Origin: Purpureocillium takamizusanense
Taxonomy: Eukaryota > Ascomycota > Sordariomycetes > Hypocreales > Ophiocordycipitaceae
Direction: 5' to 3'
DNA length: 64,000 nucleotides
NCBI RefSeq assembly: GCF_022605165.1
Contig: NC_063075.1
Location: 868,001 to 932,000, forward strand
In this document: positions 1 to 64,000 of the stretch, one piece after another
How the letters are laid out: each line of letters begins with the position of its first letter
How positions within the stretch are numbered: the first letter of the stretch is position 1
Program-made: the position numbers and the translations under genes
The notes under the pieces: generated by a model
Told to the model about the DNA's origin: nothing
Database searches by the model: none
The model's input: the letters and a program-made list of their open reading frames with translations, nothing else

Positions 1-2534
1 CGGGTTGTGCTCAGAAGAGCGCCGGGGGAGGGCAGGTCTCTCGCGTTGGTTCGACCACATGTGTTCGCGGCACTGGGCAGACGATCCCTCTCGTTCGCGA
101 ATGCGCGTTGTCTGCCCGCCGCCCCATCCATCCAGCCAGGCTCCCAACAACGGAAGGGAGGAGGGGGGGGCTCGGCTTTCCCGGGGGAGGGAAAGAAGGG
201 GTGGGTGTGGAGCAATAGCAGGAGAGACGAGCTCGAACACGCAGCATGGAGGAACGTGGACGGCGAAGGCCTTCATGCCTCCCCGAGTCAGGCCCGCGAT
301 GCATGAACGGTGGGAGCCGCTGGCGTTTAAGCATATTTCCGGTTCTCCATGGCCCGTGATTACTTACAGTGCTTCCTTCGTACCTACGAATCCCACCCCG
401 GGAAAAAGAAAAAGTAAAAAGGGGGAAATAGGAACAATAACGCGAAGAGCAATACTGGACGTAACGAAACTCCCGCGGCGGCGGCACTACATGTGCCCGA
501 TGGATGCCGCTCGCGCGCGTAGCCGGGCCGGCCATCAGGACAGCGTTATTACCCTCGTTCGCGTTGGAGAGGGAAAGAGAAAAAAACGTGTGCTCAGTCA
601 CCAGATTTTGGCGACATCAGCCAACCCGAGTCATTTTGCCTTCTTCATGCCAAGTACGCACAAAACTCCGCGCCTCGTCAGTCTCACTGCGCCCCCTGGA
701 AGCTCCGACGACCGCGACCAACGCTTTTGCGTAACAACCGACAAACGGACGCGTAGACCTCGATCGGCAGCCCTGTCCGTCAAAAAAATAAAAATGGACT
801 GGCGGCTAGCCCATGTTGCGTCTGCTTATTGCCATTTCCAATATATCAAAGGCGAAGCTACTACGTGCGTTGCAATTCGGTGCGTCCTGAGATTTCCGTC
901 CCTGCCTATGAGTATCCACTCTTGTTTTCTTGTTCAATCTTGGCTCCTCGCTCGTGCCGCTTCTTCGAGCGCCGTCAGGCGCGTGATGCGCGCCTTCTGC
1001 TGCCGGACAGGTTACGCCACCTCGCCGGCCCCATCTTTGGCGGAGATAGTAGCGATAGCTTCCTCAGGTGGTACGCAGAGTGCAGAATCTGTACGTCAAC
1101 CTTTCCAGATAACTAGATTGTTTTCCCAGGATCCCATCTGGCTCCTCAGGCCTTTTGCCGTCCCATGCTAGAAAGTGGCAGCAGCAACGAACTCGAGCTT
1201 CTGCCTACCTGCTCAACGCCCACATGGTCGTCATGAGGCTGAGCAAAGTCCTCATGCAAAGTTTCAGCGCCGCAAGGGACGCACTTGGACTGTTTGGTCT
1301 CCTGATCAGCAAGATGGGCAAGAATATTACATACTAGCTCTCCGTGCCTCTCGTCAACATGGCGTTTTCATTCCAAAAACGCTGCCCGCGTGCCCCCGAT
1401 TACGGACGAACTACCCGAGAGCCGCAAAGAGGAAGAAAAAAGCACACGGCTAACTCCCGCGCACGCAGCAATCATCCTTCATATACCCTTATAATCAGAG
1501 ATAAATCAGGCGTAGGAGGAAAGCCCGCAAAGGATTGAGCCATGCTTGCTACTCACGTTGCTGCCCCAGACGCGTGCACTTTATAGATGGATGCGTCGAC
1601 TCCACTTTGTTCTTGCGCACGCGTGACGCGACAACGCAGGAGTCAGTCAGTCCCTCAACACCTATCCAACACCAACCGTAACGCCATCTATTGTTCGAAA
1701 TTTTTCAGTTTTTGTTCTTTTTAAGCAAAACCCCATTTTGTCGTCAAAAGAGGTCGTCGCGCAGGAGTGCTGCACTTAGGTAGTGATCAGTTCCTGCGCA
1801 TCATCCATCCACCGACCGTGAAGGCGACAAGGCCAGGCCGAACGGAACCCCGCTCGCAAAGCCGACAAACGCGTCCGCGGAGAAATCGGCCTGGACAAGA
1901 ACGCATGGGTATCGCCGCCCCCACTATGTTATCCTTATAAACCCCTTTCGGCTCGGCCAGTAGAATTCCATCCGGGCTTCTACGAGAGAGACTACTAATG
2001 GCCAGCGTGAATGAAAAAAAAAAAGAACCATCAACAAGCCAAGAAGAGGCTTTGCTGGGCGGTAGGTAGTAGCCACAGTCATCGCTTAGGGCCGGGGATA
2101 AGGGAAACCACGACATTCCAGCCTCGGAACTATGGGCTGGCTGTCCGTTCAGCTGCTCAATTTAGCCCCTGGGTGGCATAGCTAAACGGCGCGCGGCACT
2201 CGTATCAGTGCAAAGCCGCATGGTAGGCGACGGGATACGGACGGCCGCGCGCTCAAGTTAGTGCAGGTAGTTTTGGTCAACGTCGCATAAAGTACAACGG
2301 TCGACGTGTTCGTCAGCCACGGAAACCGTCTCGTCTGTCTATTCGGAATCAAAGAAATAGGGGGTGTCTAAGCGGACGCTCAAAATTACACGGAGGGGAG
2401 GGTATTATCGCCGCTGTACCATCGCGCCCAAAGCAACAAGAAGAGCGACAAAAAACATGAGCGACAAAAGACGATGCGAGGAAAGATGTCCACCCGATCT
2501 GCCAGACTGAAAACCTCAAGGACAGCGTTTGCCC
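1..2534. other. intergenic, no supported gene
   Basis: Several overlapping open frames exist here, the longest running from base 5 to 1171. None has a recognisable domain, good splice sites or a convincing start context, and the proteins they would encode are rich in Arg, Ser and Pro, as expected of chance frames in GC-rich DNA. The stretch just right of the SFH5 stop (about 2100-2534) is probably its 3' UTR and downstream region. I see no RNA gene or mobile element. Confidence 0.6.
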
Positions 2535-4028
2535 TCAAGCGGCGACCTCCTTGTTGGCCTGCTGCGGGGCATCGGCTTTCTCTGCCAACGCCTCCACCGG
2601 CTCGGGGGTGGGCTCGGTGACCGGCTCGGCAGGCTTAGTCTCCTCGACCTCGGCTGCCTTGACAGGCTCGACGGGCTCCGTTTTCGCCTCCGATGCCGCG
2701 ACAGGAGCGGCATCGGTCTTGGCCTCCACGGGCGCCGCAGCGGGAAGCTCGGCCGTCACGGCGGCGTCATCGCGCTTGCCAGCTTCTGGGGTCTTGGCCT
2801 CGCCCTCGGTCTTGGTCACAGTCGCCGTCTTGGGGCCATCCTCCTTGGCACCCTGCGGCTGCTCCGAAGTCGTCTGCAGCTTGACTGTCTCGCCATCTTT
2901 GACGCTCGGACCCTGACCGCCGTACTCCTTGGGCAGGCTGCCGACGATGCCCTTGAGCTCCGTCGCCAGGGTGGTGCCAGACGTCATGGGGTGAAATTTG
3001 CGCAGCGTCGCGGGCGCGAGGAAGAACTTCATGGCGCCAAAGACCCAGCCCATGATGGCAGGCACGTTGACGAAGAACTTGTGGGCTAGCAGCTCCGGGT
3101 ACGCTGTGGAAAAGGTCTGGATCGTCTCCTTGCTGGCGGACTTGACGTCGGGGTCCATGCGGAAGAAGCTGACGGACTGGTAGTCGTGCACCTGGAGCAT
3201 CTGGTAGGGGTCGGCGGCGTCGGGGCCCTCGGGAATGCGCTCCTGGATGTCGTTGAGGTGCAGCTTCTGAACGCCGAGCTCCATGAGGGCGGCACGCCAC
3301 TTGATGAACCTGTTTGTCTCGTGTCAGTCACCATGGCGAATGCGGAATATCATTTTTACACCGGGGAGAGCGCACTCTTGCACGTTGCCAAACGTGGCCT
3401 TGTTGTTCTTGACGGAGCCGTAAATGTTCCAGGTGATGACCGTCTCCTTGCCCGTGGCGGGGTCGGCGTGAACCGTCACGTAGCCCAGACCGCCAAACTT
3501 GGCGCCGTCAAAGACCTCGGAGACGAGGGCAGCAGGATTGACCTTTTTGCGCCACTCGAGGGCCGCGACGAGCTGCTTCTCGGCGGCAGCGGCATCGCCA
3601 TTGTTGGCGCGCAGAAACTTTTGCAGTATGACCTGCGAGGGCGCGTGGTCGGGGGACACGGAGAGCTCGACGCCCCACATCTCGGTATGGCCAACCTGGT
3701 CGAGCATGGTGGGGAGGCGACCTGTGAGCTTAGAAAGGGGCGTCTCGGCGGCCACGGTGGTCTTGGTTGTGATGTCGGCGCCGGCGACACCTGAGCCGGT
3801 GGCGGCATCGGTGCTGGCGAGTGTCTTGACGGCGGGTGCAGGCGCGTCGATGCCGTTGGGCGGCGCAGCAGCAGCGGGAACGGGAGCGGCGGCGGCCGCG
3901 TCAGTGCCGTTGGATGCGGCAGGGACAGCTGCTGCAGCAGCAGTCTCCGCCGCGGGAGCGTCGACGGCAGTGGGCTTCTCCGCCACCGGCGTCGTGTTGG
4001 ACGCGGGAGCTTGCTCGGTAGTCGTCAT
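2535..4028 (-). CDS. SFH5: SFH5-like CRAL-TRIO (Sec14-family) phosphatidylinositol/heme-binding protein
   Basis: Two exons, 4028-3384 and 3317-2535, joined across a 66-bp intron (3318-3383). The donor reads GTGCAA, and the acceptor CACGAG keeps frame, giving FGN|TNRFIKWR. The product is 475 aa. Residues 1-85 are an Ala/Pro/Thr-rich low-complexity leader. A CRAL-TRIO N-lobe (about 95-160) and lipid-binding lobe (about 165-345) follow, with the SFH5-typical stretches WGVELS, KFLRANNGD and SFFRMDP. The last 120 residues are a Glu/Pro/Ala/Lys-rich tail. Yeast Sfh5 is a Sec14-like protein of the ER/cytosol that can move phosphatidylinositol and binds heme through a His and a Tyr two residues apart. 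H259-D260-Y261 here has that spacing, so heme binding is a fair inference. The ATG directly follows an A10 tract in the mRNA. The long tails are unusual beside the shorter yeast protein. Family assignment is strong; the exact splice junction is less certain. Confidence 0.9.
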
Positions 4029-6824
4029 CTTTTTTTTTTTGGTCGGTCGGCGGTTGACAGGCAGGCACGAGAGAGTGAGTCGAGACGGAACCCGAGGTTG
4101 AATGGCGTAGTGGCCGAGGAGGAGGGCGGCGAAAGACCCAAGTTGCGAGCAGGAGGAGAAGGAGAAGAAGAAGAGAGGAAAAGAAGGAGAATATGAGAAA
4201 TGACCTAGGGGGGGAGGGGTGTGTCTTCTTTTTTTCTTCTTGTTTCCGCTTCAGTGCCCTTGTTCCGGGGGGGTTTGTTGGGAAACGGGGGGTGGTGGCG
4301 GGCGTTCAGTCACGGCCCTCGCACACGCAGCTGTCCAGGCAGGTCCGTGTGTGGGCGGCGGATGAGCTCCCCGGCCGGCCAGATCGGATCGCTTTCCGGC
4401 GAGAGAGGGCGGGTGGGATGGAAATGGGGGCTTGGTGGTGGTCGCGCTGCGGCGGCAGCGACGGCAGGCGAGGCGGCGGGCGAACCGTGTGACGACGGCC
4501 GGCCGGTGGTGGTGGTGGTGGTGGTTGTTGAGGTGATGATGGGGGATGATGGATGGATGGATGGATGGGCGGGCGAGCGGGCGGGCGTGTAGCAGCGATA
4601 AGATGGCCGGGTTATACATAGATCTTTCTCGGGTGACGATACGACAGTCGCGGTGGGGCCCGGCAGGCCAGCCCTGGAGAGCTCGAGAACGAGACGGGAG
4701 CTGACTGAGGTGAGGTGAGGTGCCCACCTCCACTGGAGAGAGGGCGGGCGGCGTTTGGGCGGGGTCGGGCAGGGGGGGAACGTGCCAGTGGAGGTGCCCC
4801 GTGAAGCTACCTCACCTTAGCGCTGCAGCAAATCCACGGGATGCCCTGATCTGTCGTGTGGATGGGCTCACCTCGCCAGGCGGACCCGCACCGGCTGCCG
4901 CTCCAGTGGGGGAGGGACTGGCTGCATGGGAACCTTGGGGGGGGGGGGTGCCAAAGGCCAGGGAGCTCCAGGGGTAGCTGCACGGAAGGGGGGGTGGGTG
5001 GTGGCGGCTGGTGGTGGTTGTTGTGGTGGTTGTGGTGCCTGAATTTGATTCAGTGACGGGCGGGATCCATCATCCTTGGATGGATGCGACGTGTTGGCGT
5101 GCACGAGTACCTGAACGTATCCAGGGGGCTGAGGTACCCTTCAGGTCAATGCAGGGTGCAGATGACCGTTGTACTCACAGCGCCGGGGGCGTGGAGGCTG
5201 TCAGCGAGGTCGACGCCCGGGGGGAGCTCTCCAGCTGAGCAGAGTGAAGCTGTCCTGGGTCGGGTGATTTGAGCCCAACCACAGGGCGGGCATCTGTTCA
5301 GGGCAGTGAGGTGGTACCTACTACGGAAGGTAAACGCCCCGGCAGCGGCCTGTGCTGTGCTGTGCTACAGCTCTATCAACTGAGGTGTATCCGGCATTAG
5401 TACTAGGTAGTGGTGCCCCTCAAGAGTCCGCCGAGCACTGCAGGGCCGCGACAAACCAGACGGGCCCTGCAGTGACTTCCACTGATACACGAACCCAGAC
5501 CCCGGCAGCTCACAACCACGTGCCTTTCTCTCAGGCCCCTCTGAAGAGCTCATTTTGCGAAAAAGTAAAAAAGTAGCAACATACCTATATATACATATAT
5601 ATATACGCGCAGAACCATGGATCGCATCATCGCCAAGTACGCACGCACGTGGGTTAGCTGGCTGTAGTACGTACGTCCGCGAGTCTAACAAAGGCAATGC
5701 TCGGTCGTCTCCACGCCCCTCGCCCGTTCCTACTCTGACCTCATATCAAGCGGGACGGTCTCCCCCCCCCTCCCAATGACACGTCCCCCTTTCTTGGAGC
5801 TCAATCAGATCACACTCGTCTCCATAGGTGTAGTACGTATCCATCGAGCTGGTGGTGGGGGGGCGACGACGTCCGTCGACTTGTTGCTCAAAGTGAAAGG
5901 GGGCGGGCGAGCGGGCTGCAAGCAAGCAAGCAAGCACGGGCGCGGCCTTCGACGGCGACGACGACGACGAGGATGACGAGGATGACCCCGTCCGAGCGAC
6001 TGACTTGCTTCGAGCGACCGCCACCAACAATGTTACTTCCCCCCCGCCCGTGTGGTGTGGTTGGCTGGCTGGCCATATTCAACTAAAAGCTCCTTATGAG
6101 TGTCCGCTCCGGGCACTTGTCAGGTCACTGGCCGACAGCTGGCAGGAGCTGACACTTTTCGCGTCAGAGACGGGGAAGCTTGAACGACGGGGACAACAAA
6201 CGACACTGCTAAATCAACTAGCCCGCCCGCCGCCCCGCCGCCCACCAACCCCCCAAACACGTCACAGACCACAAACAAAATGTAAACTCCGTGCATGCTA
6301 TTCGTACGACAACGCACTCCACGATCAATGATTGATGATGCAGGTCGCAATCCATTCTTACACTCAAGCTTTACCCGATCCAGAGACTAGGGTACGTACG
6401 CAGTAGGATTAGAAGTAGTAGAGCAAGCCTTAGCCGATGGAACCTCCCTCACCCTCCAGCCCAAGCGCGCAACATATAGCACCAGGACTCATCCGCAGCG
6501 CGTATATGTAAACTGTACCCAGTCCTGGTCTTCAGCTCCTATTCTTCTGCTCCTCTCCGCTCCTCATCGACTCAAAAACTCCGTTCCCCGCGCGCATCCC
6601 AACGGCGAATCCAGGCGCACCCCGCCCAAAAGCAAAAAGAAGGAAGGAGGGAAAAGAGGTCGGTCGCGTGTCCCAATGTAATGGTTGGCCCTCTCGACTG
6701 ACGAAACGCAGACACAGAGAGAGCTAGCTCCAATCTGATCGCGCACATACTTCCATCCATCTGCCTTCGTTTCGGCTTTTGTTCGCGTGTCTGGATCCGT
6801 CGTAAGCGCCTCCCGGCTGCCGTC
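4029..6824. other. intergenic spacer between SFH5 promoter and RRM gene 3' end
   Basis: This holds the 5' side of SFH5 (G-rich on the + strand, with T- and A-runs close to the start codon) and the 3' side of the RRM gene. Open frames inside encode only Gly/Arg/His-rich low-complexity peptides. GGT-type microsatellites (4506-4530) and GATG repeats (4541-4568) are visible. No coding or RNA gene is supported. Confidence 0.6.
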
Positions 6825-9642
6825 TCAGTGAGGAAGGGCACGGGACAGGATGCGCTCCACGGCAGAGAACTCGGCGTGCGCAACATCGGCCAGCGTCATC
6901 TTGTCAAACTGGGGCCCGAAACTGTGGCCCAGTTCGGCCCAGAAGTATCCCCAGTACATGTCCGTTTGCTCGCCCTTTTCCTGCAATTCGCGGCGGATTG
7001 CGTGTGGGCGCGTGAGCATCTCGCGCTGCGTCTGCTCTCGAATGATGGAGATGAACCACTATAATAGAGGGGGAAAAATCACGAATGTTAGTACTTTGCT
7101 ACACGTATCGGGTCCAGACGTTACCGTTGTTTCCAGAAAGGAAAAAGAAAGAAGAAGAAAGAAGAAAGAGATCCTACGTCAATGACATCCAGCGGCGCGC
7201 CGGGTCGGGGCGCCAGTGCGTACTGGTGGCGCCAGGAATAAGCGCGCTCCGGCTGACCAAAGTATCGCTGCTCGTCCTCCGAAACGTTGAGCATCCAGGA
7301 CAAATTGTCTTTCATCAGGGGCGTGAGGCCCGGGCACGAAAGCGCCGCGTTGGTCAAACGCGTCTGAAGTTGCTGCGTCAAATTGATGGGGTCGTAATTG
7401 CGGCTGACCTTGTCGGCGAGCACCTGAAGCAGCCTCTCCGTGGCCATATACATGGCATGGCGCTGGCTGAGGGTGATACGGTCCGTCACGAACCAGGGAA
7501 ACTTCTTGAGAGTGCTGATGAGACACTCGTAAGGGCGCTGAGGGCAGTCCTTGGAGTAAGGGGACTGCGTCGATAACAATACGTCAGTATAATCATCCGC
7601 GGCCTTTGCTATTGGAGGGACGCCACATACCCGATGAGGCACCTCCACGTGCTTGATCAACATCACCATCTCCTCCTCTGAGATGAAGCCACGAAAGTTC
7701 TCCCACGCAAACTGCTCGTCGTATGGCTTGAAGTGGGGCGTAGCGCCGTCCCAGATCAGGCCGCGAGCCAGAGGAAACAGGTCCTTCATCAGGCTCGCCT
7801 GGCTGGAGAGCTCGACCTCGATGGGGCGGTCTCCGAGGCGGCTCACGCGGCCCATTTTGAGGTTGAAGTGGTGCTTGTCCACTGCCTTCATCGCCTCCTC
7901 GAGGTTGACAAACTCGACGTAGGCGTCCATGGTCTTGGACGTGACCCGCTCCATGATAATATGCACGGGCTCGTCGGAGTCATTGAGAATCTTGGAGTTG
8001 CGTCCGAGAAATGCGATGACTTCGGACCGCTTTGTTGCGAATGGAATCTACACACTGTCAGTACACAGTTGCACGCAACAATCCGAATCATGAACGATAG
8101 ACTCACATTCTTGAGCTTGACGACGCCTCGGTTGATGGGCTGAGCCAGGCGTGGCGACTCCACGAAAGGGAAATTCTCCGGTGCCAATGCCACCGAGAGC
8201 AGCGGAAGGCCGCCGGGCGTGCTGATCAGCTTGGTGAGTTCAGCGGATCGCGTAACACTGGTCGCCATGGACAGAGCGGCCACAGGCGCCTGCTGGGGCT
8301 CCTCCGACGCGGAGAGCAGGCGGACGAGCTGCTGCTGCTCATGCTGCTGCTGGGCAGCGACGGACTGAGAAGATCCAACATGGGCCTGCGGGCCCTGAGG
8401 AGCATATTCATGAGTGCCCGGCTGGACAACGGCTTGGTGCTGAGCGGGTGCGGGGGCAGTTGTATAAGCAGAGTGCACGTTCGTGCGCACGATGCCGTTG
8501 GGGTCAAACTTGGGCGGCGGCTCATTCGTAACCGACGACGGGCCGGTGCATGGAGCATAGTTGCGCGGCTCCGTCTGGTTGCCCGAGCTCGCGGGGCTGA
8601 ATGGATACTCGCTGCCCGTGGCGTCACCGACCTTGGAGGACGATGGGCTGATGAGCCCAAGGACACCGCAGGAGAAGCTCTGCGGGATACCCGCCGGCTT
8701 GGGCACCGGGTTTCTGAGAACGACACCCGACGGTTTACCTCCATCATACGCCTGCAGATTCTCGCCTGCAGATGTGTTGGAGGCTCCTTCAATCGCTGCA
8801 TTAGACGAAGCAGTGTCCTAGTCTGCTCCGGCGGTCTGGCGATCGGTGCGTTGTAGAGTCTCGTTGAGCAGGTCAAAGGTCATCTGGTCGAAGGAGCGGG
8901 ATCCGCCTCCACCCCCGACGGTGCTGATGGTATTGGCTCTGGCCTTTGTATTGTTGGCGACGTGTGCATTGCGGGCCTCGCCGACAAATTCGCTGTAGGA
9001 AGAAAGGTGAGCCTGGGGACGCTGGGCGTACGTTTGAAAAGGGCTGTTGTACGGGAATGGGTGAGTCGCGCCCGGATTCTCGCCGTCGGACTGCGTCAAA
9101 ATCGAGACATTATGGCTGATCTGGGAGGAGATGCTGCTGAAGCTCTCCTGGGCCGCGTTGATTTGGCCTCCCTGAGGGGACGAGGCAAAGGCGCCAGCCG
9201 GAGTAGTACGCTGCTGAGCCGGACGATCCGCCACGCCCTCGGAAGAACGAGGACTCTGCTCAACGGCAGCAGTCTGAAAAAATTCTGTCAGAAAAGGTCC
9301 GATGGGGCGTAAAGGTCTGGGGGTCCCGCGTACGCTTGGGCCTTGGGTAATCATGGCCTCGGGAGGCTCCCAGATGCTCGACTCTGGGTTCAGAACGCTG
9401 TTGACGACAGAGGCAGCCGGTGCAGAAGGTCGGGAGACTCCAACATCGAGGTGGGCGAAAGCATTCGCGTGGCCGGTGTATCCTCCACGACCGCCACGAC
9501 CACGACCACGCGACGACCACTGGCCGGCACCTCGGTGACCGACAGGGTTGGCTGGACGAGAGTCGGCATTGTCGGGCAACAGCATTTGTCCACTGCCATC
9601 CTCGACGGGGCCCGTGTTGCTTTCACCACGGCCGTAGCTCAT
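6825..9642 (-). CDS. RRM-domain RNA-binding protein with an in-frame UAG at codon 275
   Basis: Four coding exons: 9642-8107, 8047-7631, 7564-7178 and 7058-6825. The introns (8048-8106, 7565-7630, 7059-7177) have GTGAGT, GTATGT and GTAGGA donors, and the first two have TACTGAC branch sites. If codon 275 is decoded, the product is 857 aa. Residues 1-500 are Ser/Gln/Gly-rich and disordered-looking, with an RGRGGRGG patch near 45-53. One RRM lies at about 506-595, with RNP2-like VKLKNIPF spanning intron 1 and RNP1-like DAYVEFVN, closer in style to quasi-RRMs of the hnRNP F/H kind. The remaining 260 residues are helical, of unrecognised family. The frame carries TAG at 8820-8818 and then continues open and protein-like to the next exon junction. 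Stopping there would give a 274-aa product lacking the RRM. Whether the stop is edited, spliced out (a weak in-frame intron 8766-8912 is possible), a mutation or an error cannot be settled here. Target RNA unknown. Confidence 0.85.
8810..8834 (-). promoter_or_regulatory. RNA hairpin presenting the UAG codon in its loop
   Basis: In the mRNA sense, CGGAGCAG and CTGCTTCG form an 8-bp stem with one G-U pair. They enclose the 9-nt loop ACTAGGACA, which contains the in-frame TAG of codon 275. In Fusarium and Neurospora, A-to-I edited adenosines in sexual tissue prefer a UAG triplet exposed in a hairpin loop. The structure is read directly from sequence; the editing role is inference. Confidence 0.45.
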
Positions 9643-9651
9643 GGTTTCAGC

Positions 9652-9799
9652 CTACGGGTTCCAATGTTAGCGATGCTCGGCACACAAACAAAGATCAGAT
9701 CAGGGCGTGATCATCTAGAAAGCGGTCTGACAAGACAGGAGAGAAGAGGCAGCGGGAACAAACGAGATGGAATCTCCTCAGTCGAGAAAGAAAAGTTAC
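9652..9799 (-). other. probable 5'-UTR intron of the RRM gene
   Basis: On the minus strand a donor AAG|GTAACT at 9799 pairs with a branch-like GCTAAC and an acceptor CCCGTAG ending at 9652, nine bases before the ATG at 9642. The sequence between has no matching coding frame, so this would be a 148-bp leader intron. The mRNA leader would then lie upstream of 9799. Confidence 0.5.
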
Positions 9800-10915
9800 C
9801 TTGCGACAGTGAGACGATATTCAGGGTTTGCAGGATCGCCTCAACGAGTTGTTTGTCTGACTCGAAAGACAGGAACAGAGACAGAGGGATGTTTCGGAGC
9901 GCGAAACCAAAAGCCTCCAACCAGGTCAAAGTCAACCAAAAGAGGAGAAGCCGTATTTGAACCAAGATTGGAGCACCGGCAGAGCAGTAGGTAGAGTGTA
10001 GGAGGAGAAAGAGATGGTGTTGTAGGCGATCGGGAAAAGCAGAGGTGTGCAAAAGCGTGGGCGCCCCTGGCCGGCGAAAACTCTGCACATGGCACGGGGA
10101 CAAACAACAGAGGGCAAATGTTGATGCCTCAGACCTTCAAGGGGCATGCCGGCCCAAGCACAAGTGAATGTGTGCGCGGCGGCCGCCTATCGCCTGGCGA
10201 CGGGGGGGCTGAACAGCTGCGTGGTGGGCCGCGGCTGGCAACGCCTATGAGTTGCGCAACTCGTGTGGAGCGACGCTACGGCCAAACGAGCACGCTGCTA
10301 GAGTCTGGTCGTAAATCCAGAGCTCAACATTCTCCTGATGGACAATTGCTCTGCGACGCTTGATGTGCTCGTGTCGCTGCCCTCAGCTCCAGGGCCCGTT
10401 CGAGACCGGCACCACGATACAACCCGGAGTCTCATCGCTGCCAGTAATCGACCAACGGAATGAGGATCAGTAATGGAAGACGATCCTCGAGCTTGATCGA
10501 AAATATCCTTTATCTTTTCCGCCGAGTGCCCTGAGGCAGTCACTACCCCTCTGCAGCCATACCGTTAAAACCGCCGTCTAGTCGTCCATCGGATACGGTG
10601 TATGCCATTCAGGATGTCTCATGAAGGCCTCCCCGACGCCGACACGTCAAAATCCCCATTGCCGTGCTAAGAATGACCCAGGCCGTTGTTTAGTAGAAGT
10701 AGCAGTTAGGTCATGTCACTATTTCACTCGTCCGCACGATGGGTAGTGCACTGAGAAGGTTCCAAAAGAGTCCATACGCTACATTATTTGTAGCAGTATC
10801 TATGTCGCGGGTGGTGGCGCCGCGCATCCGCATGCATGCCAGGTAGGATAGTTCTTCCGAATTTTTGACGTGGGTGCACTTGTCACCTCTGGCCAACACC
10901 AACTCGCTCTCTAGC
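9800..10915. other. intergenic between RRM gene leader and ARPC4 3' end
   Basis: Contains the likely minus-strand promoter of the RRM gene on its left and the 3' flank of ARPC4 on its right. No frame longer than about 130 codons occurs and none resembles a known protein. No RNA gene or repeat seen. Confidence 0.55.
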
Positions 10916-11660
10916 TTAATCAAACTACATCGCTAGTCAGCACGCTAAAATAAGACTTGAAGCAGATTGAGATAGACGCACAGGTGTCAGGAAAGACTCT
11001 GCCACGAATCGTGCTCGCGCGTTCAACTGTAACGGTTGTTAGCACTGGGAAGCAACTGGGTTGGGGTACACAACATACAAAGAGCTTCATCTCCGAGATT
11101 TCCTTGTCAACATCCTCCATGAACTGGATGATGAAATCGACCAGTTTGTGCTTGAGCATCTCGTCCGTGTGGAAGTTTGTTATTAGGAAGGAGATGTCAT
11201 AGCCCTGCGCACGGTCAGCGGGGGGCCCGCGACAGCGTCGGATCCGGAACGGCCGCAATTACCTTGATGGGTTTCCGCCGTAGGATAAAGAAAGATTCGG
11301 CTCTTTGCGTGAGGAAACGGGTGAACTTGTGTACCAGGATGTGCTCAATCTCGTCGGCCTGCTTGATCTTGATGCTGATGCGGATCGAGTTGATGCTCGG
11401 CTCGATCAGGACGCGCTCGTTTTCGTTGCGCGCAATGGTCAGGGGCGTGAGGAGGACCTCGGGCGACGTCTGGGCCTCGATCTCGGGGACATTGTGTCGC
11501 TCGGCCGTCTGGGAGGCGAAGTTGGAGAGAGTCAGCGCGGCCGTCAGACTGCTGCGCACGCACTGCAGGTACGGCCGAAGGGACTGAGACTGGGAGCTGT
11601 TAGCACGCAGTCGGGAGCGACAAACAAATCATCGCGCGGTGCGTAGAATCATCTTACCAT
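10916..11660 (-). CDS. ARPC4: Arp2/3 complex subunit 4 (ARPC4, p20)
   Basis: Five coding exons: 11660-11658 (the ATG alone), 11589-11263, 11204-11079, 11026-10982 and 10924-10916 (Phe-Asp-stop). The four introns are 68, 58, 52 and 57 bp with canonical GT-AG ends, and CTAAC or CTGAC branch sites are clear in three of them. The product is 169 aa, the usual ARPC4 length, starting [10 protein letters not shown] and ending SFLTPFD. Diagnostic stretches include [24 protein letters not shown] and [20 protein letters not shown]4 pairs with ARPC2 to form the structural core of the seven-subunit Arp2/3 complex, which nucleates branched actin at endocytic patches and hyphal tips. The protein is extremely conserved, so the assignment is firm. 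The 3-nt first and 9-nt last coding exons are easily missed by gene finders. It shares a 1.37-kb divergent upstream region with the mini-protein gene at 13,032. Confidence 0.97.
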
Positions 11661-13031
11661 CGTTGGCGAAGCTGGGGCCCCAAGCGAGGCTGGCCGTGGG
11701 GGGATGGAGTCGTCGTCGCCGTCCTCGTGGGCAATGTCGCGGCTTCCAGGAGGCAGAGGCGCAAGCTGGCGGGGTCGACGACGTGGTGCAGCTCGACGTC
11801 TGACGTTGCGCTGTGGGGCAGCCGCGAATGCGTGTGTTGCTGGGCAGTGGGCACAGAGCTGACAGAAGACGCTGACGAGGGGGAGAGGTCACGTGATACC
11901 CGCGATGAGGTGAGACCCATGCCAGGAGAGATGGGGGAGCAAGTACGTAGCTCCATCAGGTGGGGGTGTGGGGGATGAATATTGCTGTGGATGCCCATGC
12001 AGACGAGTCGCCCGCTTCAACATCAACTTTGATCAAACAGTCGAGTCCCACGGACTAAGGGCATCGTCCTGATTGATGTCTGATCGCGAGCTATCATCTT
12101 GTGTGCATCAATCATAGGCGGCAGGGGAGAGTGTCTCTTTTCTGCTGGGCCCAGACAAGTTCTCCGAATCCTCGTCAGGGCCACTAGTTCAACGCCCAGC
12201 TCCAACTCCAGCTGTTTCCAGCTGCGCGCTGAGCAATGACAAGAGCCGCGATGAAAAGTATGCGACCCGAATGGTACGAGTGCTTCGGCTGTCTGACGAC
12301 TATCTCAGCGTACGAAGTACTCTGCTGCCTTGTTTGAAGGGAAGGCGGTAGGGACCCTTGGCCCCATCACGTAGATTCCCTCGACGGTCGGCTTACGATG
12401 GTTTCCATCAGCACCTCAGTATGTCGCATCATCTCGTCGAGGCGCACGTGCTCGCCATAGACACGGCTGCTGGGCATCTGTATCTTCACCGCCAGCCGAT
12501 GGCACCACTGTGACGTCGCCGATGCCGCTCCTTCCAAGCCGAACCGGCTTGGCCAACCAGTTGGTGATGCGCACTGTCAGAATGGCTCCTGGAGATCACG
12601 CAACACGCGACTACGCGTTCGAGCGCCGATGCTCCGCAGCGCGAACAGTTTCGGCGTCGTGCAGTGTCGGCGCGAGCTTAGCCCGACGTCTTGGTTGCTG
12701 TTCAGCCTGAGCCTGTCAGTAACTTGACTTGCGTTCTGGTGGTGCACCCTGGTGTGACGCAAACATGCCCGGGTCACGCGGCACGGCGTCTGGAGGAAGG
12801 CAGACCTGTTCAAAGGCAACAATTGCTGTGATGGGAGCCTCTTTTCCGCGGCACTATAAAAGCGAGAGAGAAGGGGGAAAAAGTCCGCGGCCCAGTCTGA
12901 ACTCTCCGACTTGTCCTGTTCAAACGACTGAATCTCGCACCAGACTTCACGTCCATGGACACGAAGAGACAACCATCAAAGCCATCAACAAGACATACTC
13001 AAATCCATCAATCAACCATCCTCAAGACAAA
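11661..13031. other. divergent intergenic region between ARPC4 and the mini-protein gene
   Basis: Holds the minus-strand promoter of ARPC4 on the left and the plus-strand promoter and leader of the 53-residue protein on the right. Frames within it are short and show no family signature. Confidence 0.6.
12855..12862 (+). promoter_or_regulatory. TATA box of the mini-protein gene
   Basis: TATAAAAG lies 177 bp upstream of the ATG at 13,032. Between them is a C/A-rich leader ending in ACAAA, typical of highly expressed fungal genes. Most genes here lack an obvious TATA box, so this one stands out. Confidence 0.55.
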
Positions 13032-13193
13032 ATGCCGGCGACCCTGGTCAAGTGCCCCGTGTGTGGCATTGTCTACGCCTCCACGCAGCCCGGCTGCCCC
13101 TACGCGAGCTGCCACTATAGCATGCATTCGCCGCCACCGACTAAGCCGGCACCAAAGCGCAAGCCAGACATGGGCACCAAGTCCCTCTGCTAA
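13032..13193 (+). CDS. 53-aa cysteine-rich putative zinc-binding mini-protein
   Basis: A single-exon frame of 53 codons plus TAA. I could not assign a named family. The visible architecture is a zinc-ribbon/knuckle-like C8-x2-C11-x10-C22-x4-C27 with H28 and H32 following, then a Pro/Lys tail ending in Cys53. There is no signal peptide or membrane segment, so a cytosolic or nuclear metal-binding peptide is more likely than a secreted one. Start choice rests on the CAAAATG context and a TATA box 177 bp upstream with a C/A-rich leader. It diverges from ARPC4 and lies 720 bp ahead of UBP6 on the same strand. Its length is below many annotation cutoffs. Alternatively it is the first exon of a larger gene, but no good donor precedes the stop. 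Confidence 0.6.
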   Translation: MPATLVKCPVCGIVYASTQPGCPYASCHYSMHSPPPTKPAPKRKPDMGTKSLC

Positions 13194-13916
13194 GAACTTG
13201 CCGCACTTTAGGAGCATGCTCGGCTTCACCGCCACGACTTGCCGCTGTCGTGCACCGACAGGAGCCTTGGCAACACGCAGCCGCGACGCTGTGTCGCCCG
13301 ACGCCTTGCAGCGACTCCCACCACTTGGCAGCGCGGCTCCCCTGGTCCAAAGAGGAATCCCCGCCCTCAGCCGTTTGCGATGGCTTCCGATTAACTTCGC
13401 TTCACAGGGCAGATGGACAACAGATATTCAAACCCGGGTCTGATGGATGGACGGCTGTTGTATTCAGTGAAGCTCAGGGATGGAGTCGGTACAAAAAGTG
13501 CATGCAAAAGCGAAAAGAAAGATTCGAGGTTTCCCTAGTCAGACACAGACACCGTTATCGTCACTTGCGTGGTGTAAATAAAATGAAATCGCTGTCGCAG
13601 CATCTGATTCGGTTATGCATCAAGTTCCTGGCAAGGGCGGCATTCGTTCGTCGGGCAGCTCTGCAGGCGCCGAGCCCCACTCGTTGCGCCACACTTATTA
13701 CACTAGCCACTCCAGTCCAGGTACCAGCGACGTGACGCAGAGCTTCTCCCACCTTCGACCCTCGTCCCTCTGACAACATCCCGCCAACGAGGCATTGCCC
13801 TGCCTGCCTCTTCTGTTTGCAACGCGACCATCATTCATGCTGGTGCTCGCTGCCTTCGACTCCTTCAATCACCGACAAGACACTTTTGCTTCAACCACGA
13901 GGCACACAACACAACC
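13194..13916. other. UBP6 promoter region and mini-protein 3' flank
   Basis: The left part should hold the mini-protein 3' UTR. The right part becomes C/T- and C/A-rich over about 13,790-13,915, as expected for a fungal 5' leader ending in ACAACC before the UBP6 ATG. No other gene seen. Confidence 0.55.
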
Positions 13917-15699
13917 ATGGCGGCAGTAACAGGTACGAACCCCTCCAAAGGTTATCTTCGCCACCGCCCCTCCGGGCCTCAACGCTGACCGTTGCTGTGC
14001 AGTTGTCGTCAAGCATCAGGGCAAAAAGTACGACGTCGAGGTCGACTCTGGCTCAACCGGAGAAGACTTCAAGCTGCAGCTCTTCAGCCTCACCAATGTC
14101 GAGCCCGAACGACAAAAGATCCTCATCAAAGGCGGTCAGCTCAAGGACGATGCCGACATGGGCAAGCTCGGCCTCAAGGCCGGACAGGTCATCATGATGA
14201 TGGGCAGCCCTGGCTCCGGCTCCGGCTCCTCTCAGCTCGTCCGTCCCAAGGACCAGGTCAAATTCGTCGAGGACATGACCGAGGCAGAGCAGGCTCAGCA
14301 GATCGGCGCTCTTCCGGCCGGCCTTGTCAACCTCGGCAACACCTGCTACCTGAACTCGACGCTGCAGACCCTGCGTTCCATCCCCGAACTTCAATCCGCC
14401 TTGAGCCAATACACGCCGAGCTCAAGCGGCTTCACCATGTTGCAGACGGACCTGGCAGCCCAGCTGTCGGGATTGTACACCAAGATGAGCCAGACGCAGG
14501 AGGCCTTTCCGCCCATGAACTTTCTCGGCAGCCTGCGGCAGGTCTTCCCGCAGTTCGCCGAGAAGGCCAAATCCAACAACGGCTACGCTCAGCAAGACGC
14601 CGAGGAGGCGTGGTCGCAGATTGTCCAGCAGCTGAACCAGAAGCTCAATGTCAAGGATGCCGCCGACACACCCAACCAGTCGTTTGTCGACAAGTACATG
14701 TCAGGCGAGTTCACCTCGCTGATGGAGTGTGATGAGGAGGAGGCTCGCAACGGTGGTGAAAGGGCTGTGGAGTCCAAGGACCCCTTCTACAAGCTCAACT
14801 GCCATATCGACGGCTCCACAAACCACCTCAGAGACGGCATCCTGGCAGCGCTGAGCGCGAAGATGGAGAAGAAGTCGGAGGTGCTCGGCCGGGACGCCAT
14901 GTACACCAAGACGTCCAAGATTTCGCGGTCGCCCAAGTACCTGACGGTGCACTTTGTAAGGTTCTTCTGGAAGCGAGAAACGCAGAAGAAGGCCAAGATT
15001 ATGCGCAAGGTCACGTTCCCGCAGGAGCTGGACATTGTCGAGTTTTGCTCCGATGACCTCAAGAGGGCGTTGATACCGGTGCGCGACAAAGTACGTGAGA
15101 TCAGGAAGGACGAGGAGGACATTGAGCGCGCTCGCAAGCGCCGCAAGAAGAACCACGAGCAAGACCTAGACGACATCCCCGGTGGAGCCGGACTGCCGTC
15201 GGAGAAGGAGAAGAGGGAAAAGGAGGAGAAGGGAAAGAAGAAGGCAGAAGCAAACAAGAAGGGCGGAGAGAAATCGGCGGACGCCGACACGGCCATGGGC
15301 GAGACGTACAAGACAGACGCCGAGATTGACGCAGAAAGGGACGCGGCGCTGCTGGCGGCCAAGAAGGAACTCAACGCCGTGATCGACCCGGAGTTGCGCA
15401 AGGACGACGGCGCCAACCAGTCAGGCCTGTACGAGCTACGCGGCGTGGTGACGCACCAGGGCGCGAGCGCCGACAGCGGCCACTACACGGCCTACGTCAA
15501 GAAGTCGGCGCAGGTGGACCCCAAGACGGGCAAGAAGGGCGAAGAGGACGGCAAGTGGTGGTGGTTCAACGACGACAAGGTGTCCGAGGTCACAGTTGAC
15601 AAGGTGGAGGCGCTGGCGGGCGGCGGCGAGTCGCACTCGGCGCTGATTTTGCTTTACAGGGCCATTCCGCTTCCAGGCTCAGACGGCACAATGGAGTAG
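13917..15699 (+). CDS. UBP6: ubiquitin carboxyl-terminal hydrolase Ubp6/USP14
   Basis: Two exons, 13917-13932 (16 nt) and 14003-15699, around a 70-bp intron with donor GTACGA, branch GCTGAC and acceptor TGCAG. The product is 570 aa. Residues 1-75 are a ubiquitin-like domain that docks on the proteasome base subunit Rpn1. The USP catalytic domain follows: Cys box GNTCYLNSTLQ with nucleophile C120, the QQDAEEAW segment, His box SGHYTAYVK with H499, and WWFNDDKV with N528/D529 as the third catalytic position. Residues about 370-435 are a Lys/Glu-rich insert between catalytic boxes, more acidic-basic than in yeast. The enzyme trims ubiquitin from proteasome-bound substrates and recycles it, acting in cytosol and nucleus. 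All catalytic residues are present, so it should be active. Domain order and length match the family, and I regard the call as secure. Confidence 0.96.
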
Positions 15700-16015
15700 G
15701 GAGTCGTGGCATTGGATTTGAGAAAAGTGAGTCGCGTCAGGACTGTCTAAGAAGTCAGTAGAGCAGGACGGTTTGAGGGCTGAGTTGAGCAGGACTGTTT
15801 GAGGAAGAGTTGAGTCGGGATTTTAAGGACAAGGCGATTGCAGGCGTCCAGGGTATCTATCATTCAAGCCAAAACGCCGTGGCGATGCAAGCCTCAACAC
15901 GTACTAGAACTACCTATACACAAATTCTGTCGCTCCTGGTCGTACATTTTCCAACGCCGTGCTAGCCCCAAACTCATCCCCGAGGTCAAAATCACAGGGC
16001 CCGGGGGCTGACTGA
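15700..16015. other. convergent 3' intergenic region
   Basis: Short spacer between the UBP6 stop and the stop of the minus-strand membrane protein. It should contain both 3' UTRs. It includes two imperfect copies of a GAGCAGGACTGTTTGAG-like segment near 15,756-15,806. Confidence 0.55.
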
Positions 16016-16500
16016 CTACCTGCCCTTGGCAATTTTTTCAGCCTCCCGCTCGCGGACACGCTCCTTGAAGACGTCTAGCTTGCGCTCCAGCTGCGCCTTT
16101 TGCTGCAGCAGATGCGTCTTTTGCGTCTCGAGGATGGCGATTTGTTCGGCGGCCGTGGTCTGGCGGAACTGCCTGATGGTCTGTTTGTTTCAGGTGACAG
16201 CGAGGAGAGCCAGTCAGCAAAAGTTTGTGTTGCCAATTCTTCCTTTGAATCTCCTCCCTTTTCTGCTCGCTGTGCATCCTCCTCTCCTTCCTACCCAAGG
16301 GCTGGGAGAGGGAGAGGGAAAGGGAGAGAGAGAAGGAGGGAGGAGGAGGTGTACAGAAGGCCAGACAAACTCACCTCTTCCTTTTGCTTGTCCGACTTGA
16401 GCTGCGCGCCCGTCAGGGAGCCGACGGCGATGACGGCGGCGAAGGCGGCGGCCCAGATGCCGCGCTTGATCTTGTCCTGGCGGGTCCAGGCGTGCGCCAT
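16016..16500 (-). CDS. small single-pass membrane protein with C-terminal coiled coil
   Basis: Two exons, 16500-16375 and 16180-16016, with a 194-bp intron (GTGAGT donor, AAACAG acceptor), giving 96 aa. Residues 1-13 are basic, 14-31 form one Ala/Val/Ile-rich transmembrane helix (IWAAAFAAVIAVGSLTGA), and 38-92 are a charged heptad-like helix rich in Gln, Glu, Lys and Arg ending AEKIAKGR. The layout resembles small fungal mitochondrial membrane proteins, such as assembly or respiratory-chain accessory factors, but I cannot assign a named family. Localisation is inference from the positively charged N-terminus and the single helix. It lies tail-to-tail with UBP6. Both exons stay in frame only with this splice, which supports the gene model. 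Confidence 0.75.
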
Positions 16501-18665
16501 GGCGGGTTCGGAGCGAGTGAGAAAGGAAGAAGAACGGGCGTGGTCTGGAGAGAGGGGGCTCTCTATTTTCCCCTCTTGTTCGTTGGTTGGTTTCACCAGA
16601 CGGCGCGCCAGAGCTGGCGGGAGAGTGCGTGTTGCTCGCACGAGTGCAGGAGTGGCGGCGGCGGCGTCGGTGTCGAAGGATGGGACGATGTCGGGGGGGT
16701 CGGCGGTGGGGGCGACCTTGAACGTGACGGCGAAGAAGAGCCCGTCGAGGAGGAGCAGGAGGAAGTGGTTGCCGTGGTGGTACTGGACGAGACGCTGCGA
16801 GAGACGCTGCGCCGCCGCCGCCGCGTGTACGAGGGCGAGCACGGTGGAGGAAGAGCCGGACAGAGGGAGGAGCTCTGGGCGCGATTGAAACGCGAGGTGG
16901 TGGTGGTGCTAAAGGCGGTCAATTCGATGTCGCCGTCTCGAAAACAAAAGTGCGGGTGCTCGTCTTCGTCCTCGTCCTCGTGCGCCTCGTTGACGTCGTC
17001 GTTATCGTTGTCGGTGTCGGTGTCGTCTGCCCGGACGGCGGCCGCGGAGGCAGTGTGCGTTGTCGTCGTGGATTTCGGAGGGTTGATGGCCCGCCATGGC
17101 GGCAGCGGCAGCGGCAGCAGCAGCGGGGGCGGCGCGGGTGCGGGAAGCGCGGCGGCGATGAGTAATAGGCGCTCCATTGAATCCGGGCAGGTCATTCATG
17201 CCGTCTTGCTCCTGAAAGGTACAGGCGGGCGGGGCAGACCCTGGATGACCAGCAACATTTAATTGCCGATGTCAATGGGAATTATAGATGATGGGAAGAA
17301 TAGAAGAACCAGGGAAAGCAAAGTAAAAGAAAAGAATTGTATACTACTATTCCGAAAATCATTACCCTTCTTCCCATCTCTCTGACATGGCGCAGCGACA
17401 AGGGCGAAGCGCACCACCAGTTTCGTCAACGCGTGTCGCAAAGCCCTGCCGGGGGATAAAACTTGGAGCGCAGTTTGAGGCGAAACGCGATGCACCACCA
17501 CCACCACCACCCGTCAACAAAAAAAAGTCGCGCGGGTGTGAACTTGCGAGGTCGACGCGCTCGAGCCGACTTTTCGAGTCGGGATGGTGACCCTCTTTGG
17601 GCAACGAATGGAAACGTTTCTGAAACAAAGTGCTCGGCGTTGCGGTGCCGAGTCCAGGGCAGCAGCAGCAGCAGCAGCAGCACAGCCTACCCTAGAGACG
17701 TCAATTGATGAGTAATGGAAATGCTACTGAAGCCGGTTGGCTGGGCTTCAAAACATTTTGCGCGGCGGATGTCCATGTTTCGCATGCGGCCGCGCGCGCG
17801 CCGTGTCAGCGTCTTGTTTGGAGGAGGTACGTAATTATCACTTGCGCTCAACGTCACGGGCGTCATGGTGACAAGCAATCAGGGCTGCGTGGGGGGTCGG
17901 GTTGGGCGGCTGTTCGGGGCGGGCTCCACTGTATTGCGGCGGGCGTTGTGCTGAGTCTTTCTCCGTGTCCCTCTGGCGGACGGCCAGACAAAAGCGCGCT
18001 CATCAGGCAATGGGGAGTGCAAGTATGGAAGGGGGAGCCCCGTGGTGGGCAGTTAGTAGTAAGTCAGTTGGTATACGAAGTAGAATAGAATCGCTATTCA
18101 GTAGCCGTTCCGGGCTCTTGCTTGCTTGCTTGCTTGACTGACGGACTGACTACCTACTAAACTTTTGGCTACCTTATTATGGAAGCCCGCGGCAATGACT
18201 GGGTTTCACTATATGTATACTGTACCTAGGTAGGTAGGCAGGCACGCACGCACGATAGGCAATTGTGGGCTCCTTCCCTGTCGTTGATTGATGGCCCGTT
18301 GCTCCCGGAAGCCGCACAGGCGCCTCCACTTGCACCTCCACCTCCACCAGTAGCAGAGCATCCATACATTTCCTACTCCAACGTCAGTCGACCTCGCCCC
18401 ATCCATTACCACTACGCCATCCCCTCGTTCCGTTGCGCTCATCCACACTGCATTATATATCCGGTTTCATTTTCATTTTCATTACCTTGCCTTGCCTTGC
18501 GAAGCTGCGCAGCGCAGTTCCTTTTCTCTACTCCCTCTCTCTTCGTGTTGCGCGTTTCAACTCAACCTCCCAGCCACCCTCCCGAAGGATCCGACGGAGA
18601 CACAGACACAAACACATACACAATAATAATACTATACACCACACGCAACTCATCCGCTAGCAATC
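16501..18665. other. promoter-bearing low-complexity spacer
   Basis: Between two divergent genes: the membrane protein (-) and SHB17 (+). Bases 16,600-17,200 are rich in GGC/GGT/GTC triplets and open in several frames on both strands at once, a sign of composition rather than coding. CAG repeats occur at 17,661-17,681 and a TTGC run at 18,119-18,135. The right end (18,440-18,660) is a T/C- then C/A-rich leader typical of SHB17-proximal promoter DNA. The perfect palindrome TACCTAGGTA lies at 18,223-18,232. Confidence 0.55.
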
Positions 18666-20632
18666 ATGGGCGGCGGTGTTACCCCGCGCGTCTTCATCGT
18701 CCGCCACGGCGAGACGGAGTGGTCACTCAGCGGCAAACACACGGGCCGCACCGACATTCCCCTCACTGCCGACGGCGAGAAGCGCGTCCGCGCCACCGGC
18801 AAGGCCCTCGTCGGCGACGACCGCCTCATTGTTCCCAAGAAGCTCGTACACATGTGAGTCTACTCTGTCCCTGCTTGCTTGCTCCCTCGTGCGCGCGCGC
18901 CCTTCTCGCTACTCCTGAGACTACTGCGGGCACACACACACATATATATGCTTCGTACATATATGTGTTCCCGTCTACTCATGCTATGCCCCCTTGTTCC
19001 AAACTCCCACCCCCCTTTCGGCACTACATCCTGCTTGGCCGGCCGAGCTGCGCCAGACGGACAGGCGGACAGACAAACAAAATGGCCGCGTTACTCGCAT
19101 GCGGACCGCATCATCTCTGTCCATGCATCTGCGGGCGCGGCACGGCGGCCCGTCTGGCCTGCGACAGCCCGCATGCATCCGAGCGACACACCCAAGTTCG
19201 TCGTCGGCCAATTTTCAACATGATACGTGCATTGCATAACATGCCGGTCCGTGTCCAGATCAGCAGCGTCCATCCTGTCAACCAGTCAGTCTGCCATCGC
19301 ATCAGCACGCGGGGCAACCACCTAGCTCTCCGCTGGCCTAGCCTTCTCGTCGCCTTCTGCTCGCTCTACGACCTTGCACGACAGCACGCTCGGCCTGCCT
19401 GCTGCGTCTGGCCGCCATCAAGTTGCACCGCCCATCCCTCCGTCCCTCCGTGGAGCCCTCTTCCCGGCCGTGTCACTGCGTCCTACCCCGCCCGGCCCGT
19501 CGTCGTAGTCGCAGTCTGACGCCCACTTACCCCCCCTCTGAGCACCTGCATCATCCCTGGCATTAGCATCGTCATCGTTATCGCCCGTGCGGCATCGTAC
19601 ACAAAGGCCACAGCAAAGGTCTTGGCCCTCTGTGGAAATCAAACAAACAAACAGACAGACCGTTGCCCGTTCTCCTTCATCGCCGCGGTCACCCCCTTAC
19701 CGCCTGCCATCCGCCGCCCCCCCCTTGCCCACGGGTACACCCTGTATACCAGACAAGACAAAAGACGCACTACAAGCATGCTCTCACGATACCTCTCCTC
19801 TTGCTGACGATGGCCCCGCAGCTACGTCTCCCCCCGAAAGCGCGCCCAGCGCACCTTTGAGCTCCTCAACCTCGGGGTCCAGGACCCCTACCCCTGGGCC
19901 GCCCACGGCAGCAAGGACCCCGACGCCCTCGCCTGCAGCGCCCACGTTGAGGTTACTGACGATGTCCGCGAGTGGGACTATGGCGACTACGAGGGCGTCA
20001 CGAGCCCCGAGATCCGTCGTCGCCGTGCCGAGCAGGGCCTCGACCCCAACTGGGACATTTGGCGCGACGGCTGCCCCGGCGGAGAGTGAGTTTCTTGTTT
20101 CTTCGATGCCTTTCACTCAGCTGGAGCTGCTGCCTTGTACTCGCAGAAGCGCTGACAAACGGCGTCGTTTGCTTCTTGGTGCATAGGAGCCCCGAGCAGG
20201 TCACGGAGCGCCTCGACCGCCTCATCGCCGAAATCCGCCGCAAGTGGAACGAGCCCGCCATGGGCACTGGCAAGCACGGCGACGTCCTCGTCGTCGCCCA
20301 CGGACACATCCTTCGCGCCTTTGCTATGCGTTGGGCCGGCAAGACGCTGCAGGACGGGCCAGCCTTTTTGCTCGAGGCCGGCGGCGTGGGCACACTGAGG
20401 TGAGTCTCGAAGCCCGCCCTTGCCCTTGCAACCCCCTTGGTGGGCCGTGTCAGGCCTGCTACCTCCCCCCTTCACACACACCTTGATTTTTTATTTTGCA
20501 TTCACGGCATATTCAGAATGCTGATGGCGGATTGATACGTGAACCAGCTACGAGCACCATAGCATTCATGAGCCGGCAATATTGCTCGGCGGTGCATTTG
20601 TCGTGGACATGGCCCCCGAGGGGAACCTATAG
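18666..20632 (+). CDS. SHB17: SHB17-like sedoheptulose-1,7-bisphosphatase (histidine phosphatase family)
   Basis: Four exons: 18666-18853, 19822-20085, 20187-20399 and 20548-20632. The introns are 968, 101 and 148 bp. Splicing gives 249 aa without frame conflict. The histidine-phosphatase core is intact: RHG with phospho-accepting H14, R68 in [12 protein letters not shown]113 in the [10 protein letters not shown] segment, and H189 in VVAHGH. The C-terminus reads GGVGTLSYEHHS..EPAILL, as in yeast Shb17, which hydrolyses sedoheptulose-1,7-bisphosphate in the riboneogenesis branch of the pentose phosphate pathway in the cytosol. A general phosphoglycerate-mutase-like phosphatase is the alternative, but the conserved REW-YGDYEG and C-terminal pattern favour SHB17. 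The first intron is far longer than any other coding intron here. The gene converges with the methyltransferase, 296 bp apart. Confidence 0.9.
18854..19821 (+). other. unusually long (968 bp) first intron of SHB17
   Basis: Donor GTGAGT follows LVH-AT, and the acceptor GCAG restores Ile-Tyr-Val-Ser-Pro, with CTGAC branch sequence 15 bases upstream. The plus strand is C/T-rich, with a CA/TA run at 18,931-18,950. No frame inside fits a missing exon, because the yeast protein aligns across the junction without a gap. I found no box C/D pair for a snoRNA. Confidence 0.75.
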
Positions 20633-20928
20633 CGGGAGCGCCCGTATCTGGAAAGGATAGGCAGTATCGTTGGGGCGTGCAACAGGAGGAGCGGCCGAGC
20701 CGGCTGGTGGTAGGAATACAGATTTGGTCTATATAGACGGAGAGGTCCGAGCAAAGCGTGCTGGCCGTCATTTACCGGCATAGGCTGTGCTAGATAAATA
20801 GACTGCCTGCCCTCCTAACGAGGCACTTCGTCATGATGCTCCCTTTTATCCCCTGCCAAATACTGTACTTTATATCGCAAAAATGACTGCGAAAACATCG
20901 TAATATGGGGCCAAAAAAAAAGAGACCC

Positions 20929-21931
20929 TCAGGCGCGTTCGCCCCTAGCGAAAAACACCCTACGCGTCATGTGCTCGCCCATGCCGCGCGCATTCTCGAA
21001 CACCACGTCTTCATCCATGACGCGGAATTCGAACCCCTTGCCTACGCCCGCGCACTCAAACACGTCGCGCATCTGCGCCTCGCCAAAGCCGTGGTGCCGC
21101 ACGCCGCCCCTGGCAATGGCCTCACGGTCGCTCGCGTCCGCCTCATGAGCCACGAAGTCGAGGATGAAGAGCACGCCGCCCGCGGGGCGGAGGCGGTCCG
21201 CGAGGCGTGACGCCGCGAGGTACGGGTCATCGAAGTGGTGGAAGCCCGCGCCAACGCCGGCCACATCGAAGCCCGAGAATCGCGAGCCCGAGAGGGCCAC
21301 GGGGGAGACGTCGGCCGGGTCGAGCAGGTTGCCGACGTAGGCCGCGCGCTGCTCAGGAGTGAAGCCCTAACCGCGTAGGGGAGCCGGGGAAGGCCTCGTG
21401 GTCAGCGTACATATTGCGGCAATCGTCATGTCCTCCCTGGCGCACCAGTGATGGTGACGATGGCAGGTCGCTGCACCGGCGATCTAATAACGTGGCAGCA
21501 CTCACCTGGCTCTTTGCTTTGCCATTGTAGAGCTCGACCATGCTCTCCGAGACGTCGACGCCGACGCATTGGCTCATGCCATCTCCGAGAGCCTGCCACC
21601 GGCGAGTTGGTAAATGCAACTTTCTCAGGTCACGCCAAAAAAGAGGATCAAACTTCAAAGGCATTTACGCACCCTCGATAGAAGCCCCGTGCCACAGGCA
21701 TAGTCCAGCAGGCGGCCGCCCTCCGGAGCGCCAATGAAGTCGACCAGCCCCCTCACCTCCTTCTCCAGCCTGCCCACCGTCTTCTCGAACCTTGAGTCGT
21801 ACTCTGCGGCAAGCTGGCTGCGATGATTTGCAATTATCAGCAGGGCGAACGAACCTGCCACAGGTCACGTTGAATAAGGAGAGAAAGCCGCACTTGAAAT
21901 ACGCCTGATTCACGGCGGTGGTGTCCGTCAT
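20929..21931 (-). CDS. class I SAM-dependent methyltransferase
   Basis: Four exons: 21931-21894, 21817-21673, 21592-21506 and 21366-20929. The introns are 76, 80 and 139 bp. The join is fully in frame and gives 235 aa. SAM-binding motif I is LLDYACGTG at residues 49-57, and the acidic residue ending strand 2 is D74 in GVDVSESM. Motif-IV/post-I features follow in DVAGVGAGFHHFDDP and the LRPAGGVLFILDF stretch. No membrane helix or extra domain. The fold (Methyltransf_11/25-like) is clear, but the substrate is not; similar fungal proteins are annotated only as methyltransferases. Exon 1 encodes just 12 residues plus two bases. It is tail-to-tail with SHB17; no functional link is evident. Confidence 0.88.
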
Positions 21932-24900
21932 GTTGGGCCCCGTTGTTGGAACTAGTAGGTGATGTTGGTTCTCGACCTATGACGTCGTCGTCGCCGTTCC
22001 GCATACACAACACAGTGTCACAGGGACAGTGACGGGTGGTTTGAAAAATTTGCGGCAATGCGATTCGTCGAATGCAGCTTTTTGTGACGAGAGAGATGGA
22101 GCTGTCCGTGAGATCGCTTTTATCTGCGCCCCGGACACTTCTCGGGAGGTTTTGACGGGCGGACACTAGAGCGGTTGAGAGCTCGCGAGGCCCGGAGCCG
22201 GACTCCGCCGGCTGAGCGGCGCACCGAGGAGCTTCCATGTTGAGCCCTGAAGGTGAGCTTGCGGGGCTGTTCGAAAGCTCCTTTTCAGCGGGGGCAGGGC
22301 CTCCACTGCCTGAGAAGCCCGGTCCCAGGATCGTCTGGCATCAATAGCTCTGGCCGGTTGCGCACGAGGCAGCAGCCTTCCGCTGGACTGTTGCCCCTCA
22401 GATTAGAACCCTTAGGTGAAATCGACATGTGGTGGGCTGTGGTGTCACTGTCAAGCTTGGCGTATTGGCCTGAGTTACGATGTGATAGACAACCCCCCTT
22501 TCATGACTACCGTGTGGCCTCTCAGCGGCCAGCCGTCGTTGGAAGTTGAAGCTGTACAGCGAGACACCGACAGAGACATCCCTGCAGAGCCCCGCCCCAT
22601 CGTTTCTAGCCCGCAGCCCTCATATCCGGTAGGCAGAGTGCGCGCTGTGGAAGTGGGAGTGCTGCGCGGTGCCATTGATGCCGACGGCTTTGGCACGCCG
22701 GCTTGTGCCGCGAACGAACGAGCTCTCCAGCGTTCACAAGATTCCGCAGCACCATTGCTTGTTTTTGTCTACAGGCAGTCCGACGGAGAGTATCCAGTCT
22801 CAATGCGGTATGCCGTGAACCATCGAGCTGCTGCATACTCGTCTTTGTCGTGGAGGGGAGAATGAGCTGTTGCTGCCAAGGGGTGGCTAGGCAGTTGGAA
22901 GCCGTGGCTGGCAAAACGTCGCTCTCTGGTGGTGTGTCCCTTGTCTCGAGTCGCTCACACCCTTGCCTCGGACAATGTGACTGTCCAGGATCGACCTGCA
23001 GTCAAAAAGGCGCCATGAAATGGAGTAGAAAGGCCGCTCGTTCCAACAGTTGTTCTCAGCGCCCCCCGGGACACGGCACGCGGCATCATGTCGCCAAGGC
23101 GCTCAACGGAACTGCCCATTGACCAAAGCAACGGCATCGGGCCCACCACGCCCGATGCATCTCTCCGTCCCTGTAACCGTGTCTCCAATTTCAACCTCTG
23201 CCGCATGTTGCTGAATCTCCTGGTGACCAGGTGTGAATGTCCCACAACTGTATCATATTGAAGCTGCGGACCTTACCGGAGCCACTGCAGCTACCAGGCC
23301 GCATATGTCAGAGTTGCGTCTTGCTGGCGACCCGCGCTCAGACTTCGTCACCCAGCATCATCCCCTGACGTATGGCGCTGGCGTTGTAGCTAGGCGTGGG
23401 TGCTTGGCGGAGTGACATGCCCTCCCCACCTCCTAGCACCATGCCCGTTATTAACGCGCTCGGCCCCTCTCGTGAGTGCCCGCAGTCGGCGTGACAGGGG
23501 TTGCTGGACTTGGACTTGCTTCATGTTTGCAGAACCAAAGTGTATTTCGCTGTTCTTGGGTGCCCACGTGCGCTCTGTGCAAATGTTGCTTGCCATGGTA
23601 AGCGGCATCATCCCAGCCGCCCCGACGACCGTGAAAGTAGCCCCCCCCCCCCACCGGAGACGGGCATGAGGGAGAGGGCCGGTATGGCGTACTGGACGGG
23701 CCGCCCAGACAGAGCTCGCACCACAGGTTTGGCATCCGACAGCCGGGCCAGGGGCAACCCCAGAGACGGGACACTGTCAAGCCCGCGCAAACCGGTGAAC
23801 AGGTCTCCCCCGCTTGAGTCTCCCAATCGGCGGCAGCCAAGAGACAGGGCCGGTAGCGTCTGCAGCTGGGGGGCATTTCCAAGTTTCCTCACATGACCGG
23901 CGGGAAATGCATCCGCCATCGAGATCATCAGACGCCATTGCCGGACCGCCGCGTCGCCCACCCACGTCTACGGCCCCCGAATTATCGCGCCGAATCGAGG
24001 CTGCGGCGTACTGCTGTACGCAGCAATAAAGGAGAGTGCAGAGACGCAGCGTATTGGCGGATCCTAGGGAGGATCAGCGTAGGGAGAAGAGGATTGTGCA
24101 GCAGCCTTGCAGTAGGGCCGCAGAGAGCGTCACCGGCCGCGTCGAAACGTGGCCAGTTTCTATACGCATACGGTCGCGAGAGCGGCAGAGCCCAGCACCT
24201 GCGTCGGCCGGTTCTCAGGGGCTTGAAGGTCCTAAAGGCGGAGGCAGGGGGTTCCGACCGGACAGGGGTGGAGGCTCAACAAGGAGGAAACATCAGCCGA
24301 TCACGGGTGATCATGCAGCTGCACGAGCGCACCGTTCCGCGGGCGGCTTCTCCAGCTAGCGGCGGCGGCGGCGGCGGCGCCGCTCGTCCCCCAGCCAGCT
24401 TGTGTTCGCCCCCTCCCCCAGCCGTGGCTGCCCAAGCCCTCTTGTGACAGATGCCCCGGCGTGAGCAAGAGCTGCCGTGCGCGGCCAAGGTCGTTGTAGG
24501 TGGGCATAATAAGACGACATGTCAATTCTAGTGCACCTTATCCTGCTAGTTGAGTTCATCACACACCTGGAGAGGCGGAAACAGCCCCCGGCTCCGTCAG
24601 GCCTGCGCCCGCCGCTTGCGTCCCACGGCTAGGGGGACGGCAAGTCGCACGGTGTGTGTTCGTGGTCGCGCCATTGCCAGCAGCACGCGAGCTTCTTTTG
24701 AGACTGCTCGGATTCAGCTCCTTCTGCCTCAACTTACTTTAGAGAGGAGCTCGTTTGCTGAGGGACAAGAACTGGCTGCCCGCGAGACAGCCAACCATTT
24801 CTGGGTCCCCTCATGCGGGTTTCGAGGACATCACTGCCTCTAGCTGCGGCGGCCTCATCACGTTCTAGTGCGGCGCAGACGTGGGCAAACGCGGCGCGGG

Positions 24901-27900
24901 CGCAACCCTGAGCCAACAAGCATCCCGACAAGCAGCAAGGGATGTATGCATTCGTCCCAAAACGGCTGTACGCCTCTGGTCGTTGGCGCACACCGCTCGT
25001 TTACAAGGCCAAATAGTGTCGTAACGCCGCTCGTCTGTCGTCACCTTTAAGGCCCTGGACGGTTGGAGAGGACTCCGAGCCGCTGTCGCACGCAAGGGAG
25101 TCGACGAATCCTCCACCAGCGTGTCCGGGGCCGTACTGGGTTGGCATGCCATGGCCCATTCATTGACCCCCACGCAGGAGCCAGCTGGATTCACTGCGAC
25201 GTTGGCGCGTCTCGCGCCCGTAGAGACAGAATGCTTGCACGCCGTTCCGAGCCGTAGGGCCAAGGCGTCCGCATGAGCCAACGCGATTTTACGCGGTGGC
25301 TGAAGGCCATCTCGTACAAATGTTAGAGTGGCACGGCTAGCCGTCCGTCAGCCGCGACAGTATCGGGCAGCGGGTTGATGAGTGAGGCGAGGTCGAGGCA
25401 GACCGACATCTTGCTGTCCGTGTGGAAGGCATGTCGCCGTCGGACGGGGATGACAACGTTGGCAAGCTGCTCCGGTGGCCCCGGTGGATAGAGTCTGGCT
25501 GGCCCTTGAGACACTCTTGTTGTGGACATTCGATTTGATTGTCTTTGAGTTTCTGTTGGCACAATGGTGGTCAGAAAGGCATGGTTAGCCTGGCTTGTTG
25601 CCTGGGCTGTTGGCGGCCAACCGTCCTTGTCGTCAGCCCTTCATACAAGGCCGCACGGACAGACTACCCCCCCCGAAAGGCTGCATCGGCATGCTGTTAT
25701 ATTCGTGCATGCGTGGTAACGTTCTTACTTCTGGCACAGCCGGCCGGCGGACCGTCACCCACAGGAGCAGCTGGACTGGGATGATGGAGGGCCGGCCAGG
25801 GGCCAAAGGAGAACGGCCGCCCCGCTCGCCTCCGGGCCGAGCCCTGTCTTGGGACCCGTTGCAGTTGATGAGGTTGGCGTTGGACCACGGCGCGCTGCAC
25901 GGCAGGCTGTGCGCTCACACTGTGTCTCAAGGTCACTGGACAGGCAGGCGACGCGGCGGGTGTCTCGCTCTCAAGACGGGCTGTTGCGCCGTGTTCCAGA
26001 CATGAAATTGCGACGTGGCGGACCCTCTCACTGTGGCCGCCATCTGCCACATGCACACCCCCCTTTCTGTCTCGAACCTGCGCTCTCTGCACGCGTCGTG
26101 CGTCCGCGGGTGCGGCATGACCCGGGCCTTGCTCTCGGGCTCCGTCCAGCCGTTGGCTGGCTGGCTGGCGGGAGCGCTGGAGGCGAAGGCACCGTAGGAC
26201 AGGCGTGGCAGCCGGCAGCCCGGCCCCTCTCCCGTCGCCATAGGCGGACGCGGACCAGGTCGCACTGGCTGTGCCGGCATCGTCTGGTCACCCGGGGGGT
26301 TTCCAGCATCTCGTCATTCTCGATTGGGCATGGCTCAGCCCGGGCTTCCCGCCTGGCCAGCAAACAATGGGCCCCCCCAAAAATGGGGCGGGCGGGAGAG
26401 CTGCGCTTGCATGCATGCAACTCTCGTCATGTGATGTCCCGCTGATGTGTGCGATGTGCGGGATGGCCCTTGTCTGGAGCCAATCGTCAGACCCATGCCA
26501 AACAGCAGAGACATGTCCCAGCGCACGGCGGCTCTGAGCTTCCCACACACCTGGACTGGACAGGCAGTCGCCCGCTCGTTTTCCGTCGTATCGCCCAGCG
26601 TCCTGTCGGGGCGGGGTCATGAAAACAGGCTTGGGGCCGATTTTTGCCTTGCGTTGCCAATGGAGCCCCACAGCATGTTGATGCAGGGCGTTGTAGGCAA
26701 CGGCTGCATGGGCGGGCACGTCGCAACTTGTGCGCCGAGTCCCGTCGCCTTCCCGTGCCAGTGACAGCCGCAATGCTTCGCAGTGCTCTGCATACCGCAG
26801 TCCATGCCTGGCGGGAAGCCCAGCGGAGGGTGCTCAGGCCATGGCCCCAGTGACGGCTCAAATCGACCTGGTCTGGAGATTATTACTTGGAGGTTTGAGG
26901 TTGTCGGGCCCCGCTCACTAACGAAGCCTCTTCCGCGACCTTGCGTGCCTCGACGCCCACCGCTGTTTGCTTTTTGGATGAGCGGCGCCCGCTCGTGATA
27001 GTTGCCATTTGTTGACATGGCATTGGATGTCTCGCCTTTGCGCGAATGCTTTCTTTGTCCGCGGTGGTCGGCGCCAGAGCCAGTCACCCCAGTGTGCCCG
27101 CAGCACAAATGGCCAGGCTAGTGGCATGGGCCGGGGGATTCGAAAGTCGCCTAGGAGTGAATCGCCCATCGTTGGCAAACTTGCCTCACATGGGCGTGGG
27201 TATAGAACGTGGCGGGAATGACGGGCAGCAAGAAAAATGCCTTTGGAGGGCGGCACCATGTCAAGGTAAAACTAGTTGCGTAGGTATGGCCCAAAGCTTT
27301 AGGAGATCGTCCTGCTCGTCCTGATGGATCAGACGACAGCGCTCTTTCCAAACTGTGCCGTAAGACAGGTGCGCCTGCCGTACTCGGGTTCTCTTTCATG
27401 TCGTCGTGGTGACGGCAGCTCTCGAGGAAGGTGCGACAGAAAAATTGCTCAAGGCAGCATTCAGCTTGCCTTTGACCCCTCTATACCTTGGTACCTATCG
27501 GATATCCCGCTGCACTTTGACACTGTCTGCCTTTCCTCCGTCCTTCCTTTTTCTCCATAACTGGTGATATTGCTTCACAACGGTGGGAGCAGTTAGCCCC
27601 GTCCTGAAGATGCTCTTGAATCTCTTATATTTTATTTCTAATAGGCTGAGTTCCAGCGTCAGTAGCACCTGTATGCACCATGTCGACACGGAATGCATAT
27701 GTGCCAGGCACGAGCTGACTGAAAAGATGTGCGATTACGAGCAACCGCCCTGAGCTTGGAAACTCTGTCCACCAGTCGCGGCGTACCGAGCTACTCGCAT
27801 TATGCTTTCGCGGTGCAAGCCCGTTAGCGGCACCAAAGGCTTTGCGGCGACGCCTCCCTCTTCAGCTCACAGTCACTGCCATAACTGCGTCACCCCTTGT

Positions 27901-30900
27901 CCAGCGGCCCAGCAGGCACTTTTCCACAGCTCGTGCTGATTAGCGCACCAGAAATTGCGTTCTCCTCGCTCAAGGTTCGGGCGGTCCTGATGCTGCTGCA
28001 GAGACATTTGTATCGGAACATAAGCTGTCGATAAATTTCCTGTCCTGCTGGGGTGACTGATGAAACCCGGTGCAGGGTCCCGGCTCGCGAATTACGCACA
28101 TCCACAATTCACACGCGGGCGGTCGCGAGCCGTCCCGTTAGCTTGGGTTTTAGTGGCCTCGACCCTGAGACGCGAGCTGTGCAGAGACTCTGGACGAGAC
28201 ACTCTTCACCAGTCGCTCGATCAAGGCAATACCAGCGGGGCCTAAATCCTCAAAACTTTTAAGGTGGGTGTCTCATTCGTCTTGATAAAACATCGGCGAT
28301 TCGACTCGACATCGACGTCGGCAAATGCCTGAAGGGACCAGGGCCCGATCCGCATGGCCAGGTAGAACCTGGCCATGTGTCGGGCATCATCTACTTCATG
28401 GAGGTCAGCATCACTGCCTGAGGTGGTTGGTGGCTTGTTGTGGTGCCCATGGAACCCGGAAACGAGATTTTGGCTCTCGGCGTGCTCGTCCAGTGATCCC
28501 CGCTGCTGCGGGAAGGATCAGGGTTCATGGTACGTAGGTCAGCACCAAATGCTTCCGATGGATACCCCTCCCAGTTGTTGGGCGGGAGACGACAAGCCCT
28601 CGCGAAGCCAGACCTTTTCGGGCAACCCAGACTGAGGTTACGTTCCTGGCTTATGAGGCCCTTGAACTGGCTTCGTCGCACTTTGTTTGGCTGATGGACC
28701 CGCGTACACGTCGACATGCACAGCTATTCGAATAGATGCGCAGTGAGTTCATTGTTTGGTTTGCAGAGATCCGAGGAGCGTCATGCGAGTGTTGCTCGAC
28801 TCACAGCTTGCCGCGTGCGGCAAAGGAATCGAATCGCCTATGGACTGAATGTGTGAGAGCAAGGGCGTTACAACAAGCGGTATGCACCGTCTTGCAGCAA
28901 GCGATGCCGGGTGATGACGCCTGCGCCAGCACCGTCCCACAAATTGCTGCACGAGACAGGTGACTGACCTAGTCAATGCAGGCAGTGACCATTGCAGGCA
29001 GGCCACCGATGATGAACCTGGGTCGGGGCTGCGGCAGGCCAGAACCAGGGAGTGGGCGAAACGGCGGGCCGCAGGAATGACCGCCCTGGTGGTGTTTGAC
29101 ATTGAATGGCCGTCGTCGGTTCGTCCATGCAGCATCGCCTCCAGCGACGGTAAGCGAAAGGACCCAGTTGAAGGTCGTGTCGCACGCGGAGAGCATGGCG
29201 GCAGCCACCAGGGAAGCTGCACGGGGACGGGGCCGCGTCTTCATGCAGGATAGAGCGTTGCACGACGGGCATGCGTGAACCGCGGTTGAGCAAGTTCCAC
29301 AATGGTCCCCCGCCCGCCCGAATGGCACCCGCGACTCTGTGCTGACGTGCGAATGGAAGGCATATTGATGCCGCGGCGGCGATGGCGAACACCACTGGCT
29401 GTGCGTGGGTACGGCATCATCTGGCGCGCAAGCTTTGGTTCCTTGCCTGTGTCGGTTTCGCCCCCGGTCCGCCCTGGACCCGATGGACGGAGCATCGGGG
29501 AACAGACACTGCCGGTTGTTTCTGGTGGTGCCCTGCCCTGCCCTTCTCCGCCCTGCCAGCGATCGGCCGGCCATGGCACGAACCTGGGTGAGCTGGACAA
29601 GCAGAAGAGAGGCCTGATGGCCCTGGTGATTGGGCGGCGGCTAGTCGCCGGCGCTAAGGTCGCTGTCGCTGCGGCCAACTTTCGGTGCGTTCCCAGAGAG
29701 CCGGGAGCCACTAGGCTCGCTCCACCAGATGGTTCGCAACGCTACGAGTTGATACCCTCCACCTGGTGGCCAGTGGGAGAAGGCGACAGCCATTCCAGGC
29801 GGGTCCCGAGCGGGCGGTGGGCTCCACATGGCTTAGCAGCGCACTTTCCCCTCTCGCGTGCCCACTGCAATGGCGTCAAGTGCCCGGCCTCGCCAGTGCG
29901 GGTGGGATCTCTCGAGCCCACATTGCCACGCGGATGGCGCGATTTTGAGAGGCTACGGGCCAGGTGGCAGTTCGTGGGCGGCAGACTGTCAGCACAAGGC
30001 CGTCAGCCACGTCCTGCCAGCTATCCTGATTGGCGACTTGCCTCGCTGCTTGCTCGACACGTAAGTCAAGGATGATGCACATAGACGAATCGAGTGAGCG
30101 CTGCGCCTCTGGCCCTGGATGACCGCAATGACGAGAGAACCAACGGGCGAACCTGGAGACCTCGAGCATGGCTTTGCTCGAGGGCGACGCTAGCCGACAA
30201 GGCCGAACCCCTCCCCCGCCTGCGCCTGGAGAAAAAAAAAGAGACGAAGAAGCGTGACTGACCCAAGTACTGCTCGCTGTGTTCGTCATTGTGAGAAGCT
30301 GCAGCAGCATCGTCATCGGAACCCTCCACTGCTCCATGGGAAAGCCCTTCCCGTCAGGCCATTAACCGACAGGATATTCACATCTATCCCTGCCGAATAG
30401 TAGAGCTGCAAGGTTAAGGCACGAGGACGATGTTTATGTCTGCGAGGACTCGAGAGGCGGCTATGGCGCTGCCGGTATTATAACACGTGTTTTATATATA
30501 TAAACCCACACACACAGCTTTGCCAACGGAAGTGCGAGGGCACTTCCATCCTTCGTGAGTCAGGCGTCTCGACAGCGATACGTTCATAGTCGAGAACGCT
30601 AGAACAGTTCTGATCAACAGCCATGGATAGCTACGGGGCATCGAGGCGGTACGGGGGAGGATGCCCCACTCTCCCCGTTGCCTCCGCCACGATGTGTCTA
30701 CGCTGCGTCGTCCCACGGGACAAATCGTGGATACGAGGGTCTATATCGCCTGTGGGTGGGCAATGGGCGGGCTGAACCGCGGTGCATAATCATTCAGGGG
30801 CCTGAATGTGGGCTAACGCAGGCTGGACTGCGTATTCTTATCACGCAAAGGCTGGTCGAACGGTTCGTAACGGTTCGTAACAGGCGTGTGTAATTCATGT

Positions 30901-33500
30901 CGACAGAGCACCCATTCTGACCCATGTCGCCTACCACAGGACTCACGCGGTCGCTCACAGAGGAGCACCCGCGGGTCGCCAGCGAGTCGGAGGTGCACAA
31001 GACCTGGCGGTTTGTCGAGCAACATTGACGGGCTCCAGGGATCCTTGGTCTTGCGTGCCCTGGTGCACTGGATGGGTCCTGCCTGTCTGCAGTGGAACAC
31101 GGAACCTGTGACCCTACCTGTACTCCATTCCCTTGCGCGGGCTGTGCCACATGCGCTCCGCACCAGCTGCTGTGCAGGCTCTCATCCGAATCACAAGCGC
31201 CCGGGAGACGGCAAGCGCTGCAGCGACTTCAACGACGCTGCCCTCCGACTTGAACAGAGCAAGACCTCGTCTCTTGGGCATGTCGCAAGAAAGTTGCGGC
31301 CGGAGGCTCCCTCCGCGACAGGGCGACCGACGGCAGGCCAACTTGGCAAGCCAGCGCGTCCAGCGACGCCGGGCCGTGGCGCTAGAATCGACAGACCCCA
31401 CAAACGGGCGACCCTGGTCCCGGGCATGGCTGACCTGTCAGATCCTGGTAGGCCATGAGCCAGTGACAACAGATCGTCACAAAACGGGAGCGTGGGGATG
31501 GAGGTGCCAGCCTGGGCTTCGCTGGCCGCTAGCCCCCAGGTCAGACAGGCTGGTCAGAATCCCACAGACTGGGGCTCGGGTGCAGATGTATACTGTACTG
31601 TATGAACAGAATGACGAGTACGTACAGATGCACAGACACGCTGCCCGTGCGAGCATGCTTTCGACACCTCTCGGGCGGCCGGCCGACTCTCTGGCGATCG
31701 GGGCAACAATATCTGCCGGTCCATAGTTATATACAACATTGCGGGAGAGGACGGGGCCTCTCACGCATGTGGACGCGGCCGGGCTCGCGCCAGATGCAAA
31801 CTTCGCACCATGCTGCGTTGACGACGGCGTCTGTATGACAAATGGCGGCGCGCCGTGCCGGTGACGAACGTGCATGCGCTTCTCGCTTCATTAGTCGTCG
31901 CGGAGAGATTGGTGCAGGGGATGTGCACATCGTCGAACCATAGTGGACGGTGCGTCGCACTACAGGAGGAGGAGCACCGGACACCGCGCCGGGATGCAAT
32001 CGAATTGAAGCTCGCATCGCATCGTGGTGTCGCGAGGCATGAATGGCGTGGCAGCCCGCGAGACAGCGTCAGGGGCGCCAGTCGGGCGGCAGCTGCCCCG
32101 GTTCGCCCCGACATGTGTTGCCAGGCAGATGACATGAGCGGAGCGGCCTGCACGATGTGACGGACTGGTTGGCCAGCCGGCCGCCTTGTTGCTGAGGAGG
32201 AGAGGCCTCAGTCAGAGAGCCGCAGGGCTGCTCGGAGATGTTTTGCACGCGCGCGCGCTCAACCTCGGCGGGCGCGGATACAGTCCCACGGCGATGCTGC
32301 TACGAGAGGCATCACGAGCACGAGCTCGAGTCAGGAAAAGGCCCGACTGCGCACGTTTCGGCAGTGACTTGGGGGGAGCAGTACAGTACTCTAAGTACAG
32401 CAGTTGCCATGATGGCAAAGAATGGAAGGCCAAGGTAGTAGGTCTGTGCCGCCATGCCTGCCTTTGCGTTGCCTGCGAGCGCTCAAGGCCCTGGCGGCGG
32501 GATCCCTGCAGCGGCCCCTTCCTGCCACCGACGGAAGCCTCATCGTGCCGACCAGTGGAGGCCCCTGGAAGCGGGCGCGGAGGCGGCGATACCCGCCCGC
32601 CCTGCCGTCCTGTCCCGCGCCAACGTTGGTGGCAGGGCCCCCTGGATGGTTGGGGTGCGTGCTCCAGACTGGGCTGCGGCAGCTGTCGGCGCCAACACAA
32701 CAAACACGACTGTTGGAGGGAGGGGGGAGCTTTTCGTCATGTTCGTCGTCGGTCGCCTGCACGACGGCGACCGCCTTCGCAGAGAACAAGTTGGGCCGCC
32801 GATGGCATTACTACTTGGAAAGGGGATTGTCGTCGCCGTGGCATGCCTAATCATGACCTCGCTGTCCAACAGCTGGCGTAATCCAACGGTGCCGTCGTGC
32901 ACTCACTGCCTACACTAGGACCCAACTCGAGGCAGGGGACGCGGTGCCTTGGTTCCATTGGCGTGGTCGCCGTGTGAGCAATGCAACTTTTGTGCGGCAT
33001 CGTCAAGCTGTCTATCCGGTCCTTTGCTGAGGCCAGTGGCCAGGTCCGACTGTTCTCAGGGTGCGGGAAGGATGCCGTCCGTCTGGAGGTTGTGCTACAA
33101 GTACTACACGGCCGTGATAGGATAGGCTACTGTTGCGGGAAGGAACAGGTCGCCGACAAAACGCAACTCCCCCCCCCCGGGTCCCAATTGAATCCCAGAG
33201 CATCTCCTCAAGAGCAGCGCGCAGACAGGACATAGTACGGTGATGTTGCTCTGCCACCCCCCGACAGGTGCTGGTTGTCGTCAGAAGTCATGTGGCAGAC
33301 GAGGGTGCGCGCTGAGCATGGGCCTGCCGACATGGTGCGCCGTGCATGGCGGGCCGAAACGACGGCGCGGCCCAGGTTCGGGGGACACTCGGGCCATGTC
33401 GCGAGCGAGAGAACCCATTTTGCCGTGCACCACGTGCGCTCGTGGGAAATGCAACCGTGGGCCTTGTTGCGCTTACGATGGACGCCTCCTCTGGCGAGCG
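21932..33500. other. gene desert, left half
   Basis: More than 11 kb without a coding gene I can support. Frames up to about 257 codons occur on both strands, but none has domain-like sequence, paired splice sites or a consistent codon pattern, and they overlap one another in opposite strands. Base composition is balanced and GC-moderate, without the TpA-rich signature of strong RIP. Transposon termini, LTRs, rRNA or tRNA genes are not recognisable by eye. It could be decayed repeat or non-coding RNA territory. Confidence 0.5.
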
Positions 33501-35439
33501 GGCATCTCGGGTAACTGACTGACTGCTACTACGTACGTACATCCAGGGACGGTGTTGGACGAAGGCGGAGACATACAGACATGGGTATTTGTTGAACATG
33601 ACAGAGGCGGAAGCAGACCAAAGGGGCGGATTATTAGCAGAGCCAGCCAGCCCGTCTCTGTCGAGGGCGCCAGGGCTGTTTTTCTGCGGTTGGCTTTTGA
33701 CGCGGTCAGGCTTGGGTTGTGGTTATGATGACGACGGGCCCGCCCCACAGACCGCCACGAAGGCGGATGGGTCCAGGCAGGCAGGCAGTCCGGAACGGCA
33801 ATTGCGGACGCGAAAACGAACGAGGCAAGGTGGGCGGCGGCGGCGGCGGCGACGGTCAATCGGCCTACCATGCGTTATGTGCCCAACCTCGATGGGCTTC
33901 GGGCGGTGGTGGTGGTGGTGCCAAGTAAGTTAGTACCTTTTGTGATGTGAGGTACGAAGTAGGTGAGAACGCACTTAGTACCTCTGTGCTGCGCTGCCTT
34001 GCGCTGGTGCTGGTGCTGGTGCTGGTGGTGCTGGTGCCCTGCGACTGCCCTGCGACTGCGCCTGCGCTCAACCACCTCACCTGGATGCCCTCGCCGTCGG
34101 CCACACACCCCTGCAGCGGCAGCGGACCTACCAGAAGCTCGCCTTGCAGCAGGGCCGCAGCGCAGCTAACGATTAGCGGGGAGACAAGAGGACAGGGGTC
34201 AGGGGGGGGGGAGGGGGGCCCTGGAGGTGGACAGGAGGACGAGAACAGGACAAGGACAAGGACAGGGGGAGAAGAGGGAACGCTCACTCACTCATCAGGC
34301 AGAGGGGGTGTCGCGACGCACTGCAGGCGTGGTGGGGAGGAGCAGGCCGTGCGCCAGAGGAGTCGGGCCCAGCAGGAAGCACACAGCTCGTGCATGCTGC
34401 GGCCGCCTCTGCAACCCAAGCCGCCCGCCCGCCCGCCCACCCGCCTGCCGCCGCCGCCGCCGTCGGGAGCGCGCGCCGTCTCGGGACCCCAGACGGGCCT
34501 TCCAGTCTGAATCGTTTTGTACCTAGTTACCTTGTAGGTGGCATTTTGCTATTAGCGGGAAGGGCCCGCTCCTTGCGGCGGCAGCGAAGAAAAGTCAGAC
34601 GCCAGTGTCGACCAGCGGAACCACCAAAAAAAAAAAACGTCTGGCTGACGGCGCGCGCGACTGGGCCAAACCATGACACGACGCTTTTGCGAGTCGTCCG
34701 TCTCTTGGGGGAAGCACCCCTCGTCCCCTCGTTTTGAGCCCGTCTGTCTGTGTATCTGTCACTGTCGACCAGACTAGGCCAGACCATTGCGTGCGGGTCG
34801 GCTGGCCGGGTCCCTTGGGATCTACTAGTATGTTATGCTCTTCCACGACTGGAGGTGAGTTGATGGCCTCGCTTTCCTTTTTCCCCCCATGCATGAGTGC
34901 CGGGACAGAACAAGAGCAAAACAAAGTGTGTCTTGACGCACACTGTCGTCACGCAGCCAGCCTTTTTGGTCGCTTCCCCGCGTTTGATCGCCTGGTACAT
35001 ACGCTACCAAGTGGTAGGTAGTAGTCTGTTTCTGGGTATGTCGTGCGTGCGTGCGTACGTGCGTGCGCTCGCGCGTGTACAGTTTGTACATCCCTACCTC
35101 AGGCCTTCGTACTGCTGACATGTCTATGGGGAGGGGAGGGCTGGGCAAATCGGCTGAGCCTCGTGAGAGCTTCCCCCCGCCTTTTAGTACCTTACTTACC
35201 TTGTCGTCGTTTGTCCTGGGGATTAGTTACTCGATTCATTCATCCGCTCAGAGAGGAATGGCCTCGGCGTCCCCCTCCCCCTCCCCCTCCTCCTCCTCGC
35301 CTCCCTCGACTCCAGCTACAGACGTGCCTTGCAGCTGCTGGGAAAAGCTTCGTTCGCTCTGCTGCTCCCCCCCTTCGCTCGGTGACTGGCCCACGGAGAA
35401 GGCAGACGCTGGCTGCACTTGGATACTTTGCGCACGCAT

Positions 35440-35470
<31 letters not shown>

Positions 35471-36354
35471 CTGTAGTACCCCCAAATCGAGCGAGAGCGA
35501 GAAGAAGGGGGGGGGGGAGGCGACCCCTGCCTGCCGATTCCGGGCACGTCCCCATGTTCTGTCTGTGCACGCCCCCCTCCCAAGTCCCAGTCCAGGCTCC
35601 CCCGGGGTCTGCCATTCCACACGGCGGGCGCTCTGGCGCATCGCACCGTACCGAAGCGAAGCCGCCAGCGCTGCTGCTGGTGCATGGGGAGGAGAAGACG
35701 AGAGGCGGTGGGAGCAGGGTAGGGCAGAGATAAGTGCAGCGCGAGAAATGCGCACACCCTCCTGCTCTGCTGACCTCGCCGTTCTCTTATGGCCATTGAG
35801 GAATGGTAAGGCAAGCAAGGGAAAGGGGAGAAGGAACCTAGAAACCGGGAGGATGCCAATTTGCCTTTGCCTTGCTTCAAGTCGTGTCGGTCAGAGAGCC
35901 AGGGCGCCCTATCGTGTCCGCCTGCATCGTACGAAGTATGTACGTACGCAGACACGTACAGTCAAATCCAGGCCTCTTCCCCGCGCTTGAAAGAAGGAAG
36001 GAACGAGGGACGAGGAGGCATGGAGGAGGGAGCTAGTAAGTTAGTAGTCACGACACGGCTCCATTCGCAGTGATGGCTTCCCGCCCTCACTGATCACTCA
36101 CCCACCTCCTCACTATCCGGCTCTCTCTCTCTCTCTTGCTCCTCCACAGCACCATCACGGGCCCTGGTGGGCAAGCAGGACTGGAGGCGCTGCCGCAGCG
36201 CCCCCGCTGAGTGGCCACAAAGCCTGCACCCGTCCTGCCGGGACGCGCCAGAGACTAGCGTGCGTCCTGCTGCAGCAGTAGCAGCAGCAAGGCGCTGCTG
36301 GGACATGAGACAGAACCCAAGCATTCAAGGTACCCCTCATCGCAGGCTCACACC

Positions 36355-36379
36355 CACCACCACCACCACCACCACCACC
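36355..36379. repeat. CAC trinucleotide microsatellite
   Basis: Uninterrupted CAC units, followed by CATGATGG. A length-variable simple repeat within the gene desert. Confidence 0.85.
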
Positions 36380-37208
36380 ATGATGGCCACTGCCTGCCCG
36401 GCGGCACGTCCGCCTGTGACAAGAGCTGCCACCGACCGACTCGACCGACTCGACCGACACTGTGCATCCCCCCCCGGCGAACCGCACTACGGGACGGACA
36501 TGGCGCCTGTTTGTTGCTCGCGAAACACACACATACAGACGCACACACGCACACACGCACACACATCTTCGCTGCCGTCGGCATCGCTCCCGCTCCGTGT
36601 CGTGCATCCCGCCGCCCATCACTAAAGATGTGCCGTCGCCGCCGCCTGTGCAGCAGCACCGGCTCTGCCTCGTCCGTTCGTTTGTTCTCCTTTGCCCCCC
36701 CCCCCCTTCTCTCTTCCTTTCTCTGCCGCCCATCGTCTCGCTCCGACTTCCCCGCCGACCCTTGCACACCGGGGGACGGAACGTCCCTCTCCTGCTCGGG
36801 GTTGTTTTTGTGTCTCGAACCAACAACGGGTTTGTCATCTTGGGACTCTGATGATGAGCCTTCGGGCGCTGCCCATGACGCGTCCCAGAGAGAGCCCGCC
36901 GAGTCTTGCTGCTAGCACTACTACTAGTCTCTACGTCGCCAGGGGGAGGGCACGATCTTCTGGTGCGTGCGTGCCGTCGGGGACCAGAGCCGATGCCGGG
37001 CCGGGCGAAGAGCCAAGCGGGCCGGATAGTGCCTGGGTGGGGGGATTAAAGGCAGGTGCGGGACGCCGGAGACGGCAACTTAGTTTATGCCACTCACTAC
37101 GCGTGTTGCTCGCTCGCGGGGCTCCGGCTGCTTGCTGTTGGTTGCACGAGCGATGGCGATTTGTTGAGGATGCCGGGTTGTTTGGGCGGGCGGCTGTGTG
37201 CAATGCGG

Positions 37209-37259
37209 TGCAGCGCAGCGCAGAGCAGAGCAGAGCAGCGCAGAGCAGCGCAGAGCAGC
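37209..37259. repeat. CAGAG/CAGCG pentameric tandem repeat
   Basis: About ten imperfect pentamers alternating GCAGC and GCAGA. The translation in any frame is Gln/Ser/Ala-rich and explains the spurious frames over it. Confidence 0.8.
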
Positions 37260-37836
37260 TCGCCTGTGCGGTGCGGTGCAAAGCGGTGCAGTGCATGCGT
37301 GCGCGTGTGTTGGCCACATGACCAACGCAATGCGCGCCGCTGCGGATGGATGGATGGGATGCAAGGACGGACGGATGGACGGGATGGGGGTTGCACGCAC
37401 GCACGCACGCAAGTACGTTTCTATATGCGACCGTACGTACGTGCGTGTATGCCCTTGAATCCTCCATCTGTTTGTTTGTGACCCTTGAGAGGGAGGGAAG
37501 ACGACGTCGTCGGGCCTGATGGCGAAGGCCCTCCCTCTCTCTTCACAATGCGTGCCTGGCTGGGGTTCTCCGTTGCGGCTCCGCCCCTCGACGTCATTGT
37601 CGCGGAGCGGTACGGTACGGTACGGTGCGGTGCGGTGCGGTGCATCAAGCCGATGACACCCACCCGCGTAAAGAAGGGGGCCGAAATGGGGCGCATCGAG
37701 CAAGCAAGATCAAACATAGGGCACAATGGTGGGCTCTGGGGTCCGTTCGTCCCTCTCTCTCCCTCGCGCCACGGTAGACGAACTGCCGGTTGACAGCATG
37801 CAACACGGCCGCCAACGAACGGCCCCATATATACCT

Positions 37837-37852
37837 ACCTACCTTGGTAGGT
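37837..37852. repeat. ACCTACC/GGTAGGT inverted repeat
   Basis: A seven-base perfect stem around TT. Its core CCTACCTTGGTAGG recurs exactly at 57,079-57,092. Confidence 0.75.
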
Positions 37853-38554
37853 TAGTACCCAGAGTGCCAGTATACACTGGGTGCAGCAGTACTGCTAATC
37901 ATGGAAAGGGATCGGGGACTGGGACGCGGGGAGTTGCTGGCCTGCAAACCCGTGGAAGGCAGGCTGGCTCTCACTCAGCATTGGGGCTCGCTGGCTCACT
38001 TGCTCAACCACGGGCATGCCTGCAACAGACAAGGCTGTACGACTAGATCGTACTGAAGGGCAACCCGGCCAGCCAGCCAGCGGGGCGTCCGATCCTCGAA
38101 AGAACCTTACGCAAAGAAGTTGTCAAGGTAGGCGAGTATTTAGGTCAGTGCCTTGGGCCATCTCGCACCGACGAGGCGACTAACACTTCTCGCAATGTTC
38201 AGCACTGCACTGGACAGCCACCTGGCTGGCTGGCGGGAAGGGGGGGGGGGGGGTTGGTTTCGCCCAACTCACCCGAGTCCGTGGCCCCCCCCCAAACCCC
38301 AAACCCAAACAGAGCTTAGCTTCGCCGCTGGCCGCCGCTGGGTCGGCACGCGCTGGGAACGGCACGACGCCGGGCTATCCGTCCACCTCGACCTTGCCTT
38401 GCCCGCCTTGCCTTGCATTCCCGCCCGCGCCGGGCTCCCATGCCGTTCGGTTGTGTCCCCCCTCCCCCCTCCCCCCCTGTCGGAACAGCAAAGAGTACCA
38501 CCCCCTTGGCACCCTTGGTCGTCGTGACTGGGCAGTTGGGTAGGTTTAGTAGGG

Positions 38555-38568
38555 TAGGTACGTACCTA
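38555..38568. repeat. perfect palindrome TAGGTACGTACCTA
   Basis: A 14-bp perfect palindrome of the same ACCTA/TAGGT class seen at 18,223, 37,837, 38,895, 39,575 and 57,079. Confidence 0.75.
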
Positions 38569-38810
38569 GTAGCACGTTAGTAGTACTGGTGGAGTTCGCC
38601 AGAACGGCCCGAGCAGCAGCAGCAGCAGAGCGCAGCGCAGTGAATTCGACGCACTTGACCCGAGGTCAGCCCAGCCCCAGCCCCAGCCCAGCCCAGCCCA
38701 GCCCAGCCAGGAGCCAGGCGCCCGCCCAACCCAGTGCGCAAGCAAGCCCTCCCACTGAAACCTTGCTCTCCCATGTCGTCGTTGCCCGTCCGGAGTCCCA
38801 GATCCGTGTC

Positions 38811-38834
38811 CCGTCCGTCCGTCCGTCCGTCCGT
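38811..38834. repeat. CCGT tetranucleotide microsatellite
   Basis: Six CCGT units in tandem within the desert. Confidence 0.85.
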
Positions 38835-40720
38835 CTACTGTTGGCACGGTACTGTCTGCACCTGCCCGGGTCGCCGAGAACCAGTAACATGTAGTACCTA
38901 GGTAGGTACGAAGTAGGTTCTCCAGCAACACAGGCCTGTCAAACCGCATCTCACGCCGCTCATCACCTTTCCGACAGTCCCCCTCCCTCCTCTTCCTTGC
39001 CACCCGAGGTCCCCGGATCAGCAGGCGCGCCGCCGTCCTCCGTTTGCTCTTGTTCCCCGCCTCCGACCCGGCCCGCCTACGGGCTGACGGGTTGAAAGGG
39101 AGAAAAAAAGAAGAGAGGGCAGCAACACTCGCACTCGTATCTGTACGCGTGCCACCACGAGCGCACGCACCCCGCCCAGCTCGCGGCCGCCCGCCTCTGC
39201 AGCCTGCTCGCGCTGCCTCTGTCCGGGAGCAGGGCGTTACACGACGGCTCATCAGCGCTCCTTTGGGTACCAGAGGAAGCGACAAGACTCACGAGCGCGG
39301 CGGCAGGGCTGCGCCGTGGTGGGACGCACAGCACCGTCTGCTAGAACGGGTATTTGCCCGGCGGTGCGGTGCGGTGCGGTGCGCGCCTCTGCATACATAC
39401 ATACATGCGACCTGCGTATAGTACTGCATACTACATTTCGACGAGCACCCAACTGCAGCGCAGAAGGAGTACCGTGCCTGCCTGCCTACACCGAGCACAA
39501 AGTTCCCCGTTGCTCGCTCGCGATGCGCGCGCGGCCAATGGGTGTTGCGTCGAGGCACCCTGCCCGCAGACATTTAGGTACCTACCTGTACAGTATCATA
39601 CCTTCCTACCTCTTGTAGTACCCGACCTTGCCTTACCTAAGGTGAGCGAGCCCTGGGGGTCCCGCCGCACCCCCCTCGCCCGGGCGCTATCGCTGCCCGC
39701 TGGGAGAGCCAAAAAGAAAAAGTGGTCACCGCCCGTCCGTCTGGGCCCAGCCCAGCCCGGCCCAGCACCTCGGCGCCGCCAGCTGCCGCTGATGAGGCAA
39801 GGCCGGGTCGGGTCACTGAGGAACCCAAGGTACCCAGGGTAACAACAGCCCGCTCCTCGCCCATCCACCCACCCACACCCACACCCACAACCGCCCACGC
39901 CCCACGCCCATGTCCATGCCCACGCCCCATCACCCTTCCATCCACCACCCGGCAGGACCAGGGAAAGCGACCCAAGTACATTTGACTGGCGCACCCCCCC
40001 CCGGGCCCGCGGGTACATTATTTGTACCCTGGCCGTCTCGTGCACCGCACGCACGCCTCTGGCCCAACTCGACTCAACTCCTTCCTTTCCACTTCCACGG
40101 CATCTCCTCCTCCTCCTCCCCTCCTCACCTCCACCACCTCCCTAACCCTCACCCTCAGCACCACTACCACCACTACCACCACCACCTCCCCTCAAAAAAA
40201 TTTCCCAGACGCGACGCGGGCAACGGCCCTCTGGCGGACAGCAACATCCGCGAGCCTCGATCCGTCGCCGACGAACTCTGTGCGCGCGCCATTGGAAGCC
40301 GCACCGTTTCGTTGTACCGTTCGCACCCGCACCCGCTCGACTGCCGCATTCGGGCGCCGCCTGCCTGCCCTCTCTCCCGCCCGCGCGCGCTGCCCACGCC
40401 TGCGGCCACGACAGCATTGCGCATGCTCTGCCGACAACGACGACGAGACGCACCGCGCCCCGCGAGATAAGTCTCTCAACCCTACCGTCCGACGCCCGAA
40501 GCACCGCAGCAGCACTTGCGCCGACGCCGCCGCCGCCACCAGGGACCCCGACCCCCGACATCGACGTCAGTTTGTCCGATCCGACCCCCCCCCCCCCCCG
40601 CGTCGCCGTCGCCGTCTGCATCCTTGCCCAGCATTGGCAGCACCGCGCTTGGCTGCACGTCTGTCCAGCTGGCCGCCAGGCTAGACGCTCCTCGCGCAAC
40701 TCCATCTGGACCGGCAGAGC

Positions 40721-42237
40721 ATGGCCGAAGACCGCCTTCGCCAAGACCGTACTCAGCACAATCACTCCGAGGACAAGCACCAAGGCCCAGCCCGCTACCC
40801 TCCAGGGCCACCGCCGCCTTCCACGGACGAACATCAGCAGGGCCGGCGCTCCGTCGAGGGCCCGAGATCCGCCATGGCCGCAACTGTCACGCTCCCTTCC
40901 ATCCACGAGGCGCGCGGCGCCGCAGGCTACGGCCCTCAGGGACCGCCGCAACCACCTCCGCCTCCCGGCGCCCGCGGCGGCTACCCTCATGATCCGCGCT
41001 ATGCCTCGCCAAACGCCGTCAACGGCTACCCGCCACCGTCCGCGGGCCAGCAGCCGCCTCCCTCGACCTATCTGCCGCCTTTGCAGACCGGCCCCGCCGA
41101 CCCGCGCTCGCCAGCGTATCCCCCGGACCAACGAGGCGGCTACTACGATGACCGGCGGCCGCCCCCCGGCCAGTATCCCGACCCTCACCAAGCCCAGCAG
41201 TACGCGGCGGAGGGCTATTACTATCGCGGGCCTCCGGGAGTCGTGCCCCCCAACGGCTATCCCCGGCCGCCACAGGGACCGTACCAGGAGTATGCGCCGC
41301 AGCCAGGCGGCGCCCCGGGCATGGCGCAGGCCGCTCCAAGACAGCGAACCTCGATCGCCTGTCGGTACTGCCGCAAGAGAAAGGTGGGTTTGCGCCACGC
41401 TGAAGGGGGCAGACCTTGAACACGCACGAAGCAGTGCGGGCTGACCAGACCTTTTAGATCCGCTGCAGCGGCTACCAGAACACGCCGGGTGGCAAGTGTC
41501 AGAACTGCGCCCGGATGAACCAGGAATGCATCTTCCAGCCCGTGTCATCCTCGAGCTCGACCGCCTTCATCCCCGTGTCCGCAGTCCCCGGCGGGGTCCC
41601 TCCCGGAACCCAATTGTTCGGCGCGTACGGCCAGCCGTTGGCTCCCAGCTCCATGCCCGTCGGGCATCCCTATCCGCCTCCTCATCACGGAGGGCCACCA
41701 CCGCCCGGGCCGGCGCCTCCTAATTACTACTCGCAGCACCCCCCGCCGGGTCCGCACTCAGCGCAGCCCACGCAGTCGCCCACCGAGTCCTTTTCCTCGT
41801 ACGGGGACGACGCGCAGGTAGCCGGCAGGCGCCGGCGTCGCACGCCCGAGGAACGCGAGGAAGGCTACAGGCTGCCCCCGCCTCGAGGCGGCGCCCCAGA
41901 CGAGGAAGCCCGCCGTCGATCGCCCGCCGAGTTCTCCAACAACAGCAGCCCCGGAAACCTCACTCACCTACCTTACCAAGGCGCACGGCAAAGCCCTCAC
42001 AACGCTGCCGCGCTACCGCAGGCACCGGGGCAAGGCGGACGCTCGCCCGCGGCCGCCAATGGGTCAAGCGGCGCATCGACCCCCGCTCGGCAGCAGCAGG
42101 CCTCGTCCGGCCAGTCGCAAAACTCGACGTCTGTCATGAGCCTCAGCAACCTGGTGGACAAGAGCGACATCGACAGGGGCATGATTGACCGGCTCAACCG
42201 GCAGCGAGATTCCAAGGGGGCAAACGGGTCTCGTTGA
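40721..42237 (+). CDS. Zn2Cys6 zinc-cluster transcription factor
   Basis: Two exons, 40721-41383 and 41458-42237, around a 74-bp intron with donor GTGGGT, branch GCTGAC and acceptor TTTTAG. The product is 480 aa. The Zn2Cys6 motif spans the intron: C214-x2-C217-x6-C224-x10-C235-x2-C238-x6-C245, with the basic CRKRKIRC stretch that contacts CGG half-sites in this family. Residues 1-210 are Pro/Gly/Tyr-rich and low-complexity. The region after the cluster is Pro/Ser-rich, followed by a basic RRRRRTPEEREE patch near 320-335 and a short conserved-looking C-terminal helix (VMSLSNLVDKSDIDRGMIDRLNRQR). No fungal-specific regulatory domain of the usual middle-homology kind is seen, and no leucine zipper. 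Target genes are unknown. Class assignment is firm; I do not recognise a named orthologue. It stands alone between two repeat-rich spacers. Confidence 0.93.
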
Positions 42238-44632
42238 GGAGATGAAAGAAGGCGTCTGCCTGCAGAGGGCACCCGTCGAACGGGGCCGCGACCCCTTTCC
42301 GCCCGCGTCAAGTGCTGAGGGAGAAGGAGGAACAGCCAGACACCATCTAACAAAGAAGAAGGGAAAAAACAACAAAAGAAGAAAAAAAAAGAAAGAAGTC
42401 GACTCTGCCGGACAGTTGGTCACTTTTAAGCTACGCGCGCACGTTTCTTGTGGTACATCGGAAGACGCTCGAGACGATTCTGGCTTCTCGTTGACGAGAA
42501 CTCGACACCTGCATGATGGCGGATTTCGGCGAGCAGAACCTCCAGAGGTCTTTTGGGCGATACAGGACGGCGATACCAAAGTTTAGAACAACCATCCCGT
42601 TTGGCAACAAACACGCTTGCTTTTGGGGGCGCACGTCGTTTGCGTTTACTACAACCCGTCCTTGTTTCGCTGCTTTGCGCCAGCTGCGACGCCCGGTTTT
42701 TCATTTCGCACCCTTCCTTGCCCCCCCCCATTTTGTCACCCTTTGTTTCTACTAGGATCGGGAGCGTGTCCGTCCGTCTGTTGATGTTGTCGGATGCGTG
42801 GGACGACCACGGCGGCCGATGACGGCGATGAGGAGGGCTGGCGCTGCTGCCGCGCTAGTTGTAATGGCACGATCAATGTTTATGTCTCCTTTTATATTCA
42901 TGTCAGAAAAGACGGACCTGCCTCACGGCACCAAACGTTTTGATTTTCTTGTTCATTTTTGTTGGACTCTTTTTTATTTTCCAACTCTCGCTCTGATCAC
43001 TTTTGGTTTTTGTTTTCTCGCTGGCTCACGGGTGGGAGGCATATGGGGCGCATGGGCGGAATGGGTAGTTGGGCGCCTTTCTCCCGCGCTCAACTCTCGG
43101 CCCAACCGATGGCGCAAGACGGTGCTGGACTTGTCGGGGGGTGCCTGGTATGGCTGGCCGCAATGTGTATGTACATGGATGGCTCTCGACGCGATTGCAT
43201 GGGATGGGATGGGACGGCACTGTGCGTCGAGCCGAGCCAAAGTGTTAGGAATGTCTACAAGCTGCAGTTTGGCAGTGTGTTTGCCTCAGGCCGCGGGTGC
43301 CCTCGATGGTCCCACGAAGCCAGCCACCCGTGCTCCGAGTCGAGTCCCCGGGTTTCTTTTTTTAATTCCCTATTCACCGGGTCCATTGTCCGCCATGCCG
43401 TCCCTTGGCTGGCTGGGCAAACGCTCCTACCACGGGTCGAAGGTATGATACCGTCAGTGCTAACGAACTTATGACGCCGTAGGTTCGTGGACTCAAGCCT
43501 CTTTCCCCCCTTATTTAGCGGCGGCGGGGCCGGATGGGGAGGGGGGAGGGGCTCAGGGGCTTTTTCTCTCTCCGTCCGTAGCCTTCGCCGCCATCCTCCT
43601 CTGCCATTGTGACGACTGAACCGACCTACCGACCGACCGACCGACCGACCGACCAAGAGAGCCGGGGCCCGCACCGCCATGTCCGTTTTGATTTTTTTCT
43701 CGGGCGAGTACCGGTCGGTTCCCGGTCCGGCAACCCCCTACTATCCGAAGCAATACTGAAGGAAGCATCATCCACTGGGGATAATTTATCGCCGTGCGAG
43801 CTTTTGTCTGTTTTGTGCGTTTGCGTGTACGTGGTATGTTCGTGGGACCCGTGGGACCACCCGCCCGCGGGCGTTGCGTTGCGTTGCGTTGCGTTGCGTG
43901 CGCGGACCTCCCGTTGGACAGGAAAAAGGGGGGGGGGAGGAGGGCTCGCGGGCCAAGCCAACCAACAGGGTGCAGAGGAACAGCGACGCACACACGCATA
44001 TACGCACAGAGGGAGAGAGAGGGGCACACAGACACACAGACACTACGTACTGCGAATGTACAAAACGACTTGTTGGTTAGAGCGTGCGTACCTGTGACCG
44101 CCGACCACCACCACCACCTCCATCACCGTCTTGGCGGGGGAGGGAATTGCCGTTTCTAGGGTGGGGGATGTGGGAGAAAAACGGCTGGATGGTTGGCTGG
44201 ACTGGACTGGACTGGGCTGGCTGGCGTTCGGGTACGTATGTTACGAAGTACGCATGTACGAAACGGGCGCGTTGTCGTGTGGGGGAGAAAGGGGGACAAG
44301 GGCGGTTCGGTTCGTTCGTCCCGTTCGCTCGCTTCTTTGCTGCATGACACGTCTTGCGGAACGAGCAGTACGGAGCAGCACGAGAAGGACACTGTGTGTC
44401 CGTTCTGGAAGTATGGAAGAGGGGGCGAAGGGGCAGAGACGAAGCCAAGGACAGGGACAGGGACAGGATAGGGCAGGACAGGACAGGACAGGGTCGCCAT
44501 CTCTCGCGGGGGGTTTTGGATTTGGGGGTTTTCTGTTGGAGAGAGATGACTCGCAGTGAGGACAGATGGGCGTGGCGCTGAGCGAGCGGGCGGGCGGGCC
44601 TGAGCCACACTTTACTTGGTTGATGAGGGGTG

Positions 44633-44634
<2 letters not shown>

Positions 44635-44670
<36 letters not shown>
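44635..44670. repeat. (GT)18 dinucleotide microsatellite
   Basis: Thirty-six uninterrupted bases of GT, followed 35 bp later by a CTG run (44,706-44,728). The longest pure simple repeat seen in the window. Confidence 0.95.
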
Positions 44671-44671
<1 letters not shown>

Positions 44672-44705
44672 TGGCGGTCGCTGCTGAGGCTTCCTGCTAC
44701 TGCTA

Positions 44706-44728
44706 CTGCTGCTGCTGCTGCTGCTGCT
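44706..44728. repeat. CTG trinucleotide microsatellite
   Basis: Seven CTG units plus two bases; part of a compound repeat with the neighbouring GT run. Confidence 0.85.
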
Positions 44729-47700
44729 TTGTCTTCTTCTACTACTACCGCTGCTGGCCGCTGCACGCGTCTTAATATTTACGACACAACATGACACGAC
44801 GACGTATCTTGTCACTATGTGGAAGGGCGCGCGAACAGAAATTTCTGATTTCGAGTCGCTAGTTGAAAATAAAAAAGCCATGAGGAGCGAAGGACGAGCG
44901 GGGGCCGTCCCTCGGCGGCCATGGGGAGCTTTCGATGGGGGCGGGTGAAGCCGTCAGTCAGCGTAGTTTGACAGGGGACGGGCACTTCTTCTTACCGCTA
45001 AAGGGGAAGAAGAGGGGCGGGTGGTGGTGAATAGCTAAAGTCCCTGGATGCCAGGGCACTTCCCGCCAGGGCACTTGCCTTCCCTCTGCTTCTACTACCG
45101 CTACCACTTCCACTACTTCTCCCAACGTTAGTACTACTCCTCGTTAACGCCCCGCGGGTCACGGCGGTGTGGCGGAGCTTGGAACGCTACGAACCCAGCG
45201 CCGTAGAATCGGGTGGAGAGCGGAGGGTAGAGAGGTAGAGAGGTAGGGGGCCACAGCGCACTATGGCTGGGTAACACAATCCAGCACACGTGCGAGAAGA
45301 TCATCACATACTAACTACCGTTCAGCCGGGGACAGGACCGGCCATCGAGCGCGTTAAGGGGTCTGGATCGCACCCTCCCCCCCCCCCAATCACCCCGGTC
45401 CATGACCGCTGGAAAGAGGGGGTGGGGGTTCACGGTGAAAAGGGTATTTGAAAAATGGCCAGATGCCAGTCGTCCTCGATGAATTGGGCGAACAGGGTTG
45501 AAAGACGGCGGCGGGGCGGAGGCGACGACGACGCGGTCTGACGATGCCCAATCACCTTTGACAGGATGGGCGTGGCAGTCAGTCGTCCTGGGGGCAGGGA
45601 ACAGCGTCCCCTGTGATTCCCTACTACAACAAGGGGCGGAGGAGCCCTGTGCCAGCCCCAGGTGTGGTAGTTGTGGTGGTTGTGGTGGTGGTGCTGGAGG
45701 CGGAGCGGACCTGGTGATGGTGGTTTGTGATTCGAGCCAGCCAGACGCCTCACTTCGGGGCTCCTCCGTCCCCGTGGTGGCGGCCAGCCAGGCGGCGTAC
45801 ATGCTACGCCGCTGGTACCGCTGACTGTCGTTGGACGGGAGCCTCCCGCCGTCCGACGTTTGCGTGCAGGTTTGTGGTGGGCAGTTACCTAGAGAGAGTG
45901 GAAATGGGGAAGGGCTTTCGTCGGCCGGAAGAAAAGTCCCGTTCAGGTGCTCGGGGAGACACGGAGAGAAGGGGAGGGACAGAGAGAGGAAGAAAGAGGA
46001 AGACACACCAGAAATATGGGCGGGCGAGAGGAGTCACAAGAAGCAGCGTCTCGCCGCCACTCCCGCTACGTACGTTCGTACGCATGTATCCGAGACGGGC
46101 GAGTACCTGCCACGTACCTACGCAGTTACATCTACCATCACTGCCTCGTGCGTGCGCTCAACTAGCGTCCCCGCGGGCGGAGCGTTTCGCGACGGGCCTT
46201 GCGCGGTTTCCGTCCTGCCTTTTCCCTCTCGTGCGGCGGGCGGACCTCCCGGTCTCCCGTCAGCCGCCGCCGCCGGCGTTGGGGGAGGGGGGTTGATGGA
46301 TGGGCGGCGGCGCTGGAAGTGGAAAGGCAAAAAGCGCAGGACAGCAGTGGAAGGGAGACCGACCGGTGGTGGATTGGGCGAGCCCACGGAGGGAAAGGGG
46401 GGGAAGAACGCCCACTTGGCGGCGGACGCGGCGCCGGCGGAGGCTTCGGTGACGGGCGGCCGGCGGGGCACATTTTTGGATTTGATAGTGCTGTCACTGA
46501 GGTGGGAGGAGGAGGGGATGGCTATTCTCCCTTCCGAGGAGGAGATAGAAGAGGCGTGGTGGGCGGCGGCGTGCCTCATGACAGGATGGGCTGGGTGTCT
46601 TGTTTGGTGGTGTTGAAACGGACAGCTCTGCCGCCTGGGGGGGACGACTTGTGTGGTTCTTCTGCCTTTTGGGTCCGGAATATCTGCATCTACAGCTCCC
46701 ACCACGATGCTGCTGTACTGTGATTGGTAACCACATGTATGGCATTCACAAAAGTGACTGCTACCCTCGAATTCTCCGAGGTGAAGCAGAGAAAGGTGTG
46801 AGACATGGTATTAGTTTGCACATGGGCATGCTATTGATGCTTGCGTCTTGGAAGGGGGGGGGGTGTGGGCGAGCGTTTGCGCTGTGGTGGGATGACTACT
46901 GGGCGTTTCTCCCCCCCTTCTCGCCGTCTTCCTCTTCCACTTGCTCTTTGTGTATGTGTGTGTGTGTGTGCGTGCGTGTGGTGTGTCTTGGGAGGCTGAG
47001 AGGACAGACGACGTTGGAGGCGGTAAGGTTTTGAGGCTTGGAGCATTGATTGGGGAGGAGGGGGCGGCTATGGTTTAGAAAAGGGGGGGAGGGGGAGGGG
47101 TGCCGGCGAAGCGTAGTTACTGGATAGCAAAAGAAATGTCCAGCTGACGTTCAAGTGTCTGTGTCTGTGTGTGTGTTGCGTGCTGTCTGTCCGTCTGTCC
47201 GGCCACATGTTAGTTAGTCCCCCCTCCGCTACGGATGGTAGCACGGCACATGCGTCGTGAGAACAGTCTGTCTGCGTCAAAGAACCAAAAGGTTTCCCCT
47301 CCAAAATGTAGGTACACGTAAAAGCCCGTTCGCATGTGAATGTGCGAGTGCCTGGAAAGTGCGCCAGACGTCACGTGGACGCACCAGCCTTGCCAGCCCA
47401 GCAGCCCCAAGCCATGGGTTTGCCGTTGACCGCTGGAATGTACGATGATGCAGGAACGCGCGCACATGTGGGGGATGGGGAACCACGGTACGGGTCGCAA
47501 GGCTGGTACTACGTACAAGAGTACAACAACTACACTAGTACTACCGTTACTAGCAGTAGGTGCATATGCACACAGTAGGGAAAAGGGGGCGGCGGGCAAA
47601 GGGAGGCTAAGGGGAGGAGGAAACGCAGCAACAGTAGCAGCAGTACACGTAGCGGCGAAGCCCGGGTCCCCCAGATCTACGTACGTAGCACGCAACGGCG

Positions 47701-48130
47701 TCGTGTCTCAGAAACGTGGCAGAGGCGGTTTTGGGGATGGAGACTACGTGCGTGGAGGACAACCACGAGGCCCAAAAGGTGAGACAATTCCCAGGTTTCC
47801 CCCTCCTCCCTCCGGCGCGCGCGCACCCGTCTCACTGGTAGGTAGAGGTATGTACTACTAGTACTACGTACTGCCACGGACCAAGATGGAGGTGTGGCGG
47901 TCGCATTTTCGGGGGCCCCTCCATCCGTTTGTCCCCTTTGTTTCTGTCATCTCCATCGCGGCGCGGGCGAGGCGGGCGCGGGGGATTTGCGTCGGTTCCT
48001 GCAGCGTGCATAAGCGTCCCGAGGGACGGCAGACAACGTGAATGGACGAGGGGTTTTGCGGCTGTGCGCGTGCGTGTCTCGAGTGAATCGTGTGGGTGTG
48101 CCAAGGGGCGTGCCAGTGTGTAGTATATAC

Positions 48131-49880
48131 AGTACGTTGTAGTCTGGGATTTAATGCGTCGTTCTCCCCACTGGGGATGGTGGCATCCCGATCGGGTAAG
48201 GCCCGCGTCCGTATGAATATGCCGACCGCTAAGGCAGCTTGCTATAGTACCCGCTCTCCATAGCCCTTGAAATGTAACGAAGTGTCGAACCTCACCTCGT
48301 GGCGTGAAGGCTATGACTTGACGATAGCTTCGCTTTGGCCACTTGGGCGTTATTTGTGCGTGGCGTGGGGCATTCGGACTTGCTACGGCTTATTCATGAG
48401 GCACGTCTACGAGCCAGGCGGGCACGGTACAAATTAGGTGGAGCGGGCTGTTTACAACTACATTGCAGTGTGATTTTTCCTTACATGGCTTTAATGCCCG
48501 ACCTACGTCGATCTACATGTAATGCGTTATTGCAGGCCTCGTCAGGCCTCTAGCCACAGAAACGTTAGCTGAGTTGTTAGAGATGTCAATTTGTGACCTT
48601 CTTATGGAACGAGAGTGAATATTTATGGAAAGGTAAGAATGAGTGACTTATAAAATTCTCTCCTATATTCTGTAACGGATCATCTTTAACATCATGTCAG
48701 TGGTCAACCGTATGTATTCAACCCACAGACTCTTTAAGCATAATTCAGCCGACAAACACTGCAGCTCCTGCACCCCGTGTTCTTATCAACGTATATATTG
48801 GTCACCTTGTTGCAATTGCCGCAGTACTCCGTTTTGCTGGTGACAGGCATGGTGAATAAAAGGCTTGAGGCTATTGGTTATTAGCATGTCAGCAAGCAGA
48901 CTCTCCATAACAAGCTCAGCTCACCTCAGTTCTTAAGCGGAGATTTAGATTTAGATTTAGATTTACAGTTTTGAAGCTGGAACTGTCGGTGGTGAGATGG
49001 CTGATATTCGATGTGTAAGTCGACGCGGCCGAAGCCTTGTTATACATGAGCGTTCGAAGCAAATGGAGAGCTGAATTTTCGTGATTTCGCTTTACTCCAT
49101 CGACATAGGTCAGGTGTAGCTCTGGACTTTGCTATAGCAAACCCAAATCCTTGGTTCACTCTTTTCATTATCTTGCACGCCCCGGCATTTTGTTTCTGTA
49201 TTTGTTTACATTGAAAGAGTCAAGATTCACCTGGTGGTTACCAACTGCGGGCTTAGACGAAAACGACAGATCTATCTACTCTTCTGATGACCACAAACAC
49301 ACCGCGTAGACAAACTATCCGCCCACAAAGTCACAGGTTTGACATTGTCCTCGTCCATGTCCCATTTCAGTGAAGTGTTTACATCTCCCTTGTTAAGACC
49401 TAGAAGGGTTCACGTGTGGGGCCCCTACAAGGGCCATAGCCTTGCTTAGAAAGAGAGGGATGATCATCATCAACACATTCACGAGCTTCATAGCAACAAA
49501 CAGATTGGAGTCGGCCTGACGGGCCTGTTGCTTTCTGTTGTTTGAGTCCCTTCTTCGTCTCCTGGTTCACCACATCCCTGGTGCAATTTCAACGAGCAAG
49601 CAACCGCATGCGGTGCGAACAGGGATCTCTCGCAATGAAGTTGCCACCTGATACTGCGGATGGTTGGTCGCACACGAAATACAGCTGCAGACCAACACAG
49701 CGTCATGCACGATCCCAGCCCACGTGATGACTTCCCCCTCTTTCTCCTCTGATGGCTTCCCCTCTTTCTCCTCCCTAGTTGTTCTGCTCTCTTTCTTTGC
49801 CTCTCCATACCAGATTTTGCTTTCATTTACCCGTTTTCACCAACTTGCCAACACCCAAAACAAAGAGTCCAGCATCAAAT
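48131..49880. other. AT-richer upstream segment of the orphan gene
   Basis: Composition changes visibly near 48,130: the G/C-run and CGTACG repeats stop, and T/A-rich DNA with ordinary complexity begins. A four-fold GATTTA repeat lies at 48,942-48,965. The final 130 bp are T/C-rich, then C/A-rich up to ATCAAATATG, a plausible fungal promoter and leader for the gene at 49,881. No other gene found. Confidence 0.5.
48942..48965. repeat. (GATTTA)4 hexanucleotide repeat
   Basis: Four perfect GATTTA units in the AT-richer segment. Confidence 0.9.
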
Positions 49881-52197
49881 ATGTCTGCCACATACACCAA
49901 CATGAAACAGGTGCTGCCGACCCAGGAGAACCTTGATGAGCTACTAGAGAAGCTGTTGGCAATTTTTGAAGTTGAATCTATTCTCAAATGCCGAGAACTC
50001 CCATTGCATCCGGTCCAGCGAGAAGTCAATGGCTCAACTGATATTCGCCACAAATTTCGGCCCATATCGGGCAACGACTTTCACATCCAAATGTCAGATA
50101 CTCTGGGTCCTCCCGCCTGGGAGGCCGTTCTTCGACTCGAGCAGGCAGGAGGCAGCAACATATGCGTTCCGCTAAGTCATATCGATCACCATCCCCAGTC
50201 CGATGAACGTATGACCACAGTTCAAAGTGCGGCAACTCTGCTCCGAGCGGCTTGGCCGGACGCGAGTATTGGCCCCTCCAGGCGGACCCAGCTAGGCCCA
50301 GATTTTGATGATACAGCGCCAAGCTACCAAATTTTTCGATGGCTTGCGTCGAAACAGCTTAATCCCGTCTCCGAAGGTGTTTTCCTAAGTAATTTCGTAG
50401 TCTCAGAGGGGCGACGTTTTGAACAACTACGACAGAGAAATGTGAGTTTACGGCCCGTTAGAATCTCAATTGAATAGGCCGATCAATAACTTATTTTATT
50501 TAAGCGAGGGCTGGTTATTAGGTCGTCCGCAGAAGCAGACTGGAAACAACTTTCTGTCGCTTCCCATCCAGCAGAGCCTAACGGACGCTATCATCATGAT
50601 CCCGACACTGAGCTTTGGTAAGTCCTCGTATAGCTTTAGAGCATGCAGCGCCCATGTGAAAAAGGCTGGCCTTATCGTTCTAGGTCTTTTACTGGTGGCT
50701 CCCAGAACTGGGTCATCTCGCTGCCCGTAATCAGCACAATCCTACTCCTCATGACGAACCCAACAAAGGAGGTTAATTCTAACCCAGACTGCCCTGATCG
50801 AGAATTCTCTTGGTGTCTAGACTCCTTACATGGATTCTGCCGCCGAAAGGGGCCTAACGAGAGCAGCCGTGATCTTTCTTATTCTCAAGGGACTTTCCCA
50901 GACCATTGGATGTATTTGCACTTCGTCTTCTACCACTTTGGCCCTGATGAAGAGCAGTATGATGAGGCTGTGGGTACTGGCATTCCATGTGAGCGTCGCA
51001 ATATTGAGCTTCCTATCGGATGGGACGGCAGTATCAAAAGGTTTGAAGAGGCGCGATATTGGTTTGGCATGCGAACTTCCACGACGTATGGAGACGTGAA
51101 GGAACATCTGGCGACGGTCGCATTTGTTGTTAGGGACTCATGTCATTTTCCCTGCGACCTTAAGCATAAGACCTGGCTGAAGCGAGGGCTAGAGTCTCCA
51201 GATGGAGCTTCCGGCGTCGCCCTTTTCCATATGCTCCTTTGGAGCGGTATGGACGAATGGAACCGAGGCTGGACCCATTGTCTTAATTATATCGATCGGC
51301 TTCACGAGCTTAAGGTAAATTCTTCCTAGCGTACCTCTAATGCGCGATCAGAAGTTCAGATGCTAATACTAAGACAGATCGAGGATTTGGATTCTCCCAA
51401 CCCAAAGCTCTCTGCCTTCATGTCTAACGAGACACTGGCGAATGCATATTTTGTGACTATTCAGCTCCTCAAAACCTTCTGCGGGCATATCGACGTATTG
51501 CCTCGGTCACTTTATAAAATGAGGCGAGAGTGGGAAAGAACTTACCCAGCTTTAGATGCTGATCTTCTAGAACGTTTTAACGAGGAGACGCAAGAGACTT
51601 TACTCAAAAATTGGGATAGGCTGATGGAACATGTGCAAGAATTGCACTCTAGTCTCATGAAGAGGATTGAGAAACAAATCAACGATCTGGCAAGTCGTCG
51701 AGATAGTGTAAGTAATCTAGTCTGTCTATTTTGAGGCGCGATATACTAATTATTTAACAGATACTCCTTACTAGGGCTCTCAAGAACTAGTTCTCAAGGC
51801 GCTGAAGTATGGAGAGTCTGCTATTTCAAAATTGGACTTCAAGCGTCATGGAGCGATGTCCTCGAAAAGAATGCAAGTGTTTAGTTGTGTCGAGGATCCA
51901 TTTCACCGTAACGAGCATAAATTCTGCACCTTGCAGAAAGTTGAGTGAGTACCAGTCATATGACTGTGTGAAGCTGGTGACTGAGCTGAACCGGTGCCGT
52001 GACTCAGCTGAGCCAGTGCCGCCAGTTCCTTCATTGAACTATGTAGGCCCGATGAAAAGACAGAGAGAAACAGGCCTCACCATCTGATCATCGAAGAAGT
52101 AAAGCCCTTATATGCCCAAATAATTTGCAAAATGCGTTCCGCTGGGCGGGACTCATCACCGCTGGGTCCATGTCAGGGGTCTGTCAGGATGCCTTGA
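49881..52197 (+). CDS. orphan multi-exon fungal protein in an AT-richer island
   Basis: Six inferred exons: 49881-50441, 50505-50617, 50684-51314, 51378-51707, 51775-51944 and 52047-52197. The first four joins use good sites (GTGAGT, GTAAGT, GTAAAT donors; TTTAAG, TTCTAG, GACAG acceptors) and keep one frame. Exons 1-4 give about 545 residues without low complexity: an acidic helical start, a Trp/His/Tyr-rich middle (ELWSFTGGSQNWVISLPV), and a helical end resembling a coiled coil (NWDRLMEHVQELHSSLMKRIEKQ). I recognise no family and assign no function. After exon 4 the model is uncertain: an acceptor at 51,760 ends the protein nine residues later, while one at 51,774 lets it run on to 52,197. 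Another open, protein-like frame lies at about 52,160-52,400. Codon third positions are less GC-rich than in other genes here, hinting at a different origin. The gene may be intact or decayed at its 3' end. Confidence 0.55.
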
Positions 52198-55091
52198 CAA
52201 ATTATGTTCAGTCTCCGACAGGCAAGACGCGGAGACTGGTGAATTGGAGGTGGCAGAGAACCTGCGTAAACCTGAGAAAGTCGAGGCGGAACGGTTGGCT
52301 TTTAGCGCTAGCCGTTGGGTATTCATTTTGGAGGTGTCAAGAAGCGGGCTCCTCCCACCGAATTTGAGGCTGGTAAGCCTTTGCCCCCCCCCCCCCCAGG
52401 CTAAGTTGCTTCTCACCTCACAGCCACGCTTAGGGACCCTAGCGAGTACTATGTACCTCTGAATCGCCCGCTGCCGCTCACTGTTGCAAACTTAACGGCG
52501 GCGGCGGCACGTCTCGCCCGGAGTCAGCATCGCGTTCTATCATTAATCTGTATATCTATGTATGCCCCGCGTGAGGCGTTGACGATCTCTACATGTAGTA
52601 CACGATTCCGAGAATGAGCAAGCAATAAAGAGGGGAGAGGGGATGAGGGCTGACGTTTGTGCCTGCCTATCCGTCTGTGTGTGTGTTATGTGATACGTCT
52701 GGATGGGCTTGGCAGTTGGCAATCCGGTCACACGGCGAGGTTGAGGAAGGGGGAACCTTGATGAGTTTTCTTTTGGGCCTCCTGCATAGCATGGCGTTGC
52801 ATTGCGCCCAAGAGGCTGCCTGCCCGACATGTTGTCTTTGGAATTCTGCGCGGATGCTCCGCACGAGCCGCGGGGATAAGTGTATATTGCGGTCATCAAC
52901 ATTGACATCAATACCATAGGACGAGCGAGATGACGCAGGGCAAGCCGGCAAATGGCCGCCACATCCGGGAGTGATGGATATGTGTGTGGTCTCTTTCTGA
53001 AGGACTCTACGCATTCTTGTTCGCATGACCCTCAACGTCTGTGCAAGAGTGTAACGGCTCGCGCGCGCGCGCGTGGTCGGTGAGTCAAGCAGCCATCTTC
53101 ACCGTCGCATCCATCCATCCATTGATTCATTCACATGTGGCAAGGGAGAGAGTAACAGGGTTTGCGAAGCGCGGAAAACCAAAATCAATGCGTGCTAGAG
53201 ATGGCCCAGGCCTGGGGGAGGGTGGAGGGGGAGGGGGAGGCTGAGATGAACCGACTTCACTTTGCGCCGACTGGCATGACAGCACAGCACAGTATGATAT
53301 GTGAGGGCCGACAGGGCTCGGACGGGCGAACAAGGCACCACCTCGTGGCCCACGAGACTCTGTGCGGTGTGTGCTAAGGTCCAGACCATCCCTTCCTCCC
53401 CTCCCTCCCCTTCCATCCGTTTCGGAAGGGCATAACCAGGTGGGCAACCTACTACTACCAGAACGGGCGACAAGAATCGTAGAGGGGGAGGGGGGCGTGT
53501 ACATATAAAATCGAATAAAAAATCAAAGAAATCCTGAACCGTCCACGACTGCCGGATTCTTCTCCCAGTCTCCAACTGTACAGTCTGGTACTGTGCTGTA
53601 CAGTACCGCAAGCAGGCAGTGCATGAAAAGTGCAAGAGACGACTCGCGGGGAGCGGGGGAATTCAATGGAGGGGAAAAACACAGCCCCCCAACCCGGCGA
53701 GGTGGGATGGACCTTGCAGGACGGCGGCTCACAGACAGAACGACTTGTGTTGTCCATCTGGTGGCGGCCCACGCATCCGGTTCCTCCCGCAACGGCATGC
53801 CCAGCAGCAGCAGCCAGCCAGCCCTACAGCACGCCCGCACGAAACGCTTGCTCGCATGAAAGTGGTGGTGTGTCTCACCCGGCTACGTGGGCTCGGGTTG
53901 CGAGGCAGTTGCGGCACACACACGCACGCACGCGCACAGCACGGGCAAGGGTGAGACATGCCCCCCCCAGAGGGGTCGACCGCCGGAATGGGACTGGTGG
54001 AGGAGGTCCGCCGCAGGGGAAAAAAAGGGAAAAAGGGAAAAGGAGGGGGGGGGGGGTGGTGGAGCAGGACAGATTGATTGATGGATATGGGCCGTGGATT
54101 GGACTGGAATGTACAGGAGCGTCCGGAAGGGGACAGCATGATGGAGGCACAAAAAGCGTCATCCAGATTCGTTTACGTTTGTGCGTAGGGCCTCTACTAC
54201 TATGTTGGCTTACTCGCACAACATACGTACAAGACAGCATGTTGCTCCGTCATGCCGGATCTTGACATGTATCTTTCGCGTGAACTTGGACTCAATCCGA
54301 TAGCAGCATCCGATTCTAGTTTGTGCGACGCTGGTGTGCTGGAAACAGAACACATCTCCCCTTCCCTAGTCTCCAAGCAAGCCCATCTCTCTCTCTCTCT
54401 CTCCATGTTGTTTCTTCCGTGGGGCAAGTCCCATGATTTTTAACTAGTCTGTAGCTGCATATGACAGTCCGATAATTTGAAAATGGGAGCCTGGTAAAGA
54501 GGCCGGCCCGGGACATTTACTTCGTAGCGTTCCCAGTCGAGGCATCCGAGGACGCCGTCCACCCGCCAGCCAGCCAGCCAGCCAGCGGCCAAGAGGCGTC
54601 CTATACGTAGCTTCTGTGGAACTGGAGCCACCTGCCGCTGGTCGGCCCGGGCGGAAGCGCTTGGCGGGAAGTCTGATTCCCTTGAGGAGCGGAACGCGCG
54701 GCCGCTCCCCACCGCCGGCGGCGGCGGCGGTGGTTGTGCTGTGTTGCTGCTCCTTCGGCGTGATAGCAATGGTGGCGGTGGTGCCCCAGCGCCAGCCGAC
54801 GGGGCGAGGACAGTCTTGGGTGGAGGACGGGGGGAGGTGTGCCTTTCCGCGGACAGTATGGGGGGAGTTGGAGGAGTAGTAGGAAGTATGGGGAAACGGA
54901 CAGGCAGGCAGGCACCTGGACGGGACATTGATGGCACGAGGAGGGCTTGTTTCACTGGGGCGGGCCAAAGCTGCTTGCCATGGTCGCCAATCCCGTGCAG
55001 TGATAATACCTGCGGCTGAGGCTCGCGGCGGCGGGTTGCTCAGCCTCGGCGAGCATGGACGCTTGTTGGGATGACGACGAGAGAGTGACAA

Positions 55092-55119
55092 TGGTGGTGG
55101 TGGTGGTGGTGGTGGTGGT
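55092..55119. repeat. TGG trinucleotide microsatellite
   Basis: About nine TGG units followed by ATGATGATGG. Intergenic simple repeat. Confidence 0.85.
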
Positions 55120-55152
55120 CATGATGATGGTGACGATGTTAGGTACGCTTTT

Positions 55153-55344
55153 TCAGATCCCCGAAGCAAACACATTGGGGCAAAACTCCAACGAAATTCG
55201 CCAGACCTGCCCTTCATCAATATCATAGTCGACCTGTATCTCGTCGTTGATGCCATACATGCTCGACCTCCCACCCACCGTGCACGTTTCCAGGCGCCCG
55301 TCCATCTCCCAAAGCCTCACATGTCCGCCAGGTATACGCCTCAC
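55153..55344 (-). CDS. possible terminal exon of an unrecognised small protein
   Basis: A minus-strand frame of 63 codons ends in TGA at 55,153. Unlike its surroundings it has balanced, protein-like composition: GGRSSMYGINDEIQVDYD, then WRISLEFCPNVFASGI. Two Cys residues could pair. The first in-frame codon is not an ATG, and an upstream stop lies just beyond it, so an upstream exon would be needed. A GTGAGC donor-like site occurs near 55,350 in another frame, but I could not build a convincing complete gene. Function unknown. Confidence 0.25.
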   Translation of the reverse strand: MRRIPGGHVRLWEMDGRLETCTVGGRSSMYGINDEIQVDYDIDEGQVWRISLEFCPNVFASGI

Positions 55345-57078
55345 CCCCGCTCACACCACCACGTACACCAGACGCCATCAAACTCCTCCCTCCCTCCCTC
55401 CGCCCCGGAGCCAGTCCCAGCGCGCGAGCCCCTCCGTCCAGCTGACCTCCTCCCCCTAATTAAGTCCAACTCAAGAGAGCGTCGAAACTCAGCGGCCCCA
55501 ACACGCCGCTCGGTGTGAGGCCGGGCGACACTGTGCCGCTTGCCCTCCCCCTCCCCATCCCCCATCCCCTCCTCTCCTTGCATCGAGTCAGTCCCTTCTT
55601 CCATCGTGCCACACGCCTGGGCCAAAGCGGGCTGCTGCCCTACTCTTTGCTCTAGAAGGTAAGGATCCCGAAGAGCCATGTGAGAGACGGAGTCTCCTCC
55701 CCCCCTTTTCAAGATACTTGAGCATAGACACACTCCCCTCTGGCCACAAGTACCTCAATGGTCCTCGATCTATCGCCATTTGCCACGCATTTACTGGTCC
55801 CCGTCCCCCGTCCCCGTGGCCTAAACCGGGTCCTCGTCCCCCCTCCCCCCCCTTTTCGGGTCCTGCAGTCCGTCCACATCACCCATCTACCCGGACGCCC
55901 CGGGAAGGGAAAAGTAAAAAAGCTTCCGACGCTTCTGGGTCTTGCGCGAGGCAAGGCAAGGCAAGGCAAGGCAAAAAAAGAGCCAAGGAGACGGGCGGCC
56001 CGGGCGGGGGGACGGGCGGGCGGGCGGTTGCGGTTCCGTCCCGCCTGTCAGTCAGGCAGGCTCCTTCGGCGGCGCCGGCGGCGCCGGATTCGGACTGCCT
56101 GGAGACGCTGTGCAGTCAGCAGCACACACGTAGTGGGGTCGAGATGGAAGGCAATGGTCGCAAATTCCTTGAACGACTGCGATGCCAGAATACTTTAAAT
56201 TTTGTCATTTGTGGTTGCTCTTTCTGCTTTGCGTGGTTGCGAAAGAAATGTCATGCTTGTATATAAGGCTGTCCAACATGAAGCGAAGCGCCGATGTCTC
56301 ACCTCTAGCGCATCCCCTCCCCGACTCGAAAACCCACGAGGAGGATAGATTCAGTCTTTTGCAGAATTATCTCCCATGCGTACCTTTGCAGTGTCTCGAC
56401 TCGTTTCCCTTTCTGTTTTTTCGTCGGTCTTTTCGCCCGATTAATACTGGACAAGGAGAGACGACCCCCTATTTCGCCCGCCCTGTCGAACCGCCCGCGA
56501 ACCGATTTGATTTTCGATGCCCGCCGCGACGCGACCGCAAAAACTCCCCGCGCGGTCCCGATGTGCATAATGATGTAAAATGGGATCTCGTGGCCGGCCG
56601 GGGTGTGCTGCCTTCGGGGTTGGCGCCGTGGGCGAGTTGTCGTCTCGCCAAGGGTGTTTGTTGCCGCTGCTCCAGTCGTTTTCAACAGCGGAGTCCCTTT
56701 CGACAGACGAAGCCAATCTTCGTGTCGAGAGAGACAGAGAGACCGATCCATGAGTGTAGAAGAAAATTGAAAAGAGAGAGAAGTTGGAAAAGCGGTGCCA
56801 TCATTTGCACCTCGCTCATTTGTTCTCCTCCTGCGAGTCGAGGAGGCGACATGGAGTATGCATGCATCATGGGGAATAACCAGACACGGGCGAACCGATG
56901 CCACGGCTTCCCAAGGGAATGACCATGGATTTCTTAATGCACGCAGGACTTGTGCAAGCATGATGAAATTGTTTGCACAGAAATTGTTATACTGGCCTCT
57001 CTCTCGCTCTGTCTCTTTGCGAGCTCCGTCCCGTCTGCGCGCCACCGCACAACGCAGTCAGTCGCAAGGCCTCTCCTG

Positions 57079-57092
57079 CCTACCTTGGTAGG
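57079..57092. repeat. second exact copy of the CCTACCTTGGTAGG inverted repeat
   Basis: Identical to the core at 37,838-37,851, about 19 kb away. Both copies are intergenic. Confidence 0.75.
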
Positions 57093-58064
57093 TATTCCTT
57101 TCCCGCCAGCACTTACACGAGGGGGACCATGCCGTAGCCATACACACAGGCCTCCCACTGCCAATGCAGCAATGCAGTGCAATGCAAATGCCCGTCTACA
57201 CGCCCATATAGAACTTGAACCCTAGTAGTGTAGGCGACATAAGCTTTGCCCTACTGCTACAACTTTCCATCTCCCCATCTTCTGAACCCCGAGTGCGCCG
57301 GAACTGGCAGGGCCTTACGTGCGCACAAACACGCGTCTTTTTCTCTAGTAGTCGCATGTCGTCAACGTTTGTCGTTTGCGCGCCGCATGCGTCCAACTAT
57401 GCTCCATGCATGCATGTACGAAGTATGCCCGCCCGTCCGCATATAACTACTAACTAACCTGGTTTCCCTTCCGTCATGGCACCCCCCAGGCAGGCTCCCC
57501 CTCCTGCCCCGCCCAATTGAGGTCGGGGGGGTCCGCACTGGGCTGCTGCGCCCCACCATACGTCCATTACCGGGCGCTGTTCAGTGCTCCAGTAACTACC
57601 TAGTAACGGGACACACAGTGCCGAGGGTGTGAGCCGGGCGCCCCCTCAGTGGAGGCACGCCGCACGCACCTGACCCCGGGTAGTCACCCCAGTGGACGAC
57701 CCCTGCGCGCCAGGCTTCAATCAATGCACCGCTGCCGTTCGCTGTGGCTTAGCGGGCTAGGTGCCCTGTACCTATAGTACTTGAGTACCTACCTTAGTAC
57801 TGTACACTGCCCCCCCACCCCCCCCCATCCTTAGGTCTCTCTGAGACCCAAGTACCGAATCTCCTCCTGGTACCTACGGGTACCTGCCCGTCGAACCTGG
57901 CGCCGCCCCCCGCCCCCCCATGCTGAGGCCCTGCATTAGCTGCCCTGAGGCCCGGTACCAGGGCACCTAAGGCAGCCGAGCCCGCCCGCGCCCGTCCGCC
58001 CGCCCAGCCAGCTGCATGGCACCGGCAAACCCGCCCGCATCGCCTCCCCTCGCCTCGCCTCGTA

Positions 58065-58092
58065 CCGCACCGCACCGCACCGCACCGCACCG
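58065..58092. repeat. CCGCA pentanucleotide repeat
   Basis: Five to six tandem CCGCA units; intergenic. Confidence 0.8.
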
Positions 58093-58965
58093 GCTGCCCG
58101 CCGCGCCGCTGCATGCGCCCGCCCCGTCCGTCCGTCCTTCCGTCCGTCCACCCGCGCCCCCCTCCACACAAAATCCCACACTTTCTGGCGGCTGATGCTG
58201 TGCGCGCTCTCCACCATCGTCACCACCACCATCACCGGGCCCAGCCACTGTGCCTGAACCAGCCTACCCTGCACTCTCGCAATTCTATCCACCACTCTCC
58301 GCATCCCACTTGGCATCGTAGCCATGAATAAGTGCTGTCTAGACAGAAAAGCATCGGCATCTGCAGCTCAGCATCTCTTTTTTTTCTGACCCTTTTCCTG
58401 CTCCTGCTCGGGGCGGCTCGTCTCGGAAGAATTTGGACGTGACGCGCTCTAACTAACCTGGTTCTGGCCTTGGAATCATGCGTCCTTGGTGCCTGGCCAG
58501 TCGCTCACCTCCGCCAAGTCCCCAGAAAGAGTCAGTCACTGCGCATAGACTGTTTCAAGACGAGCGATACCGATTGGTAGCTCTGCATTTCAGAGCTCCG
58601 TACCCCGAGTCTGTGGACAAATCGTATAGTCCTCTCGCGGGCGATTCCCTGCTGTTTGTCTAGGGCTCGTTGCGGTGTGCCAAATAACAAGATCCCCGAG
58701 CCTGACGCCGTGTCAGCCATCCATCGACAACCAACGCAATTAGCTGCTATTTGTCGGGTGCGTCATGCGCATTGCCCGAGCGTGCCGTCTATGTACACAC
58801 ATCCAACGCCTTGCTGAGACGTGCCGCTCTGCCATTTGACTAAGCTGACGACTCTCTGCGGTATGCAACTTGACCATGTTTGTGCGTGCACCAACCGTGA
58901 TTCCGCTCCGCTCGAATACCACAGGCTCCCATGACATCTCCGACCAAGCCGTCTCGCCGGCGCTG

Positions 58966-60764
58966 TCAGAGTTGCACCGGCGACCGACACCGTGGGCTCT
59001 CCGACGCCTGCTCCTCTCGGATGCTGTACTGGGCGTCTCCCGCGCCCTGCTCCAACACAAAACATCGCTCGGCAAACACGCCCTGCTCGTTGCGCCGTTT
59101 CCACTCATAGCCTATGCGTCGCACCATGGCCCGTCGCCACCCGCCAACATTGATGGTGACGCACCGCCATGGCAGATGTGGCCGGTTCTGCTTCCTAAGC
59201 CCAATGAGGTAGTGGAACGTCTCCAGAGCGGCGTCATAATCTGGATCAGTGCTCGGGTCTACCCTCTGCGATGGACGGATGCGTGTTTGGACATGGAGCG
59301 TCAGTGTGTGCAGGCTGGGAAACGAGCACAGCACCCCCAAGAAGTCGTGGGGACTACACACGGCCTCGTCCATGTCGAGCTCGAGCGTGTGCATAACCCG
59401 CATCTGCTCTCCGAGCAGCGCCAGGTCCTTCACACGCAGCGTCGGACATGGCTTGCCCTCCTCTTCGAATCCTACGTGATCCCTAAACCTCAACACACGT
59501 AGCGTCTGTCCATGTCTGCGGACGGCGTCGATGCCGAATATCTGAGTATGGCAAGTAATGTCGAGCGTTTCCAGAGCCTGTACGTGGTGCTTGACGAGGT
59601 CGTGCAATCGTCGTGTGGCGCTCGGGCGCAGGTCCTGAATGTGTCCGCCGTAATCTTCCACCTTGAGGGTGTGTAGAGAGCCAAAGTCCGGCAGATAGAC
59701 CGAGTTCAGGAAGTTGGAGACGGGCATGTTGACCAGCTTCAATGACCGAATGGCCGAGAAGTCCCAGTGCTTTGCCGCTTCCTCCGGGGAGTGATTCCAG
59801 TTGTATGACTTCAGCACGAGGTCCTCCACTGGAGGCAGTCTCTCTGCTCCACGAAAGGAAAAGCTCGTTCCTATTCCAAGGTCCAGATAGTGTAGCGTCA
59901 AGAGATGGGGGCATTGCATGATGAGCCGCTTCAAAGAGTCTGGCCTGGTGGTCAGGGGCGGATCCGAGATGGATAGCTTGAGCGAGACCAAGTGCCTGGT
60001 CAGGGTGGCATCGAAGTAGGACTCGTCGAGATCGTGCTGCGCGCCTCCGAGAGGGAGGCCCTCAATAAAAATTTTGGTGCCATCCGTGCTGATTCTGGCG
60101 GGGTCAAGAATGTCTGATGGCAGCCATAGCCTGGGAAGCTGATTACGCTGGGTTATGTATCGCCACCTGGCAATTCCTTTTGTTAGCAAAGAGCTTACCG
60201 GCTCAAGGTCATCCATAGCATTTACCTGATAGATGAAAGTCTTTTAGTTCTTGAAAGCACTCGTCTGACACTCTGCGGACTCAGATCACTCCGGATGATG
60301 ACGTGTCTGGTGAATTGAGCAACGTGTTCAAGCGCCCCGGGGTAAACGCGCTCGGCGTTCGCTTGCAGTAGTGCTTTGTTGAACTCGATGGCACGGTACG
60401 CCGCCGGGGTGGCGATGGAGTGGAATTGTCGGCAGACCAAGCGGAGGAGGAACAAGGACCGGTAATCTATGTATCGCAACTGGAGGATTGCAATCAGTAC
60501 GTCGGTAGCTCGCAAGCCGAGGTAGTCCATTGCCACGGGGACCAGACTCACTTGATCCAGGACCAGTCCAAGAATCTCCAGAGAGAGTTTTGCCAGCGGT
60601 TGCCCTGGAGGTGAGGGAATCTGACAATCGTAATCCAAGTGCGAAGAAGCCATCTGCTGTGCTGCCGCTTCCTGACCGCATGTAGCAGCTGACGAGGCCA
60701 GCGGACGATAACCAGCGGGCATCTGCGGCAGTCGTGGAAGCGGCGGACCCGACGTAGATAGCAT
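58966..60764 (-). CDS. F-box protein with C-terminal leucine-rich-type repeats
   Basis: Two exons, 60764-60226 and 60166-58966, with a 59-bp intron (GTAAAT donor, GCTAAC branch, GCCAG acceptor) that restores SSIR|WRYITQ. Starting at the ATG at 60,764 the product is 579 aa; the in-frame ATGs at codons 15 and 38 are alternative starts, and the frame is open further upstream without an ATG. An F-box occupies about residues 56-126 (KLSLEILGLVLDQV, then LFLLRLVCRQFHSIATPAAYR), with an insertion between its helices. Residues 200-540 contain irregular Leu-rich repeats (LVSLKLS, SLHTLKVEDY, LETLDIT, LRVLRFRD, SLHTLTLHV). Such proteins are substrate receptors of SCF ubiquitin ligases, binding Skp1 through the F-box. 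The substrate cannot be told. The C-terminal 40 residues are polar and probably disordered. Confidence 0.85.
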
Positions 60765-63700
60765 CTTGCAGCCCGGCTTACTTGAGTAGAGCGACGACTG
60801 CCTTTGGACGAGCAATGGTGGTACGGTCTGGGCTAGGTTAGGGGGAGATGGTAATGCAATTTTTATTGGAAGGTTGGGCGCGGATATGTATGTAGGCACG
60901 CGTGTAGAGCCAAGAGTGGTACACAGTATCGTCAGAAAGCGCGAATGACCACAGGGGACATCAGATGTGGTGTCCTGTGAGCGTCTAGGATCCAGGTTCT
61001 TCGCCTGGGACCGAGAAGGGTGGAGGACAAGGCGAGCCCGAAAAGAGAAGCGGCGTATACTAGCTGGACCAAGACGACAGTCTCAAAGTAGCCCTACTAT
61101 TATGGGGGCCAGGGACGGATGTGGGCTAGGGGTCTATGCGGTCGCGGAAGCGGCAGTTGATCAACTGAGTCCCAGTTTCTGCGGCCTCGTCAGCCAGGGT
61201 GCTTGGACCAGGGTCTGACGCATATGTGAATACAACATACTTTGCACTCTAGCCGTAATTTGTTGTCATGGAGCCACTTTGTGCTGGAAATCAAGAGTAT
61301 TTCCAGTCGCTGTGGGCACACAACCGGAAACGAAAGTGATGGTGGAAATAAAACGTACGTCGTCTTTTTTTTTTTTGGCGTGGCTCTGTTCGAGGAAGGA
61401 TACTAGACAGCCAGGCACTAGCAGACAAGGCTCAATAATAAAGGCTGAGTAAAGGTGATGATGGCATGCGGCATGCTCATCAATGCTCGCTACGTCGCAC
61501 TCGCAGTAGCGATGCAGACGTTGGAACGGAAAGATGGTGAAGGCCGAGTCCGATCAAGGGCGGCTTTCGCTGCGGAGCACGCGGAGCATCTAACAGGACG
61601 AGGCGCGGTAGCGTGCTGCGGAAACGGAAGGCATTCGGCCAGAAAGGGTTCGAGGCGACTAAGGTGATGATGCGTCCAAGCTCAAGAGCCGTTCTGCCGG
61701 ACGTTTGGTCAGATCCCGCCTGGCGTGTGACCAGTCAAAGACATATGACATGAAGAAAAAGACGGCGTCAAAGTAACGGGTGCATCCTCGTATCTCCAAA
61801 CAGTGTCTTGGCCTACAGAAACATGGAGCCCAGTCCTGTGTTCGCCGCCCTATGACCAAGGGAAAGGCAGGCGCTGCCTCATCCACGACGCCAGGCCCGG
61901 GTGGGAAGTGAGTGCCGCCGCCAGCTGTCTGGCCGCCCGGGGTGCCTTTCCGCGATGGGGAGAGCTTTCGGTGGCCCACGGCCTTGTGAAGCAGGCGTCC
62001 TGCGCGGGCGGCATACGGAGATGCTGGAGGGACCGGGCTTCTTCTCCAACTCTGGGTAGGGCAGCAGGCAAGGTGGGCATGAGGGGGAGGGGATGAGGAG
62101 GGGGAGGGGAAAGCGGAGAGGGACAGATGGACGTGTCTCGTTGGAGGAGAAATGGGGGAGGGGCGTCTGAGGAGAAGGCGAGAGAAGGTTGTACATGCGG
62201 GCATATGTAGCTGACGTGGATCAACTTATGGGTGGATGGGTGGATGGATGGTGGATGGACGGCATGTGCAGGAGGGAGGCACAGAGGCAAGACTGATTAG
62301 ATTGATGTGGTGACTGACACGGAGACGATCAGATGCCCGGCCCGGCCTGGCGGCGCAGGGCAGTTACGTATAGTAAGTTCAATACTAACTTGGGAAGACG
62401 AGCTCTTATTAGGTGATGATGATGATGATGAGGCAGTAAGTAAGTGGGCTGCGGCAGGCGCGTTTGGGCTGGCCGGCCTTGACTGGCTGGAGACTCCTGC
62501 CTCGAGTCCCAACCCGAACCTACTAAGGCGTCGAAGTCGGGACTCGCAAGTATGTCCCGAAAAGGGCAACCAGCTAGTAGTTATAGTCCCAGCGCCCAAT
62601 CGGCTGGCTTGGGCGGGGGACGCTTGCTAGTGGAGCCTTGGTAGAGTCGTAGACGCCCTGCCACGGCCCTGCGACTGCCTGCGACTGCCCTACCTAGGGC
62701 CCAGTGGGTTCGAGTGGCTCCCCCAAGCCCCGCCCAGGGACGGGAAGGTGCGCATAGCCAAGCCTGCATCGTTACATGGGCAATGGCAATGGCGAATGTT
62801 GATTACTTGCCTACACTTGGCACATTATTAACTTAGTACTTAGCTGCCTGACCTCGGTGGTCGTGCCTCACCGAGGTCGTACTTTGTGGGCGTCCAATTC
62901 GTACCTAGTAGTACTCATCGCCTTCCCGTGCCAAATGACCGGGGAGAAGGGCACTGTACTGGTCTGTGCCCACAGTCTTATAATAAGTTACTATACTAAC
63001 TTACGTGCGCTTCCCGTTGTACGGCGCTGATGGGAAACTCAGGACAGCTCCAATACCCAACCGGCGTCCAACTGGCCTGCACCTCGATCGGGGTTCGCGC
63101 AGGACCGACAATCCCACTTATGCGCGCCTCCTGCGTATTATATTGGGTACCAAGGTATGTACGTACGAGAAACGAGGGAGGTGATGCTGGCCTGGCAAGC
63201 GAGTCGCCGCTAGCCGACCTGATGACGACGGCAGCGACCAACGAACGACGATGCAGGGCCGCCCCGGTCGGGCTGCGGCTTCCCAGAGGCGCTGCTGTGA
63301 TGCGCGATGCCTGGTACCGCCGCGACGATTAAGGTTGTGCGAGAACCGACAAACGACGTCCCGTGGGCCGGGACCCTCCCCTACCATGAATCAGTCCATG
63401 ATACTCGCACGCACAGCCAACATCCAGGTGACGGCTTCGTTTGTACAGTCCGGCGACAGGCTCTGGCCCCCCTGGTCACTCTGGCTGCCATCGCCTCCTC
63501 CTCCGCTGCGGGCGTCATGGCCACTCTTCTTGTGCCCGCACGGGGACGCTGGCCCGGATGCAAGAGGCAGAGTTCCGTCGCCATGTACGGGCAGGGCGCA
63601 GGCTGCCACCCCCCAACGAGTAACCCAGTCTGTCGGGTTCCGGGAGGCGCCCGATAATCCATCACACCAAAACTCTTGCTAGCGCCCATCCCGCTGCCCG

Positions 63701-64000
63701 CGCTACGTCGAGCCAACGTTGACGACAAGTCCGGGGCTGACCCCAAATGCGGGAACCATTTCGAGCAAGACTCCCCGTCGCCGTCCCTCCACACAATGAC
63801 CCTATCGACGTTGGTGTTACGGACACCAAGCCCGCGGAACATGCTGTGAGTCCGTGACCAAGACGAACTTTAAAAAAGAAGAAAGACTAAACAAATCTCT
63901 AGCGTTCTGCTGTGGGGGAATGACGATCTTCAATCGATCCGTCCGTCCTGGTTCGCGCGAGACCCTCTCCATCCATACCTGATTTCCCTGAACGGCGCTT
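60765..64000. other. intergenic, upstream of the F-box gene
   Basis: The left 300 bp should carry the F-box promoter and leader. Beyond it are a T10 run near 61,366, GAT repeats near 62,415-62,432 and more GTACGTAC/ACCTAG-type motifs near 62,907 and 63,155. Predicted frames, up to 181 codons, are low-complexity and overlap on both strands. No gene supported. Confidence 0.5.

Follow-up and report, generated by a model that had tools for sequence, protein, structure and literature searches.

Several papers describe fungal genes in which an in-frame UAG is corrected by A-to-I editing. In Fusarium graminearum, RNA-seq showed that the UAG of PUK1 and of 69 PUK1-like genes is changed to UGG, and at PUK1 a genomic G is already present in Magnaporthe oryzae and Claviceps paspali (PMC4817773). 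CHE1 of the same species encodes a C2H2 factor and has a conserved UAG in a hairpin loop, with both flanks conserved and the domain 3' of the stop. It is edited in hyphae, as proven by cDNA. Gene models at CHE1 show three kinds of artefact: they end at the stop, begin after it or splice over it (PMC11169179). In Neurospora, the OLD-ZAO antiviral module also relies on premature-stop correction at UAG, with a preference for hairpin loops, and the OLD deaminase gene adjoins its target (PMC12754623).

Fungal editing has a preferred local context. U is favoured at -1 and A or G at +1 and +3 (PMC11156358). In Fusarium, hairpin loops harbour 62.4% of the editing sites, with more editing in stable ones (PMC4817773). 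On the side of the machinery, mRNA editing has been tied to Met-Val 500-501 of Ame1, 31 and 30 residues before S531 (PMC11087585). Going by titles and abstracts, we found no report of A-to-I recoding in insect-associated Hypocreales.

Here we describe an RRM gene of Purpureocillium takamizusanense with a TAG in its frame, at 8820-8818. We consider this TAG a probable premature-stop-correction site (probability about 0.75), at which UAG would become UIG and be read as Trp. The gene lies in the window, by which we mean the whole stretch of 64,000 nucleotides that was analysed (C8:868001-932000 of the assembly, which has 35.57 Mb in 14 contigs). Read from splice sites and frame, it lies on the minus strand, beginning with the ATG at 9642 and ending with the TGA at 6825. 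Its features are, in window positions:

9334-9642, minus strand: exon 1a of the RRM gene, with the ATG at 9642-9640; matches the start of P0121 (JDV02_008307).
9274-9333, minus strand: 60-nt in-frame, stop-free intron, GTACGC...TTCTGACAG...TTTTTTCAG, containing CTGAC.
8107-9273, minus strand: exon 1b, broken by the in-frame TAG (from the frame).
8821-8898, minus strand: stretch RSFDQMTFDLLNETLQRTDRQTAGAD immediately 5' of the TAG, its first 20 residues identical in P0122.
8818-8820, minus strand: in-frame TAG, candidate UAG-to-UIG (Trp) site with the A at 8819; codon 255 spliced, 275 unspliced.
8806-8830, minus strand: predicted hairpin, stem CGGAGCAG/CTGCTTCG of 8 bp with one G-U, 9-nt loop ACTAGGACA.
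8680-8738, minus strand: 59-nt intron implied by JDV02_008306, whose start ATGATG at 8747 is in another frame.
8048-8106, minus strand: intron 1, 59 nt; P0001 and P0002 continue LKN-IPFATKRSE over it.
7631-8047, minus strand: exon 2, predicted qRRM domain (profile, structure model, Foldseek).
7565-7630, minus strand: intron 2, 66 nt; the spliced product equals P0001 from the 5th residue of P0001.
7178-7564, minus strand: exon 3, predicted helical C-terminal domain (frame and structure model).
7059-7177, minus strand: intron 3, 119 nt; the spliced product again equals P0001 from its 5th residue.
6825-7058, minus strand: exon 4, predicted helical C-terminal domain and regular TGA (frame and structure model).

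With its four introns (60, 59, 66 and 119 nt) removed, the frame has 838 codons, and the TAG is its sole interruption. All four introns contain CTGAC or CTAAC. Exon 1 is open for 274 codons 5' of the TAG and for 237 codons 3' of it, up to the donor GTGAGT at 8106; in its remaining two frames, 7 and 14 stops occur. A sequence-only reading of this DNA had already seen the 237 codons and the good donor, as well as the three exons beyond it (8047-7631, 7564-7178 and 7058-6825). It had also called the TAG codon 275, which is right when counted unspliced from the ATG at 9642, but it had missed the 60-nt intron, without which the TAG is codon 255. The short form of 274 aa that it proposed is hence a product of 254 aa once 9333-9274 is spliced. 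This intron is left out of the public models P0121 (P. takamizusanense, 254 aa) and P0002 (P. lilacinum), and the P. lilacinum open reading frame P0122 reads through its counterpart. Being in-frame and stop-free, it is easily mistaken for coding in raw sequence.

Elsewhere in the window, positions 13930-15699 hold a long frame that, judged by eye, may encode a Ubp6-type ubiquitin hydrolase (LVNLGNTCYLNS).

The surroundings of the TAG fit what has been published on editing sites. In a 61-nt fold the arms 8830-8823 and 8813-8806 pair, and the loop 8822-8814 holds the TAG. The 9-nt loop on an 8-bp stem had been predicted correctly, although it had been placed at 8810-8834, about 4 nt away from its actual position at 8830-8806. 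Around the A at 8819, position -1 is U, +1 is G and +3 is A (UAGGAC); by sequence and predicted fold, both context and loop match the published preference. The free energy of the hairpin is ordinary for its composition (z of -0.81, -0.88 and -1.22). Lying in a loop is common as well: the two strands of the window together have 947 TAG triplets, and for 317 of them a 61-nt fold puts the triplet inside some hairpin loop. A loop closed by at least 8 bp was found for 12 of the 947; hence the placement of the TAG in the RRM gene is less common.

The public annotation supplies the next piece of evidence. The product before the TAG, 254 aa long, equals P0121 (JDV02_008307), and the product after the TAG contains P0001 from the 5th residue of P0001. 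These two matches to the two halves mean that the annotation places the break between its two gene models precisely at the TAG. Taken at face value, the division into JDV02_008307 and JDV02_008306 describes two genes: translation would really end at the TAG, and the RRM part would come from a separate downstream transcript or from an internal start. RNA-seq from a shaken broth culture (SRR16888993) and P. lilacinum proteins went into the annotation (PMC9302088), and the models of several relatives likewise begin shortly 3' of the stop place. We nevertheless regard two genes as improbable. The first in-frame Met after the TAG is residue 184 (window position 8268), and P. lilacinum P0002 has no Met for 202 residues past SGIVL. 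The annotated start of JDV02_008306 is out of frame and requires the 59-nt intron at 8738-8680. We judge this intron an artefact, since it removes PSGVVLRNPVPKPAGIPQ, whose counterpart is present in the P. lilacinum protein. Finally, the models of Metarhizium rileyi and Ustilaginoidea virens read straight on, with Trp at the place.

All three artefacts described for CHE1 are seen around this TAG. Models end at it (P0121 and, in Metarhizium anisopliae, P0123), begin downstream of it (P0001) or splice over it (P0002 and, in Metarhizium brunneum, P0031). This suggests one cause behind split, truncated and differently spliced models in several genomes.

The closest comparison is with P. lilacinum. 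P0122 comprises 7 member sequences (22 contigs) and was assigned to this species by its identity to P0002; the two are the same over residues 1-108 and 129-256 (236 residues), which flank the 20-residue intron. P0122 ends at the codon of the TAG (...TFDLLNETLQRTDRHKGGAN, against ...TFDLLNETLQRTDRQTAGAD in P. takamizusanense), a position known as a protein end rather than as a codon. The model P0002 masks the stop region by joining QMT straight to TLLRLASGIVL. Both flanks are conserved. Identity to P. lilacinum is 57% (P0002) and 65% (P0122) 5' of the TAG, and 64% for the part of exon 1 that lies 3' of it. With the N-terminal half overall at 65% identity, the common end has persisted through considerable divergence.

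Could the stop be a recent nonsense mutation, the mark of a decaying gene or a sequencing error? A premature stop is formally a mark of a pseudogene. However, P0122 has its end at this codon too, which neither a private error nor a young pseudogene would be expected to produce, and the rest of the 838-codon frame is free of stops. The assembly underwent four rounds of Illumina polishing (PMC9302088), and the part after the stop, used as a query, shows 83% identity to P. lilacinum across 95% of the query. Mutation, decay or error is therefore very improbable.

Beyond Purpureocillium, relatives of the part after the stop were taken from the best 120 of 278 matches, and 57 of these 120 were used. 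In M. anisopliae, the annotated protein P0123 is 77 aa long and ends, at the protein level, where M. rileyi P0033 has Trp78; the two proteins are identical at 58 of 77 residues without a gap. U. virens P0035 also has Trp78. In P0033 and in P0035 this Trp is one of just two within the first 300 residues. With the LL motif as the starting point, no gap is needed to bring the Trp of U. virens to the P. takamizusanense stop; the Trp of M. rileyi is offset by one residue relative to the Purpureocillium stop, and that of Cordyceps sp. RAO-2017 lies four residues nearer the LL motif.

Several models also appear to change course at this place. In M. brunneum P0031, EGTKSKTVDQ follows immediately on LLSH. 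Such a junction requires the codon before E to end in AG, the acceptor; should this codon be a stop, like that presumed for M. anisopliae, it must be TAG. If the stretch has the same length as in M. anisopliae, the intron so implied would be about 39 nt long. Models of M. album, Conoideocrella and several Cordycipitaceae apparently resume here too (EGTKSR, ETESQT, NGTPAK), which is suggestive only.

The picture among relatives is mixed, and the stop/Trp correspondence rests on short motif-anchored segments. A MAFFT alignment of 23 N-terminal parts did not line up the stop column. The LL motif was found in 14 of the 23 sequences: three end at the stop place, three have Trp near it and eight have neither (M. 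anisopliae BRIP, Pochonia, four Claviceps, O. australis and Beauveria). Trp is thus not universal, and some of the eight seem, from their sequences, to splice at the stop place. An alignment of orthologues had been proposed as a check for TAG or TGG. It yields, at the protein level, protein ends or Trp at the place, with 8 of 14 showing neither.

Introns in relatives bring up another explanation, namely that the TAG is spliced out within an in-frame intron. This could be the 8912-8766 intron proposed earlier or an intron whose acceptor is the TAG. The models of P. lilacinum (P0002), several Metarhizium, Claviceps and Cordycipitaceae apparently have an intron here. One kinase frame of the P. 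takamizusanense genome contains an intron-like stretch that ends in TAG. At the TAG of the RRM gene, the 200 nt to each side provide 16 GT-AG pairs, 40-250 nt long, that would skip it in frame. Yet none of the 16 donors is nearer to the TAG than 8912, and none matches all three tested donor positions. The nearest GT 5' of the TAG is indeed at 8912, 92 bases away, in keeping with the earlier remark that about 80 bases are free of GT. Three pairs use the TAG as acceptor; they have no CTRAY 8-60 nt upstream, in contrast to the CTGAC or CTAAC of the gene's four introns. Any intron that skips the TAG would remove the 20 identical residues 5' of the stop. Moreover, the introns in relatives are mutually inconsistent, even among Metarhizium models. 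A skipping intron is, in our view, distinctly improbable.

The same long product would arise if a near-cognate tRNA let ribosomes read through the UAG, and such readthrough would also favour a conserved stop. The codons after the TAG are GAC ACT, and to our knowledge this is no readthrough context. Readthrough does not specially predict alternation between stop and Trp, whereas Trp is the one sense codon that A-to-I editing can make from UAG. We therefore give readthrough very little credence.

Editing of the UAG to a Trp codon, as first proposed from sequence, fits best given the end of P0122, the contrast of end and Trp among Metarhizium and Ustilaginoidea, the annotation artefacts and the machinery genes. 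A premature-stop-correction site should be an in-frame UAG within otherwise open, conserved coding sequence, and orthologues should share the stop or carry Trp at the codon. The first is found here, and so, at the protein level, is the second.

The genome appears to be equipped for such editing. One gene, which we take to be Tad2-like by eye from its deaminase motifs, has exons with HAE...PCVMC (C8:502147-502302 and 501637-501726); another, presumably Tad3-like on the same grounds, has HCV...PCIAC (C5:2775649). There are three DUF726 genes. In the one at C5:2120778-2121834, a Met-Val pair precedes the nucleophile Ser by 31 and 30 residues, just as in Ame1; the other copies have SL (C1) and AS (C9) at that spacing. 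Judged by motif, the required Tad2, Tad3 and Sordariomycete-type Ame1 are all present.

Genes of the kinds edited in Fusarium were also sought in this genome. The matched stretches of the RID-type DNA methylase and of SPO22 are free of stops, which is a point against the editing reading. PUK1 was not identified by way of protein-kinase frames with stops (140 matches). Five of the stop-bearing loci were inspected by eye: in one, the match opens with the TAG, and in four the stops lie in intron-like stretches. A MAT alpha-box gave no match here, and likewise none in the control genomes.

We also considered the RRM gene as a target of an OLD-ZAO module and rejected this. The OLD gene of Neurospora adjoins its target, while the RRM gene lies on C8 and PF14441 matches only at C2:3677176 and C2:5741802. 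The second match (C2:5741802-5741987) adjoins C2H2 motifs, from about 4023 of the region C2:5737000-5746900. Upstream in that region, a frame has an in-frame TAG with its A at 3672, 61 open codons before it and 136 after it; a stem of 5 bp closes the 7-nt hairpin loop that holds this TAG. By sequence, this region looks like an OLD-ZAO pair with a UAG site of its own.

What would be made once the stop is corrected? The full product consists of a low-complexity N-terminal half, a predicted qRRM and a predicted helical C-terminal domain. The RRM of exon 2 has a profile match to hnRNP F (E 3.2e-4). The AlphaFold model of P0001 has a mean pLDDT of 77.7, with low confidence up to about residue 144; Foldseek's best match is 5uzm (E 1.5e-3), with none at or below 1e-3. 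Profile, AlphaFold and Foldseek agree on a predicted qRRM like those of hnRNP F/H, ESRP1 and Glorund. The protein shares the RRM fold with these but differs from them in its single qRRM, its long low-complexity N-terminus and its helical C-terminal domain. For the latter, Foldseek returned no clear solved relative. According to PMC11156358, the Fusarium editing cofactor FIP5 has two RRMs; we claim no link between it and the RRM gene.

We propose that the RRM gene encodes one long protein across the TAG. In vegetative cells, judging from the open frame, unedited mRNA would give the 254-aa N-terminal piece alone. When active, a Tad2-Tad3-Ame1 complex would deaminate A8819 in the hairpin loop; UIG would be decoded as Trp and the RRM part would be made. 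In Sordariomycetes such a complex is active mostly in fruiting bodies, and editing may occur mainly there; the restriction to fruiting bodies suggested from sequence would be an extrapolation from other species. What we observe is the stop, its loop, the conserved flanks, the shared end or Trp in relatives' proteins and the machinery genes. We infer that editing takes place, at which stage it does so, how the edited mRNA is translated and what the short form might do.

The RRM gene thus has the conserved UAG in a hairpin loop, the conserved flanks, the three artefacts and the downstream domain in common with CHE1. It differs in encoding a qRRM protein known so far from genes, where CHE1 has its cDNA. 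With PUK1 it would share the change of UAG to UGG, and some relatives have Trp where PUK1 has a genomic G. For the PUK1 set the correction was seen in RNA-seq, whereas we infer it here from sequence. With OLD-ZAO it would share correction of a UAG and the hairpin loop.

If this reading is right, a conserved candidate recoding site is added for the insect-associated Hypocreales. Since the target is itself predicted to be a qRRM protein, editing would turn on a further RNA regulator. More tentatively, and with real doubt, a switch between UAG and Trp may have been kept in an RNA-binding protein across two insect- or plant-associated families of Hypocreales, P. lilacinum included.

A paper cited by the authors of the assembly names the sexual stage of P. 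takamizusanense as Cordyceps ryogamimontana (PMC9302088). For P. lilacinum we know of no described sexual stage, which is a point against the editing reading. Were editing restricted to fruiting bodies, a stop retained in this species would betray cryptic sex; otherwise, editing must occur in another condition. The site offers a direct test of whether an 'asexual' Purpureocillium keeps an editing-dependent gene.
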